DNA of 64,000 nt from Marinomonas sp. UCMA 3892 (GTDB lineage Bacteria; Pseudomonadota; Gammaproteobacteria; Pseudomonadales; Marinomonadaceae). Below are positions 1-64,000 of the stretch, one piece after another (positions within the stretch are counted from its first letter, which is position 1; every line of letters begins with the position of its first letter). The notes under the pieces were generated by a model. That model saw only the letters and a list, made by a program, of their open reading frames with translations, did not search any database and was not told the DNA's origin. The stretch spans positions 188,124-252,123 of the forward strand of contig NZ_PTXN01000004.1 of NCBI RefSeq assembly GCF_012726345.1. The letters are read 5' to 3'. Position numbers and translations under genes: made by a program.

Positions 1-16
1 GTACTGTGATAGCCAT
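1..16 (-). CDS. atpC: ATP synthase epsilon subunit, first codons only
   Basis: Only the first five codons (M-A-I-T-V) are inside the window, read on the minus strand from an ATG at 16-14. An AGAGAGG ribosome-binding sequence lies just upstream. Epsilon follows beta in the atp operon of nearly all gammaproteobacteria, and this N terminus is typical of it. The identification rests on position and these few residues. Confidence 0.75.
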
Positions 17-40
17 AAGTTGCCTCTCTTAGTCATACTT

Positions 41-68
41 AGCAAAAGCGCCTTACAACGCTTTTGCT
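41..68 (-). promoter_or_regulatory. intercistronic hairpin between atpD and atpC
   Basis: AGCAAAAGCG (41-50) and CGCTTTTGCT (59-68) form a perfect 10-bp inverted repeat with an 8-nt loop. It lies 11 nt beyond the atpD stop and upstream of the atpC ribosome-binding site. No T-run follows on the minus strand, so it is unlikely to be a full terminator. It may slow RNA decay or attenuate transcription, lowering epsilon relative to beta; that role is inference. Confidence 0.6.
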
Positions 69-79
69 ACGCGTGATGG

Positions 80-1468
<1,389 letters not shown>

Positions 1469-1485
1469 TTAAATACCTAAATACC

Positions 1486-2346
1486 TTAAACCGCTGCCGC
1501 GCCGCTGACTATCTCAGAAATTTCCTGAGTAATCGCTGCTTGACGAGCCTTGTTGTACACCAACTGCAATTCATCAATGATATCGCCGGCGTTGTCTGTT
1601 GCGTTTTTCATCGCAAGCATACGAGCTGCTTGTTCACACGCAATATTCTCAACCACTGACTGATATACTTGAGATTCAATATAGCGAACCAATAATTCGT
1701 CCAAAATTTCAACGGCTTCAGGTTCATAAATGTAATCCCAGTGGTGCTTTAACTCTGTATTCTCTTCCGCTTTTAAAGGCAAAAGTTGCTCAACCGTCGG
1801 GTTTTGAGTCATGGTATTCACGAACTCATTTGAAACCACATAAAGACGATCAATGCGACCTTCGTCAAATGCGTCTAGCATCACTTTAACACTACCGACT
1901 AGGTCGTCAGCTTTTGGTGCATCACCTAAGCCTGTGTGTGCTGCTGTTACATTTCCGCCGTAGTTACGAAAGAATGAAACGGCTTTACTACCGATTGCAC
2001 AGATGTCGATTTCAACACCAGTATCAGCAAACTGTTTCATATCTCTAATGGCTTTTTTGAACACGTTAACGTTCAAACCACCACATAAACCACGATCAGA
2101 AGAGATTACGATATAACCAACACGCTTCGCCTCACGCTCGGTAAGGTAACGGTGTTTATACTCAGGATTCGCGTTGGCCAAATGACCAACTACTTGGCGA
2201 ATTCGTTCCGCATACGGACGAGAAGCGGCCATACGATCCTGAGCTTTACGCGTTTTACTTGCAGCTACTTTTTCCATAGCACGAGTAATTTTACGCGTAT
2301 TGTTAATGCTCGAAATCTGAGTACGTATCTCTTTTCCGACTGCCAT
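1486..2346 (-). CDS. atpG: F1Fo ATP synthase subunit gamma
   Basis: Central rotor shaft of F1, coupling rotation of the c-ring to catalysis in the alpha3beta3 hexamer. The 286 aa begin with the conserved [14 protein letters not shown] block and end with a long helix containing [17 protein letters not shown], the two helices that form the coiled-coil shaft. It lies between atpA and atpD in standard order. Length and both terminal signatures match the family. Confidence 0.98.
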
Positions 2347-2428
2347 AATAGAACTGCCCTTGTGAGAATGTTATTTCACAAACTGCAAGAAAGTGGTGAC
2401 AAGCTTTAATTGCTTGTCACCAAACTCA

Positions 2429-3973
2429 TTACCAAGTTTGCGTCGCTTTAAACTTCTCGATTGCCGCTTTAAAGGTCGCTTCAATCTCGCCGTTAAAATT
2501 ACCAGTTTTGTTAATGTCAGCCATAAGATCAGTGTGTTCACTGTTCATGTAGCTCAACAAAGCAGTTTCAAAACTACCAATTTTGCTTGTTTCAACATCT
2601 TCAAGGAAGCCATCATTAGCAGCGTAAAGAACTACGCCCATATCAGCTACAGACATAGGAGAGAACTGCTTTTGTTTCATCAGTTCAGTAACCTGTTTAC
2701 CGTGCTCTAACTGCTTACGAGTCGCTTCGTCTAGGTCAGATGCGAACTGAGCGAAAGCCGCCAATTCACGGTACTGAGCCAATGCAAGACGAATACCACC
2801 GCCAAGTTTCTTGACGATCTTAGTTTGTGCTGCACCACCTACACGAGATACCGAAATACCTGCGTTCATCGCTGGACGAATACCGGCGTTAAACGAGCTC
2901 GTTTCCAAGAATATCTGACCATCTGTGATGGAGATAACGTTGGTTGGTACGAATGCAGATACGTCACCACCTTGAGTCTCGATGATTGGCAATGCGGTCA
3001 AAGAACCAGTTTTGCCTTTCACTTCACCATTGGTGAATTTCTCTACGTAATCAACGTTTACACGTGATGCACGCTCAAGAAGACGAGAGTGAAGATAGAA
3101 TACGTCACCTGGGTAGGCTTCACGACCTGGTGGACGACGAAGAAGCAAAGAGATCTGACGGTAAGCCCAAGCTTGCTTGGTCAAATCATCATAAATGATC
3201 AACGCGTCTTCACCGCGGTCACGGAAATATTCACCCATAGTACAGCCAGTGTATGGCGCTATGTAAAGCATTGCTGCTGGATCAGATGCGCCAGCTGCTA
3301 CTACAGTGGTGTATTCCATTGCGCCAGCTTCTTCAAGCTTACGCACGACGTTAGCAATAGTAGATTGTTTTTGACCAATCGCTACGTACACACACTTAAT
3401 GCCAGAATCTTTCTGAGCAATAATGGTGTCGATTGCTAATGCAGTCTTACCAATCTGACGGTCACCGATGATCAACTCACGTTGACCACGACCAATTGGC
3501 ACCATAGCGTCAATTGCTTTATAACCAGTTTGAATCGGTTGATCAACTGACTGACGTTCAATAACGCCAGGAGCCACTTTTTCAACTTTATCAGTTAGTT
3601 TTGCATTGATAGCGCCTTTGCCGTCGATTGGGTTACCCAATGCGTCAACAACACGACCAAGCAATTCAGGACCAATTGGAACTTCCAATATACGACCTGT
3701 ACATTTCACTTTTTGACCTTCTACAAGGTCTTGGTATTTACCAAGTACTACTGCACCTACAGAGTCACGCTCTAGGTTCAAAGCAATACCGTAAACACCA
3801 CCAGGGAATTCAATCATTTCCCCGTACATAACATCTGCCAAGCCGTGGATCAGAACGATACCGTCTGCCACGCTGACAATTGTGCCCTCATTTTGGGCAT
3901 CAGAAGATACATCGAGGTTCTCGATGCGCTTCTTGATAATCTCGCTGATCTCAGATGGATTCAGTTGCTGCAT
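2429..3973 (-). CDS. atpA: F1Fo ATP synthase subunit alpha
   Basis: Non-catalytic nucleotide-binding subunit of F1. The 514 aa start with the [17 protein letters not shown] motif that binds delta. The P-loop GDRQIGKT is near residue 170, followed by the conserved [13 protein letters not shown] segment. It is separated from atpH by 38 bp and from atpG by 82 bp, in standard operon order. Confidence 0.99.
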
Positions 3974-4011
3974 GCTAAATTCCTCAACCCTGGTTTCGAT
4001 TTAACGAAACA

Positions 4012-4548
4012 CTAGGAGTTTATCGCCTCGGCCAGTTTCGCTAATTTACCGCGCACTGAACCGTCGATGATTAAGTCACCTGTACGAATAACCACGCCAC
4101 CAATTAGGCTTGCGTCTGTTTCACTGGTTAAGTTGACAGTACGGTCCAACTTTTTCGCCAATGAAGCGGCTAATGCTTGTGTTTGTTCTGCTGTTAATTC
4201 AAATGCAGACGTAAATTGAACATTTACGGCTTTTTCGAAATTCAGTTTGAACTGTAAAAATAACTCAGAAATAGCCGGAAGAAGCGATAAACGCTTATTC
4301 ACAGCAAGAGCTAGCAAAAATGCTTTGCCTTGTTCTGTTGTTACTTCTGCACAAACGTCCGCTAGAGCGTTTGCCTTCTCTTCCGCACTAAAAGCAGGAT
4401 TTCCAAGTGCTTTTTTAAGCTTTGGCTCAACTGTTACAGAAGCTAATACGTTTAACATATCAGCCCACTCAACAATGTGACCTTGCTCTCTAGCAACTTC
4501 AAAAACCGCTTTCGCGTACGGTCGCGCGACTGTTTTTAATTCAGCCAT
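4012..4548 (-). CDS. atpH: F1Fo ATP synthase subunit delta
   Basis: Peripheral-stalk subunit linking the b dimer to the top of F1. The 178 aa open with the conserved ARPYAKAVFEVA segment and end with the IGGVVIRTGDLIIDGSVRGKL motif typical of delta/OSCP. It follows atpF by 11 bp, which suggests translational coupling. Confidence 0.98.
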   Translation of the reverse strand: MAELKTVARPYAKAVFEVAREQGHIVEWADMLNVLASVTVEPKLKKALGNPAFSAEEKANALADVCAEVTTEQGKAFLLALAVNKRLSLLPAISELFLQFKLNFEKAVNVQFTSAFELTAEQTQALAASLAKKLDRTVNLTSETDASLIGGVVIRTGDLIIDGSVRGKLAKLAEAINS

Positions 4549-4559
4549 TAGACCCTCGC

Positions 4560-5030
4560 TTAAAGCTCTTTGGCGAGCTGTTCAACGATCTCGCTATGTG
4601 CTTTTTCGTCAATGGTGGCTCCCAAGATCTTCTCGGCACCAGCAAATGCAAGAACGGACACTTGTGCACGCAATGCTTCTTTAGCACGCATTACGTCTTG
4701 TTCGATCTCTGCTTGAGCTGCTTCGCGCAGACGCTTGCCATCGGCAATCACCTGCTCTTTTGCCTCGTCGACCATTTGGTTCGCACGTTTGTTGGCTTGT
4801 TCAATAATCTCGGCCGCGTTCTCTTTGCTTTCACGTAAGATTTGAGAGGCTTGTTCTTGTGCCAACTCAAGGTCACGTGAAGCACGGTTCGCTGCTTCCA
4901 AACCGTCTGCAATTTTTTTGCTACGCTCTTCGAGCGCAGCAATAACTGGTGGCCACACATATTTCATGCAGAACCAGACAAAAATAGCAAACGAGATAGC
5001 TTGGCCTAGAAGTGTGAGATTTAAGTTCAC
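4560..5030 (-). CDS. atpF: F1Fo ATP synthase subunit b
   Basis: Membrane-anchored stator subunit. Of the 156 aa, residues 5-25 form a single membrane segment ([18 protein letters not shown]) and the rest is a charged, alanine-rich coiled coil, as in all b subunits. It lies between atpE and atpH. Confidence 0.98.
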
Positions 5031-5087
5031 GCTAATATCCTCGCTTTTAGTCGTTTAAAAATTATTTCCGCAACGTTTTGCAGAATA

Positions 5088-5369
<282 letters not shown>

Positions 5370-5410
5370 TTAGATAAGGTTTAAAAAATATTACTTTAAA
5401 GAACACACTT

Positions 5411-6277
<867 letters not shown>

Positions 6278-6307
6278 TCAATGATTAAAATCCTATCGCC
6301 TACCATG

Positions 6308-6715
6308 CTAGGTATTTCTTAGCACGATAGGACTGAGCCAATGACTCAAAATTGCACCGCCAAAACCTGCAAAGAAAGCCCCTGCAGCTAATGGTTTTAT
6401 CAAAAGAAAAACCAGCGACAATAAAACCACTGTCATAGCTAATTTACCGGCTTCTCCTCGATAGAATGATCTAACGACATCTTTTGCTGGACGAGTACCT
6501 TTGTAACCAAAGATTCTCCAAGCCATATAAACACTCGGTAATATGCTAGTTAAAGCACCCAATATAAACGAGTACCCATACAGACAACCAGCAATGTAAA
6601 AAATTCCCAAAGAAACTAAAAAAGTGAGTAAAAATTGCAATAAAAGGAAACGAAATATAGCCTTCTTTTTAGCGCTAATAATTGCACTCGCGCTTAGTGG
6701 CTTTTTTGTCTCCAT
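6308..6715 (-). CDS. atpI: F1Fo ATP synthase assembly protein AtpI
   Basis: Small membrane protein, 135 aa, that heads the operon and helps c-ring assembly in other bacteria. Four hydrophobic segments are visible, and the sequence ends with the GAILSHWLSPIVLRNT tail. ATG at 6715 (METKKPL) has an AAAGAGAG Shine-Dalgarno; an upstream GTG seven codons earlier is less likely. The 164 bp from here to parB hold no gene. Confidence 0.92.
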   Translation of the reverse strand: METKKPLSASAIISAKKKAIFRFLLLQFLLTFLVSLGIFYIAGCLYGYSFILGALTSILPSVYMAWRIFGYKGTRPAKDVVRSFYRGEAGKLAMTVVLLSLVFLLIKPLAAGAFFAGFGGAILSHWLSPIVLRNT

Positions 6716-6879
6716 TACCCAACTCTCTTTCCGCACTATAAAAGTGCAATCAATGTGATGATTTACAAAATTCGAGGCATTATAGGGGTAATAGCTGCCT
6801 TGTTCAACTTAAACCGATACACACGATCACTTTCAAGGCATCTTGTCTAGATAGAAAAAAGCACTTGTCACGAATTGCT

Positions 6880-7764
6880 TCATTTCCCCGCAAGCAATTC
6901 GCTGATCAAGAGTTCTAGGTGTTCTGGGTTACGATACTCAATAACCAACTTACCTTTTCCTTTGGCTGAAGGTTGTATTTTTACCGCCGCATTAATTTTT
7001 TGACTAATGCGCTCTGCTTCTGCACTTAAATCTGGCAGGGTAGGTTTGCTATCTTCATTTTTTTCAATAACTTGGAAGTTTTTCACTAATCTTTCCGTTT
7101 CACGGACAGACAAAGATTTAGTGACAACTTGTGACGCTGCTTGAATTTGCTTGTCATGCTCTAAAGGCAATAAAGCTCGCGCATGACCCATTTCAATATC
7201 GCCATGTTCTAACAAACGACGAACTTCAGGCGTCAATCCTAACAAACGTAATAAATTCGCGACAGTTGAACGAGATTTACCAACAGTATCGGCAACTTCT
7301 TGTTGGGTAAGGTGAAAATCTTCAACTAAACGCTGTAATGCCAATGCTTCTTCTACTGGGTTTAGGTCTTCACGTTGAATATTCTCAATCAAAGCTAGAA
7401 CCACGGCATCCGCATCTTCAACATGACGAACAATGACAGGAACCTGCTTTAAATCGGCCAATTTGGCTGCTCGCCAACGGCGTTCACCCGCAATAATTTC
7501 ATATTGATTGTGACCACTTGGTCGCACAACGATAGGCTGCATAATACCTTGGGTACGAATTGAAGAAGCTAAATCTTCTAATTGCGCAGGGTTCATGTCA
7601 CGACGAGGTTGGAATTTACCTTTAGAAAGCCATTCTACCGGTAAATAAGTCAGGCCTTTTATTTGTTCACTATTAGAGCCACTTTCAGCCTCATTGGTTG
7701 GCGTTGATTGTGGTGCTAATAATGCATCTAAGCCACGACCTAGACCTCTTTTTTTCATCGTCAT
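6880..7764 (-). CDS. parB: chromosome partitioning protein ParB
   Basis: CTP-dependent DNA clamp that loads at parS and works with ParA to segregate the origin region. The 294 aa contain the typical N terminus KKRGLGRGLDALL, the GERRWRAAKLA CTP-binding motif near residue 95, a helix-turn-helix near 155-185 (TQQEVADTVGKSRSTVANLLR) and a C-terminal dimerisation domain. The start could also be the ATG two codons later. It follows parA by 45 bp. Confidence 0.97.
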   Translation of the reverse strand: MTMKKRGLGRGLDALLAPQSTPTNEAESGSNSEQIKGLTYLPVEWLSKGKFQPRRDMNPAQLEDLASSIRTQGIMQPIVVRPSGHNQYEIIAGERRWRAAKLADLKQVPVIVRHVEDADAVVLALIENIQREDLNPVEEALALQRLVEDFHLTQQEVADTVGKSRSTVANLLRLLGLTPEVRRLLEHGDIEMGHARALLPLEHDKQIQAASQVVTKSLSVRETERLVKNFQVIEKNEDSKPTLPDLSAEAERISQKINAAVKIQPSAKGKGKLVIEYRNPEHLELLISELLAGK

Positions 7765-7809
7765 TTCATTAACCCTAATTGGTATTAAACTACGCTTATA
7801 AAACAGTAA

Positions 7810-8577
7810 TTATGCAACAGATTTTCGAATAAACTCACCCGCTAATGCGAGATAAGCGATTGCTCCACGTGATTGTTTCTCATAATGCAAAACAGGCAAT
7901 CCATAACTTGGAGACTCTGCTAATCGAATATTTCTTGGAATAACAGTATCGTAGACTTTATTGCCAAAATGCTTATGAAGTTGGCTAGATACATCATGCG
8001 TTAAACTTGGACGAGGATCATACATGGTTCGTAAAATACCTTCGACCTCTAGAGATGGATTTAACGCTTGAGTAATACGATTGATCGTTTGTAATAACGC
8101 TGTTAACCCTTCTAACGCATAATATTCACACTGCACTGGAATCAATACACCTTGAGAAGCAGCTAAAGCATTTACCGTCAGCATATTCAATGCAGGAGGA
8201 CAGTCTAGTAAGATGTAATCGAAGTCATTTTCAACTTCGTATAGGCCAGCTCGCAGACGGGTTTCTTTACTCGGTAAATCAAGTAAAACTACCTCTGCAC
8301 CAGTCAAATCACCATTTGCAGGCAATACCCAGTAATCTCCAGGCATGCTTTTTTTCATGACTTCTTTTACGCCATGAGAACCAATCAATACGTCGTAAAC
8401 GCTAGTGTCTAATTCTTCTTTAGTAAAGCCACTTCCAGTGGTTGCATTACCTTGCGGATCTAAATCAATTAATAATACTCGGCGCTTCATTGCCGCCAGC
8501 GATGCCGCTAAATTGACACAGGTGGTGGTTTTGCCCACACCACCTTTTTGGTTGGTAACTGCGATGATTCTTGCCAT
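7810..8577 (-). CDS. parA: chromosome partitioning ATPase ParA
   Basis: Soj-type ParA ATPase, 255 aa, which binds nucleoid DNA as an ATP dimer and is released by ParB. The deviant Walker A motif KGGVGKTT is at residues 11-18, and DYILLDCPPAL follows near 120. It starts 3 bp after the rsmG stop, so the two are probably coupled. Placement beside rsmG and mnmG is standard near the origin. Confidence 0.98.
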   Translation of the reverse strand: MARIIAVTNQKGGVGKTTTCVNLAASLAAMKRRVLLIDLDPQGNATTGSGFTKEELDTSVYDVLIGSHGVKEVMKKSMPGDYWVLPANGDLTGAEVVLLDLPSKETRLRAGLYEVENDFDYILLDCPPALNMLTVNALAASQGVLIPVQCEYYALEGLTALLQTINRITQALNPSLEVEGILRTMYDPRPSLTHDVSSQLHKHFGNKVYDTVIPRNIRLAESPSYGLPVLHYEKQSRGAIAYLALAGEFIRKSVA

Positions 8578-8580
8578 GAT

Positions 8581-9207
8581 TTATCCTTTACGCGTCATCA
8601 CTACCATGTGACGCTCCGCTTGAACATTTGGCACATTAAGAGGCTCTACAGATACTAAACCAACCTCTTTTGGTAGCGCCGCTATTTCTTCACTAGGGTA
8701 AACCCCTTTCATGGCTAGAAAATTACCGGTATCTTTGGGAAGAGGTAAAGTCCAATTAATCATATCTTGTAAAGATGCAAAAGCTCGAGAAATGACGTGA
8801 TCATATTCCCCTTGGTGACTATGTTTTTCAACCCGTTCGTTTGCCACTGTGGCGTTATGAATGCCCAACTCCATTTTAACTTGCGTCAAAAATCGAGTTT
8901 TCTTACCGTTACTGTCGAGTAAAGTGAAACGTTTTTCAGGGTAACATATAGCAAGCACCATACCAGGTAAGCCAGGTCCTGTACCAACATCTATAATATT
9001 GTCCCCAGTGATATAAGGTAAAGTCGCTAAACTGTCTAATAAGTGCAAAGAGATCATTTGCTCAACATCACGAATAGCAGTCAGGTTATAAGCTTTGTTC
9101 CACTTTTCTAGCATGGCTAGGTATTTTACAAGAGTCTGAATCGTTTCATCAGATAAAGCAGCGCCCATTTGTTGGGCGCCTTTTTGAATAGTGTCAAAGT
9201 GTGTCAC
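8581..9207 (-). CDS. rsmG: 16S rRNA (guanine527-N7)-methyltransferase
   Basis: SAM-dependent enzyme that methylates N7 of G527 in 16S rRNA. The 208 aa carry the SAM-binding loop DVGTGPGLPG near residue 73 and the ISRAFASLQDM segment typical of RsmG (GidB). It lies between mnmG and parA, as in Pseudomonas. Confidence 0.97.
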   Translation of the reverse strand: MTHFDTIQKGAQQMGAALSDETIQTLVKYLAMLEKWNKAYNLTAIRDVEQMISLHLLDSLATLPYITGDNIIDVGTGPGLPGMVLAICYPEKRFTLLDSNGKKTRFLTQVKMELGIHNATVANERVEKHSHQGEYDHVISRAFASLQDMINWTLPLPKDTGNFLAMKGVYPSEEIAALPKEVGLVSVEPLNVPNVQAERHMVVMTRKG

Positions 9208-9258
9208 AGTCGATCCATTTCTATAAAGATAGCAATTAGGGGTTATCGGCTGATGATT

Positions 9259-11148
9259 CTAGGCACTTTTGCGTGCAATCGCACGTTTTTTCAAGTGAAT
9301 TAATAGTAAGGATACCGCAGCAGGCGTTACACCTTGGATTCGAGATGCTGCAGCAAGCGTAGCAGGACGTAATTGAGTTAGCTTTTGCTTGATCTCATTT
9401 GACAGACCTTCCATTTTTGAATAATCCAGATCGTCAGGCAATTCGGTATTTTCCTGACGACGCAGACGTTCGATATCTTCTGCTTGACGAGAAATATATC
9501 CAGCGTATTTTACGGCGATCTGCACTTGTTCAGAAACTTGCTCATCGACAGGCTCATCAAGACCGTTTTTTAAATTCGCAATATCGGAATAAACAATATT
9601 CGGACGTTTAAGCAAATCTAATAAACTGTACTCATGAGTAATCGGCGTTTCTAGTTTTGGATTAATGCTATCTGCTTCTGGCGTATTTGGCACAATCCAA
9701 CTGGATCTAAGACGCTGTGTTTCTAATTCAATCGCTTCGCGTTTTTTACAGAAGGCAGCCCAACGCTCATCAGAAACCAAGCCAAGTTCACGGCCTTTTT
9801 CTGTCAAACGCATATCCGCATTGTCTTCACGTAAAATCAAACGGTATTCAGCACGGCTGGTAAACATACGGTATGGTTCTTTTGTTCCCATACTGATTAG
9901 ATCATCTACCAATACGCCTAAATAAGCTTCATCACGACGAGGTGTCCAAGCGTCTTTTTCTTGCGCAAGTAAAGCTGCGTTTAATCCGGCAAGCAAACCT
10001 TGAGCGCCTGCTTCTTCATAGCCTGTTGTACCATTGATTTGTCCCGCAAAGAACAAACCAGGCATGTGTTTGGTTTCTAAAGAATATTTCAAATCTTGCG
10101 GATTAAAATAATCATATTCAATGGCATAGCCAGGTCGAATAATATGGGCGTTTTCCATACCTTTCATCGAACGAACTAACTCAATTTGCACATCAAAAGG
10201 CAAAGAGGTCGAAATTCCATTTGGGTATAGTTCGTGAGTAGTTAAACCTTCTGGCTCGATAAAAATTTGGTGAGAGTTTTTATCGGCGAAACGTACGATT
10301 TTATCTTCTATTGAAGGACAGTAGCGAGGACCAACACCTTCAATAACACCTGTGTACATTGGTGATCTATCCATACCAGCACGAATAATGTCATGAGTTC
10401 GCTCATTAGTATGAGTGATAAAGCATTCGATTTGGCGTGGGTGCATTGCACGGTTACCCATGTAGGACATTACCGGATCAATGTCATCACCTGGTTGCGC
10501 CTGCATTTGTGAGAAATCGACAGAGCGAGCATCAATTCGAGGTGGTGTTCCTGTTTTTAAACGATCTACACGAAATGGCAAAGCACGTAACTTTTGCGCT
10601 AGGCCAATAGACGGCGGATCACCAGCACGGCCACCCGAGTGGTTCTCTAATCCAATGTGGATCACACCACCTAAAAAAGTACCAGCGGTTAGAACAACCG
10701 TTTTACTATTAAAACGTATACCCGTTTGAGTAATAACACCACGAGCGGCACCATTTTCAACAATAAGATCTTCTGCTGATTGTTGGAAAAGCCAAAGATT
10801 TTCTTGGTTTTCTAGTTTATGACGAATAGCCGCTTTATATAATATACGGTCTGCTTGAGCACGAGTGGCCCGAACAGCAGGGCCTTTTCGAGAATTCAAA
10901 GTTCGAAATTGAATACCAGCTTGATCCGTTGCTAATGCCATAGCACCATCTAAAGCATCAATTTCTTTTACAAGATGGGACTTCCCAATACCACCAATGG
11001 CAGGGTTACAGGACATTTGTCCTAAAGTTTCAATGTTGTGGGAAAGTAACAAAGTTTTAACGCCCATACGTGCTGCAGCTAAAGCCGCTTCAGTACCGGC
11101 ATGTCCGCCACCAACCACAATCACATCAAAGCGACTTGGGAAATCCAC
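9259..11148 (-). CDS. mnmG: tRNA uridine-5-carboxymethylaminomethyl modification enzyme MnmG
   Basis: FAD protein that works with MnmE to modify U34 in several tRNAs. The 629 aa include the N-terminal dinucleotide motif [10 protein letters not shown] (13-22), the family signature [11 protein letters not shown] and the C-terminal MnmE/tRNA-binding helical domain. Its usual partner mnmE lies 35 kb away here, separated by the 11-20 kb block and the island. Confidence 0.98.
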
Positions 11149-11219
11149 AGGAACCTCGGTATTACTAATAAATAGAAAATGAATAAAAAACGATCAACCA
11201 TCGATTGAGGCCGCTTAGT

Positions 11220-11828
11220 ATATAGGCAAATTTCCAAAAAGAAAGAGATCGAAAACCACTTATCCCGGTCATCAATATTAATATATTTAAGTAAGTATAT
11301 AAGTTCTTTTATGTTTGTTATGTTTATATAGCAAGTAAATATCTGTGTATAAGGATAAAAAAACTTTATTTATTATATATTTATGTAGATAACATCTTGT
11401 TAAGACAGGGCTGGTTATCTTGTGATGTGGATAACCTGAACCTGTGTATAAAATAGCTACTTATACAGAGTCGATTTTTTTGGCCTAAGTTGTTAAAAAC
11501 TGTGCAAAACTTCTTATCAACCTATTACCATACTTATCAACAGACGTTTTTTGAGCTTGTTAATACATTAAGATATTGTTTAAAAAGGAATTTTTTGATT
11601 TTCAACACAAAATTCTGCTTTTTTTTAAAGAATTTAATCCACAAGTAAATAAATAAAAAAATTCCATTTAGGCGCATTTTTTCTATTTCACCAATGTGAA
11701 TAATTACGCTAGCCCCTGCTTTTTGCTGGTGTGTGAGTCATTGTGGAGAAAGAAAGACAATTAAAAAATATCCACCTGTGAGTAACTACTTTGCTGTTGT
11801 GGTAATTTTTATCAGATAAACGACAAAG
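11220..11828. other. AT-rich gene-free region with DnaA boxes upstream of mnmG
   Basis: No convincing gene lies here. Perfect TTATNCACA-type boxes occur at 11344-11352, 11426-11434 and 11443-11451. One-mismatch boxes lie at 11384-11392 and 11461-11469. The surrounding DNA is very rich in A and T. E. coli has its origin upstream of mnmG, so this may be a secondary or ancestral origin-like site. The stronger cluster is next to dnaA (50580-51004). Function as an origin is not shown. Confidence 0.5.
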
Positions 11829-11840
11829 TTGAGGATTGCT

Positions 11841-12038
11841 ATGATTGAGCGAGCGGCTTGGATTCAATCACCTAAAGCGATATTGGCATCCAAGCGGATA
11901 GTGTTTTTCAAATTGAATGAACTGTGCGTTCGTGCAGCCATGGCCGCTTTTAGCAGTGCTTTTAATATACGGGGTTATAAAGCTAACCCGAGTAATGATG
12001 GCGGGAAAATGGACTGTAGAAATCGGCTATGTGATTAG
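11841..12038 (+). CDS. hypothetical 65-aa protein
   Basis: Short reading frame from an ATG preceded by GAGGATT, followed 30 bp later by a terminator. The product is basic with no signal peptide or membrane segment, and I recognise no family. The ribosome-binding site and terminator favour a real gene; the short length and lack of known relatives argue against it. Confidence 0.35.
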   Translation: MIERAAWIQSPKAILASKRIVFFKLNELCVRAAMAAFSSAFNIRGYKANPSNDGGKMDCRNRLCD

Positions 12039-12068
12039 AATTGATAGATAACTATAGAAATAGAGCAA

Positions 12069-12091
12069 AAAAAGCGCCCAAGGCGCTTTTT
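12069..12091. terminator. bidirectional Rho-independent terminator
   Basis: AAAAAGCGCC (12069-12078) and GGCGCTTTTT (12082-12091) form a perfect 10-bp stem with a 3-nt loop and T-runs on both strands. It would end transcription of the small plus-strand frame and of the minus-strand alcohol dehydrogenase. Confidence 0.85.
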
Positions 12092-12136
12092 AACTATTAA
12101 TCTATTTGAAGACAACAAAAAAGCTATAAAGCTCGA

Positions 12137-13195
12137 TTAAGCTTCTTCTTTTAAGCTTTTCATATCAATGATGAAGCGGTATTTCACATCGCCTTTTTTC
12201 ATTCGTTGGTAAGCTTGATTAATGTCTTGGATTTTAATCATCTCTGCGTCACATTCAATATTGTGTTCAGCACAGAAATCCAGCATTTCTTGTGTTTCAG
12301 CGATACCTCCGATCAAAGAGCCAGTAAGGATGCGACGTTTTAAGACTAAATTAGCCGCATGAACAGCAGGCTCCATTGGTTCGATAAGACCAACTAAAAT
12401 GTGTGTACCATCGACTTTTAAGCAGCCAAGGTAAGGGTTCAAATCATGTTGAACAGGGATGGTGTCTAATAGATAGTCGAAGGTCATGGAAGCGGCTTTC
12501 ATCTGTTCTTCATCTGTCGACACAATGACATGATCTGCGCCTTGCTTTTTGGCTTCGGCTATTTTGCTTTCTGAGCGAGTGAAGATAGTCACTTCCGCGC
12601 CAAAGGCTTTGGCGAATTTCACCCCCATATGACCCAAGCCGCCCATACCCAACACGCCTACTTTGTCGCCCGCTTTGATATTGTGATGGCGAAGTGGAGA
12701 GTACGTAGTGATACCTGCACATAATAGAGGAGCTGCTTTGCTTAATTCCAATGTTTCCGGAATCGATAGAACAAATTTCTCTCTTACAAGGATATGATCA
12801 GAATAACCGCCGTAGGTTAAGGTACTGTCGATTAAATCGTAAGCACCATAAGTTCCAACTGGGCCATTATCACAATATTGCTCTAAGTCTGCGGCACAAT
12901 GGGAACAATGTTGGCAAGAGTCGACCATGCAACCCACCCCGACAATATCACCCACTTTATATTTAGAGACTTTACTGCCGACTTCCGTGACTTTGCCTAT
13001 AATTTCATGACCAGGAACGATTGGGTAATTACTCGGTCCCCAATCACTTTCTGCAGTATGAATATCTGAATGGCATACACCACAGTAAAGAATATCTATA
13101 TTTACATCGTCTTCACGAAGGGCGCGGCGTTCAAATGAAAAAGGTTCTAAAGGGGTTGTTGCAGACAGCGCAGCATAGGATTTTGCTTGGCTCAT
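12137..13195 (-). CDS. zinc-dependent NAD(P) alcohol dehydrogenase, YahK/CAD-like
   Basis: Cytoplasmic medium-chain dehydrogenase interconverting aldehydes and alcohols; 352 aa. Catalytic zinc ligands are visible at C41 (GVCHSD) and H63 (PGHE), and structural zinc cysteines at C94, C97, C100 and C108. The nucleotide-binding loop GVLGMGGLGHMG is near residue 180. The pattern matches the YahK/cinnamyl-alcohol dehydrogenase branch, which usually uses NADPH; the substrate cannot be read from sequence. It diverges from the AraC regulator across 171 bp, so that protein is a likely activator. Confidence 0.92.
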   Translation of the reverse strand: MSQAKSYAALSATTPLEPFSFERRALREDDVNIDILYCGVCHSDIHTAESDWGPSNYPIVPGHEIIGKVTEVGSKVSKYKVGDIVGVGCMVDSCQHCSHCAADLEQYCDNGPVGTYGAYDLIDSTLTYGGYSDHILVREKFVLSIPETLELSKAAPLLCAGITTYSPLRHHNIKAGDKVGVLGMGGLGHMGVKFAKAFGAEVTIFTRSESKIAEAKKQGADHVIVSTDEEQMKAASMTFDYLLDTIPVQHDLNPYLGCLKVDGTHILVGLIEPMEPAVHAANLVLKRRILTGSLIGGIAETQEMLDFCAEHNIECDAEMIKIQDINQAYQRMKKGDVKYRFIIDMKSLKEEA

Positions 13196-13366
13196 AAATT
13201 GTTACTCCAGTGTTTGAATATGAAATACTTGACACCTAGTGTAGATTAAAAGCCTTTATTTTGTGTTGTGCATTCTTGCTATTGTTTTGCCTATTTCTCC
13301 AAATTAGTGAAACTTAACTTTTCCTACACAATCTTGTATGCATAATAACTTCATTGATTTTTATAG

Positions 13367-14260
13367 GTGGATGGATCAAAGGTGAGTAATAAAAATTTAG
13401 TAGATTTGATCAAACCTCTAGTGAGTGAAGATGGCTTCTGCGATACCTTGATTGCTAATGTTCGTCTAATGAAGTGCGCAAAATCATTACCTAGAATGCC
13501 ACTTATCTATCGACCAGGATTGACGATTATTGTTCAGGGACAAAAGATTGGTTATTTAGGTGATCGTGAAATTCACTACAATTCTGGCCACTACTTGGTT
13601 CAAACCTTACCTCTACCTTTCGAATGTGAAACTTTTGCAAGTCAACAAGAACCGCTTTTAGGTGTCTCTATAGATATCGACCCAGTGCTATTATCTGAGT
13701 TAGTTTCTGCACCTTCTGAAGAGAAGTTAAATCAATCTATATCTTATTTTCCTATGTCATCTGTCCCAATGAGTGATGAGATGGTCGAATCTGTTTCTCG
13801 CCTAATTAAAGCACTACATGATCCGTATACCGCAAAAATCATGGGACAAAGTCGGGTTAGAGAGGTCATTTTTGAAGCGCTGCAAAGCCCACAAGGTGAT
13901 GCTTTACGCGCCTTAGTGTTAAACCAAGGGCGCTTTTCATTGATTGTGAATTCTCTTAAGCAGTTACATCTGCAGTTGGATCAAGAAGTTCGTGTTGAAC
14001 AACTTGCTGAAGACGCCAACATGAGTGTTTCTAGTTTTCACCATCATTTTAAAAATATCGCTGGGTCTTCTCCTCTGCAGTATTTGAAGCGTTTACGTCT
14101 TTTAAAAGCACAAATGCTGTTAAACCAAGGTCATCTGAATGTCAGTCAGATTTCTTTAGAAGTTGGTTATAAAAGTGTGCATCAATTTAGTCGAGATTAT
14201 AAACGCTACTTCGGCGCACCGCCGACAAAAGATAAGTTAAGAGAAGATACCGTTATATAA
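13367..14260 (+). CDS. AraC-family regulator with AraC_N domain
   Basis: Transcriptional regulator of about 297 aa. Residues 20-170 resemble the AraC_N cupin-like domain that often accompanies aldehyde or alcohol dehydrogenases. Residues 195-290 hold two helix-turn-helix motifs (VEQLAEDANMSVSSFHHHFK and VSQISLEVGYKSVHQFSRDY). The start is uncertain: GTG at 13367, or GTG at 13382, which has AGGTGG upstream. Divergent placement suggests it controls the alcohol dehydrogenase gene. Confidence 0.88.
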   Translation: MDGSKVSNKNLVDLIKPLVSEDGFCDTLIANVRLMKCAKSLPRMPLIYRPGLTIIVQGQKIGYLGDREIHYNSGHYLVQTLPLPFECETFASQQEPLLGVSIDIDPVLLSELVSAPSEEKLNQSISYFPMSSVPMSDEMVESVSRLIKALHDPYTAKIMGQSRVREVIFEALQSPQGDALRALVLNQGRFSLIVNSLKQLHLQLDQEVRVEQLAEDANMSVSSFHHHFKNIAGSSPLQYLKRLRLLKAQMLLNQGHLNVSQISLEVGYKSVHQFSRDYKRYFGAPPTKDKLREDTVI

Positions 14261-14298
14261 GACTTTTAAGTTCTTGAATTTAACTTTCTTGAATTTAA

Positions 14299-14313
14299 TA
14301 GACGAGTGGTCTA
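14299..14313. promoter_or_regulatory. AcuR operator upstream of acuR
   Basis: TAGACGAGTGGTCTA is an inverted repeat (TAGAC, 5-bp spacer, GTCTA) 38 bp before the acuR start. A near-identical copy lies just before acuI. Two copies flanking a TetR-type gene and its target are strong evidence for its operator, implying autorepression. Confidence 0.8.
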
Positions 14314-14351
14314 AATTAATAAGCACGAATTCATTGCTTAGGTATTAGACA

Positions 14352-15014
14352 TTGCAATCAGAAACTACTACTTCTCTAAATCAGCCTATAAAACCTCGTC
14401 GTGGGCGTCCTAAAAAACAACCAAATGATTCTTTGGACACCAAAGAGGCCTTATTGCGTGCTGGCATGCTGATGTTGACGGAGTCTGGTTTTACCCTCAG
14501 TGGTATAGATCCCATTTTAAAATCGGTTGGCGTACCTAAAGGCTCTTTTTATCACTACTTCACCAGTAAAGAAGCCTTTGGTTTAGCCGTTTTAGAGCGT
14601 TACCGCCGTTATTTTGAAGCAAAACTTGACTGTTTTTTACTCGATGACAGTTTTTCTCCGCTAGAAAGACTGCAGCGTTTTGCTCATGACGCCCAAGAAG
14701 GCATTGTCCATCATGAGTTTAAACGCGGCTGTTTGGTAGGAAATTTGGAGCAAGAGTCTAGTTTATTGCCAGACGTTTTTCGGGAGCAATTACAACGGAC
14801 TTATCAAAGTTGGCAAACACGTGTTGCAGCGTGTTTATTGGAAAGTCAAAAATTAGGTGAGATTCATCTACATGACGGCATTGAAGAAGCCTCCCAAGCA
14901 TTTTGGATTGGGTGGGAAGGTGCAGTGCATCGAGCTAGATTGGTAAAAAGCACGCAGCCATTAAGCTTGTTTATGAAATTTTTCATCCAAGCGATTCAAG
15001 TAAAAACACATTAA
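14352..15014 (+). CDS. acuR: TetR-family acrylate-responsive repressor AcuR
   Basis: TetR regulator, 220 aa. An arginine-rich leader with an AT-hook-like RRGRPKK is followed by the HTH at about 30-75 (GVPKGSFYHYFTSKEAF) and a ligand-binding domain. In other marine bacteria AcuR represses acuI and is released by acrylate, a product of DMSP breakdown. No ATG lies near the frame start, so a TTG at 14352 is the likely start. It is followed by acuI, and the same 15-bp operator precedes both genes. Confidence 0.88.
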   Translation: MQSETTTSLNQPIKPRRGRPKKQPNDSLDTKEALLRAGMLMLTESGFTLSGIDPILKSVGVPKGSFYHYFTSKEAFGLAVLERYRRYFEAKLDCFLLDDSFSPLERLQRFAHDAQEGIVHHEFKRGCLVGNLEQESSLLPDVFREQLQRTYQSWQTRVAACLLESQKLGEIHLHDGIEEASQAFWIGWEGAVHRARLVKSTQPLSLFMKFFIQAIQVKTH

Positions 15015-15067
15015 TTACGAGAGCGATTTATTCGCATGATGTGCTCGTATTTTTATTTAACTGTTAC

Positions 15068-15082
15068 TAGACGATCGGTCTA
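15068..15082. promoter_or_regulatory. AcuR operator upstream of acuI
   Basis: TAGACGATCGGTCTA differs from the acuR copy at two positions and is closer to a perfect palindrome. It lies 14 bp before the acuI ATG, overlapping where RNA polymerase or the leader would sit, as expected for repression. Confidence 0.8.
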
Positions 15083-15096
15083 AAATTGGAGGACAT

Positions 15097-16080
15097 ATGT
15101 TTAAAGGTGTATTGATTACCCAAGAAGAGAAAAAAAGCATCGCATCAGTGGTTGATTTAAACGATGACCAGTTACCGGAAGGAGATGTGCTCGTCGAAGT
15201 GCATTACAGCACCTTGAATTATAAAGACGGTCTAGCCATCACAGGAAAGTCTCCTGTGGTGCGCTCTTTTCCCATGGTGCCAGGGATAGATTTGGTCGGT
15301 AAAGTTTTACAAAGCGATTCTGATCGCTTTTCAGAAGGCGATTTGGTTGTACTGAATGGCTTTGGTGTGGGTGAAAACCATTGGGGTGGTTTGGCTGAGA
15401 AAGCGCGCTTGAAAAGTGACTGGTTAATCCCTCTTCCAAAAGGTATAGATGCTAAGCACTCTATGGCAGTAGGTACAGCTGGATATACCGCCATGTTGTC
15501 CGTACTTGCTCTTGAAAAACAAGGTGTTACGCCTGACTCTGGCGAAGTTTTAGTGACGGGTGCAAACGGTGGTGTAGGCAGTTTTGCGATTCGTCTACTT
15601 AATCGTCTTGGTTATCATGTGGTTGCTTCGACAGGACGTATGGAAGAAAGCGATTATCTGAAGAGTCTTGGAGCAAGCGACATCATTGATCGAAATACCC
15701 TATCTGAGCCAGGCAAGCCTTTGCAAAAAGAGCGCTGGGCTGCTGTGGTTGATTGTGTCGGTAGTCACACTCTAGCCAATGCTTGTGCAAGTACAAAATA
15801 TGGCGGTGTGGTGACAGCTTGTGGTTTGGCCCAAGGAATGGACTTCCCTGCTTCTGTAGCGCCCTTTATTTTGCGGGGTATTAAATTAATCGGTATCGAC
15901 AGCGTCATGCGCCCAATTGCGGACCGTCTTGAAGCGTGGCAACGACTAAGCGAATTACTGCAACCAGAAGACTTTGACAGCATCAGTGAAGAAATTGGTT
16001 TGGAAGACGTGGTAGAAACGGCCTATAAATTACTCGATGGAAAGGTCCGTGGTCGGGTATTAGTAAATATAAAAGCTTAA
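15097..16080 (+). CDS. acuI: acrylyl-CoA reductase (NADPH) AcuI
   Basis: Zinc-independent medium-chain reductase of the YhdH/AcuI family, 327 aa. It reduces acryloyl-CoA to propanoyl-CoA, detoxifying acrylate from DMSP. The signatures are the N-terminal block YSTLNYKDGLAITGKSPVVR, the Rossmann motif GANGGVGS near residue 155 and the STGRMEESDYLKSLGA segment that contacts NADPH. No zinc ligands are present. A strong GGAGG lies 5 nt before the ATG. No DMSP lyase gene is in the window. Confidence 0.93.
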   Translation: MFKGVLITQEEKKSIASVVDLNDDQLPEGDVLVEVHYSTLNYKDGLAITGKSPVVRSFPMVPGIDLVGKVLQSDSDRFSEGDLVVLNGFGVGENHWGGLAEKARLKSDWLIPLPKGIDAKHSMAVGTAGYTAMLSVLALEKQGVTPDSGEVLVTGANGGVGSFAIRLLNRLGYHVVASTGRMEESDYLKSLGASDIIDRNTLSEPGKPLQKERWAAVVDCVGSHTLANACASTKYGGVVTACGLAQGMDFPASVAPFILRGIKLIGIDSVMRPIADRLEAWQRLSELLQPEDFDSISEEIGLEDVVETAYKLLDGKVRGRVLVNIKA

Positions 16081-16120
16081 TAACTATATTTCTGCTTTAT
16101 TGACTAGTACTAGAGAATAT

Positions 16121-16165
16121 CACCTCAACTACCCAATTAGATCGTTTGATCGGGTAGTTGAGGTG
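16121..16165. terminator. long inverted repeat, probable terminator after acuI
   Basis: CACCTCAACTACCC (16121-16134) pairs perfectly with GGGTAGTTGAGGTG (16152-16165). The loop contains an inner GATC...GATC pair. It follows acuI by 41 bp and precedes the potassium operon. No T-run follows directly, so it may be a terminator or a protein-binding palindrome. Confidence 0.6.
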
Positions 16166-16181
16166 ATGGCCTAATGAAAAC

Positions 16182-16198
16182 GTTACGGTTTTTTTACG
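16182..16198 (+). promoter_or_regulatory. candidate KdpE-type operator of the Ktr operon
   Basis: GTTACG and TTTACG half-sites, starts 11 bp apart with a T-run between, lie 75 bp upstream of the kinase gene. The arrangement matches the E. coli KdpE site as I remember it (TTTATA and TTTACA half-sites 11 bp apart). Similar sites precede the island kdp and kinase-trkH operons. Confidence 0.55.
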
Positions 16199-16256
16199 CG
16201 CCAATACCTCTGCCCTTTGCTACAGTCTTGCTTGTACTCTTCTTTATTTAAAGGCG

Positions 16257-17342
16257 TTGACAAGCGACACCATGAAAATGAAAACACCAACAATCCCTTC
16301 TCACTATTTAGCCGTGCTTGCTGTTAGCACGGCTTTGCTGATCAGCTATGGATTGGATATTTGGCTTGGTTCCAATATTGCCGTTTTGCTGATTTTGCAG
16401 CTGGCGGTGGTGGTAGTCGCTTTATCCTGTCGTTCCCGATGGGTGTATGGCGTGGCGCTGTTTGAAGCGCTTTGCTTCAACTTCCTTTTTACTGTGCCGC
16501 GTTATTCGTTCGAGATGTTTAATGGCGATGACATGGTGAATTTACTGGTATTTCTGCTGGTGGCGGTAATCACCAGTAAGCTGGCAGAGTTATATCAACA
16601 TCAGCAAAACCAATTAAAACAAGAGCAGCTGCGTAACAGTATTTTATTGTCGGTTTCTCATGATTTACGCACTCCGTTAGCGACCATTATTGGTACTTTG
16701 AGCACCTTAAAAGAATACATGGCTAAGCTCTCTGAGCAGGAAAAGCAAGAGTTGCTAGACAGCGCCACTATTGAAAGTCATCGTCTTCATCAATACATCG
16801 AGAATTTACTGCAAGCAACAAAACTGCACCATGGCGTGGTTGTCCCAAAAATGTCTGAGCAATCTGCCGTTGCCATTATACATCATGTTATGGATCGTTT
16901 TAGTCAGCAAAAATCCCGTTTAATTCTGCAAATAGACGATAAGCTGCCGCTGGTTTTAGTGAGTGCTTCGCTTATTCAGCAGGCAATTTTTAACGTCATT
17001 GATAATGCCTTACGATATTCACCAATAGACAAAACTGTCACCATTTCAATAAAGACATTAGACACAGATAACAAGCACTCTCAGGTGGTTATTGATGTAC
17101 GAGATCAAGGGGTTGGTATTAGTTCAATCCACTCTGATACTGTCTTTGAGTTGTTTTATTCAGTCGACTCTTTCAAGCGAAATGACAGCGGCACAGGTTT
17201 AGGTTTGGCGGTATCAAAAGGCATTATTGTGGCTCACCATGGTTCTATTCAATCCGTTCCTGTCGAGCAAGGCTGTCTAATTCGTATCTGCCTTCCTGCG
17301 TGCTTTGAGACCTCAATTAACGGAAAAGGTAGCTTATCATGA
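16257..17342 (+). CDS. short KdpD-like sensor histidine kinase
   Basis: Membrane histidine kinase, 361 aa, matching only the C-terminal half of KdpD. It has four membrane helices (about 15-105) and then the kinase core: H-box SVSHDLRTPLATIIG, N-box NVIDNALRYSP, and G-boxes DVRDQGVGI and GTGLGLAVSKG. The N-terminal KdpD and universal-stress domains are absent. The start is TTG at 16257 or ATG at 16272. It overlaps the response-regulator gene by 4 bp and heads a potassium-uptake operon. It is clearly paralogous to the island kinase at 43856-44926. Confidence 0.9.
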   Translation: MTSDTMKMKTPTIPSHYLAVLAVSTALLISYGLDIWLGSNIAVLLILQLAVVVVALSCRSRWVYGVALFEALCFNFLFTVPRYSFEMFNGDDMVNLLVFLLVAVITSKLAELYQHQQNQLKQEQLRNSILLSVSHDLRTPLATIIGTLSTLKEYMAKLSEQEKQELLDSATIESHRLHQYIENLLQATKLHHGVVVPKMSEQSAVAIIHHVMDRFSQQKSRLILQIDDKLPLVLVSASLIQQAIFNVIDNALRYSPIDKTVTISIKTLDTDNKHSQVVIDVRDQGVGISSIHSDTVFELFYSVDSFKRNDSGTGLGLAVSKGIIVAHHGSIQSVPVEQGCLIRICLPACFETSINGKGSLS

Positions 17343-18028
17343 CCTCTTATAAAATCTTGGTGGTTGACGACGAGCCTCAAATCCATACCTTCATTCGAAT
17401 TTCATTAGCAGCAGAAGGTTTTGAGTACCTTGGTGCGGAATCCATCGCCGCTGCAAAGCACGTGATTGAACAAGATTCACCGCATTTGTTGGTATTGGAT
17501 CTAGGCTTACCTGACGGCGACGGCATGGATTTGGTCAACTATGTGCGAGCCACCAGCAACACACCTATTTTGATTCTGACTGCTCGGGATGAAGAAGATG
17601 AAAAGATTCGCCTGCTTGAAGCGGGCGCGAATGATTACCTGAGCAAACCCTTCGGCATTCGAGAATTAATTGTTCGAGTGAAAGTCTTGTTACGGGATTT
17701 AGTGAATACCCACTCACCGGTAGATGTCCTAGAAACCCAAGATATTAAGTTGGAAATCAGCAGCAATCAGGCTTGGTTGCAAGGTTCCCCTTTGGCGCTA
17801 ACTAAGAAGGAATTCGCCTTTTTACGCATGCTGATGACCACGCCAGACAAGCTGGTGATGCAAGAAGAGTTACTGGTCAAAATTTGGGGCGTGACTCATA
17901 CCCGGGACTCGCATTATTTACGGATTTTAGTTAGCCAGTTGCGTAAGAAACTCAATGATAATGCCAATGATCAGCGTGTTATCAAAACGGAACCTGGTCT
18001 GGGTTATCGGTTGTTATCCGATCGTTAA
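17339..18028 (+). CDS. KdpE-like OmpR-family response regulator
   Basis: Response regulator, 229 aa. The receiver domain has acidic pair DDE near residue 10, phospho-acceptor aspartate in LLVLDLGLPDGD and conserved lysine in YLSKPFG. The C-terminal winged-helix domain has the KdpE-like ending RVIKTEPGLGYRLL. It is translationally coupled to the kinase and probably controls the KtrA-KtrB genes that follow. It could also serve the island kinase, which has no regulator beside it. Confidence 0.92.
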   Translation: MTSYKILVVDDEPQIHTFIRISLAAEGFEYLGAESIAAAKHVIEQDSPHLLVLDLGLPDGDGMDLVNYVRATSNTPILILTARDEEDEKIRLLEAGANDYLSKPFGIRELIVRVKVLLRDLVNTHSPVDVLETQDIKLEISSNQAWLQGSPLALTKKEFAFLRMLMTTPDKLVMQEELLVKIWGVTHTRDSHYLRILVSQLRKKLNDNANDQRVIKTEPGLGYRLLSDR

Positions 18029-18083
18029 CCTAGCAAAATTTTTTTTATAGGCTCTTAAAAGGCATAAATAAAAGGTAATCAAT

Positions 18084-18737
18084 ATGGCGCATTTTACAGT
18101 GATTGGTTTAGGGCGTTTTGGTGTTGCAGCAAGCATGGAGCTGATTTATTTAGGTCATACGGTAACCGGTGTAGATCGAGACGCAAAAATTGCGGAAAAG
18201 TACGTTGATGACTTCACTCAAGTAATGATTTGTGACTCCACCGATGAAAATGCGTTAAAAGAGCTCGACCTAATTAACAGTGATGCTGTGCTGGTGGCCA
18301 TTGGTGAAGACATGGAATCCAGCCTGTTGTGCATCTTGGCACTGAAAAAGCTCGGCGTAAAAGAAATCTGGGTCAAAGCCAGTAGCCGCGCACATCATAC
18401 CATTGTCTCTAAACTAGGCGTGGCACGTATCATTCATCCAGAAGAAGAAATGGGCGTGCGAGTAGCGCAAGCACTGAATTACCCGATGGTGAACGATTAT
18501 TTGTCTATAGGCCATGGCTTGTACGTGGTGGAGATTCACATCAAACCACAGCTAGACGGACGTCCTCTTGGTGATGTTTTAGACCCAGCAAAGGGAAAAG
18601 TCGATGCGGTGATGGTTAAACGTGAGCAAGAGACATTTTTGCAGTTAGACAAAACCTTTGTCCTAAAAGAGAAAGATATCTTGTTGCTGTGTGGTCCTCG
18701 CAGTGAACTAAAACATATCGCACCAAGGTTGGCTTGA
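18084..18737 (+). CDS. ktrA: Ktr/Trk potassium uptake regulatory subunit (KtrA-type)
   Basis: Cytoplasmic RCK protein, 217 aa, that gates the KtrB channel in response to nucleotides. The N-terminal Rossmann fold starts with GLGRFG (8-13), and the C-terminal TrkA_C domain runs from about 140. A single RCK unit of this size is the KtrA type, unlike double-unit TrkA. It ends 1 bp before the ktrB start. Confidence 0.92.
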   Translation: MAHFTVIGLGRFGVAASMELIYLGHTVTGVDRDAKIAEKYVDDFTQVMICDSTDENALKELDLINSDAVLVAIGEDMESSLLCILALKKLGVKEIWVKASSRAHHTIVSKLGVARIIHPEEEMGVRVAQALNYPMVNDYLSIGHGLYVVEIHIKPQLDGRPLGDVLDPAKGKVDAVMVKREQETFLQLDKTFVLKEKDILLLCGPRSELKHIAPRLA

Positions 18738-18738
18738 T

Positions 18739-20106
18739 ATGGTGAATTGGGATCCTGCTGTTACCGTTATCGAGCGTCATCCAAAAGCGGCGAAAAAAAT
18801 CATGGCGGCGCCACCTTTGATTTTATGTGGTGGTTTCTTATTGTTGATTATTATCGGTACCTTGCTGCTTAAATTACCGATTGCCACCACACAACCGATT
18901 TCTTGGTTACACAGTGTTTTTACCGCAACGTCTGCGGTCACTGTGACGGGCTTAGTGGTAGAAGACACAGGCACAGCTTTTACTACGTTTGGGCAAGTTG
19001 TGATTGCGATTTTGATTCAATGTGGCGGTCTTGGTTTAATGACCTTTGCTATTGTTACTCTCGTCGCGCTGGGCGGTCGTATTGGCTTTTTACAGCGCAC
19101 GGTAGCCATTGAAGCATTTAATCAAACAGACGCCTCCACCATCGTTTCTACCGCTAAGTCTGTGTTATTGTTTTCCTTGATCGTAGAAGTCATCGGCATA
19201 CTCATTCTCGCGATACATTGGAGTGAAACCTTGGGTTGGAAAACCAGTTTATTCCATGGTTTCTTCTACACTATCAGTGCCTTTAATAACGCTGGATTTG
19301 CGCTCTCCTCAGCTAGCTTAATGCCCTACGTGGCTGACCCTATTGTGAATTTTACCATCAGCGGCTTGTTCATCATTGGTGGTTTGGGTTTTTCCGTATG
19401 GATTGATCTGATGAAAAATCGCCGCTGGGCGCGGCTTTCGCCCTACAGTAAAATGATGATTACCGGCACCATTATCATTAACCTTGTTGCCTTGCTTGCC
19501 ATCTATTTTATTGAATACAGCAATCCCAATACTCTTGGTCCATTGAGCGAAACAGGCAAATGGCTGGCGTCTTGGTTTCAAGCGGTTACACCGCGCACGG
19601 CGGGTTTTAACACTCTTGCCATTGAAGAACTAAGAGACGCCACGACATCGTTGATGTTAGTACTGATGTTCATCGGTGGTGGGTCCTTGAGTACCGCCAG
19701 TGGCATCAAGGTGGTGACTTTTATGTTGCTGGTTTTAGCAACTTACGCTTATCTACGCCGTGATGAAGAAGTAAACGTGTTTAAGCGCGAAATTCCTAAG
19801 GAAGTAATCAGCAAAGCTCTGGCCTTGAGTATGATTTCTATCGGTGTCACTTGGTTGGCTATATTCGTATTATTGGTGAGTGAAAAACACGCACAAATGA
19901 TCGATGTGGTGTTCGAAGCTGTATCGGCATTGGGCACAGTTGGCCTTTCTCGTGGCTTAACCGGATCATTGAGTAACACTGGGGAAGGCATCATCATCTT
20001 CTTGATGTTTATCGGCCGACTTGGACCGCTGACGCTCGCCTACTTCCTCGCTAGCCCAAGAAGCAAAAAAGTCCGCTACCCGAAAGTCAAAATGACCGTG
20101 GGTTAA
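18739..20106 (+). CDS. ktrB: Ktr/Trk potassium uptake membrane subunit (KtrB-type)
   Basis: Potassium-translocating subunit, 455 aa. It has four repeated membrane-pore-membrane units with filter-like glycine motifs (TVTGL near residue 70, and later AFNNAGF, PRTAGFN and ALGTVGLS). Length and the single RCK partner favour the Ktr type, which is often sodium-coupled. Last gene of the operon; a strong terminator follows. Confidence 0.93.
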   Translation: MVNWDPAVTVIERHPKAAKKIMAAPPLILCGGFLLLIIIGTLLLKLPIATTQPISWLHSVFTATSAVTVTGLVVEDTGTAFTTFGQVVIAILIQCGGLGLMTFAIVTLVALGGRIGFLQRTVAIEAFNQTDASTIVSTAKSVLLFSLIVEVIGILILAIHWSETLGWKTSLFHGFFYTISAFNNAGFALSSASLMPYVADPIVNFTISGLFIIGGLGFSVWIDLMKNRRWARLSPYSKMMITGTIIINLVALLAIYFIEYSNPNTLGPLSETGKWLASWFQAVTPRTAGFNTLAIEELRDATTSLMLVLMFIGGGSLSTASGIKVVTFMLLVLATYAYLRRDEEVNVFKREIPKEVISKALALSMISIGVTWLAIFVLLVSEKHAQMIDVVFEAVSALGTVGLSRGLTGSLSNTGEGIIIFLMFIGRLGPLTLAYFLASPRSKKVRYPKVKMTVG

Positions 20107-20116
20107 GAGGCTTTTT

Positions 20117-20156
20117 CGAGCATTAAACCTTATGGTTTAGAGCTCGAATGCTTTTT
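20117..20156. terminator. bidirectional terminator after ktrB
   Basis: CGAGC (20117-20121) pairs with GCTCG (20142-20146), with an inner TTAAACC/GGTTTA stem. T-rich tracts lie on both sides: TTTTT at 20112-20116 and 20152-20156. It sits 10 bp from the island's left attachment copy. Before integration it would have separated convergent ktrB and mnmE. Confidence 0.8.
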
Positions 20157-20165
20157 ACTTGTTTA

Positions 20166-20183
20166 TCACTTTCCGATACAGAA
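20166..20183 (-). repeat. left attachment-site copy (mnmE 3'-end remnant)
   Basis: Read on the minus strand this is TTCTGTATCGGAAAGTGA, coding F-C-I-G-K-stop, the end of MnmE. It matches the mnmE end at 46686-46703 at 14 of 18 positions, and every difference is synonymous. It lies 10 bp beyond the ktrB terminator. Confidence 0.8.
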
Positions 20184-20222
20184 ACTAAAAATGTAAAACT
20201 ATTCAAATTGTTAGAAGAATAT

Positions 20223-20242
20223 TGGCGCACATGTGGAGTGCA
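20223..20242 (+). repeat. integrase arm-type repeat near the left end
   Basis: TGGCGCACA at 20223-20231, followed 11 bp on by a degenerate copy (TGGAGTGCA). The same nonamer, also with a second copy 11 bp on, lies upstream of the integrase gene at the right end. Shared repeats near both ends are typical of integrase or excisionase arm sites. Confidence 0.55.
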
Positions 20243-20300
20243 ACTCATTTGTCGGGTTTTGTCATGGAAGTATCTATTCTAGGGGATTATCAACATTTTT

Positions 20301-20328
20301 AAAGTGGGATATCTGGGAAAGTGGGAAA
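20301..20328 (+). repeat. 28-bp TGGGA-rich repeat, left copy
   Basis: It contains three TGGGA units in direct repeat. A copy in opposite orientation lies at 30441-30468, with 23 of 28 positions identical. It sits 136 bp upstream of the lipoprotein gene. It could be an operator shared by two promoters or the ends of a 10-kb sub-element. Confidence 0.6.
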
Positions 20329-20463
20329 AGAATATAAACTGCTATTGTTACCCATTTTGAAGTTTGTATTGTCAGTACAAACTATTGATTTTTAATAATT
20401 ATTTATCAAAACAGCTTGCATTTTACTACCTCCATGCGAATCTTTATAAAGCAGGAGGTAATC

Positions 20464-21306
20464 ATGAAAAAATACCCATCTTTATCATTAATCGCTTTAT
20501 GTGTGTCCTTGTCTGGTTGCGTAACTGGACCCCGTCATTATGCTCAAGATGAATCTCGGGCTTTAAATCTAGCGCGAGCCGGAGGCATCTACGATTTGGA
20601 TTTGAGAGATTCCCACGATGGTGTCCACTCTTATAGCAAGGGTATGTTGGTTCCATTGCTTGATCTCGCCAGGCTAACGACTTCATTTGATGATCCGCTT
20701 AGGCGTCTTTCTGGTACGCAGACGTTCGCGTTTAACGCTACCGATATAATGATGACACCAGACAATCCCTCGGCTAGACCAAGTCTAATGGGATGGATGC
20801 CCGCATCTGCTGCTACTTCAGAATCTCAGGCTTATGAGAAATACGTGCATCTTGTCGACCAGGCTATCCAGCATGTGGCCGATGATATGGCGTTGAATGT
20901 CACTAAACTGAGTAATGTAGAAACACCGGAAATTGATGGCCATCCCATGATTCTTTGGTCTGTTGAAAGCGCTGAGCATGGATGCGGTATTGGTCAATGT
21001 GTGGTTGCTTACAACATTACGACTCCTTATCTCTGGAAGAGCCCGCTCTATATTAAAGGTGGTGAGTCCGAAAGCTATAACATCGTCGCCAATCACTCGA
21101 AGAACTATTCTCGCTTTGTTTTCCGCCAGTCAGGCCAACAAGACTTTCCAGTTGATGAGTTTTATAGAGCCGTCAGTGCTGCATTGCCATCGTGGATGGT
21201 GATCTATTACCCACCTAACCTTGTGGTTCAGGACGGCCAATCTCTCCCATATCCAGTGCTGTATGAACAAGGAAAACAACTGTTGTTTAAGGAGCCTGCT
21301 TTATGA
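20464..21306 (+). CDS. hypothetical lipoprotein
   Basis: 280 aa, starting at an ATG with AGGAGGT 7 nt upstream. A lipoprotein signal peptide is clear: KK, hydrophobic core SLIALCVSL, lipobox SGC with Cys at residue 18. The rest is soluble, probably periplasmic or outer-membrane-attached, with Cys residues in EHGCGIGQC near 174-179. I do not recognise the family. It overlaps the next gene by 4 bp and heads a four-gene set of envelope-type and small proteins at the island's left end. Confidence 0.8.
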   Translation: MKKYPSLSLIALCVSLSGCVTGPRHYAQDESRALNLARAGGIYDLDLRDSHDGVHSYSKGMLVPLLDLARLTTSFDDPLRRLSGTQTFAFNATDIMMTPDNPSARPSLMGWMPASAATSESQAYEKYVHLVDQAIQHVADDMALNVTKLSNVETPEIDGHPMILWSVESAEHGCGIGQCVVAYNITTPYLWKSPLYIKGGESESYNIVANHSKNYSRFVFRQSGQQDFPVDEFYRAVSAALPSWMVIYYPPNLVVQDGQSLPYPVLYEQGKQLLFKEPAL

Positions 21307-21734
21307 ATAGTGAATATCAGGATCTAGACAATATTGTTCTGGCGATGGATGAACTCCAAACGGACCCCATAATTATTACCTACCTGATCAGTCATCTACT
21401 GACGAGAGATTCGGTGTTTCATCAACCTAGAGTGGGATGTGTCAAATGCAAGAGCACGGGAGAATTAGTCTATCCACATAGTTGGATTGAGCTTCCTGGC
21501 GGTTGGATTGTTGATCTCAGACTGAATCAGACTTTCAACACATTAGACAGCTATCCGCACGGTATTTTTGAGCCATCATCCTATCGTAACCTTCAGTATT
21601 TTGGCATGCCTCTTATAGTCCCTGAATTCGAATTATCTGAACTCGATGAAATGACTGATTCTATGTTTTCCAAGTTATTCAGTTTACAGGGAATGGATAT
21701 TCGAGTGAGCGGAGGTCGTTATGACTGCATTTGA
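21303..21734 (+). CDS. hypothetical protein, possible transglutaminase-like fold
   Basis: 143 aa, translationally coupled to the lipoprotein gene by an ATGA overlap. The segment GCVKCKSTG...YPHSWIELPGGWIVDLRLN has the spacing of Cys, His (HSWIEL) and Asp (VDLRL) seen in transglutaminase/papain-like proteins. No signal peptide is visible. The function is unknown and the fold call is tentative. Confidence 0.7.
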   Translation: MNSEYQDLDNIVLAMDELQTDPIIITYLISHLLTRDSVFHQPRVGCVKCKSTGELVYPHSWIELPGGWIVDLRLNQTFNTLDSYPHGIFEPSSYRNLQYFGMPLIVPEFELSELDEMTDSMFSKLFSLQGMDIRVSGGRYDCI

Positions 21735-21882
21735 CTGGGGAATGCTTGGGATATTCCTATTTTTTAGTTTGGTCACCTTCTGGTGTCTTTACAGCTATAG
21801 CGCCAATCAGAAATTGTCAGGCCAAGACAAACCTCAAACCGAAGAGTTGGAGGGGAAACATGAGTCAAAATCTCAAAAATGA
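21721..21882 (+). CDS. small single-span membrane protein, 53 aa
   Basis: ATG with GGAGGT 5 nt upstream. The product has one hydrophobic helix (MLGIFLFFSLVTFWCLYSY, about residues 8-26) and a charged tail rich in Gln, Glu and Lys. It overlaps the end of the preceding gene by 14 bp and the start of the next by 23 bp, which fits a tightly packed operon. Its shape recalls small oxidase-accessory proteins, but I see no sequence basis for that. Confidence 0.65.
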   Translation: MTAFDWGMLGIFLFFSLVTFWCLYSYSANQKLSGQDKPQTEELEGKHESKSQK

Positions 21883-22243
21883 TTTAGTAAATATAGTGTT
21901 GCTTGGTGTTTTGCTGCTGGGATTGATGCTAGCTCAAGACTCTGGATGGGGATTCTTGCTCGCAGGTTTGCCATTGGTCATTTGGTGCTTTAAAGCTTTC
22001 GCATTTATCCAACGCAGATGGTGGTTAGCCGTTCCTTTTTGGTGTGCGCTCACTTATTTGTGTTGGCAAATGTCCTTGGCACTTTGGGCTGGCTATCTAT
22101 TCGTTGCGTTTGTCAGAAATATGATGAAGTTAAATAAAACCTACCCAATACCAAGTCGTCATAAACGAATGAAACCAGATAGTTCCGTTTTTATGGATAG
22201 TTTTGATTACGACTATAGAAACCATATTGGGTTTGATGACTGA
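21860..22243 (+). CDS. hypothetical membrane protein, 127 aa
   Basis: The start is ATG at 21860 with GGAGGGGA upstream; longer in-frame extensions run through the preceding genes and lack such a site. Three or four hydrophobic segments lie between residues 8 and 90, followed by a charged, Tyr/Asp-rich cytoplasmic tail. No family recognised. It is the last of four overlapping genes likely to act together at the cell envelope. Confidence 0.7.
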   Translation: MSQNLKNDLVNIVLLGVLLLGLMLAQDSGWGFLLAGLPLVIWCFKAFAFIQRRWWLAVPFWCALTYLCWQMSLALWAGYLFVAFVRNMMKLNKTYPIPSRHKRMKPDSSVFMDSFDYDYRNHIGFDD

Positions 22244-22375
22244 TTTTGGCACTTAGCTGGTTCCTTTTGAGTACACATCAACGGAACTAGCCATCAGACT
22301 GGTTTTACTACCAACAGAACCACCTAAACCAGACCAGAGATAAAGCACGACTTATAACAGACTGTGGAGACCTAG

Positions 22376-22999
22376 ATGTTCATTCGAGCTTACCTTCGTG
22401 CATCAACCAAAGAACAAAATGCTGAACGGGCACGCGAATCACTCATTCAGTTTGCTGCTCAGCATGGCCAGCGAATCGCCGCTTTTTATATCGAGAATGT
22501 TTCTGGGGCCACGTTGCACAGGCCTGAGTTGATGCGTTTGATTGCCGAGTCAGGCGAGGGTGACATTGTGCTAGTTGAACAAATCGACCGCCTGGCGCGG
22601 CTTAAACAAAGTGATTGGGATACGTTGAAACAAAAATTGGCCAGCAAACGCCTAGCCATTGTTTCACCGGAACTGCCAACCAGTTGGCTGGCTTTGCAAC
22701 AACATAGCGAAACTGACTTTACCGGTGCTATTTTACAGGCGGTGAATGCCATGATGTTGGACATGCTCGCTGCCGTTGCCCGCAAAGATTATGATGACCG
22801 GCGACGTCGTCAATCACAGGGGATCGCAAAGGCTAAATCCGATGGTAAATATAATGGGCGTCAACCTGATCTCAAACGGCATCAGCACATAGCTAGCCTA
22901 TTGAAGACTGGCCATAGCTACAGCGCTATCCAGGATATGCTTGGTTGTTCAAGACATTTGATTTCTTGCGTGGCAAAACAGCAGAGAAGCGTGACATAA
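22376..22999 (+). CDS. serine recombinase, resolvase/invertase family
   Basis: 207 aa. The N-terminal catalytic domain begins FIRAYLRASTKEQN, where the serine in RAST is the nucleophile. The conserved arginine region IDRLARL is near residue 75. A C-terminal helix-turn-helix at about 165-205 (HSYSAIQDMLGCSRHLISCV) binds DNA. This small resolvase/invertase type resolves co-integrates or inverts segments. It could resolve the island or flip part of it; no paired inversion sites were identified. Confidence 0.92.
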   Translation: MFIRAYLRASTKEQNAERARESLIQFAAQHGQRIAAFYIENVSGATLHRPELMRLIAESGEGDIVLVEQIDRLARLKQSDWDTLKQKLASKRLAIVSPELPTSWLALQQHSETDFTGAILQAVNAMMLDMLAAVARKDYDDRRRRQSQGIAKAKSDGKYNGRQPDLKRHQHIASLLKTGHSYSAIQDMLGCSRHLISCVAKQQRSVT

Positions 23000-23107
23000 A
23001 AAGCTAGTTAACAGGATTAGATATTTGTATTTTTACATGGTGATTAATATTTATGCTGTGATATAAATGTATATACATATGTAATTGAGTCGCAAAAGGA
23101 AATGCAA

Positions 23108-23425
23108 ATGTCTGGTTCTGGCGGTAGCTACTTCGGTCCTTCCTCTCCCACCACTTCATGTGAGGCTCTCCAATTTGTCACCCAGCTTGCTTCACCCAAA
23201 GCGCTGGTGATAGAAGAATTAAATGTTGATGATATTCTCGATGTTGTTTTTCAGCCCAGTAGTGTACAGGTTGTTGTTGCTCTCTGGCATGGAAATGAGG
23301 CAGGAGGTATTGTCGATCCACATCTAGCGCAGCTGCGTAATTGCATGAATCAAGGTGAACAGTTTCAGGCAAAGGTGTTGGCACTGAGTGGTGGCCAAGT
23401 TCGTCTTCGGGTCTACCACGTCTAA
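23108..23425 (+). CDS. small protein with SGSGG N terminus, partner of QueC-like enzyme
   Basis: 105 aa. Of two in-frame ATGs (23102 and 23108) the second is chosen because AAAAGGA ends 7 nt before it but only 1 nt before the first. The protein then begins M-S-G-S-G-G-S-Y. Methionine removal would expose Ser-Gly-Ser-Gly-Gly. The rest looks like a small beta-rich domain with Cys at 18 and about 79. From memory, small MSGSGG proteins recur in genomic islands, without known function. Adjacency to a QueC-like gene suggests it is a modification substrate, by analogy to reported N-terminal deazaguanylation. A 26-bp gap and strong RBS join it to the next gene. Confidence 0.8.
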   Translation: MSGSGGSYFGPSSPTTSCEALQFVTQLASPKALVIEELNVDDILDVVFQPSSVQVVVALWHGNEAGGIVDPHLAQLRNCMNQGEQFQAKVLALSGGQVRLRVYHV

Positions 23426-23451
23426 AGTCCATATTTAAACAAGGAGGTTAA

Positions 23452-24663
23452 ATGATCACTGTCGTTGGAGGCGTCTACCGAGAGAGATGCATGCGCCCAG
23501 TATGGGATGATGTTTATGGTTCGGCAGGCAGGGCTGCCACGGCTATTGCCCGTTTTGGCGGGCAAGTTGAGCTGCAGGCTAGTGTGGATGAGGACACCCA
23601 AGTTGTTATCGAAGCTCGTGCTTCTGCTGAAGGGTTTAAGTTTAAGCCATCTATTGCAGATTCAAGTGTTACCTTTGAATACATTCATGGACTATCAACT
23701 CCTATTATCCATCGTAAAAAACATATCCAATCAAATTTGCAAGTTCGAGCCGAGAAAGTTCTTCGATTCGGAATGATAGATGGAACGGCAGTAGTGGATG
23801 CCGAGTACGCAGTCTTTGATCCACAGAATGCTGATAATCCAGAATCCTTTAAGGCCAATGGATCTAGTGCCAAACACTTCGCTCTGGTACTAAACCGTCA
23901 TGAGGCTAACTTGCTTATTTCAAATTGTAGCTTTATACCCCCAAATGAGCTTGCAACCCAGTTAGCTAAGCAAGAAAACGCAGAGGTTGTAGTTATCAAA
24001 ATGGGCCCACTTGGGGCTCTAATATACGATAAGGGGGATATTACTACTGTGCCAGCTTATCGGACACAGCGAGTTTGGAAAATTGGCTCTGGGGATACAT
24101 TTGCCGCCCACTTCGCTTTAGGGTGGATGGGAAACGGTCTTTCTGCTCATGATGCTGCTGCATTGGCATCGCTAGCAACTGCCTTCTATTGTGAACATCA
24201 AGGTTTTCCAGACCAAGCATTACTCAACAAATTTAAGCCAAATCCACTACAACCTTCTGCCCGTTTTCGAGATGGTTTTATACCCAATGTATACCTAGCA
24301 GGTCCGTTTTTCACCCTTGCCGAGCTGTGGATGGTCGGACAGTCTCGCAGAGACCTGATGGCTATGGGGCTGAAAGTATTTTCCCCATACCATGATGTTG
24401 GTCTTGGTGCTGCTGAAGATGTGGTAGAGAAAGATATTGATGGTATACGCAATTGTGATGTTCTTTTTGCAATTACCGATGGACTTGATTCCGGCACGAT
24501 CTATGAAATTGGTTACGCACGAGCTCTTGGTAAGCCAGTTATTTGCTATGCGGAGAATGAATCGGAGCAGGACAAAAAAATGATGGAAGGCTCCAACTGT
24601 TTGATCACCGATGATTATGTAAGTGCAATTTATCAAACTGTTTGGGAAGCCATTATTTTATGA
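23452..24663 (+). CDS. PfkB-family kinase fused to nucleoside 2-deoxyribosyltransferase
   Basis: 403 aa in two domains. Residues 1-270 are a ribokinase/PfkB fold: GSAGRAATAIARFGG near 24 and the ATP/catalytic motif GSGDTF with D215 as base. Residues 277-403 are a nucleoside 2-deoxyribosyltransferase-like domain: VYLAGPFF at its start, and DSGTIYEIGYARALGKPV with E352 as likely nucleophile. Such enzymes cleave or exchange the base of nucleosides or nucleotides. Fused to a sugar or nucleoside kinase it could release or supply a modified base such as a 7-deazapurine; that is inference. An AAGGAGG site precedes the ATG, and it overlaps the QueC-like gene by 4 bp. Confidence 0.85.
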   Translation: MITVVGGVYRERCMRPVWDDVYGSAGRAATAIARFGGQVELQASVDEDTQVVIEARASAEGFKFKPSIADSSVTFEYIHGLSTPIIHRKKHIQSNLQVRAEKVLRFGMIDGTAVVDAEYAVFDPQNADNPESFKANGSSAKHFALVLNRHEANLLISNCSFIPPNELATQLAKQENAEVVVIKMGPLGALIYDKGDITTVPAYRTQRVWKIGSGDTFAAHFALGWMGNGLSAHDAAALASLATAFYCEHQGFPDQALLNKFKPNPLQPSARFRDGFIPNVYLAGPFFTLAELWMVGQSRRDLMAMGLKVFSPYHDVGLGAAEDVVEKDIDGIRNCDVLFAITDGLDSGTIYEIGYARALGKPVICYAENESEQDKKMMEGSNCLITDDYVSAIYQTVWEAIIL

Positions 24664-25265
24664 AAACAGGACTTTTACTTTCTGGCGGTATGGACTCTCT
24701 GACACTTGCTTGGTGGAAACGCCCTGATATGGCTTTCACGTTGAATTATGGTCAGCTAGCTGCACAAGCTGAAATTCAAGCTTCAAGCATCATATGTCAA
24801 CGACTACAAATTCCTCATCATGTTATTGAGATTGACTGTCGGCAACTAGGCTCGGGTGACATGGCGGGTAGCAAAGCGGAGCACTTAGCCCCCGCTTCAG
24901 ACTGGTGGCCTTATAGAAATCAGATGTTAGTTACGTTAGCTGCAATGAAAGCTATTTCATTCGGTGTTACTCATCTTTGGTTAGGTACTGTAAGGTCAGA
25001 TAGCCTCCATAAGGATGGAACTCCAGAGTTTATGTCTGCAGTAAGCCAATTACTATCCATACAAGAAGGCGGAATGGTGGTAGAGGCGCCTGCAATCGAG
25101 CTTTCTACAGTAGAATTAGTTCGCAAATCAGGCATTCCTGCTGAACTTCTTGCATGGGCTCATAGTTGCCATAAGTCTAATGTAGCTTGCGGTGATTGTC
25201 GTGGCTGTAATAAATACATGGAGGTATTTCATGAGGTAGGATATGACTTGGATCGACTTGGGTAA
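24660..25265 (+). CDS. QueC-like ATP-dependent deazaguanine enzyme
   Basis: 201 aa, starting at the ATG that overlaps the preceding stop (ATGA). The PP-loop motif SGGMDS (8-13) binds ATP, NYGQLAAQAEI matches the QueC core, and four cysteines (C170, C177, C180, C183) form the zinc site. True QueC converts 7-carboxy-7-deazaguanine to preQ0 for queuosine synthesis. No queD or queE is nearby, and the protein is shorter than housekeeping QueC. Related proteins are accessory components of type IV CBASS and Qat. A role in defence-linked deazaguanine chemistry is therefore favoured over queuosine synthesis. Confidence 0.88.
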   Translation: MKTGLLLSGGMDSLTLAWWKRPDMAFTLNYGQLAAQAEIQASSIICQRLQIPHHVIEIDCRQLGSGDMAGSKAEHLAPASDWWPYRNQMLVTLAAMKAISFGVTHLWLGTVRSDSLHKDGTPEFMSAVSQLLSIQEGGMVVEAPAIELSTVELVRKSGIPAELLAWAHSCHKSNVACGDCRGCNKYMEVFHEVGYDLDRLG

Positions 25266-25923
25266 ACCTGTTCCAAGACAACATCCTGAAAGGTATGAGT
25301 TAATCCAATGGGATGTAGGAGAGATATTCACACTCCCAGCATTATCAGAGGAGCTTGATTGGCCATTCAGCAAAGTACTAAACGCACGTATATCACAACG
25401 TGAATTTGGTACTTTAGATGATAAACAACTAGGGACATTTCTGTGGAACGCTTGTAGAACTCGAGCTATTGCTGTCTCAGAACTAGGTTTTGATTTGGAG
25501 CATCGAGCTTCTCCTTCAGCCGGAGCCATTCATCCGATACATATCGTCATAAAAAGGCCCGGGGATGGTCGTTGGTGGTTGTATCAACCCAAAACACACG
25601 AAATGGCTGAACTCAAAAACGTACAAAGCAAACTTAGTCCCCTTTATGAACACAGCTTGTCTGTTTTGGAAGGCAATAATGCGACTCGTATATTATTTTT
25701 GGCTGAAACAGGCAAAACTTTAGGTAAGTACCAAGATGGTTGCAGTCTCATTTGGCGAGATGCAGGTGCTTTACTTGCTGTAATGGCTTTTGTAGCTGCT
25801 GCCCAGGGACTTAACTTCTGTCCTCTGGGCATAACTGGTGAGCCGTGGGCTAGCAATTTAGCCGAGAAGGGAAAGTTGGCTGGAGTTGGACTCGCGCTTC
25901 TTGGTTCGCCGTTGGGAGATTGA
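25243..25923 (+). CDS. SagB-type nitroreductase-like FMN protein
   Basis: 226 aa; the start ATG lies inside the end of the QueC-like gene (23-bp overlap). The motif HRASPSAGAIHPIHIV (near residue 87) matches the RPSPSGG-type loop of SagB/nitroreductase proteins. IWRDAGALLAVMAFVAAAQG near 170 matches the FMN-binding C-terminal half. SagB-type enzymes oxidise azolines in peptide natural products; others reduce nitro groups or flavins. Its substrate here is unknown. Its 3' end overlaps the convergent glycosylase gene by 66 bp. Confidence 0.8.
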   Translation: MTWIDLGKPVPRQHPERYELIQWDVGEIFTLPALSEELDWPFSKVLNARISQREFGTLDDKQLGTFLWNACRTRAIAVSELGFDLEHRASPSAGAIHPIHIVIKRPGDGRWWLYQPKTHEMAELKNVQSKLSPLYEHSLSVLEGNNATRILFLAETGKTLGKYQDGCSLIWRDAGALLAVMAFVAAAQGLNFCPLGITGEPWASNLAEKGKLAGVGLALLGSPLGD

Positions 25924-26691
25924 TTCTGACGTATTACGTCCGCCCCCTATTATGTTATGAACAGTGGTTGGAGACGACATCATCTCCAGCCACATCAGTG
26001 CATCGAGCTCGGATGCTCTGACCCCCAGCCCTTTACTGAAGCGAATAAATTGCTCTTCAAGCCTCAAATAGTGACGTTCAACCGTCAAGTTGCTCTCGAA
26101 GAATTTACCTAGCAATCCTGCCCGAAGAATATGTATGTCGAGGATAGCAACATCATCAGCGTCTAACCAATTACGTGCAATCCATGAAGCTGTTTTGTAT
26201 CCTATACCCGGAATATCAAGTAACCAGTCACGAAGAGCCTTGCCTGTATGAAGTGGGGGCAATTCTTCGGATAGCTTATTAAGAGCCGCACTTAGATAGT
26301 GAGCTTTCTGCTTAGCAAACCGGTACCTTATGTGACGACCTTCAATTTCCAAAGGCTGTTTTAGCCACTCAAGTAATGTATCTTCTGGCGGTGGCGTATC
26401 TCCGAAAGCTCCGCAATCTTTTATATGGTGAAAGGCCGCGAGGCCAACCGCTGCTGGTATACCATGTCCGCCCAACAAACAGGCTCCAACTTCTTCTTTT
26501 AAAGTTGCTCCTAGTTTGTAGTTAATGCGATCACCTGTGAGGCGGCGAGCATATACTTGATAAGCCCAATACGCTGGAGTAGGGAATGCTTCCATTGATC
26601 CCCAAGGGACACCAGGAATAACTTCGTCATCAGCTTTGGGAAGCTCGACGTTAAAGACCGCTTGGCCCATGAAGATAGCACCTAGTTGCAT
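25858..26691 (-). CDS. OGG-like HhH DNA glycosylase
   Basis: 277 aa. The helix-hairpin-helix LLDIPGIGYKTASWIARNWL contains the catalytic lysine K166, and ILDIH contains the conserved aspartate D185, the pair used by 8-oxoguanine glycosylase/lyase. The N-terminal domain differs from ordinary OGG1. OGG-fold proteins are accessory genes (Cap11) of type IV CBASS, where QueC-like proteins also occur. It could excise a modified base or act on nucleotides. It starts within the TAATG overlap with the methylase gene, so the two are coupled. Confidence 0.85.
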   Translation of the reverse strand: MQLGAIFMGQAVFNVELPKADDEVIPGVPWGSMEAFPTPAYWAYQVYARRLTGDRINYKLGATLKEEVGACLLGGHGIPAAVGLAAFHHIKDCGAFGDTPPPEDTLLEWLKQPLEIEGRHIRYRFAKQKAHYLSAALNKLSEELPPLHTGKALRDWLLDIPGIGYKTASWIARNWLDADDVAILDIHILRAGLLGKFFESNLTVERHYLRLEEQFIRFSKGLGVRASELDALMWLEMMSSPTTVHNIIGGGRNTSESISQRRTKKRESNSSQLSLLG

Positions 26692-27368
26692 TAGGCGACC
26701 TCCTCAGCATTACCGTAGTGTTCCTGCATCCATTCCAGTAACTCATGCCGTTCAATTGGATTTAAGTTATTGATACGAGTTCGAAGTCTTTCTTGTCGCC
26801 GTTGAATTGTTTGTCTTTCACGAAATGTTCCGCCTAAATAGCGACTGTCGTGCAAACGACCAATAGGTTCAAAGTTCATCCAAATAGTTTCAGTACGAAC
26901 TTCTACATGAGTCTTAGCAGGAAAGTTCACCTTTTGCCATCCAACGAGTACGCGGTTATAAAGGTCATTGTCATATCCAGAAAGCATTACTTTACAAGGC
27001 AATGCAATTAAGCACTTTAGTAAGCGGATGTGGTCTTTTTCTGTATAGTCACAGCGATAGACCTTCTTCCTCCTGCGTGTTTCCGATAGGTAAGGGGGAT
27101 CGACATACACTAACTCATGACCCTCAAAGGAATACTCTTCTAGAAACACAATAGCATCAACTTGGTAGAGTTCGCATAAATCTGGAAACTCCGTTTTCCA
27201 AAGCTTTATAACCTTTGGATCAAGGTCTAAACCAATATTCCGCAGGGCAGCTTTTTTGTTGCGCATAACAGCGCCCCCGCCAAGATGGGATTCTATATAA
27301 GTCTGATGTGGAGGCATCAGATTGATCAAGTGCTGATAGCACTTACCTTTTCCGCCTGGATATCTCAT
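26691..27368 (-). CDS. D12-class DNA adenine methyltransferase
   Basis: 225 aa from the ATG at 27368 (MRYPGGKGK). The SAM motif PGGKGK is at residues 4-9, the conserved GGGAV near 30 and the catalytic DPPY at 90-93. This places it with Dam/MboIIA-type N6-adenine methylases. The target cannot be read from sequence. No restriction endonuclease adjoins it. Upstream ATG codons at 27380 and 27377 would extend it by a few residues but lie inside an inverted repeat. Coupled to the OGG-like gene. Confidence 0.88.
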   Translation of the reverse strand: MRYPGGKGKCYQHLINLMPPHQTYIESHLGGGAVMRNKKAALRNIGLDLDPKVIKLWKTEFPDLCELYQVDAIVFLEEYSFEGHELVYVDPPYLSETRRRKKVYRCDYTEKDHIRLLKCLIALPCKVMLSGYDNDLYNRVLVGWQKVNFPAKTHVEVRTETIWMNFEPIGRLHDSRYLGGTFRERQTIQRRQERLRTRINNLNPIERHELLEWMQEHYGNAEEVA

Positions 27369-27373
27369 GTGAT

Positions 27374-27401
27374 ACATCATCGTCAAAAATGACGATGATG
27401 T
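27374..27401 (-). promoter_or_regulatory. perfect inverted repeat at the methylase start
   Basis: ACATCATCGTCA (27374-27385) and TGACGATGATGT (27390-27401) are a perfect 12-bp inverted repeat with a 4-nt A loop. It ends 5 bp before the methylase ATG, covering the ribosome-binding region and two alternative ATGs. It is either an operator or an mRNA hairpin controlling translation of the methylase-glycosylase pair. Confidence 0.75.
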
Positions 27402-27439
27402 CAATACACCATTTATATACTATCTTTGTTACTAAACTC

Positions 27440-28015
27440 CTAGGTTCTATTAGAATATTCAATCTTTTCAATTAGATTTTTATTATTCCAGTTGCAAAGT
27501 TGCCTAACGCGCATCAGGTTAGCGTTAGCTCTGCGGATGACGGCAAAGTTGTCTTCAACGAATTCGATGACTGGCTTTTCCCAGTCTTGAGCTAGGGAAA
27601 AAGTTGAGCGTAAATAGCGATAGTGGTCGCCACGAGACAGATAATGGCTGATGACGTTATAGCCATCAGCTCCTCTTTTACGAGTGAATTCATTGTAGAA
27701 CCAGTACATTTCAAACTTTCTATCTCGTAGTCGTACTCTACAGCCGTAGTGTCCTGGATAACCGGGTGTTTCCTTACCTCGATGAGCTTTGTTATGTTGC
27801 CAAAATAGATCTGAAATCCGGCGTGCTACGTAGTAATAACGCAGTTGTTCCAGCTCAACAGACTTGTGTACGTAACGTAAATACTGTTGTGATGACAAAT
27901 GGGTGAAAAGCATTGCCTCGTCGTGATCTATCTTCTCGTCATCGCTTGAGACAAAAGTATTCCAAGCAGTAATTTGTTTTTCCAAAGTCGTAAATGGATT
28001 CGAAGTGTCAGTCAT
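27440..28015 (-). CDS. hypothetical 191-aa protein, possibly MobI-like
   Basis: Soluble and rich in Tyr, Arg and His; the ATG has GAGGATAAT upstream. Segments such as RRISDLFWQHNKAHRGK and HYGCRVRLRDRKFEMYWFYN suggest a nucleic-acid-binding protein. The pattern recalls MobI proteins of IncC/SXT elements, which are encoded next to oriT. The upstream 28016-28547 region is palindrome-rich, as an oriT would be. This is recall-based and weak. It could equally be part of the methylase-glycosylase operon downstream. Confidence 0.6.
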   Translation of the reverse strand: MTDTSNPFTTLEKQITAWNTFVSSDDEKIDHDEAMLFTHLSSQQYLRYVHKSVELEQLRYYYVARRISDLFWQHNKAHRGKETPGYPGHYGCRVRLRDRKFEMYWFYNEFTRKRGADGYNVISHYLSRGDHYRYLRSTFSLAQDWEKPVIEFVEDNFAVIRRANANLMRVRQLCNWNNKNLIEKIEYSNRT

Positions 28016-28547
28016 AGAATTATCCTCTGTGTCGTGAATACAGATTGAGTCTATTGTCTCATGATCTAATTCATCGCCTGTCTTTATGCCTTTTTTGGGC
28101 GCTTAGGTCTTTTGTTGTTACGTTTTGACCAAAAAGACCCTGCCAATTCCTTTCCAGATAATTATCTGATGGGGGACCTAGGCAGGTTTATTCCATACAA
28201 CCACTATCTTCTTCAAAAGACCTAATCCAAACGATTCCACTTTTTATGGGGGACCTAGCTTTGTTCAGTGTAAATCGTCAGGTCTCTAAACTTTCACATG
28301 TGAAAGTTTTTCTCTGGGTATTCACTGGCGCACAAATTGATACGGTAATGTCGGCCAACTCATTAATGGCTTAGCTTTTTGCTCTTCAGAGGCTGTTTTT
28401 AATCTATATGTTGAATAAATATCATTAAATATCAGCGTCTTGAAATTTATTGTTGAAGTTCCAAAAAAGGGCAGTTCCAGCGGTCTGTTTAGCTAGCCTT
28501 TTTCGAGATGATTACTCCTGCAATCTAGAGAATAAACAGGAGCCATC
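28016..28547. other. palindrome-rich intergenic region, possible oriT or control region
   Basis: No gene. It holds a perfect 22-bp palindrome at 28288-28309 (centre TTTCACATGTGAAA) and a perfect 14-bp palindrome at 28155-28168 (CAGATAATTATCTG). ATGGGGGACCTAG occurs twice (28169-28181, 28246-28258), 77 bp apart. There is also a GGTCTTTT...AAAAGACC pair near 28107-28139 and a TGGCGCACA nonamer at 28326-28334, like those at the island ends. It separates the divergent 191-aa and AlpA-like genes. It may be a transfer origin, replication origin or regulator-binding region. Confidence 0.55.
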
Positions 28548-28745
28548 ATGACGGGTAATAACCAACCTAAAGAAGAACGGTTACTAACTTATGCAGAAGT
28601 GTGTGACGTTTTGCAAACCTCGCAGGCGACACTTCGTCGCTACGTGCGAGATGGACGCTTTCCTCCTCCAATAAAACCTAATCCCAATGGTCGCTCTGTG
28701 CGGTTTAGGTACAGCGATATTGCCGCATGGTTGAGTGATTTGTGA
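28548..28745 (+). CDS. AlpA-family helix-turn-helix regulator
   Basis: 65 aa with a CAGGAG site before the ATG. A MerR/excisionase-like helix-turn-helix is clear: LTYAEVCDVLQTSQATLRRY, then the wing with RSVRFRYSDIAAWLSDL. AlpA-type proteins activate integrase or excision genes in islands and prophages. It lies 12 bp before the DUF927 gene. Confidence 0.88.
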   Translation: MTGNNQPKEERLLTYAEVCDVLQTSQATLRRYVRDGRFPPPIKPNPNGRSVRFRYSDIAAWLSDL

Positions 28746-28757
28746 TGGGGGTTAGTG

Positions 28758-30434
28758 ATGCAATATAAGTTGCAGGATGATGGGCTCTATTGCTTGTCCT
28801 CTGATCGCTGGCTGCGAATAGGCGGTTGGATTCAGGTTTTGGCTCGTACTCGTTTAACTGACAAACGGCACGGGCATGGGGCTTTGCTGGAATGGCTGAA
28901 CTTCGATGGAGTAATGCTACGTGAAGTTGTCTATGCCCGTGATCTTAACAGCGATAACGCCCGCCAGATCAGGGATATGTTGGTTGATACCGGTTATCCC
29001 TTAACTCCAGGTCAGTCAAGTTGGAGTCGGCTTCAACATTTTCTAATAGAGCAGATGGCTCTTGCTGCTCCGGCAACTGTGGTGAATCGCACTGGCTGGC
29101 ACGGGCCCATATTTGCCACAAGCAATTGGACTATTGGAACTGCTGATGAACCCCATCATTTCGTGGGTCAGCTATCCGGTTCAGCGTTGTTAGAAGAGTC
29201 TGGGGATTTGAGTGATTGGCAAAACCATGTTGGAAAGCTGTGCAGTGGGAATCCGCTGGCTATTTTTTGTGTAGGAACTGGGTTGGCCGCACCGTTACTC
29301 GCGCCAGCGGGCATGGAAAACGGAGCCTTTCATTTCGTTGGCGCTTCTTCCGCCGGTAAAACAACTTTGTTGCAGATTGCGGCAAGCTTATATGGCAGCG
29401 ATAGCTATAGACGTAGCTGGATCTCGACAAGCAATGGATTAGCGGCTGTTTCGTCGGAGCATAACGACATGTTGCTGACGTTGGATGAGATAGGAATGGC
29501 TCGCCCTGAAGACGTTGATACCGCCATTTATCAGATCATGAATGGTTCAGGAAAACTGCGCGCTAACGTGTCAGGAGAGTTGGCCGCGACGTCACAATGG
29601 CGAACGCTGGTGCTCAGTAGCGGGGAAGTTTGGATTGCCGAATTACTTCAGCAGATAGGTAAGCCACTTAGGGCTGGTCAGCAGATACGACTGGTGGAGA
29701 TCCCAATTTTTGGTATACATGGCGCTTTCGATGAATTACATGACCGTAAGAGCGCTCAACAATTTGTTGATGAGCTTAAAATGTCTTGTCAGTGCTTTCA
29801 TGGCACAGTAATCCGAGAGTGGTTATCGCTACTTACAGGGCAGCATAATGAGCTTAGCCGCTACCTCAGTTATGAAATAGGTCGTCTTAGCAACGCTTGG
29901 ACAAGCGACTCAATGGCCTCTCAAGTACAGCGAGTCGTTAGACGATTTGCACTGATTGGTACTGCACTATGCCTCGCTAGTCGAAATTTCATCTTGCCGT
30001 GGTCTGAGGAAGAGTCACTCGATGCGGTACATAAAGTCCTTAGTGCTTGGCTCGCTAATCGTGGGCATTCTAGGAATTCCGAAGAGTTTAGGCTACTTCG
30101 GTCATTGGAAAAAGCGATGCGCAACTGGGAACGCAATATCGGTGAAATTGATCAGGATTCAGGCAAGGGAATGCCTGGTTACCGCCGTTCACTGGATGGA
30201 TGCGAATTGTGGCTTATCAACAAAACACATTTCCTGCAAAAACTTGAGCTTCCCACCCACTATATGCGAGAAGTGGAAATCTTGCTGCAACGCGGTTGCT
30301 TGGTAACGAACGAGCGCTCTAGGGGAACCTATAAGACGCGGATTAATGGTGAGTTTCAACGTTTTTTTGCGCTCAAACCAGACCAAGTTAGGCGCCACCT
30401 TGAAGATTTAGAGAGGGTTGAACATGACGACTAG
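28758..30434 (+). CDS. DUF927 domain ATPase
   Basis: 558 aa. Start ATG at 28758 with GGGGG upstream; the GTG one codon earlier is less likely. The P-loop GASSAGKTT near residue 195 and the acidic LLTLDEIGMA near 240 form Walker A and B motifs. Up to about 160 the sequence matches DUF927 (VVNRTGWHGP near 115). Such proteins occur in integrative elements and may act as replicative helicases. It lies between two small HTH genes, a common mobile-element arrangement. Confidence 0.85.
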   Translation: MQYKLQDDGLYCLSSDRWLRIGGWIQVLARTRLTDKRHGHGALLEWLNFDGVMLREVVYARDLNSDNARQIRDMLVDTGYPLTPGQSSWSRLQHFLIEQMALAAPATVVNRTGWHGPIFATSNWTIGTADEPHHFVGQLSGSALLEESGDLSDWQNHVGKLCSGNPLAIFCVGTGLAAPLLAPAGMENGAFHFVGASSAGKTTLLQIAASLYGSDSYRRSWISTSNGLAAVSSEHNDMLLTLDEIGMARPEDVDTAIYQIMNGSGKLRANVSGELAATSQWRTLVLSSGEVWIAELLQQIGKPLRAGQQIRLVEIPIFGIHGAFDELHDRKSAQQFVDELKMSCQCFHGTVIREWLSLLTGQHNELSRYLSYEIGRLSNAWTSDSMASQVQRVVRRFALIGTALCLASRNFILPWSEEESLDAVHKVLSAWLANRGHSRNSEEFRLLRSLEKAMRNWERNIGEIDQDSGKGMPGYRRSLDGCELWLINKTHFLQKLELPTHYMREVEILLQRGCLVTNERSRGTYKTRINGEFQRFFALKPDQVRRHLEDLERVEHDD

Positions 30435-30440
30435 CTTAGT

Positions 30441-30468
30441 GTTCCCAGTTTCCCGTTTATCCCACTTT
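30441..30468 (-). repeat. 28-bp TGGGA-rich repeat, right copy
   Basis: The reverse complement matches 20301-20328 at 23 of 28 positions and keeps the three TGGGA units. It starts 6 bp after the DUF927 stop and ends 28 bp before the next HTH gene, where an operator could act. Confidence 0.6.
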
Positions 30469-30495
30469 AACTTGGCAGTGTAGGAGAGTATCAAC

Positions 30496-30840
30496 ATGAC
30501 TGAAAAAGAGATGCTTCAGCGCATGCTGATGGATATGTCATTGCTTAAAAAACTGATTACCGATCATATCAAAAACGAGCAACGTCCTGACACAACAAAG
30601 GAAATCCTCACAGTTGAGGAATGTGCTGAGCTGACGGGGTTAAAGAAAAGCACTTTGTACCGGCTGACCCATGAACGCAAGCTCCCATTCTTCAAACCTA
30701 ATGGTAATCGGGTGTTCTTCAGGCGAGCCGATATATTGGCTTGGTTGCAGAGTAATCGTGTGGCGTCTTCTGATGAGATTGATAAAGCCGCTGCTGATCA
30801 TCTAGTTGCTAACCGAAAATTTTATGGTCGGAGATATTGA
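30496..30840 (+). CDS. excisionase-like helix-turn-helix protein
   Basis: 114 aa with AGGAGAG before the ATG. Residues 35-90 form a HTH_17/excisionase-type domain (LTVEECAELTGLKKSTLYRL, then NRVFFRRADILAWLQ). The N-terminal 30 residues form a helix likely to mediate oligomerisation. It may direct excision with the integrase, or regulate via the adjacent TGGGA repeat. Confidence 0.85.
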   Translation: MTEKEMLQRMLMDMSLLKKLITDHIKNEQRPDTTKEILTVEECAELTGLKKSTLYRLTHERKLPFFKPNGNRVFFRRADILAWLQSNRVASSDEIDKAAADHLVANRKFYGRRY

Positions 30841-30883
30841 GTAGCTATTTAAGCTGCTGAAAGTAAAAATTAATCATTAGATG

Positions 30884-30920
30884 CGTTACATGTCACGTTC
30901 TCTAACTGTGACATGTAACG
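30884..30920. promoter_or_regulatory. 13-bp inverted repeat downstream of the excisionase-like gene
   Basis: CGTTACATGTCAC (30884-30896) and GTGACATGTAACG (30908-30920) are perfect inverted arms around an 11-nt loop. There is no T-run, so a protein-binding site is more likely than a terminator. It lies 94 bp before the 49-aa gene and may control it. Confidence 0.65.
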
Positions 30921-31014
30921 GTTGCTATTTAAATTGACAGATTAGGTTTTAATGACTAAGTCTTAATGTGCTTACGCGCTATCAAAAACACATCATTAAC
31001 TATGGACGGTAAAT

Positions 31015-31164
31015 ATGTCTGTCAAACATACTCCAACAGGTGTAGTACACAGCGGTGCTAAAGGCGGCACTACTGGCTGCGGCACAGATACGAAGAAAAA
31101 TGCAGATCATTGGGTTAATTCCCATGAGAAAATCACATGTGATAAGAACGGCTGTAAAAACTAA
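31015..31164 (+). CDS. small Cys/His-rich protein, 49 aa
   Basis: Complete frame from ATG to TAA followed closely by a terminator. Three Cys, several His and an ITCDKNGCKN ending suggest a small metal-binding or disulfide protein. The motifs HSGAKGG, TGCGTDT and DHW are arranged like a conserved family I remember from other islands, without known function. No clear Shine-Dalgarno is seen. An overlapping longer frame (31055-31366) shows no such pattern and is rejected. Confidence 0.6.
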   Translation: MSVKHTPTGVVHSGAKGGTTGCGTDTKKNADHWVNSHEKITCDKNGCKN

Positions 31165-31185
31165 CGATCTTATGTGGTTGATGGA

Positions 31186-31212
31186 GGGCACCGTTGATGT
31201 GCCCTTTATTTT
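31186..31212 (+). terminator. Rho-independent terminator after the 49-aa gene
   Basis: GGGCAC (31186-31191) and GTGCCC (31199-31204) form a 6-bp GC-rich stem with a 7-nt loop, followed by TTTATTTT. It sits 21 bp after the stop codon. The remaining 207 bp to the next gene hold no supported feature apart from an attC-like fragment at its end. Confidence 0.75.
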
Positions 31213-31419
31213 GGCTTTGAAAAGACTTATTCGTTTGGCTGCGAAAACGTGTAGGAGAGGAATAAAGTTTCAGACTAGTCGAAACATTGTGGGACAAAAG
31301 CGAGTTAGGTTTTCAGTTCGAATTCGTGACTGTCGGATTAAAATTTCTATGGGGTGCGCTTCATAAAAAGTCAAAAAATATTGAGTTAAAATGAATCGCA
31401 GCGAAAAAGCTCAATGTTT

Positions 31420-31896
31420 TTAGTCCTGATTAAATGATTTGTTATGCGTATTTTCAACTAACATATTGAGCTTACAAACGACAGAAGATATTGCTTTTGA
31501 AAAACGTGGTATTTCGAGTACTTTGTCGAAGTAATACGGCATATAGCTCTCAATTGGGACTCTATTTTCTTCAATAAATATTCTTGCTATTGGATGTGAT
31601 TTTTCACAATATATTGGCTTGTGGTATTCATCAAATTGATCAAGTGTGAGATCAAAAACTTTACCACTTATTTCCAACCATAAGTGGTATTCGATGCCAT
31701 GGATCGATTCGTTGCGACCACTAATCACATCAATTTCTAAATCTGGGAATTTGAGATTGACATAAAACCCCAAAAACACAGACGTATGCTCACAGCAATT
31801 TTTGGGGAAATCTTCAAAAATCGGCAATTCTTCAGCTATATTACTGACTTCTATAGCTTCTCTAAAACTTCTTGCTAGTTTAGTCATGTCTTCCAT
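31420..31896 (-). CDS. transglutaminase-like hypothetical protein, cassette-like
   Basis: 158 aa with AAGGAG 5 nt before the ATG. The order Cys (KNCCEHTS), His (EYHLWLEI) and Asp (FDLTLDQF) is the Cys-His-Asp triad of transglutaminase-like cysteine proteins. The C terminus NKSFNQD, with the DNA GCATAACAAATCATTTAATC that encodes it, resembles the start of an integron attC site. This suggests a former gene cassette, but the matching half of the site is missing. Low-GC sequence and its position between two cargo blocks support recent acquisition. Confidence 0.7.
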   Translation of the reverse strand: MEDMTKLARSFREAIEVSNIAEELPIFEDFPKNCCEHTSVFLGFYVNLKFPDLEIDVISGRNESIHGIEYHLWLEISGKVFDLTLDQFDEYHKPIYCEKSHPIARIFIEENRVPIESYMPYYFDKVLEIPRFSKAISSVVCKLNMLVENTHNKSFNQD

Positions 31897-32179
31897 TTGA
31901 CTCCTTACACATACATTGCATTAGTACGTATGCGTGTTTTCTCAAATCTATCATCCAACCTTTTAAAATCTTAATGCTTTGATTTTAATTTTTTTATTTT
32001 TATTCTTATTCGATTGAGGTGGATCGCACAAGAACTGACTTCAAAACCAATTAAGTTTTAATATGATCGTATACCTATCCGGTTTCGATATCTCCTGATA
32101 AAGCGCTAATAGCAGGGTTAATCGATAAGAATTTATTGGGCGAGTTGTTCGTATGATTACGATTCACAGGTCAAGTGCT
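31897..32179. other. gene-free AT-rich gap between cargo blocks
   Basis: I see no gene, RNA or repeat that can be supported here. It is very AT-rich (runs such as TTTTAATTTTTTTATTTTTA) and separates the cassette-like gene from the kdpE terminator. It probably carries the promoter of the transglutaminase-like gene. Confidence 0.5.
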
Positions 32180-32200
32180 AAAAAGCGTTGGGATAACGCT
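32180..32200 (-). terminator. probable terminator of the kdp operon
   Basis: Read on the minus strand, GCGTT-ATCCC-AACGC is a 5-bp stem with a 5-nt loop, followed by TTTTT. It lies 67 bp beyond the kdpE stop. The stem is short, so confidence is moderate. Confidence 0.5.
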
Positions 32201-32266
32201 CGTTAAAAAATAGACAATTGTTTGCAGTTCTATGTTAGTAAGAATAATGTGTTTATCGGGAAATAT

Positions 32267-32950
32267 TTATAGATCGACATATAAACGATAGCCAACTCCA
32301 GGCTCAGTTCGTACATATTTGGGCTCACTGGGAGAGTCGCCTAGCTTTTGCCTTAAGTGGCTGACCACAATTCTCAAGTAATGAGTATCCTCTATATGAC
32401 CTGGCCCCCATATCTCCTTAAGCAATTGAGTCTGAGTAACCACACAATTGGGTGATGAGGCCAGTTTAGACAATACTGCATATTCCTTCGGTGTGAGTTC
32501 GACAACTTGGTTATCAACTTTTACTAACCGACGACTTAAATCAATCTGTAATTTACCGTCATCTAATATAGGGAGTTTTTCAGGTTTGATATGATCCCTT
32601 AAAATTGCCCGCACTCTAGCCAGTAACTCTTCAACGCTAAAGGGTTTAGTCACGTAATCCTGCGCGCCTGCATCTAATGCTGCCACTTTTTCTCTATCTT
32701 GATTGCGAACCGACAATACAATCACAGCAACGTCGGACCATCCCCGCAACTCTTGTAGCACTTGATGCCCTTCCATATCCGGCAAGCCTAAATCCAAAAT
32801 GACTAATTCAGGTTGCTGGCGAGCAACAGCTGCAAGTCCTTGCTGACCATTTTCTGCTTCAGTAACGTCATAGCCTTCACTAGTGAGGGCTATACGCAAC
32901 ATACGGCGAATTTGGGTCTCATCATCGATAACCACGATTTTTATTGCCAC
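32267..32950 (-). CDS. kdpE: KdpE response regulator
   Basis: 227 aa, OmpR family. Receiver with the DDE acidic pocket, phospho-acceptor aspartate in LVILDLGLPD (near 52) and lysine in YVTKPFS; winged-helix domain ending YVRTEPGVGYRLYVDL. It activates kdp transcription when phosphorylated by KdpD. It lies 49 bp after kdpD at the end of the operon. It is paralogous to the resident regulator at 17339-18028. Confidence 0.96.
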   Translation of the reverse strand: MAIKIVVIDDETQIRRMLRIALTSEGYDVTEAENGQQGLAAVARQQPELVILDLGLPDMEGHQVLQELRGWSDVAVIVLSVRNQDREKVAALDAGAQDYVTKPFSVEELLARVRAILRDHIKPEKLPILDDGKLQIDLSRRLVKVDNQVVELTPKEYAVLSKLASSPNCVVTQTQLLKEIWGPGHIEDTHYLRIVVSHLRQKLGDSPSEPKYVRTEPGVGYRLYVDL

Positions 32951-32999
32951 GTATCTAGTCCATTCTGTGGTTTATTAAAGATATTTTGGCTAAAAATGA

Positions 33000-35660
33000 T
33001 TAGCCAGGAACGGGATAGTCTAACGGCAATTCAACTTCAAAACGAGTGCCTTGCCCCTGTAGGCAATCGGTAACGCGAACACTCCCGCCGTGTGCAGCTA
33101 TCATGCCTTTACAAATAGCCAGCCCCATACCCGTGTTCTGTTTCTTCTGATCTCCATCGGCAACCACATAAAACATATCGAAAATTTGATCCCTATGACT
33201 TGCAGGGATCCCCGGCCCTCTGTCTTCTATTGCAATACAACAGCGATGATTTGAGATGGATAATTCAATACTAATAGGCTCTTCTGGTGGTGAAAATCGA
33301 ACAGCATTTTCAAGAATGTTAAATAATCCTTGTTCAATTAGCGCCGCATGGACAAATAGGAGTGGTGGTTCTTTTTCCCTATGGTATTCAACGATAGCCC
33401 TAGGAAAATAGCGTTTGAGTCTACCGAGTACACTGCCAATAATGTCATCTGCCGAAACCCAATCACGCTCAATACTCAAAGTGCCATGACCAAGGCGAGT
33501 CATATCGAGTAAATTTTGAATATAACTGTCTAAACGCCGACTTTCCTGCAAGATAGTATCGAGTAACTCGTTGCGATCAGATTCTAGCAATTGCTTATTC
33601 AGTAACTTGAGGCTCTCCGCTGCCCCCATCATGGCTGAGAGTGGCGATTTTAGATCGTGGGATACTGACGATAATAATGCTGAACGTAATTGCTCTATCT
33701 CAGTTTTTACCCGTGCAGATTCTAAATCTGACACCAACTGAATACGCCGCCAAGTATTTGCGCCTTGCTGTAACATTGCCAGAATAAGCTCTCGATCAAA
33801 CGGACTGAGTTCGTTGACTGTGGGTTGCCAATCTAAAATCGCCGCGCCAATCGTCGTCCCTTCAAGTTCAATAGGGAACACACTCACACCCGAAGCACTC
33901 AAGGTATCACTCAAACGCCCCGCTGCTTGCCCATGCCGTAACGTCCAATCAATGGCGGCTAAATCGAGATCATTGAATGGCGTATTAAGTATGGGTAAAT
34001 AGGACCGCTGACCATCTTTATGTTGTAGGACAATATAACAATCGGCATTAACTGAAGCCGCAATCTTGCGCCCTATCGCTTGCCAAAGGGCTTTTTCATC
34101 ATCAGCAACTGATAATTCTTGGGCAACATCCTTTAACGTTTCTGCATAACGATTTGATTCACGTAATAAAATAAACTGATGTCTAATTCTGGAGGCAGCT
34201 GGACCACTGATGAGCCCTATACAAACTAAAAAAATTAAGGTGGCGATGTCATCTTGGCTATTAACATTAAATGTAAATTTGGGGTCTGTAAGAAAGAAAT
34301 TAAAGCTAAAAAATGACCACACCGCAGTTGCCATAGCAGGCCTAGCTCCATAGGTTAAGCCAATACCAACTATCAAGAAAACATACAAGAGCACGAGATT
34401 GCCATTGCTGAGCCAAGCATCTATAAATGCCACAATCGGAAAAATAACCACAACACCAATTAGCCCTAAGAGATGGCCCCGTAAATCACCAAAACTGGCT
34501 TTAGGCGTAATGGGATCTCGTACTTGTACTTGGTTGTCGGGAGCGTGATATACACTGACTTCAACAGGTAAACCGGATTCGATCAAACGTTGGTACAGCC
34601 TTTTACGCCACCAAGGATAGGTGCGTTTCACGCCAGCGCCGACCAATACAGTGTTAATTCGATGTAGTGCAACGTAAGGTAAAATGGCCTGATAACTGCT
34701 TGTGCCGCGTAATACTTCGGTCTGCGCACCAAGTTCTTTAGCTAAGGCAAAGGCCTCATTTAGCCTTTTTCTCTGATAAAGCCCCAGCGCTTTGCCGGTA
34801 TCAACCCACAGCACTAACCATGGAATTTGCCGCCGCTCAGCAATCTGCCGACCAATGCGGATCAAGTATTGATGATCACTGTTATTGCTCACTAAAACCA
34901 ACAATCTGTCTTTAAGAACAAAATCGGTTCCCTGCGCTTTTGCATCGAGCTCACAAATCAGTTTTGCATCGACTCGCTCTATGACTTTTTTCATTGCCAG
35001 TTCGCGCAGAGCCGTCAAATTCGATACCGAAAAAAAAGCATCCAAGGCTGAGCGAGCATACTCCGGCAGATAAACTTTGCCTTGCTGCAAGCGTTCGATG
35101 AGTGTTGATGGCGGTAAATCGACAAATATAATTTCATGGGCTTCATCAAGGAAGCGATCAGGTACGGTCTCCCGTACCCGCACTTGAGTAATCTGCAACA
35201 CCAGATCATTCAAACTGACCAAATGCTGAATATTAACTGTGGTATAGACATCTATTCCTGCAGCTAATAATTCAGCGACATCTTGGTAGCGCCGTTTATG
35301 GCGGCTACCGGGGATATTCGTATGGGCCAATTCATCGACCAAGATGAGCTTCGGCTTGCGAAGCAGCGCCGCATCTAAATCAAATTCCGTTAAACGATTA
35401 TTATGATAATCAATGGGTTTACGCGCCAATACCTCAAAACCCGCTAACATAGCCTCGGTATCGGCACGACCATGGGTTTCAACCAGTCCAACCAGCAAAT
35501 CTACACCTTGTTGAGCTATTTCCCTTGCAGCACTGAGCATTGAATAAGTCTTGCCTACGCCAGGTGCCGCCCCAAGAAAAACCGTCAGTTTACCTTTATC
35601 ATTTTGCTGTATCTGACTTAAGAGCGCATTGGCTTGCTGTGTTTGACTGATTGGTACCAC
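33000..35660 (-). CDS. kdpD: KdpD sensor histidine kinase
   Basis: Full-length 886-aa KdpD. The N-terminal KdpD domain has Walker A motif GAAPGVGKT near residue 30. Then come a universal-stress-like domain (about 245-370), four membrane helices (about 395-495), a GAF-like region and the kinase core (H-box SVSHDLKSPLSAMMG, N-box NILENAVRFSP). It senses potassium limitation at the inner membrane. Unlike the two short kinases in this window it keeps all sensor domains. Confidence 0.97.
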   Translation of the reverse strand: MVPISQTQQANALLSQIQQNDKGKLTVFLGAAPGVGKTYSMLSAAREIAQQGVDLLVGLVETHGRADTEAMLAGFEVLARKPIDYHNNRLTEFDLDAALLRKPKLILVDELAHTNIPGSRHKRRYQDVAELLAAGIDVYTTVNIQHLVSLNDLVLQITQVRVRETVPDRFLDEAHEIIFVDLPPSTLIERLQQGKVYLPEYARSALDAFFSVSNLTALRELAMKKVIERVDAKLICELDAKAQGTDFVLKDRLLVLVSNNSDHQYLIRIGRQIAERRQIPWLVLWVDTGKALGLYQRKRLNEAFALAKELGAQTEVLRGTSSYQAILPYVALHRINTVLVGAGVKRTYPWWRKRLYQRLIESGLPVEVSVYHAPDNQVQVRDPITPKASFGDLRGHLLGLIGVVVIFPIVAFIDAWLSNGNLVLLYVFLIVGIGLTYGARPAMATAVWSFFSFNFFLTDPKFTFNVNSQDDIATLIFLVCIGLISGPAASRIRHQFILLRESNRYAETLKDVAQELSVADDEKALWQAIGRKIAASVNADCYIVLQHKDGQRSYLPILNTPFNDLDLAAIDWTLRHGQAAGRLSDTLSASGVSVFPIELEGTTIGAAILDWQPTVNELSPFDRELILAMLQQGANTWRRIQLVSDLESARVKTEIEQLRSALLSSVSHDLKSPLSAMMGAAESLKLLNKQLLESDRNELLDTILQESRRLDSYIQNLLDMTRLGHGTLSIERDWVSADDIIGSVLGRLKRYFPRAIVEYHREKEPPLLFVHAALIEQGLFNILENAVRFSPPEEPISIELSISNHRCCIAIEDRGPGIPASHRDQIFDMFYVVADGDQKKQNTGMGLAICKGMIAAHGGSVRVTDCLQGQGTRFEVELPLDYPVPG

Positions 35661-35662
35661 GA

Positions 35663-36424
35663 TTAGAAACTCCTTGAAAGACTCACTATCCAGCGCGCAT
35701 CACACAGGGACTGGCACTGACTCTGCGATAAATCCGTATCGACATAACCAACACTCAACACATCCTGCTCAGTCACATTGAGGTTCACCCCAACTCGCCA
35801 ATCTAAATAGTGGCTATTGCTTGCGGCCATAGAACCTAAAAACAGTGCCATATCTTGCTGAGAAGCAAAAAAATTGCTCCCAAGATGCAGTACTAGGCTT
35901 ACGTTAGAGAACAGTTGCGGCTCATAACTGGCGTAAACATACTGAAAATCGTCCACATTCTCGCCAAAATAATCAGGAGAATAAACCAGCCCTAGCTTAG
36001 CATCGGCGTAGCTTACCACAGCATAAATTTCGTTATAACTCAGGTCTGTATCGTCCTGCGAGTATTGGTAACGTATCACGCCTAGGTCCGTTGTTAAGCC
36101 ATTATCCCAATCCTTTGCCCAGCCAGCGGACAAGTCGAGTTCTAAACTTCCATCCCCAAATTCGATGTTACTGCCCCAAAGCGAGCCATACCAGCCAGAA
36201 TCATGACTTAAGGTATATCCTGCTTGAACTGCAGGTCCTTCATCAGTTTGAGAAATACCGCGAAACGCATAATCACTGATGAGCATCACACTCCCTTGAC
36301 TCTGCCAAGAGGCATTGCCCCCATGAGTCTCAGTGCTGGCAAGCGCGCCCATCGATAGTGAAGATAATGCCATCATCACACCCGCACAGAGGCGCGAACA
36401 AGGAGCAGACTTAATCGGTAACAT
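35663..36424 (-). CDS. TorF-family putative porin
   Basis: 253 aa. It has a signal peptide ending near ALAS (residue 30) and beta-rich alternation through to a terminal Phe (VSLSRSF), as in outer-membrane barrels. The LISDYAFRGISQTD segment is characteristic of the TorF/gcw_chp family (TIGR02001). Placement between kdpC and kdpD, 2 bp before kdpD, suggests it is co-expressed under potassium limitation and may pass potassium through the outer membrane. Function is inferred. Confidence 0.85.
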   Translation of the reverse strand: MLPIKSAPCSRLCAGVMMALSSLSMGALASTETHGGNASWQSQGSVMLISDYAFRGISQTDEGPAVQAGYTLSHDSGWYGSLWGSNIEFGDGSLELDLSAGWAKDWDNGLTTDLGVIRYQYSQDDTDLSYNEIYAVVSYADAKLGLVYSPDYFGENVDDFQYVYASYEPQLFSNVSLVLHLGSNFFASQQDMALFLGSMAASNSHYLDWRVGVNLNVTEQDVLSVGYVDTDLSQSQCQSLCDARWIVSLSRSF

Positions 36425-36458
36425 AAAAATTTATCCTTAAATTCAGTAGAATATTGTT

Positions 36459-37058
36459 TTATTGAGCGTGTTTAGCAATCTGGTCGAGAGCGAGGTTGAG
36501 CTTGAGCACATTGACGCGCTCTTGCCCAAAAATGCCCCACTGCGGTGGTTCGATAAATTGCGCCACTAAGGTCAACACTTGTGGTTCGGCTAACTGTCGA
36601 GCCTGAGCCACGCGTGCGACTTGCAGTTTGGCTGCAGCGGGTGAAATATGAGGATCCAGTCCCGCCCCCGATGTAGCGAGTAAATCGACTGGGATATCAG
36701 CGGCCTGAACAGATTCTCTGGCTTGGATTTCTTGGCTCGTTGCCATCACACGTTCACGTAGCGCCGGGTTACTCGGCGCAAGGTTACTACCACCGGTCGC
36801 CATAGGATCGTAACCGACAGCGCTCGGCCGACTATAAAAATAGGCTGGATTAACAAAGGGCTGAGCGATGAACTCAGAACCCATCGCGACATTATCCCTG
36901 TGGATCACACTGCCCTTAGCTTGAACGGGAAATAAAGCGCCACCGAGCTGAGTCACAGTGCCGGTATAGACAACGCCACACACAAATAACAGGGCGAGAC
37001 TGGCTCTCAACCCCATAACGGCATGCTGGGTTTTAGTGGGATATACGATTGAATTCAT
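36459..37058 (-). CDS. kdpC: potassium-transporting ATPase subunit KdpC
   Basis: 199 aa with one N-terminal membrane helix (ASLALLFVCGVVYTGTV) and a periplasmic domain bearing the family motifs ARPFVNPAYFYSRPSA-like (here QPFVNPAYFYSRPSA) and SGAGLDPHISPAAA. It stabilises the KdpFABC complex. It lies 9 bp after kdpB. Confidence 0.97.
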   Translation of the reverse strand: MNSIVYPTKTQHAVMGLRASLALLFVCGVVYTGTVTQLGGALFPVQAKGSVIHRDNVAMGSEFIAQPFVNPAYFYSRPSAVGYDPMATGGSNLAPSNPALRERVMATSQEIQARESVQAADIPVDLLATSGAGLDPHISPAAAKLQVARVAQARQLAEPQVLTLVAQFIEPPQWGIFGQERVNVLKLNLALDQIAKHAQ

Positions 37059-37067
37059 TACTGTCTC

Positions 37068-39086
37068 CTAGAGCATAAGTGCAATGATTGAGTCGAGCGC
37101 TTTAATGCCGACAAAGGGTAAAATCACCCCACCCAAGCCATAAATCAGCATGTTATTTCGCAGTAATTTTTCTGCACTTATGGGTCTGAGCTTGATGCCT
37201 TTTAATGCCAATGGAATTAAGGCGGGAATGATAAGAGCGTTAAATACGAGCGCTGCGAGTACGGCTGAGGTTGGGCTGTGAAGCTGCATCAGATCCAGTG
37301 CGCCAATCGCAGGCAAAGCCCCCGCAAATACCGCAGGAATAATGGCAAAATACTTAGCCACATCATTAGAAAGGGAAAATGTAGTCAAGGCGCCGCGGGT
37401 GATCAGCAATTGTTTTCCGACTTCAACGATAGCCAGTAATTTAGTGGGATCTGAATCCAAATCCACCATGTTGCCAGCTTCTTTAGCAGCTTGGGTACCC
37501 GAGTTCATCGCAAGACCCACATCGGCCTGCGCTAATGCTGGCGCATCGTTAGTGCCATCCCCTACCATAGCCACTAATCGACCTTTGGCCTGCTCTGCGC
37601 GAATAAGGGCAAGTTTATCCTCAGGTTTAGCTTCAGCGACAAAATCATCGACCCCAGCTTCGGCGGCAATCACGCCAGCCGTTAGCGGATTATCCCCTGT
37701 CACCATGATGGTCCGCACACCGAGCGCTCTTAAACGGGCAAACCGCTCCGCAACGCCTGGCTTAATCACGTCACTTAAGGCTATAACCCCTAAAATGTGC
37801 GTGCCACTGGCGACGACTAAGGGAGTTCCCCCCTGCAAAGCCACTTTACGGATAAGCGCGTTAACAGATTCAGGCCATTGCATTTGATGCTGCTGCGCCC
37901 AAAACTGCATCGCATCGCCCGCGCCTTTTATGCCTTGAATACCATCCTTTAAAATCACCCCAGAAACCCGAGTCTCTGGCGTAAAAGGAATAAAAGTCGC
38001 ATCCGTAGGCTTAACAGGTAATACCGCTCCCAAATCAACAGCCAATTTGAGTACAGATTTCCCTTCAGGGGTGGGGTCATCTAGCGAGGAAAGCACTGCC
38101 GCATCACGCAGCATCTCAGGTGCAATGCCTTTCACGGGTAAAAACGCAGTTGCTTGGCGATCACCAAAAGTAATAGTGCCCGTTTTATCTAGCAGTAACG
38201 TATCGATATCGCCGGCAACTTCCACGGCTTTACCAGACTTCGCGACCACATTGGCGGCTAAGGCGCGGTTCATACCTGCAATACCAATAGCGGGTAACAA
38301 GCCACCAATCGTGGTTGGGATCAAACACACTAACAGTGCAATTAACATAGTGTAATCAAGGCTTGCACCAACAAAACTTGCTAGCGGCGGCAAAGTAACC
38401 ACCACGAGTAGGAAAACCGCAGTTAATGACGCAAGTAGTACGGTTAACGCCGTTTCGTTCGGTGTCTTTTGGCGTTTAGCCCCTTCGACGAGCCCTATCA
38501 TTCGGTCTAAAAAGCTATTACCGGGATCATTCGCAACCAGCACGGTAATTTCACCCGTAAGTACCTTAGTGCCGCCAATCACACCGGAATGGTCTGTGCC
38601 AGCTTCGCGCAGCACAGCCGCAGATTCACCGGTAATCGCCGATTCGTTGATAGTGGCTATCCCTTCGATGATTTCACCATCGGCAGGAATATAGTCACCC
38701 TGTAAAACCTTCACCTTATCGCCTTTAGCAAGCTGAGTGGCGGATATTAACTCCAACTCACCATGGCGTATTCGCCTAGCTTGTAATGCCTCTTTTGCAG
38801 ACTTTAAACTGGCCGCTTGCCCGCGACCTTTTGCCTCTGCCACAGATTCAGCAAAGTTAGAAAACCACACAGTAAGCAAAAGGATAAGGGTCGTGGCTAA
38901 CTCAAAACCGACGGTATCTCCGTTAAGGAACCTTTGCACGGTGATCAGTCCAGCGAGCAAAGCACCAACGAGGACCACAAACATCACTGGGTTACCAGCC
39001 ATGCTCACTAAGGACATTTTTTTTACAGCACCAAAGGCAGCTTGCTTCACGCCGGCGCTATCTAATATTTGAGCAGGTTTATGCAT
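37068..39086 (-). CDS. kdpB: potassium-transporting P-type ATPase subunit KdpB
   Basis: 672 aa. Phosphorylation motif DKTGTIT near residue 300, TGES loop (AITGESAAV) near 155 and hinge GDGTNDAPAL near 505. It hydrolyses ATP to drive potassium import through KdpA. The length is normal for the family. It is 2 bp from kdpA, so strongly coupled. Confidence 0.98.
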   Translation of the reverse strand: MHKPAQILDSAGVKQAAFGAVKKMSLVSMAGNPVMFVVLVGALLAGLITVQRFLNGDTVGFELATTLILLLTVWFSNFAESVAEAKGRGQAASLKSAKEALQARRIRHGELELISATQLAKGDKVKVLQGDYIPADGEIIEGIATINESAITGESAAVLREAGTDHSGVIGGTKVLTGEITVLVANDPGNSFLDRMIGLVEGAKRQKTPNETALTVLLASLTAVFLLVVVTLPPLASFVGASLDYTMLIALLVCLIPTTIGGLLPAIGIAGMNRALAANVVAKSGKAVEVAGDIDTLLLDKTGTITFGDRQATAFLPVKGIAPEMLRDAAVLSSLDDPTPEGKSVLKLAVDLGAVLPVKPTDATFIPFTPETRVSGVILKDGIQGIKGAGDAMQFWAQQHQMQWPESVNALIRKVALQGGTPLVVASGTHILGVIALSDVIKPGVAERFARLRALGVRTIMVTGDNPLTAGVIAAEAGVDDFVAEAKPEDKLALIRAEQAKGRLVAMVGDGTNDAPALAQADVGLAMNSGTQAAKEAGNMVDLDSDPTKLLAIVEVGKQLLITRGALTTFSLSNDVAKYFAIIPAVFAGALPAIGALDLMQLHSPTSAVLAALVFNALIIPALIPLALKGIKLRPISAEKLLRNNMLIYGLGGVILPFVGIKALDSIIALML

Positions 39087-39088
39087 GA

Positions 39089-40813
39089 CTATTTCTCCAG
39101 ACTCATAGTGGCAAGTTGTAATGCTTCGCCAATAGGCCCTAATACTGCCGCAGGTAAGAAAGATAGGAAGTTAATGATCAAAATCACGGCAATGAGGGTG
39201 AAACAGAAGGTGGGACTTTCAAGCTTAAGGCTCGCGTTACTGTCGGGGCTAACCCTTTTACTCGACATCATCCCCGCAATCGCCAGCGGTAAAAACAGTG
39301 GCAGGTATCGACCAAGCAGTAAGGCGATAACGCAGCTGATATTCCACCAAGGCGTGTTATCACCTAAACCTTCAAAACCCGAACCGTTATTAGCAAAAGC
39401 GGAGGTGTATTCGTAAAAGACTTGCGAAATCCCGTGAAAGCCGGGGTTGCTGTTGCCCGTAATACTCGGAATAGCCACAGTGATCGCCGTCAAACCTAAG
39501 ACGCACAAGGTAGGTAAAACTAATAGACTTCCCAAAAGGGTGATTTCACGGGTTTCGAGCTTACGACCAAATATCTCTGGCGTACGGCCAATCATCAATC
39601 CCGATAAGAACACAGCAATCCACACATAAACGATAAAGTTAACAAAACCGCAGCCAATACCGCCCCATATCGCATTGAGTAACATGCCTGATCGCGTCAT
39701 CAATCCCCCTATTGGATTGAAGGAATCGTGCATGGCATTGACCGAACCGTTAGAGGTTTGCGTGGTAAAAGAAGCCCATAGCGCCGAAAGCTCAGGTCCA
39801 AAGCGAACTTCTTTCCCCTCCATATTCGGCCCTTGGGCGCTTAATCCCGCAAAGGCGGCGTTAGGTTGCAACTCGCTGTACACTGTCGCCCCCAGAAAAC
39901 TGACGCTCAATAGGCCCATAGCAACCAGAGCCATCAGGGTAAATTTTTTGCGTCTTAACATTCCGCCAGCCATAAAGACGACGGCCATAGGGATCAGCAC
40001 TAAGGCAATGGTCTCGATTGCATTACTTACTGGCGTTGGGTTTTCAAGCGGGTTACTACTGTTGGGGCCATACCACCCGCCACCATTAGTGCCTAACTGC
40101 TTGATGGCCACCATAGATGCGACGGGGCCGATCGGAACAATTTGCTCAGTGATAGGCGATGCAGAATCTAAGGTATTCACTTTTTGCGCACCATCAAAAC
40201 TACTCGGTACGCCTTGCCAAGTGAGCAATAGCGCAACAATAGCCGCTAATGGCAGCATAAGTCTGAGTACACCGCGCACTAGGTCAACATAATAGTTACC
40301 CAGATTTCGAGCCTCGCCTTCTTTGGCGCTGTCATTATTCAACCCGCCTAACATTCCCCGCAAAATCGCCACACAAACCGCCAGCGCCATGGCTGGAGTG
40401 ACAAATTGCAGCGTGACAATTAAAAATCCTTGGGATAGATAACTGAGCTGAGCCTGCCCAGAATAGTGCTGTTGATTGGTATTGGTGAGGAATGACACCG
40501 CAGTGTGCAAAGCCAGATCCCAAGATAATGGCCCTATACCATCAGGATTTAGTGGCAACAGATGTTGGAATTTAAGGATAAGGAACGCCAAAATTCCAAG
40601 CACTAAGTTACTGATAAGAAAAGCCGCACCGTAGGATTTCCATGTCATCCCCGAATTGGCATTTACACCGATTGCCCGATAAACCCACTTTTCAATGGGA
40701 TTAAATAAACGATCTGAAAAATGGGACTGACCAGAGAAAATCCCTGTCATATATGATCCCAACAACCATGCGAGCCCAAGCGCAGTAGTAAAAATAAGGG
40801 TAATTTCAAACAT
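39089..40813 (-). CDS. kdpA: potassium-transporting ATPase subunit KdpA
   Basis: 574 aa and highly hydrophobic, the channel-like potassium-binding subunit. Filter-type glycine motifs include LGTNGGGWYGPNSSNPLENPT, QTSNGSVNAM and AFANNGSGFEG. The start ATG has GGAGTCG upstream. The length is close to the usual 557-570. Confidence 0.98.
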   Translation of the reverse strand: MFEITLIFTTALGLAWLLGSYMTGIFSGQSHFSDRLFNPIEKWVYRAIGVNANSGMTWKSYGAAFLISNLVLGILAFLILKFQHLLPLNPDGIGPLSWDLALHTAVSFLTNTNQQHYSGQAQLSYLSQGFLIVTLQFVTPAMALAVCVAILRGMLGGLNNDSAKEGEARNLGNYYVDLVRGVLRLMLPLAAIVALLLTWQGVPSSFDGAQKVNTLDSASPITEQIVPIGPVASMVAIKQLGTNGGGWYGPNSSNPLENPTPVSNAIETIALVLIPMAVVFMAGGMLRRKKFTLMALVAMGLLSVSFLGATVYSELQPNAAFAGLSAQGPNMEGKEVRFGPELSALWASFTTQTSNGSVNAMHDSFNPIGGLMTRSGMLLNAIWGGIGCGFVNFIVYVWIAVFLSGLMIGRTPEIFGRKLETREITLLGSLLVLPTLCVLGLTAITVAIPSITGNSNPGFHGISQVFYEYTSAFANNGSGFEGLGDNTPWWNISCVIALLLGRYLPLFLPLAIAGMMSSKRVSPDSNASLKLESPTFCFTLIAVILIINFLSFLPAAVLGPIGEALQLATMSLEK

Positions 40814-40821
40814 AACGACTC

Positions 40822-40902
40822 CTAAAACTTATTAGGGGCAAACATTGCCACTGCTAAGTAAATGAAAAGTGCTATGGAAAGTATTAGAAATATCCAGTCC
40901 AT
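40822..40902 (-). CDS. kdpF: small subunit KdpF
   Basis: 26-aa single-span peptide, M-D-W-I-F then the helix LILSIALFIYLAVAMF and the tail APNKF. KdpF is normally about 25-30 aa and precedes kdpA. Its 8-bp spacing to kdpA, size and hydrophobic pattern all fit. Confidence 0.9.
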   Translation of the reverse strand: MDWIFLILSIALFIYLAVAMFAPNKF

Positions 40903-41210
40903 ATAATTTGTCCTTAAGAAAGTGAGTAACAGCACAAATATATGAATTAACGGCGTAAAGTCTCTAGAGCTCAAATGACTAATCCCGTAAAGAATACGTA
41001 AAAATCATAAATACTCAGAGAGCCAACGTGATTAGCAACATGCAAAACAGGTGAATCTTGCGGATGACTAAGTAACAGATTCATTAGATGAAAATAAACT
41101 TGTAACTTTAACCATAATTTACATAGTGTTACGCTAAATTTGAGGAGGCCAATAAAATCGTCATATACTGCGAAAATAATGCGACTACAACCATAGGATT
41201 AACTGTAAAA
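40903..41210. other. kdp promoter region
   Basis: No gene. It contains the candidate KdpE operator (40986-41011) about 85 bp upstream of kdpF. The rest is AT-rich and shows no repeat or reading frame that I can support. It separates the kdp operon from the apbE terminator. Confidence 0.5.
40986..41011 (-). promoter_or_regulatory. candidate KdpE operator of kdpFABC
   Basis: On the minus strand a TTTATG and two TTTACG half-sites lie in 26 bp; the two TTTACG starts are 11 bp apart. This is the E. coli KdpE half-site spacing. It lies upstream of kdpF in the right orientation. Confidence 0.55.
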
Positions 41211-41245
41211 GTTAAATAAAAAGCCAGCTAGAGATACTAACTGGC
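41211..41245 (-). terminator. Rho-independent terminator of the kinase-trkH-apbE operon
   Basis: GCCAGCTAG (41223-41231) pairs with CTAACTGGC (41237-41245) at 8 of 9 positions. On the minus strand it is followed by CTTTTTATTTAAC. It lies 85 bp after the apbE stop. Confidence 0.75.
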
Positions 41246-41330
41246 ATTGGACGACGTTCACTTATTTAATACACTTAGCATTCAGCATAATGAGCGCTCG
41301 CACATTATGAAAACTTCATTATATCTTAGG

Positions 41331-42329
41331 TTAGTTGAGCTCTATATTTTTCATTTTTTTATAGCTATCCGTCTTAATTTCTTTAAGCACGCCTTTATTA
41401 TCATCAATAAATAATGCTTTTATTCCATTACCATTTGCGACAGCTATCCCTTCTTGGCTTCCTAAACATAACAGGGCAGTTGACCAAGCATCAGCCCAAG
41501 AAGGATCGCTTGCTAACACAGTTACAGATACCGTGTTGTGTGTTACGGGCTTGCCAGTTCGAGCATCAATAATATGTGAATAACGCTGCCCTTGATGATC
41601 AAAATAATGACGATATGTGCCAGAAGTCATGATCGCTTGAGGGAAATCAATAAGTAAAACTTTTTGCATTGTACGTTGTTCAGGAAGCGGTTTTTCAATC
41701 GCAATTTTCCAAGCAGAGCCATCAAGTTTAGTACCGTGCACGACCATTTCGCCGCCAATCTCCACTAAGTAATTATCGATATTGTATCGCTTTAGCACAT
41801 CTGCAACTTTGCCAACACTGTACCCCTGTCCAATCGATGACAAATCAAGGTGTACTTCAGGTGAATCTTTACTCAACGTTTGATTAGCAATGGTTAAATG
41901 GTGTAGGCCCACATAGGTTAATGTCTGTTGAAGCGCACTTTCTGTCGGTATGGTTAGTTGGTTATTGGTGAATCCCCACAAATCGAATAATGGTTTGATG
42001 GTTAAATCATAGCAACCATCAGTTTTCTTAGTCACGTCTTTAGCTATCTGGATAAGTCCTAAAATATCATCCCCTACTGCCATAGTAGAGTTCATAGTGT
42101 TAAAACGAGAGATAACTGAATCAGGACGATAAGTAGACATATGAAGATCTATTTCTGCTAATTGCTGATCAATCTCACGATTAATCTCAGCATTATTAAT
42201 ATTCTCTTTGCTCCAAAATGTAACATGCCAACTAGTACCCTGTGCAAGGCCTTCTAATTTGACGTAATTTGGAGGGTTCTGACATCCTTCCAGCATAATG
42301 AGTAATATAAATGTTAATAGCCACTTCAT
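41331..42329 (-). CDS. apbE: FAD:protein FMN transferase ApbE
   Basis: 332 aa with a lipoprotein signal (LLIMLEGC, Cys 16). ApbE covalently attaches FMN to threonine in target proteins such as RnfG/NqrC subunits, outside the inner membrane. Signatures: GTSWHVTFW near the start, DLSSIGQGYSVGKV near 165, and the MTSGTYRHYF and HIIDARTGKPV blocks. No obvious flavoprotein target lies nearby. It follows trkH by 52 bp, probably in one operon with it. Confidence 0.92.
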   Translation of the reverse strand: MKWLLTFILLIMLEGCQNPPNYVKLEGLAQGTSWHVTFWSKENINNAEINREIDQQLAEIDLHMSTYRPDSVISRFNTMNSTMAVGDDILGLIQIAKDVTKKTDGCYDLTIKPLFDLWGFTNNQLTIPTESALQQTLTYVGLHHLTIANQTLSKDSPEVHLDLSSIGQGYSVGKVADVLKRYNIDNYLVEIGGEMVVHGTKLDGSAWKIAIEKPLPEQRTMQKVLLIDFPQAIMTSGTYRHYFDHQGQRYSHIIDARTGKPVTHNTVSVTVLASDPSWADAWSTALLCLGSQEGIAVANGNGIKALFIDDNKGVLKEIKTDSYKKMKNIELN

Positions 42330-42381
42330 TTAATGATCCTTCCAATCAATTCGGCATAATAGCCGTGAACTAAAATTAGGT

Positions 42382-43863
42382 TTAAAATCGCCAAAATGCC
42401 CGAGAGAAAATAATCAATACTGGAAATATTTCTAATCGTCCAAAAAGCATAGCCACACACATCAGCCATTTGGCCGCATCTTTTAAAGTGCCAAATCCAG
42501 ATGCAGTATCACCGTAACCAATCCCCATATTATTAATACACGCGGCTACAGTTCCAAAAGCGGTGACAAAATCATGCCCAATTGCGACTAATCCCCATAC
42601 AAAAACGCAAGTAAAAAAGATATAGAGGAAAAATAAGCCCCATACTGAACGAATTACTCTATCAGAAACGACTTGGCCACTTATCTTCGTCGTTAAAATG
42701 GCATTGGGATGGATCAATTGATGGATTTCGCGGCTCCCTTGACGATACAAGAGTAAAAATCTGACGGCTTTAATGCCCCCACAGGTAGAGCCAAAGCATC
42801 CTCCAAAAAAGCTCGCACCTAAAAGTAAAAGTACGATATGGCTAGGCCAATTCGGATAACCCGCAGAACCTAATCCATTATCAGTCATAACTGAAACAGT
42901 TTGAAAAAAACCATGAACCAGTGAATCTTGGATATCGAAGGTTTGGGTACGAGCCAGCTCCATACAAGCAATTGCAACAACAATAGATAATATGAGAATA
43001 AAAAACCTAACCTCTGCATTATTCCAAATAGGTTTTATACTTCTCCGCACTAAGACGATGTAATATAGAGCAAAGTTTATTGCAGCAAGTATTGAAAAAA
43101 CACCGCCAACGAGCTCTATACCAGCACTGTTATAATATCCCAAACTGTCACTATGAGTAGAAAATCCACCTAATGAAACTGTTGATAAACTATGGCATAT
43201 TGCATCAAACCAATTCATCCCAGCAAGTTTATAAGCAACAGCGCAGCCTAAAGCTAGCACGCTATAAAGCCCCCACAAATTTCTAGCAGTATCAGCAAGA
43301 CGAGGAGTCATCTTCTCTTCTTTCATGGGGCCAGGCATCTCAGATTGATACAATTTTGCGCCACCGATACCAAGGAATGGCATAATAGCTACTGCCAATA
43401 CAATAATTCCTAAACCACCGAGAAAATTGAGCTGCGCACGATAGAATAAAATGGATTTTGGCAGACCATCAATATCTGAAAAAATAGAAGCGCCAGTGGT
43501 AGTTATTCCTGATACCCCTTCAAACATGGCATCGGTTAAGCTTAAATCCAACCGCCTATCAAGAAGAAAAGGTAATGCACTCATTAAGGAGAATATCAGC
43601 CAAAACAAACAAGCAACCATGAAACCATCACGCTTTTGCAGATTTTTATCTTCCTTACTTGTCATCCTCCAGCCGGAAAAACCAATCGTAAGGGAAAGTA
43701 AAAACGTCGTTAAAAATGGAGTGATATAGCCATCCTTATAAAAAAGAGAAACAGCTATTGGCATCAACATAGTAAAGCTGTATATCACTATCAAAAAGCT
43801 ACACAAATGAATTATTGTATTAAACCGAGAGCTAGTTTGATTCATTCGATTCGCATCAATCAT
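42382..43863 (-). CDS. trkH: TrkH-family potassium uptake protein
   Basis: 493 aa, ten or more membrane segments, with four filter-like motifs: ITTTGASI, STVSLGGFS, VMTDNGLGSAG and CINNMGIGYGD. Length and N terminus fit TrkH rather than KtrB. No trkA gene is on the island, so it must use the resident KtrA or a chromosomal TrkA, or work alone. It overlaps the kinase gene by 8 bp (ATGATTGA). Confidence 0.94.
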   Translation of the reverse strand: MIDANRMNQTSSRFNTIIHLCSFLIVIYSFTMLMPIAVSLFYKDGYITPFLTTFLLSLTIGFSGWRMTSKEDKNLQKRDGFMVACLFWLIFSLMSALPFLLDRRLDLSLTDAMFEGVSGITTTGASIFSDIDGLPKSILFYRAQLNFLGGLGIIVLAVAIMPFLGIGGAKLYQSEMPGPMKEEKMTPRLADTARNLWGLYSVLALGCAVAYKLAGMNWFDAICHSLSTVSLGGFSTHSDSLGYYNSAGIELVGGVFSILAAINFALYYIVLVRRSIKPIWNNAEVRFFILILSIVVAIACMELARTQTFDIQDSLVHGFFQTVSVMTDNGLGSAGYPNWPSHIVLLLLGASFFGGCFGSTCGGIKAVRFLLLYRQGSREIHQLIHPNAILTTKISGQVVSDRVIRSVWGLFFLYIFFTCVFVWGLVAIGHDFVTAFGTVAACINNMGIGYGDTASGFGTLKDAAKWLMCVAMLFGRLEIFPVLIIFSRAFWRF

Positions 43864-44926
43864 TCCAATGTCCTTCTTGTTCTAGCGGTAACGTGATCCT
43901 ATATTGGCAACCTGTACCATCAGGAATGGCTTCTATCGTGCCTCGATGAGCTTTGATAATTCCCTTTGCCACAGCAAACCCCAAGCCCATTCCACTATCA
44001 TTTTGATTCAAAGCCTGAGTGGAATAAAATAACTCAAAAATGCACTTAGATTGTTCGATTGTAAGTGCAGTACTCTCATCATAAATATCAATAAACACGC
44101 TGTTATTTATGCAATAAACAGTCACACTTACATTTTTATCGCATGGAGAATATCGCAATGCATTATCTATAATATTAAATACTGCCTGTTCGATTAGATT
44201 CTGACTAATCATCAGCAAAGGTATGGAATTATTATTTTCGAATAAAATTCGGTGCCGACTATCAGGAAAACGTTCAATGACTCGATAGATGACTTGTGCA
44301 ATCGACAATTCAACCTTCTTAAACTGTAATATTCCATACTGTATTTTCGTTGCTTGCAGTAAATTTTCTATATACTGGTGAAGACGATGACTTTCCATTA
44401 TGGCGCTATCAAGCAACTCCCTGACTTGAACCTCTGAGAGTTTTTCTCTGTATGCCTTTAGTGTTGTTAACGTACCAATAATAGTCGCCAAAGGTGTTCT
44501 AAAATCATGTGAAACCGATAGTAGTATGCGGTTACGGAGTTGAACTTGCTCCAATGACCTTTGCTGGTTTTTATAATGGTCGGCAAGTTTACTTGCAATT
44601 AATGCAACAAGAATGAAAACAGTCAGATTTATAATATCAGTAGCATGTATTACATGGAGAGAATATCGAGGGTGAGTAAATAAAAAATTAAAACTAACCG
44701 CAACTAAAAATGCCGCCATGTACGCGTATTGAGTACCACACTGAAACGAAATCATGATAACAGCAAGTTGAAGTACAAGAAGAATCGCTGTAGATGATGC
44801 CATCAAGTGGTCTAAGGGAAAACAAATCGCAAGCGCGAGCCCTAGAATAAAGGACAATCTAATAAAAGACTTAATTTTATTTGCTCTGCCCATCAAAACA
44901 CGTCTTTTTGTTATACATACCCTCAC
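43856..44926 (-). CDS. short KdpD-like sensor histidine kinase (island copy)
   Basis: 356 aa. Four membrane helices, then H-box SVSHDFRTPLATIIGTL, N-box NIIDNALRYSP and G-box GMGLGFAVAKG. It is strongly similar to the resident kinase at 16257-17342 in length, membrane region and the ESHRLHQYIENLLQATK segment. The G1 box is altered (DIYDESTAL in place of the usual DxGxG pattern), which may weaken ATP binding. No response regulator adjoins it. The start is uncertain: GTG at 44926 or ATG at 44893. Confidence 0.9.
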   Translation of the reverse strand: MRVCITKRRVLMGRANKIKSFIRLSFILGLALAICFPLDHLMASSTAILLVLQLAVIMISFQCGTQYAYMAAFLVAVSFNFLFTHPRYSLHVIHATDIINLTVFILVALIASKLADHYKNQQRSLEQVQLRNRILLSVSHDFRTPLATIIGTLTTLKAYREKLSEVQVRELLDSAIMESHRLHQYIENLLQATKIQYGILQFKKVELSIAQVIYRVIERFPDSRHRILFENNNSIPLLMISQNLIEQAVFNIIDNALRYSPCDKNVSVTVYCINNSVFIDIYDESTALTIEQSKCIFELFYSTQALNQNDSGMGLGFAVAKGIIKAHRGTIEAIPDGTGCQYRITLPLEQEGHWND

Positions 44927-44952
44927 AGTAACAGTTGAATGCGATTAATACG

Positions 44953-44969
44953 TGTAAAAAAAGCGTAAA
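44953..44969 (-). promoter_or_regulatory. candidate KdpE operator of the island kinase-trkH operon
   Basis: On the minus strand TTTACG and TTTACA half-sites start 11 bp apart with a T-run between them, very close to the E. coli kdp operator. It lies 27 bp upstream of the kinase reading frame. Confidence 0.6.
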
Positions 44970-44970
44970 A

Positions 44971-45361
44971 TCTTTTAGAGACAAACGAAATAAACATTTA
45001 AAACAAAAGCTTAGGGTGAAAACGAATAAGCTACCATGTACGATTTAAGTCTATAATTGAACGCATGATTTTATTACAAAGCCCGCTAAAACATCTTAAG
45101 GTTGTTGTGGGCATCCCTAAAGGTGGTGAAATGGTTTTCTTAATTGGAGGTTATATTTTAGGGAATTTAATGCGAAAAAATTATCTTAGTACATTTAAAT
45201 TATCATGTTCTGACTCGCTTTGGAGCATTTTAAATTAAAAAATGACAGCGTACTCGATAGAGTTCGCTGCTATCTTTGTATTATTCTTTAATACTTGTTA
45301 TCGATCTTTATTATTCACCACCACCTATTCTTTTTTTGCAGCGAAAAATATTTGAGTCTGA
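44971..45361. other. gene-poor gap between kinase and integrase
   Basis: An open frame of 57 codons on the plus strand (45065-45238) has no ribosome-binding site and no recognisable product, so I do not call it a gene. The rest is AT-rich. A weak hairpin with T-runs near 45235-45300 may end the integrase transcript. Confidence 0.4.
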
Positions 45362-46522
45362 TTATTCATCGAAGATATCCGGAAAAGTCCGCATGGCCTC
45401 TGTGCGGCGGGTTTCTAGAATATCCGCGTAGATTTCTGTTGTTCTGAGCTCACTATGGCCAAGTAATCTGGAGAGGGAATAGATGTCCAGACCACGGGCA
45501 AGCTGGTTTACAGCAAAGGTGTGACGGCCTGCGTGAAAAGTAACGTGTTTGGTGATTCCTGCACGTATGGCCCACTGCACTAGCGCGACGTTGCTGTAGC
45601 TGTCGTAGCGTAAACCCTTAAAAACCCGTTCAGTCGGTTTCCCCTTGTTCTCCAAGTTGAGTAGACGCACAGCAGAATCCGGTAAGTCGAGATATTGCAG
45701 ACCATTTCCTGAGTTTTTTAGCTTTATCTGGGAAAATATGATTCGGTAGTGCCCTTGAGCAAACAGTTCAATTTCACCCCAAACCAGCTTATGAATGTCT
45801 GACCAGCGAAGTCCTGTTGTGCAGGAGAACAGAAATGCTCTCCGTAGTACATCGTAACGGCATTCTGCCTTGGTAAGGGCCTTTACCTCCTCCAGAGTGA
45901 GGTAAGTGCGCTGTGTCCTCTCTGCTTTGATGGATTTGACTTGTTCAACAGGGTTATCTCTGATTATTCGGTCTCGTTGCGCTTGGTTGAGCGCAGCTCG
46001 GATTTTATTGAAGTAGCTACAGGCGGTATTCCTGGAGAGGCCGGTATCTGATTTTGTCATTGCCTCATGCTGTAGGTAATGGCGGAACCCTTCCAAAAAG
46101 TATTTATCTACCTGTTCAAAAGTGAGTTCTGCGTGGCGGTGATAACGGTGGAGATGGATGCCCGCAGAAACCCAAATTGAGTAGTTGGATTTGCTACCGG
46201 ATGCTTTACTCGCTGTAATTTGGTCGAAGTAGTCAAAGAAGCTGGCATTGAGTTTTGTGCGGTCATCTAAGCCGTGTTTGGCTGATTCCATTTCCAGTAG
46301 ACGCTTGGCTCGAATGGCCTCAGCTTTTTGCAATGTGGTTTTGTTGTGTTCGCGTTCAACTGCGTTTTTGGGCTTGGCGTAGAGGAACAGGTTTAACGTC
46401 TCATATGAGCGTTTCTGAGCTCTTGAGCCGTCTTCCGAGGTCTTTGAACCGTAATAGTACACAAGCCTGATAGCGCGTTGGCCATTCTTATCTGGATCTC
46501 GTTTATGTATGCTGATTTTCAT
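45362..46522 (-). CDS. tyrosine site-specific integrase of the mnmE island
   Basis: 386 aa. N-terminal arm-binding region, SAM-like core-binding domain (about 90-200) and catalytic domain (about 210-380). The catalytic residues are visible: Arg in CTTGLRWSDI, His-x-x-Arg in HAGRHTFAV, His in LLGHSELRTTEIY and the nucleophilic Tyr in that motif. The domain style (phage_int_SAM_5-like) differs from classical P4-type integrases. It reads away from mnmE with its start 163 bp from the attachment site. The island ends fit its action. Confidence 0.94.
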   Translation of the reverse strand: MKISIHKRDPDKNGQRAIRLVYYYGSKTSEDGSRAQKRSYETLNLFLYAKPKNAVEREHNKTTLQKAEAIRAKRLLEMESAKHGLDDRTKLNASFFDYFDQITASKASGSKSNYSIWVSAGIHLHRYHRHAELTFEQVDKYFLEGFRHYLQHEAMTKSDTGLSRNTACSYFNKIRAALNQAQRDRIIRDNPVEQVKSIKAERTQRTYLTLEEVKALTKAECRYDVLRRAFLFSCTTGLRWSDIHKLVWGEIELFAQGHYRIIFSQIKLKNSGNGLQYLDLPDSAVRLLNLENKGKPTERVFKGLRYDSYSNVALVQWAIRAGITKHVTFHAGRHTFAVNQLARGLDIYSLSRLLGHSELRTTEIYADILETRRTEAMRTFPDIFDE

Positions 46523-46537
46523 TGGTTTTTCTCATCT

Positions 46538-46587
46538 TGTGCGCCAAATGTGCGCCAGAATTTATCTGTGGCGCACACGTGGCGCAA
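46538..46587. repeat. clustered 9-bp repeats upstream of the integrase
   Basis: TGTGCGCCA at 46538 and 46549 (direct, 11 bp apart) is followed by the inverted TGGCGCACA at 46569 and TGGCGCAAG at 46580 (again 11 bp apart). A symmetric pair of pairs one helical turn apart suggests integrase or excisionase arm sites, or an autoregulatory operator of the integrase promoter. Confidence 0.75.
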
Positions 46588-46685
46588 GAATCGACAAAAC
46601 CCTTCAAATTGCTTCCCACCCAATAAAACAAAATTATTTTAAAATCATAATGTTGTTTTGATTTGGTTTGATGCGTTTTACTATT

Positions 46686-46703
46686 TTACTTCCCAATACA
46701 AAA
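46686..46703 (-). repeat. right attachment-site copy (end of mnmE)
   Basis: On the minus strand this is TTTTGTATTGGGAAGTAA, coding the last residues F-C-I-G-K and stop of MnmE. It matches the SGI1-type 18-bp core I remember (TTCTGTATTGGKAAGTAA) at 17 of 18 positions. The partner copy is at 20166-20183. Confidence 0.85.
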
Positions 46704-48065
46704 CGAGCCGAAGATGCGCCCTAGCAAGTCGTCGCTGGTGAAGGCGCCGGTGATTTCGCTTAGGGCTTGTTGGGCTTCTTTGAGATCTTCAGCGAGTAAT
46801 TCTCCTGCGCCATAGCCGTGTAGTTGTTCGTTACCTGCATCTAAGAAGCGGTTGGCTTTGTTCAGCGCTTCTATGTGACGACGACGAGCGATAAACCCCC
46901 CTTCAGTCGTGCTGTCGAAGCCCATGACGGCTTTTAGGTGTTCAGTTAAATCAGTAACGCCCTCGCCTGTTTTTGCCGATAGAGACACTACAGGAACGCC
47001 TGAGACAGTTTCTATTCCAGTGCCTTCTTTGGTTAAGTCGACTTTGTTACGTACCAAAGTCAGGTGTTTAGTGTCGCCAAGCTTTTCCATAAACTCTGGC
47101 CAAATCTCATTAGGATCTTTTGAATCAATGGATTGGCTGTCGACCATCATGAGAATGCGATCTGCTTTGCTGATTTCGTCCCATGCGCGCTGAATACCAA
47201 TGCGCTCTACTTCGTCAGGGCTATCACGCAAACCAGCTGTGTCGATAATGTGTAGCGGCATGCCGTCAAGGTGGATATGCTCGCGCAACACGTCTCGAGT
47301 CGTGCCTTCTATGTTGGTGACAATAGCGGACTCTTTCCCTGATAGTGCGTTTAACAAGCTGGATTTGCCGGCATTTGGACGCCCTGCTATAACCACATTC
47401 ATGCCTTCGCGAATCAAGGCGCCTTGGTTCGCTTCTTTGAGGACTTCTGCTAGTTTCGCTTGAATGCCAGCCAATTCCGCAGCGACTTTACCGTCACCAA
47501 TGAAGTCGATTTCCTCTTCTGGAAAATCAATCGCGGCTTCCACGTAAATACGCAGATGAATCAAGGCTTCGACTAACTCATCAACGCGTTTTGAGAAAGC
47601 GCCTTGCAGAGATCGCAATGCGCATTTAGCGGCTTGCTCTGATGTACTGTCGATCAAATCGGCAATGGCTTCCGCTTGAGTTAAGTCCATTTTGTCGTTC
47701 ATGAATGCACGTTCAGAAAACTCGCCTGGACGAGCTAAACGTGCCCCAAGCGCTACGCAATGGCTCAGTAGCATGTCCATAATAACGGGACCGCCGTGGC
47801 CTTGTAACTCAAAAACATCTTCACCAGTAAAGGAATTTGGCCCGGGAAAATACAAGGCGATGCCTTCGTCGAGTTGTTCTTGACCTGTCGTTTTGAAAGG
47901 CACGTAATGGGCATAACGAGGTTTGGGCTCAAAGCCGATGATCTGCTTCGCAATGGCAAGGCTTTTAGGGCCTGATAAACGAATGATCCCTACGCCACCT
48001 CGGCCAGGAGCGGTGGCTTGGGCGGCAATCGTGTCTTGGTCTGTGGCGTATTGGAAATCAGTCAT
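46686..48065 (-). CDS. mnmE: tRNA uridine-5-carboxymethylaminomethyl modification GTPase MnmE
   Basis: 459 aa from the ATG at 48065 ([18 protein letters not shown]). An N-terminal extension of 18 codons is possible but starts oddly. GTPase motifs: G1 GRPNAGKSS near 220, G3 DTAGLRDS near 265, G4 VRNKVDL near 330. It ends with the essential C-I-G-K motif, intact despite the island. It acts with MnmG on tRNA U34. Confidence 0.98.
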
Positions 48066-48141
48066 AATCAAACTCTGTGCGAAAAATAAGTAGAAGTGTT
48101 CGTTATTGTCCGTTAGCAAGGCGAGTATGGCAATCTAAACG

Positions 48142-48173
48142 TAAAAAAGGCCTCCCAACGGGAAGCCTTTTTA
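48142..48173 (-). terminator. Rho-independent terminator after yidC
   Basis: AAAAAAGGCCTCCC pairs with GGGAAGCCTTTTT around an AAC loop, with one bulge. T-runs lie on both sides. It lies 28 bp past the yidC stop, between yidC and mnmE. Confidence 0.85.
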
Positions 48174-48200
48174 ATTGAAACTTGGGCTTAGGTTTGAGTC

Positions 48201-49856
48201 TTAAGCTTCGTTTTCGATGCGTTTGGTAATCACATACTGTTGTAATATGGATAGGGTGTTGTTTGTTACCCAGTAAAGTACCAAACCAGCCGGGAACCAC
48301 AAGAAGAAGATAGAGAATGCCACTGGCATGATCTTCATGATTCGAGCTTGCATCGGATCTGGCGGTGTCGGGTTAAGCGATTGCTGAACAAACATACTGA
48401 TACCCATTAAAATTGGCAGTATGAAGTACGGATCCATTACAGATAGATCGTGAATCCATAGGAAGAAAGGCGCATGGCGCAATTCAACGGATTCCATCAA
48501 TACCCAGTACAACGAAAGGAATACTGGCATCTGAACCAAGATAGGCAAACAACCCCCTAATGGGTTGATTTTCTCTTTCTTGTACAGGGCCATCATTTCT
48601 TGCGACATTTTCTGACGATCATCGCCATACTTTTCTTTCAGCTTGGCTATTTCAGGTCCGAATTTGCGCATTTTCGCCATTGAACGGTAGCTTGCAGCTG
48701 ATAGCTTGAAGAAAATCGCTTTTACACAAACTACGATCAGGATAATCGCAATCCCCCAGTTGATAACAAAAGATTGGATCAGTGTTAGCAACCAGAAAAG
48801 TGGTTTAGCTAACCACCATAACCAACCGTAATCGACTGTTAGGTCTAGGTTTTCGGCAGTGCTTTCTAGGTGATCTTGTAGTTTTGGACCAACATAGAAA
48901 GTCGAGCTCAATGTGCCTTGTTTACCTGGGGCAATTTCCACTGATGTGCCAGTGAAACCAATGATGTTAAAGTCACCATTAGTGCGAGCTTGCAAGGTTA
49001 CTTTTTGACCTTGTTCAGGAATCCAAGCTGATACAAAGTAATGTTGAAGTACCGCAACCCAACCTTTGGTAGTGGTTGTTTTGATTGGGTCTTCTTTCAT
49101 ATCAGAGAAAGAAACTTTGGTGTATTTCGTTTGCTCATCAGAAATCGCGCCACCTAGATAAGGCTGTAAGCCCATGCTAGTTGCTTTGCTTGGATCGGGT
49201 GTGTTGTCACGTTTGATTTGTGCAAACAGGTTACCGCGCCAAGTGTTTGATGAGGTATTGTCTACCGTGATCAATTGGCGAATACGGTACTTACCTTTCA
49301 TAAAGCGGAAGGTTTTCGTGTATTTAACGCCTTTTGCATCTGTGTAGTACAGATTCACATCAAGAGAATCTTCACCATCAGCTAAGGTGTAAGCCGTTTT
49401 TTCAGATTGGTAAACTGGACGACCCTCAGGAGAAGCGTCTGGACCATCTTGTCCAACTAAACCACTTTGAGTCACATAAGTGCGCTCGCTGCCATCTTCT
49501 AAGATGACAAATGGATCCGGCTGGCCTAATTCTTTTTTGTATTGAAGTAGAGCAGCTTCAACTAAGTCACCACCGACTGGATTGATCGCAACACGAAGGG
49601 TATCGGTTGTTACTTCAATCAATTTCCCAGGTGCGATTTTTGTCACACTTTGTGGAATTTCGGCATTGGCTTCGGTTGTGCTTTGAGTTGCCATAGGCAA
49701 ATCATCGCTCATTTGAGAGTTTGTCTCAGATTGAGACTGTGTGCTTTGAGCTACGCTTTGAGTGGACTGAGGACCATAATCTTGGCTCCACTGTAAAAAC
49801 AGTAGGTAGCCACTGATAAAAAGCGCACCCCATAAAAAGTAACGTCTGAAATCCAT
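48201..49856 (-). CDS. yidC: membrane protein insertase YidC
   Basis: 551 aa; ATG at 49856 chosen (MDFRRYFLWGALFISGY), since the longer frame would start at TTG. N-terminal membrane helix, large periplasmic beta domain (about 60-340), then the conserved insertase core of five helices with KYGDDRQKMSQEMMALYKKE and INPLGGCLPILVQMPVF. It inserts and folds inner-membrane proteins, including ATP synthase subunit c. Usually yidD lies between rnpA and yidC; here it is absent. Confidence 0.98.
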   Translation of the reverse strand: MDFRRYFLWGALFISGYLLFLQWSQDYGPQSTQSVAQSTQSQSETNSQMSDDLPMATQSTTEANAEIPQSVTKIAPGKLIEVTTDTLRVAINPVGGDLVEAALLQYKKELGQPDPFVILEDGSERTYVTQSGLVGQDGPDASPEGRPVYQSEKTAYTLADGEDSLDVNLYYTDAKGVKYTKTFRFMKGKYRIRQLITVDNTSSNTWRGNLFAQIKRDNTPDPSKATSMGLQPYLGGAISDEQTKYTKVSFSDMKEDPIKTTTTKGWVAVLQHYFVSAWIPEQGQKVTLQARTNGDFNIIGFTGTSVEIAPGKQGTLSSTFYVGPKLQDHLESTAENLDLTVDYGWLWWLAKPLFWLLTLIQSFVINWGIAIILIVVCVKAIFFKLSAASYRSMAKMRKFGPEIAKLKEKYGDDRQKMSQEMMALYKKEKINPLGGCLPILVQMPVFLSLYWVLMESVELRHAPFFLWIHDLSVMDPYFILPILMGISMFVQQSLNPTPPDPMQARIMKIMPVAFSIFFLWFPAGLVLYWVTNNTLSILQQYVITKRIENEA

Positions 49857-49950
49857 GGTATTCAACTAATTTGTTTGGTTGGACAATAGGTTCACAGAAC
49901 CCTTATAAAAATCACGCGCTATTAAACCAGCCTTTGGCAGTTTTTTCAGC

Positions 49951-50349
49951 CTATTTCTGTCTAGATTGATCGCGTTTTTTATTTTGAGTGGGTTTTAGGG
50001 CTTTTTTTGCCAACTGATCCCATGCTTTATCGAGTCGGTTGTGCAAATCGGCGTTTTCCAGCTCTTTGATACCATGTCGTGCTAAGAAGACAATATCAAG
50101 GCCAGAAAGGGGAATTTTGTGGTGACGGAAGGAATCACGCACCAAACGTTTGATACGATTCCTGCCTACCGCGCGTTTATCCGTTTTCTTAGACACAATA
50201 AGACCCAACCGAGTTTGGTCATCATCTCGTTTTCGTGCCAATAAAAGGAATTCGCCTGCAAATACTTTGGAGGAGGTGTCGTTAAAGACAGATTGATAAT
50301 CCCCGGCATTCAGAAGTCTGACATGCCGAGGAAAACAATATTCGGTCAT
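49951..50349 (-). CDS. rnpA: ribonuclease P protein component
   Basis: 132 aa. It binds the RNase P RNA and aids tRNA 5' processing. The RNR motif GRNRIKRLVRDSFR near residue 75 and the N-terminal FPRHVRLLNAGDYQSVF are diagnostic. The tail is lysine-rich. It lies 8 bp after rpmH in the standard order. Confidence 0.97.
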   Translation of the reverse strand: MTEYCFPRHVRLLNAGDYQSVFNDTSSKVFAGEFLLLARKRDDDQTRLGLIVSKKTDKRAVGRNRIKRLVRDSFRHHKIPLSGLDIVFLARHGIKELENADLHNRLDKAWDQLAKKALKPTQNKKRDQSRQK

Positions 50350-50357
50350 CAGCGTAC

Positions 50358-50492
50358 TTATGCGCTTAGAACCTTGCGGCCACGAGCACGACGACGAGCG
50401 ATAACTTGACGTCCGCCTTTAGTAGCCATACGAGCACGGAAACCGTGGTTACGTTTGCGTTTTAGAACGCTAGGTTGGAAAGTTCTTTTCAT
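50358..50492 (-). CDS. rpmH: 50S ribosomal protein L34
   Basis: 44 aa, [19 protein letters not shown] to the KVLSA end, the usual L34 length and sequence. The ATG at 50492 is chosen; a longer in-frame extension is not part of L34. It starts the rpmH-rnpA-yidC-mnmE series reading away from oriC. Confidence 0.99.
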
Positions 50493-50579
50493 CTTAATTC
50501 TCTCACTGAATGCAGTGTTTGAGTTTTGAGGGTTAGCGACCGCCAAGCCTCTACATTTGATTGGTCAAATCAGGGCGCG

Positions 50580-51004
50580 GATTTTAGAGCCTTTCCTCAG
50601 CAAATTCAATGCTTAGCACAGCTTAATTAATAAAAAAATAGCTACACAATCCATTAAACACTTACACACAGACTTCTACCTCACTAGTGGATAAAGAATA
50701 TTTTATAAAATTATCTTATCCACAAGGATGGTTTTTTATTAATTTATGTGTATAAAAATCAAAAAGTTAAAAAGTTTTCCACTTGTGTATAATATTAAAA
50801 TAAATCGTTTCTATCATGTGTATAAGTGAGTGGTTTATGCACAAGGGTGAAGTTTTATCTACTCCTGTGTATAACCTGTCATGTTATTAACATTTTTCGA
50901 TTTAAGGCCGTATGTAGTTTTTTTCTATTTATATGTGGATAACTTTAAATGCCCGATGTAAAATCCGCTCCTTGTCTGTCACTCAACCAGGGAGTACGTC
51001 TACA
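50580..51004. other. oriC: chromosomal replication origin oriC
   Basis: AT-rich gap between rpmH and dnaA with seven perfect DnaA boxes (TTATNCACA, either strand) starting at 50716, 50747, 50784, 50817, 50835, 50866 and 50934. A one-mismatch box lies at 50686. A/T runs between boxes could serve as the unwinding element. This is the position of the active origin in Pseudomonas. The dnaA promoter must also lie here, allowing autorepression by DnaA. Confidence 0.9.
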
Positions 51005-52555
51005 GTGTCTTTGGAGCATTGGAATCTTTGTCTGCAGCGCTTGCAGAGTGAGTTTTCCACATCTCAGTTCAACACCTGGATTCGTCCATTGCAGGCTGAA
51101 ATGCTGCCGAATGGAGAATTGTGCCTAAGTGCACCAAACCGTTTTGTGTTGGATTGGGTGAGTAACAAATATCAAACGCGCATAAAGGAATTATTGTCTG
51201 AATTTGCTGGCGATGATCTTGCACCGGCTTTAAAGCTGGCCGTGAAAGCTCAAAATTTTGCCCAAGCGAATCAGATGTCACCTCCACCTCCTCCGGTTTC
51301 AAGTGAACCGGCTATTAACCCTTTAAATAATGAAGTGGCGAGAGAGTCTGGCTACCGTCCGGGTTTTGGTTTAATGGATGACGAAGAAGGTAGCCCGAAT
51401 GCTGACCTTGAGTTTGAAGCACCATTGACTTTGTCCGGTACTGGCTTGCGTGGTGAGCTTGAACCTTATGAACAGGGCCAACTGCCATTAACTGCGCCCA
51501 AACGTAAAGTACAGGTGGAAGGTGGTATTAACCACGGCGCGAATCTAAATAATTCGTTTACTTTTGATAACTTCATCGAAGGTAAATCCAACCAGTTGGC
51601 TCATGCTGCGGCATTGCAAGTCGCTGAGAATCCGGGCGGTGCTTACAATCCTCTCTTTATATATGGTGGGGTTGGCTTGGGTAAAACTCACTTAATGCAA
51701 GCCGTCGGTACTGAAATGATGCGCCATAATCCGAATGCTAAGGTGGTTTACCTGCATTCTGAGCGTTTTGTTGCTGACATGGTAAAAGCACTACAATTGA
51801 ACGCGATTAATGATTTTAAACGTTATTATCGTTCTGTTGATGCTTTATTAATTGATGACATCCAGTTTTTTGCCGGTAAAGACCGTACACAAGAAGAGTT
51901 TTTTCACACCTTTAATGCTTTGTTAGAAGGTGGTCAGCAGATGATTTTGACCTGTGACCGCTATCCTAAAGAGATCCAAGGCTTGGAAGATCGTCTTAAG
52001 TCGCGTTTTGGTTGGGGATTAACGGTTGCTATTGAACCGCCGGAATTAGAAACACGAGTCGCCATTTTGATGCGTAAAGCAGATGAAAGTGGTATCAAGT
52101 TATCTTATGATTCCGCATTCTTTATCGCTCAGAAAATACGTTCAAACGTACGTGAGTTAGAAGGCGCGCTAAAACGTGTTATCGCTAACTCGCATTTTAC
52201 TGGACGAGCGATTACGCCAGATTTTGTCCGCGAATCGTTAAAAGACCTTTTAGCCTTGCAAGATAAGCTGGTAAACATCGATAATATCCAGCGAATTGTG
52301 GCGGAATACTACAAAATTAAGATCAGTGATCTGTTGTCGAAACGCCGTAGTCGATCTGTTGCTCGTCCTCGCCAAGTGGCGATGTCGTTAGCAAAAGAAT
52401 TGACCAACCACAGCTTGCCAGAAATTGGCGATGCATTTGGTGGCCGCGATCATACGACAGCCTTGCATGCGATTCGCAAGATTAAAGAACTGCAAGATAC
52501 GGATTCTGATATTCGTGAAGACTACAAACAATTGATGCGAATTCTGACCACCTGA
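51005..52555 (+). CDS. dnaA: chromosomal replication initiator DnaA
   Basis: 516 aa. The start is GTG at 51005 ([17 protein letters not shown]) with GGAG 10 nt upstream; an earlier in-frame ATG at 50933 overlaps a DnaA box and is rejected. Domain I at 1-90, a variable linker to about 175, AAA+ domain with Walker [10 protein letters not shown] and Walker [10 protein letters not shown], and domain IV with [12 protein letters not shown] at the end, which reads the DnaA box. Confidence 0.98.
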
Positions 52556-52587
52556 TGGTCTAAGACTTTGAGTTTACGAGGAAAATA

Positions 52588-53685
52588 ATGAAATTTTCAG
52601 TCGTCCGCGAGACACTTCTTAAGCCACTTCAACTAGTGGCAGGCGTTGTAGAGCGCAAACAAACCATGCCTGTCTTGGCCAATGTGTTGGTGGAAGTGAA
52701 AGACCAACTATTAACGCTTACCGGTTCTGATTTAGAGGTCGAATTGGTTGGTCATGTGCCATTAGATGAGTGCGAAGAAGGCCGTATTACCGTGCCTGCT
52801 CGTAAACTAATGGACATTTGCAAAAGTTTACCAGACAGTGCAGTAATTGAGTTCACCTTGGATGACCAAAAAGCGGTTATTCGTTCAGGTCGTTCTCGTT
52901 TTAGTTTGTCTACGTTGCCAGCCGATGAATTCCCGAATATCCAAGATATGCAAGGTGATTTAACGGTTTCTATCGCACAAAATAGCGTGCGTCGCTTGAT
53001 CGACCGTACGGGTTTTGCGATGGCAAACCAAGATGTTCGTTACTACTTAAATGGTATGTTACTTGAAGTTGCAGACGGCCAATTACGTGTGGTCGCAACC
53101 GACGGACACCGTTTGGCGACGGCTGTGGAAGATGCTCAAGTGAGCGGTGATTTGACTCAAGTTATCGTGCCTCGCAAAGGCGTTTTGGAACTAAACCGCT
53201 TACTGAATGATACAGATGAAGTTGTTGAGCTAACGATAGGTACAAACCATATTCGCGCGAAAGTAGCAGAATATGTGTTTACCTCTAAATTAGTTGATGG
53301 CAAATTCCCTGATTATCATCGTGTTATTCCTCGAAATAATGAAAAAATCGTCATTGCTGACCGTTTGGAATTACGTCAAGTATTCCTTCGTGCATCGATT
53401 CTTTCCAACGAGAAATACCGTGGTGTGCGTTTGATTTTGTCTAACGGCATGTTGCAAGTGTTTGCCAATAACCCTGAGCAAGAAGAAGCCGAAGAATCCG
53501 TATTGGTGCAATACCAAGGTGACAATATGGAAGTGGGCTTCAATGTGGGTTACTTGTTAGACGTATTGGGTGTCGTAGACTCTCAAGAAGTGCGTTTATC
53601 ATTGAATGATTCAAACAGCAGTGCCTTGATCGAAGAAGCACAAAGTCATGCAGCACAATATGTTGTGATGCCGATGCGTCTATAA
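52588..53685 (+). CDS. dnaN: DNA polymerase III beta clamp
   Basis: 365 aa, MKFSVVRETLLKPLQLVAG to VVMPMRL. The C-terminal MPMRL and the triple-domain length are typical of the sliding clamp, which tethers polymerase to DNA. It lies 32 bp after dnaA and is expected to be co-transcribed with it. Confidence 0.99.
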   Translation: MKFSVVRETLLKPLQLVAGVVERKQTMPVLANVLVEVKDQLLTLTGSDLEVELVGHVPLDECEEGRITVPARKLMDICKSLPDSAVIEFTLDDQKAVIRSGRSRFSLSTLPADEFPNIQDMQGDLTVSIAQNSVRRLIDRTGFAMANQDVRYYLNGMLLEVADGQLRVVATDGHRLATAVEDAQVSGDLTQVIVPRKGVLELNRLLNDTDEVVELTIGTNHIRAKVAEYVFTSKLVDGKFPDYHRVIPRNNEKIVIADRLELRQVFLRASILSNEKYRGVRLILSNGMLQVFANNPEQEEAEESVLVQYQGDNMEVGFNVGYLLDVLGVVDSQEVRLSLNDSNSSALIEEAQSHAAQYVVMPMRL

Positions 53686-53786
53686 TCATCGCATACATAG
53701 ATGATAGACCTATCACCCGCTTGGCGATTTAGTTTTCTAAAATGCCAAGTGGGTTGTCTTCCTTCCCCGATTAAGGTTTAAGAGTT

Positions 53787-54893
53787 ATGCCGCTGGTGCG
53801 TTTGGACATCTCTCATGTTCGCAACCTTTCTAGTGTGCGCTTTGAACCTTCGCCCCAAGTAAATGTGATTGTTGGCAAAAATGGCAGTGGTAAAACCTCT
53901 GTTTTAGAAGCCATTCACTTATTGTCGTTTGGTCGTTCCTTTCGTAGTCACAAGCACAAGACCTATATTCAACACGAAAACGATGCCTGTATCGTTTTTG
54001 CGCAGCTTCATCAAAAGCAAGGCAGTCCGATCCGTGTCGGTTTACAGCATCATCGTGACGGTCAGATAGACGTTCGTATCCAAGGACAGCGTGCACAATC
54101 GGTTATTGAGCTTGCCGAACGTCTTCCTGTACAGCTAATTAACCCTGACGCATTTCGATTATTAGAGGGTTCTCCGAGCATTCGACGCCAATTTATCGAC
54201 TGGGGTGCGTTTCATTTTGATAAAGACTTCATTCAGGCGTGGCGAGGCTGGCAAAAAGCATTAAAACAGCGGAATACCTTGCTCAGACGTGGTAAAATAT
54301 CCCTCAGTTTATTGGCGGCATTTGATCAGGAATTGATCCGACTGGGTGAGCAGGTCAATCAATCTCGCAAAGCGTATGTTGAAAAGTTAACACCGCATTT
54401 TGTGAAGGTTTTATCGCTATTAACCACAGAGCTTTCGGTGAGTTTACAGTTCTTTCAAGGCTGGGATGCACAGAAAAATTTAGCCATGGCGGTTGAAGCG
54501 GGACGTGAGCGAGATATCGAGTTAGGTTATACGCACACAGGCCCACAAAGAGCTGATTTACGTGTGAAAACGGCGACGGGTGATGCGTTAGATACGCTGT
54601 CTCGTGGGCAACAAAAACTTGTTGTTTCCGCGTTAAAAATTGCTCAAGGACAGCTACTGATCGATATGGGTCGCCCTCTGGTATTTTTAGTGGATGATTT
54701 ACCAGCTGAGTTGGACGCTAACCACAGACAGAAACTTTGTCAGTTGTTGGAGTCATTAAACAGCCAAATTTTTATTACCAGTGTCGAGCCTGATACAACG
54801 GATTTTACTTGGGCCGACACAACAGACGTTCGCCAATTTTCTATGACTAATGGTGAATTGTCTTTATTGAGCAAAGGTTTGCAGGAGAGTTAA
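53787..54893 (+). CDS. recF: DNA repair protein RecF
   Basis: 368 aa SMC-like ATPase that loads RecA at gaps. Walker A VGKNGSGKTS near residue 30, the ABC signature LSRGQQKLV near 270, and Walker B VFLVDDLPAELD. It ends exactly where gyrB begins. Confidence 0.98.
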   Translation: MPLVRLDISHVRNLSSVRFEPSPQVNVIVGKNGSGKTSVLEAIHLLSFGRSFRSHKHKTYIQHENDACIVFAQLHQKQGSPIRVGLQHHRDGQIDVRIQGQRAQSVIELAERLPVQLINPDAFRLLEGSPSIRRQFIDWGAFHFDKDFIQAWRGWQKALKQRNTLLRRGKISLSLLAAFDQELIRLGEQVNQSRKAYVEKLTPHFVKVLSLLTTELSVSLQFFQGWDAQKNLAMAVEAGRERDIELGYTHTGPQRADLRVKTATGDALDTLSRGQQKLVVSALKIAQGQLLIDMGRPLVFLVDDLPAELDANHRQKLCQLLESLNSQIFITSVEPDTTDFTWADTTDVRQFSMTNGELSLLSKGLQES

Positions 54894-57317
<2,424 letters not shown>

Positions 57318-57343
57318 TTCAGTCTGAGTTTACTTACTAAAAA

Positions 57344-57378
57344 AACGGTTAGAGTGAAAATTCTAACCGTTTTTTTTA
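57344..57378 (+). terminator. Rho-independent terminator after gyrB
   Basis: AACGGTTAGA (57344-57353) and TCTAACCGTT (57362-57371) form a perfect 10-bp stem with an 8-nt loop, followed by TTTTTT. A-runs upstream make it bidirectional, also serving the convergent oxidoreductase gene. Confidence 0.92.
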
Positions 57379-57400
57379 TAGAAAAATTTGCGGTATAGAC

Positions 57401-58246
57401 CTACAACGCTGCTTTAATGCTGTCTTCAATTTGCGTGGTTGGGCGGCCAATTAGCGTTGATAAATCTTTGCTGTCGCTGAACAAGGCTCCTTGGGACGCG
57501 TCAACTTCTGAGTCCGCAAGGATGGCTGCGAAGCCTTCTGGCAAGCCTGCGCCAACCAGGATTTTGGTGAATTCCGCTTCAGGAACGTTTTGATAAGCGA
57601 CGGTTTTGCCTGATACCTTGCTGATCGCAGCAGCGTATTCGCTTAACGTGAAAGCATTATCGCCAGCCAGTTCATAGACTTTGCCCGCTTGTCCATCTTT
57701 AACCAGTACGGCCGCGGCCGCAGCAGCATAGTCTGCACGTGCTGCAGTAGACAGTTTTCCATCTTCGGCACAACCAACAACACCATGCTCTAGTGCGCCT
57801 GCTACGCCCATTGTGTAGTTTTCCGAGTACCAGCCATTGCGCAGTAATACATAGGGTACGCCAGATTCTGCCAATAGATTTTCGGTGGCTACGTGCTCTT
57901 GTGCCAAGATGAGTGGCGAGCTCTCCGCGTTTAAAATACTGGTGTAAGCCAGCAAGGAAACGCCCGCTTGTTTCGCCGCATGGATGACATTGCTGTGCTG
58001 AGCAGTACGTTGGCCCACTTCGCTTGACGAGATTAATAATACTTTTTCAACACCTTGCATTGCAGCAACAAGAGAGTTTTGGTCTGTGTAATCAGCTTGA
58101 CGAACTTGTACGCCCTTTTCTGCCAAATCAGCCACTTTTTCTGGGTTACGAACCGCGGCAATAATGTTGCTTGCTGCTGTTTTTTCTAACAATGAAGCAA
58201 TGACAAGACGACCAAGTTGGCCAGATGCGCCAGTAACTAAAATCAT
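57401..58246 (-). CDS. NmrA-like NAD(P)H quinone oxidoreductase, QorB/YtfG-like
   Basis: 281 aa. Rossmann motif GASGQLGR (6-13) at the N terminus and the atypical SDR pattern of NmrA/QOR2 proteins (RNGWYSENY near 140). QorB reduces quinones with NADPH in E. coli. It is divergent from a HxlR regulator 83 bp away, as with ytfG and ytfH in E. coli. Confidence 0.87.
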   Translation of the reverse strand: MILVTGASGQLGRLVIASLLEKTAASNIIAAVRNPEKVADLAEKGVQVRQADYTDQNSLVAAMQGVEKVLLISSSEVGQRTAQHSNVIHAAKQAGVSLLAYTSILNAESSPLILAQEHVATENLLAESGVPYVLLRNGWYSENYTMGVAGALEHGVVGCAEDGKLSTAARADYAAAAAAVLVKDGQAGKVYELAGDNAFTLSEYAAAISKVSGKTVAYQNVPEAEFTKILVGAGLPEGFAAILADSEVDASQGALFSDSKDLSTLIGRPTTQIEDSIKAAL

Positions 58247-58329
58247 AATATTCTCCTTTGAGTTTTAAGTTGATGGAAGTAGAATAAATCACTAACAAAC
58301 TTTTAGTAAGTACGTACAAAAAGGTAAGT

Positions 58330-58743
58330 ATGGAAAATAATTTACAAACTTCACAGAACGGCATGTCGCGCTTATTTGATAAAGGCGATGTGTTTTCAGA
58401 CAAATGCCCTTCACGTGATATTTTGAAACATGTCACCAGTCGTTGGGGTGTTTTGGTATTGTTCGCACTGAAGGACGGTGAAACACAGCGCTTTAGTGAG
58501 TTGCGTCGCAAGATATCAGGCGTCAGTGAAAAAATGCTGGCGCAAACTCTTCAAGCCTTGGAATTAGATGGCTTTGTGTTACGTACTTCTTATCCTGTGG
58601 TACCGCCTCATGTGGAATACAGTCTGACGGATTTAGGGCTAGAAGTGTCCGTTCGAGTGGCTAGTTTGGCTGATTGGATTGAAGACAATATTACCGATAT
58701 TTTGGCTATACAATCACAACGAAATGAAGAGTTAGCGTCTTAA
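58330..58743 (+). CDS. HxlR-family transcriptional regulator, YtfH-like
   Basis: 137 aa winged-helix protein. CPSRDILKHVTSRWGVLVLF is the HxlR N-terminal signature, with a conserved Cys near residue 27 that senses oxidants or aldehydes in related regulators. ELRRKISGVSEKMLAQTLQA is the recognition region. It probably represses the divergent oxidoreductase gene. Repeated GTAAGTA elements near 58300-58330 could be its operator. Confidence 0.87.
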   Translation: MENNLQTSQNGMSRLFDKGDVFSDKCPSRDILKHVTSRWGVLVLFALKDGETQRFSELRRKISGVSEKMLAQTLQALELDGFVLRTSYPVVPPHVEYSLTDLGLEVSVRVASLADWIEDNITDILAIQSQRNEELAS

Positions 58744-58820
58744 ATGTATATTTATTAGTATTTAAATTGAGAGTGAGTACTCACACTAAATTGCTTATTT
58801 ATAATAATCACTTACCTTTA

Positions 58821-59522
58821 TCACCGTTGATTAATTGTATTTTGCTGTTTTTGTTTGGCGCTTTTTGTGTGCAGTCTTGGGCAGTTGGAACAAAGTTCTC
58901 CGCCGTCACGGCGAAAGTGTAAGCAGCAAGTATGACGCACAAAAACAGGTGTTTCTGTTTCTTGCTGACTTAGCCCAGCAAGAGCTTTTAATGGCAAATT
59001 CATCTCCTGCGCCCAAAGTTGAAAATCCGTTTCTAGGCTGTATTTTTGCTCATCGGGCAACAAATTATTTATAGCAATTAACGCACTCATTAACTGATCA
59101 GCAAGCAAACCTTGATACAGTGCCGGTCTTCCACCAAAGGCATCAACATGAGCTGTTTCAAAGGATTGAAACATCGTATTGAGCTGTTCACTGGCTGTTT
59201 TTATCAGCGTCTCGTGACTTCCCTCTTGCCACATTCCATCGGGTAAAAAATACCCAGCGACCATCTCGCCACTTTGCTTTTGTTCTATTTCTTGCAAGCG
59301 CAACGGCACAGCTTTGAGCTGATAAACGCAAATCATCGCCAGATAGATTGGTTGCCAGCAAGCCAACCCCCAACATCGAATACGCCAATAAGGCGCACCC
59401 GTTTCTGGGTGCGCCTCTTGTAGTGTTTCATGTAAAACAAGCAATGCTTGCTCTGGCTCTTTGGCTGATAAGTTGGTTGTGCTTTGTTTTTTATCAGACA
59501 AACTTTCTTGCCCATCCAGCAC
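58821..59522 (-). CDS. FhuF-like siderophore ferric iron reductase
   Basis: 233 aa. The C-terminal CCLHFRRDGGELCSNCPR gives the C-C-x10-C-x2-C 2Fe-2S site of FhuF-type reductases, which free iron from ferric siderophores in the cytoplasm. The start is uncertain: the first in-frame codon is a GTG with no clear ribosome-binding site. It lies 97 bp downstream of the TonB receptor gene and is probably co-regulated by Fur. Confidence 0.85.
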   Translation of the reverse strand: MLDGQESLSDKKQSTTNLSAKEPEQALLVLHETLQEAHPETGAPYWRIRCWGLACWQPIYLAMICVYQLKAVPLRLQEIEQKQSGEMVAGYFLPDGMWQEGSHETLIKTASEQLNTMFQSFETAHVDAFGGRPALYQGLLADQLMSALIAINNLLPDEQKYSLETDFQLWAQEMNLPLKALAGLSQQETETPVFVRHTCCLHFRRDGGELCSNCPRLHTKSAKQKQQNTINQR

Positions 59523-59618
59523 AGCAATGTAAGATCTTGCAATGTTGAAAAGACGATCTATAGGCCTTTCGATTTTTCTATACCTCTAGTATTGCTGCTA
59601 AGTTGTGCTATGAAATGT

Positions 59619-61760
59619 TTAGAACTCATATCGTGCACTGACTTCGAAGGCTCTTTCATCTCCGAACCAGCAGTTGGATTCGTCGTAGCAGCTGTAATAG
59701 GTTTCATCAAATACGTTGCTCATCGAAAACCTGACACTGGCTCCTTGCCATTGCGCAGACAGCATTGATAAGTCGTAACCTATGGATAAATCGACCAATG
59801 TAAAAGACGGTACGGTATTAGAATTTGCTGCGTCGAGCTGCATTTGGCCAACATAACGTACGCCTGCACCGAGTGATGTACCGGCTAATCTTCCTTCGGT
59901 TGGCGTATAAGTTAGCCAAGTATTAAATTGCTTTTTGGGTACCCAAACCGGCGTATTACCTTCTATGCCGCTGTTGTCTTTGGTGACTTCAACGTCTTGA
60001 AGTGTATAGGCGGCTTTTACGGTAATGTCAGATGTGATTGCTTTTTGTAACTCAAGTTCGATACCGCGAGATTGCATTTCTCCTACTTGAACTTTTTGGC
60101 TGTAGTCTGTGCTGTCTGGATCGCGGGTAAGCACATTACGTTTAGTGATTTCAAAGGCGGTCGCACTGGCGGTAATATCTCGTTTTTTGTATTTTAGCCC
60201 GGCTTCCCATTGGTCAGCTGTAGAGGTATCAAATGTTTTACCATTGCGGTCAGAGCCTGTGACAGGTTCGAAGCTTTGGGCATAACTTATGAATGGCGCT
60301 AGGCCATTATCAAATTCATACAGTGCGCCGGCTCGACCACTAAATTGGCTCTGATCGACCTTGGTATTGGTCGCTGCTCCGTATTTACGGCCCTTTTCAG
60401 TTGCTTTAAATTGATCGTAGCGGCCACCGGCAATAAAGACCCACTGATCAAGACGTATTTGATCTTGCAGGTACACGCCAGTTTGTTCTTTGTCGATAGT
60501 GAAATCGCTGCTGTAACCAGAGCCAGCAAAATCAAGGTTATCTCTAATAATCTGGTCGTGATTTGGGTTATATAGATCGATGCTAGGCGCTACGGCATCT
60601 TCGTATATCACGTCAGATTTGAGTTTTAGATAGTCCACGCCGACCAAGACATTATGTTCGGCATTGCCAATATCAAAAACGCCTGAAAATTGGTTGTCTA
60701 TATTGATGCCCTCCGATTTTTCATCAGTCAGGTAAGCACGACGATTTAGAGTTCTTTCATCACTGTCTAAAGAGGAAGAGTAAGTGTTTTCTTGGTAAAC
60801 TTTTGCTGTAGTGAAACGAGCATTTTGAAGAAAGCTCCAAGTATTATTTATTTTATGGTCGAGTTTATAGCCAAGTAAAAGCACATCTCTGTCGTAGGTT
60901 TCCCAGTTTGTGTCTCCCGCATAAGCATCTGAAGATAGTTTTCCATTGATGCTGCTATAGACGGTGCCTTTTGATGGCAAGGTAGAATAAATACCCATGC
61001 TTGGATCTTTCTGATAATACAGATTGAGGTTAAGCATAGTGTTCTCACTGATTCTCCAATCAATAGAGGGCGCTATCATGATGCGTTCTTCTTCTGATGT
61101 TACAGCTTGTCCGTCTTTTTTTCGCAATAGACCGACGACACGATAGTTCATTGTGTCGTTAATGGCACCTGTACTATCGATCTGTGTTTCGCGTTTATTA
61201 TCGCTACCTAAGGTTAATTCCACACTATGCTGGCTCTCAGACTGAGGGGCTTTACTAATGAGGTTCACCATGCCCCCAGGAGGCATAGCGCCATAAAGTG
61301 TTGAGGTTGGGCCTTTGAATACTTCTACTTGTTCTACCGCTGCCATATCGATTTGTGGTTGTAGGTTCCAATCGTTATAGAGTAATTGCAGTCCGTCATA
61401 ATAGGCTTTGTCATTTTCGAACCCTCGGATATTAAAAAAATCCAAACGTGTTACCGCACCGCCACGTAACTCAGTGTTAATACCTGAGGTGTATCGAACG
61501 GCTTCCGCAACAGTTTCCGTGCCTCTTTGTTGTAGTGAGCTTTGTTCAATCACTGAGATAGCTTGGGGTGTTTCTTCTGGATCTAATTGGGTTTTTGTCG
61601 CTGTATTTCGATAAGTCTGTCCCTTTACCACTAATGCACTTAATTGATCTTCTGACCTTGTATCTGTTGCTTCTGACGCATCAGCTGCGAGAGAGTAAGA
61701 CGGTACTGAGGTAATTGCTAAAGCAAGCAAAGTGAGCTGGAAATGCACAGACGGTTTCAT
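59619..61760 (-). CDS. TonB-dependent siderophore receptor
   Basis: 713 aa from the ATG at 61760, which has a GGAG site; a longer frame lacks one. Signal peptide to about residue 27 (SLAAD). The TonB box is not sharply visible. The plug domain (about 60-170: EETPQAISVIEQSSLQQRG, FNIRGFENDKAYYDG) is followed by a 22-strand barrel ending FEVSARYEF. FhuA/FpvA-type receptor for a hydroxamate- or catecholate-type siderophore; which one cannot be told. Confidence 0.93.
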   Translation of the reverse strand: MKPSVHFQLTLLALAITSVPSYSLAADASEATDTRSEDQLSALVVKGQTYRNTATKTQLDPEETPQAISVIEQSSLQQRGTETVAEAVRYTSGINTELRGGAVTRLDFFNIRGFENDKAYYDGLQLLYNDWNLQPQIDMAAVEQVEVFKGPTSTLYGAMPPGGMVNLISKAPQSESQHSVELTLGSDNKRETQIDSTGAINDTMNYRVVGLLRKKDGQAVTSEEERIMIAPSIDWRISENTMLNLNLYYQKDPSMGIYSTLPSKGTVYSSINGKLSSDAYAGDTNWETYDRDVLLLGYKLDHKINNTWSFLQNARFTTAKVYQENTYSSSLDSDERTLNRRAYLTDEKSEGINIDNQFSGVFDIGNAEHNVLVGVDYLKLKSDVIYEDAVAPSIDLYNPNHDQIIRDNLDFAGSGYSSDFTIDKEQTGVYLQDQIRLDQWVFIAGGRYDQFKATEKGRKYGAATNTKVDQSQFSGRAGALYEFDNGLAPFISYAQSFEPVTGSDRNGKTFDTSTADQWEAGLKYKKRDITASATAFEITKRNVLTRDPDSTDYSQKVQVGEMQSRGIELELQKAITSDITVKAAYTLQDVEVTKDNSGIEGNTPVWVPKKQFNTWLTYTPTEGRLAGTSLGAGVRYVGQMQLDAANSNTVPSFTLVDLSIGYDLSMLSAQWQGASVRFSMSNVFDETYYSCYDESNCWFGDERAFEVSARYEF

Positions 61761-61790
61761 GTTAACTCCGAGAATAGAATAAAACAATAT

Positions 61791-61809
61791 TGATAATGAA
61801 TCTCATTTT
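61791..61809. promoter_or_regulatory. Fur box upstream of the TonB receptor
   Basis: TGATAATGAATCTCATTTT matches the Fur consensus (GATAATGATAATCATTATC) at about 14 of 19 positions when aligned on the GATAATGA half. It lies 31 bp before the receptor start. Confidence 0.65.
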
Positions 61810-61899
61810 AATTTTATTGGGAGTATAAAACTTAACTTTTTGGTGCATCTTCAGTAAGAGGAAGAGAGGGAGAAATCATTGGATTAGATTATATAAAAG

Positions 61900-62820
61900 T
61901 TATCTTGGCTTGATCGGAAGCCAATATTCCATATAGCTCTTCGAACTGTTTGGATCGTAATCTGGTTCGTAAACTTCTAATTCGTAGCCCTGTACTCCGT
62001 AATAATTGGACTCAGGTAGCCATTGATAGATAAACCACTCTAGTGCTTTTTCAACCGCTGAAGATTTCCCATAAACGGGAATGACGGCGTATTCCTGAAG
62101 TGGAACCCTCACTGTATCTAATGGAGTGGTATTAAATGGGTTAGCGCCACTAAAAATGGTTGGGGATGATGTATTTATTGACTCTAAGTATCCGGCCCAA
62201 TAAAGCATCTGATCTGGGTGTTGGGTATGGTCCTGAGTGTCTATAATGCCAATTGGACGATAGCCTTTTGTAACTGTCTCTACTTCTGAAATAACTTGAG
62301 ACCAAAGTTGTGGAACACGTTCTGAAAAGTTTGGAGAGGCTGAAAAGAGTCCTCGAATCCAAGCGCTTCTGCCCTGAATGTGGAAACCATCGCGACTCTC
62401 AATACGTATTTGAGTGAATGTTTTTGGTGTCTCTGTCTGGGCTTTATTAGGACATCTATATTGTAATGGCGTACGTAATCCATGACGTTTTCCACGTTGC
62501 CGATAATCTCTAGGGGTACAGTTGAACATTTGTTTAAAGGCGCGGGAGAAGCTTATTTCCGAATCAAAACCACACTGTATCGCAATATCTACATGTCTAT
62601 TTTTACTCGATAGTAACAGTTCTGCAGCTTTGCTTAAGCGTAATTCCCGAATGTATTGAGCTACGCTAAGACCAGTTGCTTGACCAAATACTCGTTGAAA
62701 CTGCCAGCGCGACCAGCAGCTTTTTTCCGCTAAGCTAGATACATGAATAGACTCATCCAGATTTTCGTGGATGTAGTCTAAAACCTTTTCTATACGAGTA
62801 AGTCTGTCTTGATTAGCCAT
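61900..62820 (-). CDS. AraC-family regulator with GyrI-like effector domain
   Basis: 306 aa. The N-terminal AraC double HTH (residues 1-110: SLAEKSCWSRWQFQRVFGQA, DIAIQCGFDSEISFSRAFKQ) is followed by a GyrI/Rob-type ligand-binding domain (about 130-306). This order is that of Rob-like regulators. It lies upstream of the receptor in the same direction and may respond to the siderophore. Confidence 0.9.
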   Translation of the reverse strand: MANQDRLTRIEKVLDYIHENLDESIHVSSLAEKSCWSRWQFQRVFGQATGLSVAQYIRELRLSKAAELLLSSKNRHVDIAIQCGFDSEISFSRAFKQMFNCTPRDYRQRGKRHGLRTPLQYRCPNKAQTETPKTFTQIRIESRDGFHIQGRSAWIRGLFSASPNFSERVPQLWSQVISEVETVTKGYRPIGIIDTQDHTQHPDQMLYWAGYLESINTSSPTIFSGANPFNTTPLDTVRVPLQEYAVIPVYGKSSAVEKALEWFIYQWLPESNYYGVQGYELEVYEPDYDPNSSKSYMEYWLPIKPR

Positions 62821-62836
62821 GAATCGCTTTATAAAA

Positions 62837-62855
62837 AATAATAATCATTATTATC
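62837..62855. promoter_or_regulatory. Fur box between AraC and MFS genes
   Basis: AATAATAATCATTATTATC is a near-perfect palindrome matching the Fur consensus closely. It lies in the divergent promoter region, 17 bp from the AraC start and 140 bp from the transporter start, so it could control both. Confidence 0.8.
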
Positions 62856-62994
62856 TATTTTATTTTTAATGCCAATCGATTCTATGGTTGTTAGAGATTT
62901 TGTTATTGGTGGCTATTAATTAATCAAGTTGCGTGATTAAATCAAAATCATCTTTATACCATTCAAAAATAATATTAAAAATGGATGTTGCCCG

Positions 62995-64000
62995 ATGAAG
63001 GAATTAACTCGAACTGCGCTGTATTGTGCCATGTTTATTGCTGTCGGCGCGGTCGCGGGTTTGCTGGGGCCGAGTTTGATTTACTTGGCCGATTTAATTG
63101 ATGCCTCTGTTGCTGAAATCTCAATTGTTTTTACTGCACGTGCTATTGGTAATATTCTCGGCGCTTTGTTGGCGGGGAGGATGTTTGATCGCTGGCAAGG
63201 TCATCATTATCTTATTGTTATGTTGCTCTGCATGATTACCGGATTGGTGCTGGTGCCCTTTTCGACCAGTTTATCTATGTTGATTGTGCTGTTTTTCTTG
63301 CTAGGCGCGACAGAAGTATCGGCTAATGCGGGTGGCAATATGATGATGCTGTGGCTGCATAAAGAAAAAGTTGGCTCTTATGTCACCATTTTGCATTTGT
63401 GTCACAGTGCTGGATCTATGCTTGCACCTTTGATTTTGGTGTTCGCTCAGTGGACGGGGCATGGTTATGGTGCAGGCTATTGGATGGTGGCGCTGTACGC
63501 TTTGTTACTGCCATTGTTGTTATGGCGACAACCGAGTCCAACCTTCGAAGTCAGAGCCAGTGAAGTAGTTCCAGCGACAAAACAAAAAGCGACATTTTTG
63601 GCATTTCTAATGGTCATCTTCTTGTATGTGGGTTTTGAAATAACCATCGCTGGTTGGATCAGTACTTATGCTGTTCTGTCTGGTGAAGATCAAAATACCG
63701 CGGCTATTTTGGTTACTTGGTTCTTTGTGAGTTTGTCGTTGGGTCGTTTGTTCTCGGTATTTTTATTACGTTGGATTACGCCTCGACAAGGCATCTATGG
63801 TTTGCTGGTAGTGAGTTTCAGCGGAAGTTTGATGATGATTTTTTCTGATGCTTCGTTAGTGGTAATTGCCTTATGGCTGGGTTTGGGGTGTTCGGCATTC
63901 TTTCCAATGTTGTTCTCCTATGCCAACAGCATTATGGCGCTCAATGGCAAACGCACGGGTTACGTTTTTGTATGCTGTGGATTAGGTGCTTTGGTGGCTC
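62995..64000 (+). CDS. MFS transporter, incomplete at window end
   Basis: 335 codons are present with no stop. Start ATG at 62995 (MKELTRTALYCAMFIAVGAV); an ATG 14 bp earlier in another frame stops at once. At least ten hydrophobic helices are seen. GRMFDRWQGHHY between helices 2 and 3 is the MFS signature loop. Position beside a Fur box and iron genes suggests siderophore export or uptake, but the FucP/MFSD4-like character leaves the substrate open. Confidence 0.85.
   Translation, partial: MKELTRTALYCAMFIAVGAVAGLLGPSLIYLADLIDASVAEISIVFTARAIGNILGALLAGRMFDRWQGHHYLIVMLLCMITGLVLVPFSTSLSMLIVLFFLLGATEVSANAGGNMMMLWLHKEKVGSYVTILHLCHSAGSMLAPLILVFAQWTGHGYGAGYWMVALYALLLPLLLWRQPSPTFEVRASEVVPATKQKATFLAFLMVIFLYVGFEITIAGWISTYAVLSGEDQNTAAILVTWFFVSLSLGRLFSVFLLRWITPRQGIYGLLVVSFSGSLMMIFSDASLVVIALWLGLGCSAFFPMLFSYANSIMALNGKRTGYVFVCCGLGALVA

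Follow-up and report, generated by a model that had tools for sequence, protein, structure and literature searches.

A mobile QueC-family gene module in Marinomonas with a small protein as candidate N-terminal acceptor

Described QueC-family systems and the Marinomonas locus

A 2025 report described protein deazaguanylation in type IV CBASS, and the same has been suggested for Qat; in both systems a QueC-family enzyme (Cap9 or QatC) stands beside a partner protein with a characteristic N terminus. Also described is the 'cluster 4' branch of the QueC family (Libby et al. 2026, PMC13329287), for which the available text proposes purine salvage on the strength of its PfkB-NDT neighbour. We compared these with a locus of Marinomonas sp. 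UCMA 3892, lying in a stretch of 64,000 nucleotides that we call the window, for which four tightly packed genes had been predicted at 23108-25923. Open reading frame coordinates, gene overlaps, a ribosome site and Pfam matches all bear this packing out, with PfkB-NDT preceded by aaggagg and overlapping the QueC-like gene by 4 bp, and the latter overlapping the SagB-like gene by 23 bp (Table 1). The Shine-Dalgarno rule makes an in-frame ATG at 23102 a weaker start for the small protein than 23108. The four genes are thus real, as the original prediction had it, but the unit that it drew is too small, as a convergent OGG-type glycosylase and a D12 methylase travel with them. The open frame of the methylase extends to 27404 from a TTG, and comparison with relatives places the conserved start at MRYPGG.

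Table 1. Features of the locus in window coordinates, with Pfam scores where given.
Feature	Position	Strand	Basis or remark
Serine recombinase, mobile-element setting	22376..22999	+	Pfam Resolvase 1.9e-21
Small protein, 105 aa, putative N-terminal acceptor	23108..23425	+	MSGSGG tail, then conserved domain; no family match
PfkB-NDT fusion (sugar/nucleoside kinase and nucleoside deoxyribosyltransferase/N-glycosidase domains)	23452..24663	+	Pfam PfkB 1.3e-12, Nuc_deoxyrib_tr 6.2e-19; conserved residues; PDB kin
QueC-like PP-loop enzyme, four zinc cysteines, 201 aa	24660..25265	+	Pfam QueC 1.5e-22, NCBIfam; motifs; tree
SagB-like flavin oxidase, nitroreductase fold	25243..25923	+	Pfam Nitroreductase 1.6e-5; TIGR03605 family matches; solved kin
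OGG-type DNA glycosylase/AP lyase, convergent	25858..26691	-	Pfam Ogg-HhH 4.2e-14; overlaps oxidase by 66 bp
D12 (Dam-like) adenine methylase, convergent	26691..27368	-	Pfam MethyltransfD12 5.5e-12
MobI-like gene, mobile-element setting	27440..28015	-	Pfam MobI 6.9e-29

Like type IV CBASS, the module pairs its QueC-family enzyme with a protein whose N-terminal tail is of Gly/Ser type, and it retains the guanine-reading Asp, and the N terminus of a CBASS cyclase recurs in one of its small proteins. Unlike type IV CBASS, it has mostly Ser at position 2 and a separate QueC branch, and it adds PfkB-NDT, the oxidase and the glycosylase. No cyclase (CD-NTase), TGT, KAP ATPase (QatA) or TatD (QatD) was found among 15 window genes by Pfam, and no type IV CBASS CD-NTase or TGT-like Cap10 among 10 window genes by PADLOC, in agreement with the original assessment that the locus is neither type IV CBASS nor Qat. 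With qatABCD the module shares a QueC-family enzyme and a partner with a conserved N-terminal motif; according to the available text of PMC13279940 and PMC13329287, QatC is extended at both termini to about 400 aa and has a remodelled Thr/Thr pocket, against 201 aa and His/Asp in the module enzyme, and QatB starts MGTS where the module small protein starts MSG. Going by motif and PfkB-NDT neighbour, the QueC-like branch is already in print as cluster 4, whose available description (PMC13329287) matches CH(x)5CxxCxGCxK exactly and agrees in size and in a mostly proteobacterial distribution. The same source gives YGQ(x)6E where the window protein has YGQ(x)5E, and a term search of its main text returned no nitroreductase, SagB, glycosylase or dGTP.

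The QueC-like enzyme, its small partner and the oxidase

Bit score, motif and tree rule out a housekeeping QueC identity. The protein reaches 71.4 bits against the TIGR00364 cut-off of 150.3 bits for true QueC, HxDG replaces the YPDC substrate motif of housekeeping QueC, and the 40 module rows form one branch (support 100/98) apart from canonical QueC, with which a separate QueC of the same genome (L001) clusters; the original prediction's separation of this enzyme from housekeeping QueC is upheld by that branch and that second gene. Among its conserved residues (SGGxDS, H117, D119 and the zinc cysteines C170/C177/C180/C183), D119 is present in 108 of 108 QueC-like rows and corresponds to D117, the residue by which Cap9 reads the guanine edge (PMC13279940), while the stacking Tyr of Cap9 is replaced by His. 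Close kinship to Cap9, prompted by the top PDB score of 9nto_B (Cap9; 54.9 bits, level with QueC 2pg3) and by a common GSG-like stretch, was rejected: a tree built without QatC gives it no support, with two Cap9 rows joining the canonical side (87/67) on long branches, and a second Cap9 (L175) has no GSG-like stretch. Host-made carboxy-deazaguanine is not a general source, since 9 of 40 host genomes have no QueC above the cut-off and 4 of these have no good QueE match either. With the Asp kept, the Tyr changed to His and those 4 of 40 hosts, 7-deazaguanine is no more than a candidate for the base.

The small protein has a homologue directly upstream of PfkB-NDT in 102 of 107 loci and no match in Pfam, PADLOC, NCBIfam or PDB that would place it in a family; for a HIRAN, S1, SH3 or PUA identity there were weak Pfam matches only, in 1-2 of 74 members, and no PDB match. 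Its Gly-rich stretch forms an N-terminal tail ahead of a conserved C-terminal domain, in which C18, G66 and C79 are invariant (alignment A5; rows here and in the tail statistics were chosen by start motif, so that M1 and G3 are bound to be constant). Free of this bias are the blind start calls, in which 98 of 103 small proteins begin M-[S/T/C/G]-G compared with 15 of 1223 background genes; conservation of this N terminus among homologues, on which the original prediction depended, is therefore found. Only 2 of the 103 blind picks have Gly as second residue, the acceptor tail of type IV CBASS being of MGGS type, and the first residue after Met loss would be Ser, not Gly. A provirus form (L099) begins MGGSGGGF, identical to the first eight residues of a type IV CBASS cyclase, the known kind of deazaguanylation acceptor.

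Position 2 also follows the oxidase: Ser or Thr occurs in 85 of 85 readable oxidase-bearing loci, and loci without oxidase have 9 S, 3 G, 1 C and 1 unreadable (Fisher p 2e-4). Shared descent inflates this association, G and C being confined to three haloarchaea and one provirus. The count excludes five truncated loci, and for L016, L084 and L147 the start was reassigned manually to an ATG further upstream. All 25 SagB-like family members match TIGR03605, the window protein with 45.9 bits against a cut-off of 78.4, and the nearest solved relatives are the azoline oxidases CyaGox and BmdC. Of the Lys-Tyr pair that we take to be catalytic in SagB-type azoline oxidases, Tyr163 is kept in 90/90 rows and Lys162 in 67/90. 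For all this kinship to SagB, CyaGox and BmdC, the module oxidase is shorter, its matched part has no peptide-recognition domain, and it has a QueC-like neighbour in place of a cyclodehydratase partner. This oxidase points to an azole linkage between nucleobase and protein; we know of no other such linkage, and there was none among the literature matches listed.

Recurrence and genomic setting of the module

The original prediction called for a search for the gene set in other genomes, and this turned up plasmids, genomes and proviruses with the same order. In a sample of 369 genomes drawn from the window's class, small protein and QueC-like protein were confined to the same 3 (the window's own included); shared order and co-occurrence make the set more than chance. 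Among 107 loci compared, the small protein was found in 103, PfkB-NDT in 105, the SagB-like oxidase in 90, the glycosylase in 93 and the methylase in 51, and a recognised glycosylase was missing from 14 in the stretches examined, some of which are cut by contig ends. Oxidase-less versions are under-counted here, because, out of 286 relatives, the genome scan retained the best 80 (79 loci), none of them below 53% identity. Carriers are scattered over bacteria and some archaea, from Pseudomonadota to haloarchaea. Three-gene versions without glycosylase or methylase (L064, L065, L094, L095 and haloarchaeal plasmids) also exist, and the Buttiauxella three-gene locus had no blastn match in E. coli. 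The three-gene examples from proviruses point to a core of small protein, PfkB-NDT and QueC-like enzyme.

The module sits on plasmids, in proviruses or prophages, in islands and beside Tn7-like genes, and in E. coli H5 a Clover system lies about 385 bp away. From this setting, an anti-phage role is probable. The enrichment near defence genes that the original prediction raised was not observed: PADLOC families numbered 66 near the module and 93 in control neighbourhoods, no clear excess, in samples of 106 proteins (of 235) near the module and 107 (of 311) near canonical queC from 20 same genomes. Those listed near the module included dGTPase (4), ThsB, Drt3b, AbiEi, BilB, JetD, MTase_I and TniQ, and those listed for the controls were mostly several helicase (GajB) and kinase (PD-T4-6) models. 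The dGTPase was rejected as a further module member, since that of E. coli H5 is part of the Clover pair; Clover (CloA dGTPase, CloB; PMC12265719) is a two-gene system in its own right that uses a nucleotide signal of its own, and we read it as a neighbour.

Proposed mechanism and alternative readings

We consider it reasonably probable that these genes form a mobile protein-conjugation module that places a base on the N terminus of a small carrier, most likely against phage. The small protein would lose its Met and so expose an N-terminal amine; PfkB-NDT would free or prepare the base from a nucleoside by phosphorylation and then N-glycosidic cleavage; and the QueC-like enzyme would activate the guanine-type base with ATP and join it to that amine, on the model of Cap9 with 7-carboxy-7-deazaguanine in type IV CBASS. 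Where present, the oxidase would mature the linkage, and a base-binding partner would read the tagged tail, the glycosylase being the likely reader in the role that TGT-like Cap10 has in CBASS. An OGG-type glycosylase as a part of type IV CBASS itself (cap11) was considered and not borne out: the available text of a review names cap9-11 without functions, and PDLC00912 is a TGT model. Conjugation is supported by the near-fixed start on a Gly/Ser-rich tail together with conserved PfkB, NDT and OGG catalytic residues (NxxE, GxGD and NDT Glu352 of PfkB-NDT in at least 97% of rows). Also in its favour are the co-occurrence of small protein and QueC-like enzyme, the MGGSGGGF start common to L099 and a CBASS cyclase, the retained D119, the separate QueC branch, the azoline-oxidase kinship of the fourth gene and the mobile and defence setting. 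Counting against it are a mostly Ser acceptor, whereas CBASS and Qat use Gly, the Tyr to His change, the placement of the Cap9 rows outside the module branch, the hosts short of QueC and QueE, the loci without a recognised glycosylase and the lack of a clear PADLOC excess.

A more specific version, which we hold to be doubtful, concerns a new linkage: the N-terminal Ser/Thr would be acylated by the QueC-like enzyme with a guanine-type carboxylate, closed to an oxazoline and oxidised by the oxidase to an oxazole, and the aromatic base-oxazole would plug or steer the base-flipping glycosylase. Ring closure would draw on a second ATP step of the QueC-like enzyme, with the side-chain hydroxyl as nucleophile on the activated amide; in QueC the second ATP step turns an amide into a nitrile.

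The published idea for cluster 4, purine or deazapurine salvage (or detoxification), would have PfkB-NDT and the QueC-like enzyme turn a nucleoside into a modified free base with the small protein as subunit or regulator. The PfkB-NDT neighbour favours it in the available text of PMC13329287, as do VUT-family transporters near the module in L011, L151 and L082 and in the genome of L075; we nevertheless find it improbable, given the patchy spread, the mobile-element and defence setting and a conserved motif on a flexible tail, and it leaves oxidase and DNA glycosylase unexplained.

Activity on nucleic acid is a reading that we judge distinctly improbable: the glycosylase would attack foreign DNA, the methylase would provide the self-mark, the remaining enzymes would produce a modified guanine in DNA or nucleotides, or remove it, and the small protein would be a DNA-binding adaptor with an unmodified tail. 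It draws on the frequency of glycosylase and methylase, on dGTPase homologues near 19 of 107 loci, and on the helix-hairpin-helix Lys K166 and the GPD-part Asp D185 of the glycosylase, intact in 93/93 rows and presumably the Lys and Asp of an OGG-type glycosylase/AP lyase; it gives the N-terminal motif no role, and the three-gene versions lack both DNA enzymes. A RiPP-like pathway, in which the small protein would be a precursor modified and then released as a peptide, is very improbable despite the kinship of the oxidase to RiPP and NRPS azoline oxidases and the C-terminal nitriles that an asparagine-synthetase-like enzyme forms in a RiPP pathway (available text of PMC13060819), as no YcaO, peptidase or transporter was found among 15 window genes by Pfam, the C-terminal domain of the small protein is conserved, and the fixed residues of that protein sit at the N terminus.

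With protein conjugation as the preferred reading, the module represents a further branch of the QueC family with its own dedicated acceptor-like protein, and a QueC cluster guessed to serve salvage gains a concrete protein-modification hypothesis. Since 18 of 5426 complete E. coli genomes carry the module, that hypothesis can be tested in laboratory strains. Should the azole reading be true, type IV CBASS and Qat would be joined by a QueC-based immune system that tags its protein through a distinct chemistry.

A QueC-like gene set distinct from housekeeping QueC

The four tightly packed forward-strand genes, which overlap by 4 and 23 bp, are as first described, and their reading as a candidate deazaguanine protein-modification system was supported in part and then extended, here to a module that includes a convergent OGG-type glycosylase gene and a D12 methylase gene. 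With a serine recombinase gene on one side and a MobI-like gene on the other, the module lies among mobile-element genes. At 28755–30434 of the window lies a DUF927 protein that weakly matches Cch1, the replicative helicase of SCCmec; it and the HTH_17 genes alongside are likely replication genes of the mobile element.

Module genes and flanking genes in the window
Feature	Coordinates	Strand	Setting
Small protein, 105 aa	23108–23425	+	
PfkB-NDT fusion	23452–24663	+	
QueC-like enzyme	24660–25265	+	
SagB-like nitroreductase	25243–25923	+	
OGG-type glycosylase	25858–26691		convergent with the four genes; 66-bp overlap with the SagB-like nitroreductase gene
D12 adenine methylase			next after the OGG-type glycosylase gene
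Serine recombinase			upstream of the module
MobI-like gene			downstream of the module

The original prediction had turned on whether the QueC-like protein is a housekeeping QueC and whether the genome carries another queC. The protein scores 71.4 bits against a QueC cut-off of 150.3 bits, and in a tree of 72 rows (3 of the 21 canonical loci yielded no row under the motif filter) the 40 module rows make up a single branch (support 100/98) on a long stem, so that it is distinct from housekeeping QueC; the two Cap9 rows fall, weakly supported (87/67), on the canonical side. The window's genome (5.03 Mb) carries a separate housekeeping QueC, on a different contig from the module, which groups with canonical QueC. 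The motif CH(x)5CxxCxGCxK and the PfkB-NDT neighbour match those of “cluster 4” in passages of Libby et al. (PMC13329287), where purine salvage is proposed for that cluster; the YGQ(x)6E given there reads YGQ(x)5E in the window protein. A term search of its main text returned no nitroreductase, SagB, glycosylase or dGTP, and the module's gene combination appeared in no other paper among the literature matches listed.

The small protein and its likeness to deazaguanylated proteins

No relative of the small protein was found in Pfam, PADLOC, NCBIfam or PDB. Choosing its starts solely by ATG and Shine-Dalgarno match gave 103 picks from 106 frames (three frames lacked an ATG), and 98 of these blind picks begin M-[S/T/C/G]-G (MSG 92, MTG 3, MGG 2, MCG 1), bearing out the N-terminal conservation among homologues that had been left to be checked. 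An upstream ATG restores the motif in three of the five others (L016, L084, L147); L146 starts MSSG, and L150, on the minus strand, adjoins a fragment. The motif begins 15 of 1223 other genes of module and control loci by naive start calls. Neither Ala nor Pro stands at position 2 in any of the 103 picks; methionine aminopeptidase would permit both there too. The motif-bearing tail spans 12–188 residues (median 19; Gly 29%, Ser 18%). Across 74 rows the domain keeps C18, G66 and C79 without exception; M1 and G3 are fixed there as well, but those rows were chosen by start motif. Two haloarchaeal small proteins (L012:3688-4776, L014:4128-4787) have long acidic Gly/Ser tails and apparently two domain copies.

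Passages on known systems (PMC13279940, PMC11996544) describe Cap9 of type IV CBASS attaching 7-carboxy-7-deazaguanine to the N-terminal Gly of a cyclase starting MGGS, and an essential MGTS start in QatB of Qat. A plasmid locus with QueC, TGT and cyclase by PADLOC encodes a cyclase starting MGGSGGGF, and the small protein of a provirus locus (L099) starts identically. In Cap9, D117 is described as the guanine-edge reader and Y115 as stacking on the base (PMC13279940); by profile alignment to the Cap9 structure 9nto, these align to D119 (108 of 108) and H117 (107 of 108) of the QueC-like family, where QatC has two Thr (PMC13279940). A guanine-like base is thus plausible for the QueC-like enzyme, though its pocket is not identical to Cap9's.

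Possible source of the base and the SagB-like oxidase

The PfkB-NDT fusion, as a kinase joined to an N-glycosidase, would suit freeing a base from a nucleoside. At least 97% of 111 rows, some partial, retain PfkB N148, E151 and G212-S-G214-D215 and NDT E352; relatives of the NDT half include NDTs, Rcl/DNPH1 and a CMP N-glycosidase. Glycosylase K166 and D185 occur in 93 of 93 rows. In one locus (L100:9603-11143) a full module is accompanied by an extra pair of small protein and PfkB-NDT that lacks QueC; this second PfkB-NDT has GAGN where GxGD is expected and gives no Pfam match at 0.001, which suggests a degenerate copy or a pseudo-enzyme.

Among 40 host genomes chosen from the 79 loci retained in our genome scan, 31 have QueC over cut-off and 36 a QueD-type PTPS. 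Five of the nine QueC-less genomes (G025, G027, G030, G035, G037) carry PTPS and a sub-cut-off QueE-like match, adjacent on contig C1 in G025 (the genome of L070). With the two models tried, QueE went unmatched in G020, G029 and G033 and was matched just marginally (5e-5) in G021; PTPS is also missing in G020, G021 and G033. G028, which has QueC, gave neither a PTPS nor a QueE match, so the search models may miss some of these genes. Because such QueC- and QueE-poor hosts exist, host-made carboxy-deazaguanine is not a general source, and the base is possibly imported, another guanine derivative or infection-derived. A VUT-family transporter is present in all four QueE-poor genomes, ~3 kb from the module in G029 and ~6 kb in G033, and near the module on two plasmids (L011, L151).

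Each of the 25 oxidases scanned matches the family of SagB peptide dehydrogenases, with the window protein falling under its cut-off. The Tyr of their Lys-Tyr pair, which we take to be catalytic in such oxidases, is kept in 90 of 90 rows and the Lys in 67. Among solved structures the best-scoring relatives, at 60.3 bits, are CyaGox (5lq4), a cyanobactin oxidase according to passages of PMC8795117, and a SagB-type dehydrogenase (8pz5); BmdC, which converts thiazoline to thiazole (same passages), scores ~45 bits, and McbC trails well behind at 15.8 bits (E 0.057). Where the oxidase is present, position 2 of untruncated loci with a readable start is Ser in 82 and Thr in 3, and nothing else; loci lacking it have Ser (9), Gly (3), Cys (1) or an unreadable residue (1). 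Azole formation would call for such a pattern, although the cases are not independent of one another. The bolder reading, that the QueC-like enzyme and oxidase together make an oxazole-linked base, we regard as rather unlikely.

Distribution, mobile setting and proposed role

Scanning the genome collection with an 11-row QueC-like alignment gave the 286 relatives from which the 79 loci were retained. Viral contigs gave 49 loci, with L094–L101 near relatives (45–64% identity) and the remainder below 33%; 24 of 27 plasmid records are of module kind (45–87% identity) and three are ordinary QueC. Recurrence of the gene set, a check first suggested with the four genes, extends across 107 loci (the window, L005–L101, L143–L151): profile search places QueC in 107 and PfkB-NDT in 105, while 103 loci have the small protein, 93 the glycosylase, 90 the oxidase and 51 the methylase, some absences reflecting contig ends (L069, L081, L091, L096, L101). 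The small protein adjoins PfkB-NDT in 102 of them by a loose distance rule. Two loci (L056:501-9081, L066:2857-7607) are tandem modules with two PfkB-NDT/QueC sets each, the oxidase with the first set and the glycosylase and methylase after the second.

Bacterial hosts include Pseudomonadota, Bacteroidota, Balneolota, Verrucomicrobiota, Spirochaetota, Thermodesulfobacteriota, Cyanobacteriota and Melainabacteria, and the archaeal hosts are haloarchaea. Of 369 genomes drawn from the window's class, 3, the window's own included, encode the QueC-like protein, and exactly those three encode the small protein. In complete E. coli genomes the QueC-like gene matched at least 18 of 5426, a lower bound because blastn was used; all four regions inspected (L176–L179) carry genes for the small protein, PfkB-NDT, the QueC-like enzyme, the oxidase and the glycosylase; their D12 methylase gene is shorter than that of the window or, in the case of L177, interrupted by an insertion sequence.

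The module lies on conjugative plasmids, in 12 loci close to a TniB-type gene, in a P2-like prophage with CII and replication gene A (L064) and in another provirus (L099). In E. coli it is found with one and the same integrative element next to ssb, which is chromosomal in one case and in a prophage in the other. This shared element, upstream of the module in L177:2418-12673 and L178:2431-12685, carries two integrases, large hypothetical proteins and two response regulators. Two plasmids (L008:3261-6069, L149:7488-9785) have Multiubiquitin, ThiF-like and DUF6527 genes, a ubiquitin-like conjugation set, near the module. Of the 107 loci, 19 have dGTPase homologues in the neighbourhood of the module. 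In E. coli H5 a dGTPase gene stands 384 bp away, followed by a second gene; passages of the Clover paper (PMC12265719) report testing an H5 system and CloB mutants D71A/D73A and D61A/D63A, leaving unsaid which set is H5's. With Asp at 71 and 73 and none at 61 and 63, the second gene is very probably that CloB.

On the suggested enrichment near defence genes, a paired PADLOC comparison gave no clear excess; the plasmid, prophage, TniB-type, dGTPase and Clover setting favours a defence role. We consider the joining of a guanine-type base to the N terminus of a dedicated small protein to be the module's most likely function, a reading held with moderate confidence, and the purpose of that conjugation would probably be anti-phage defence.
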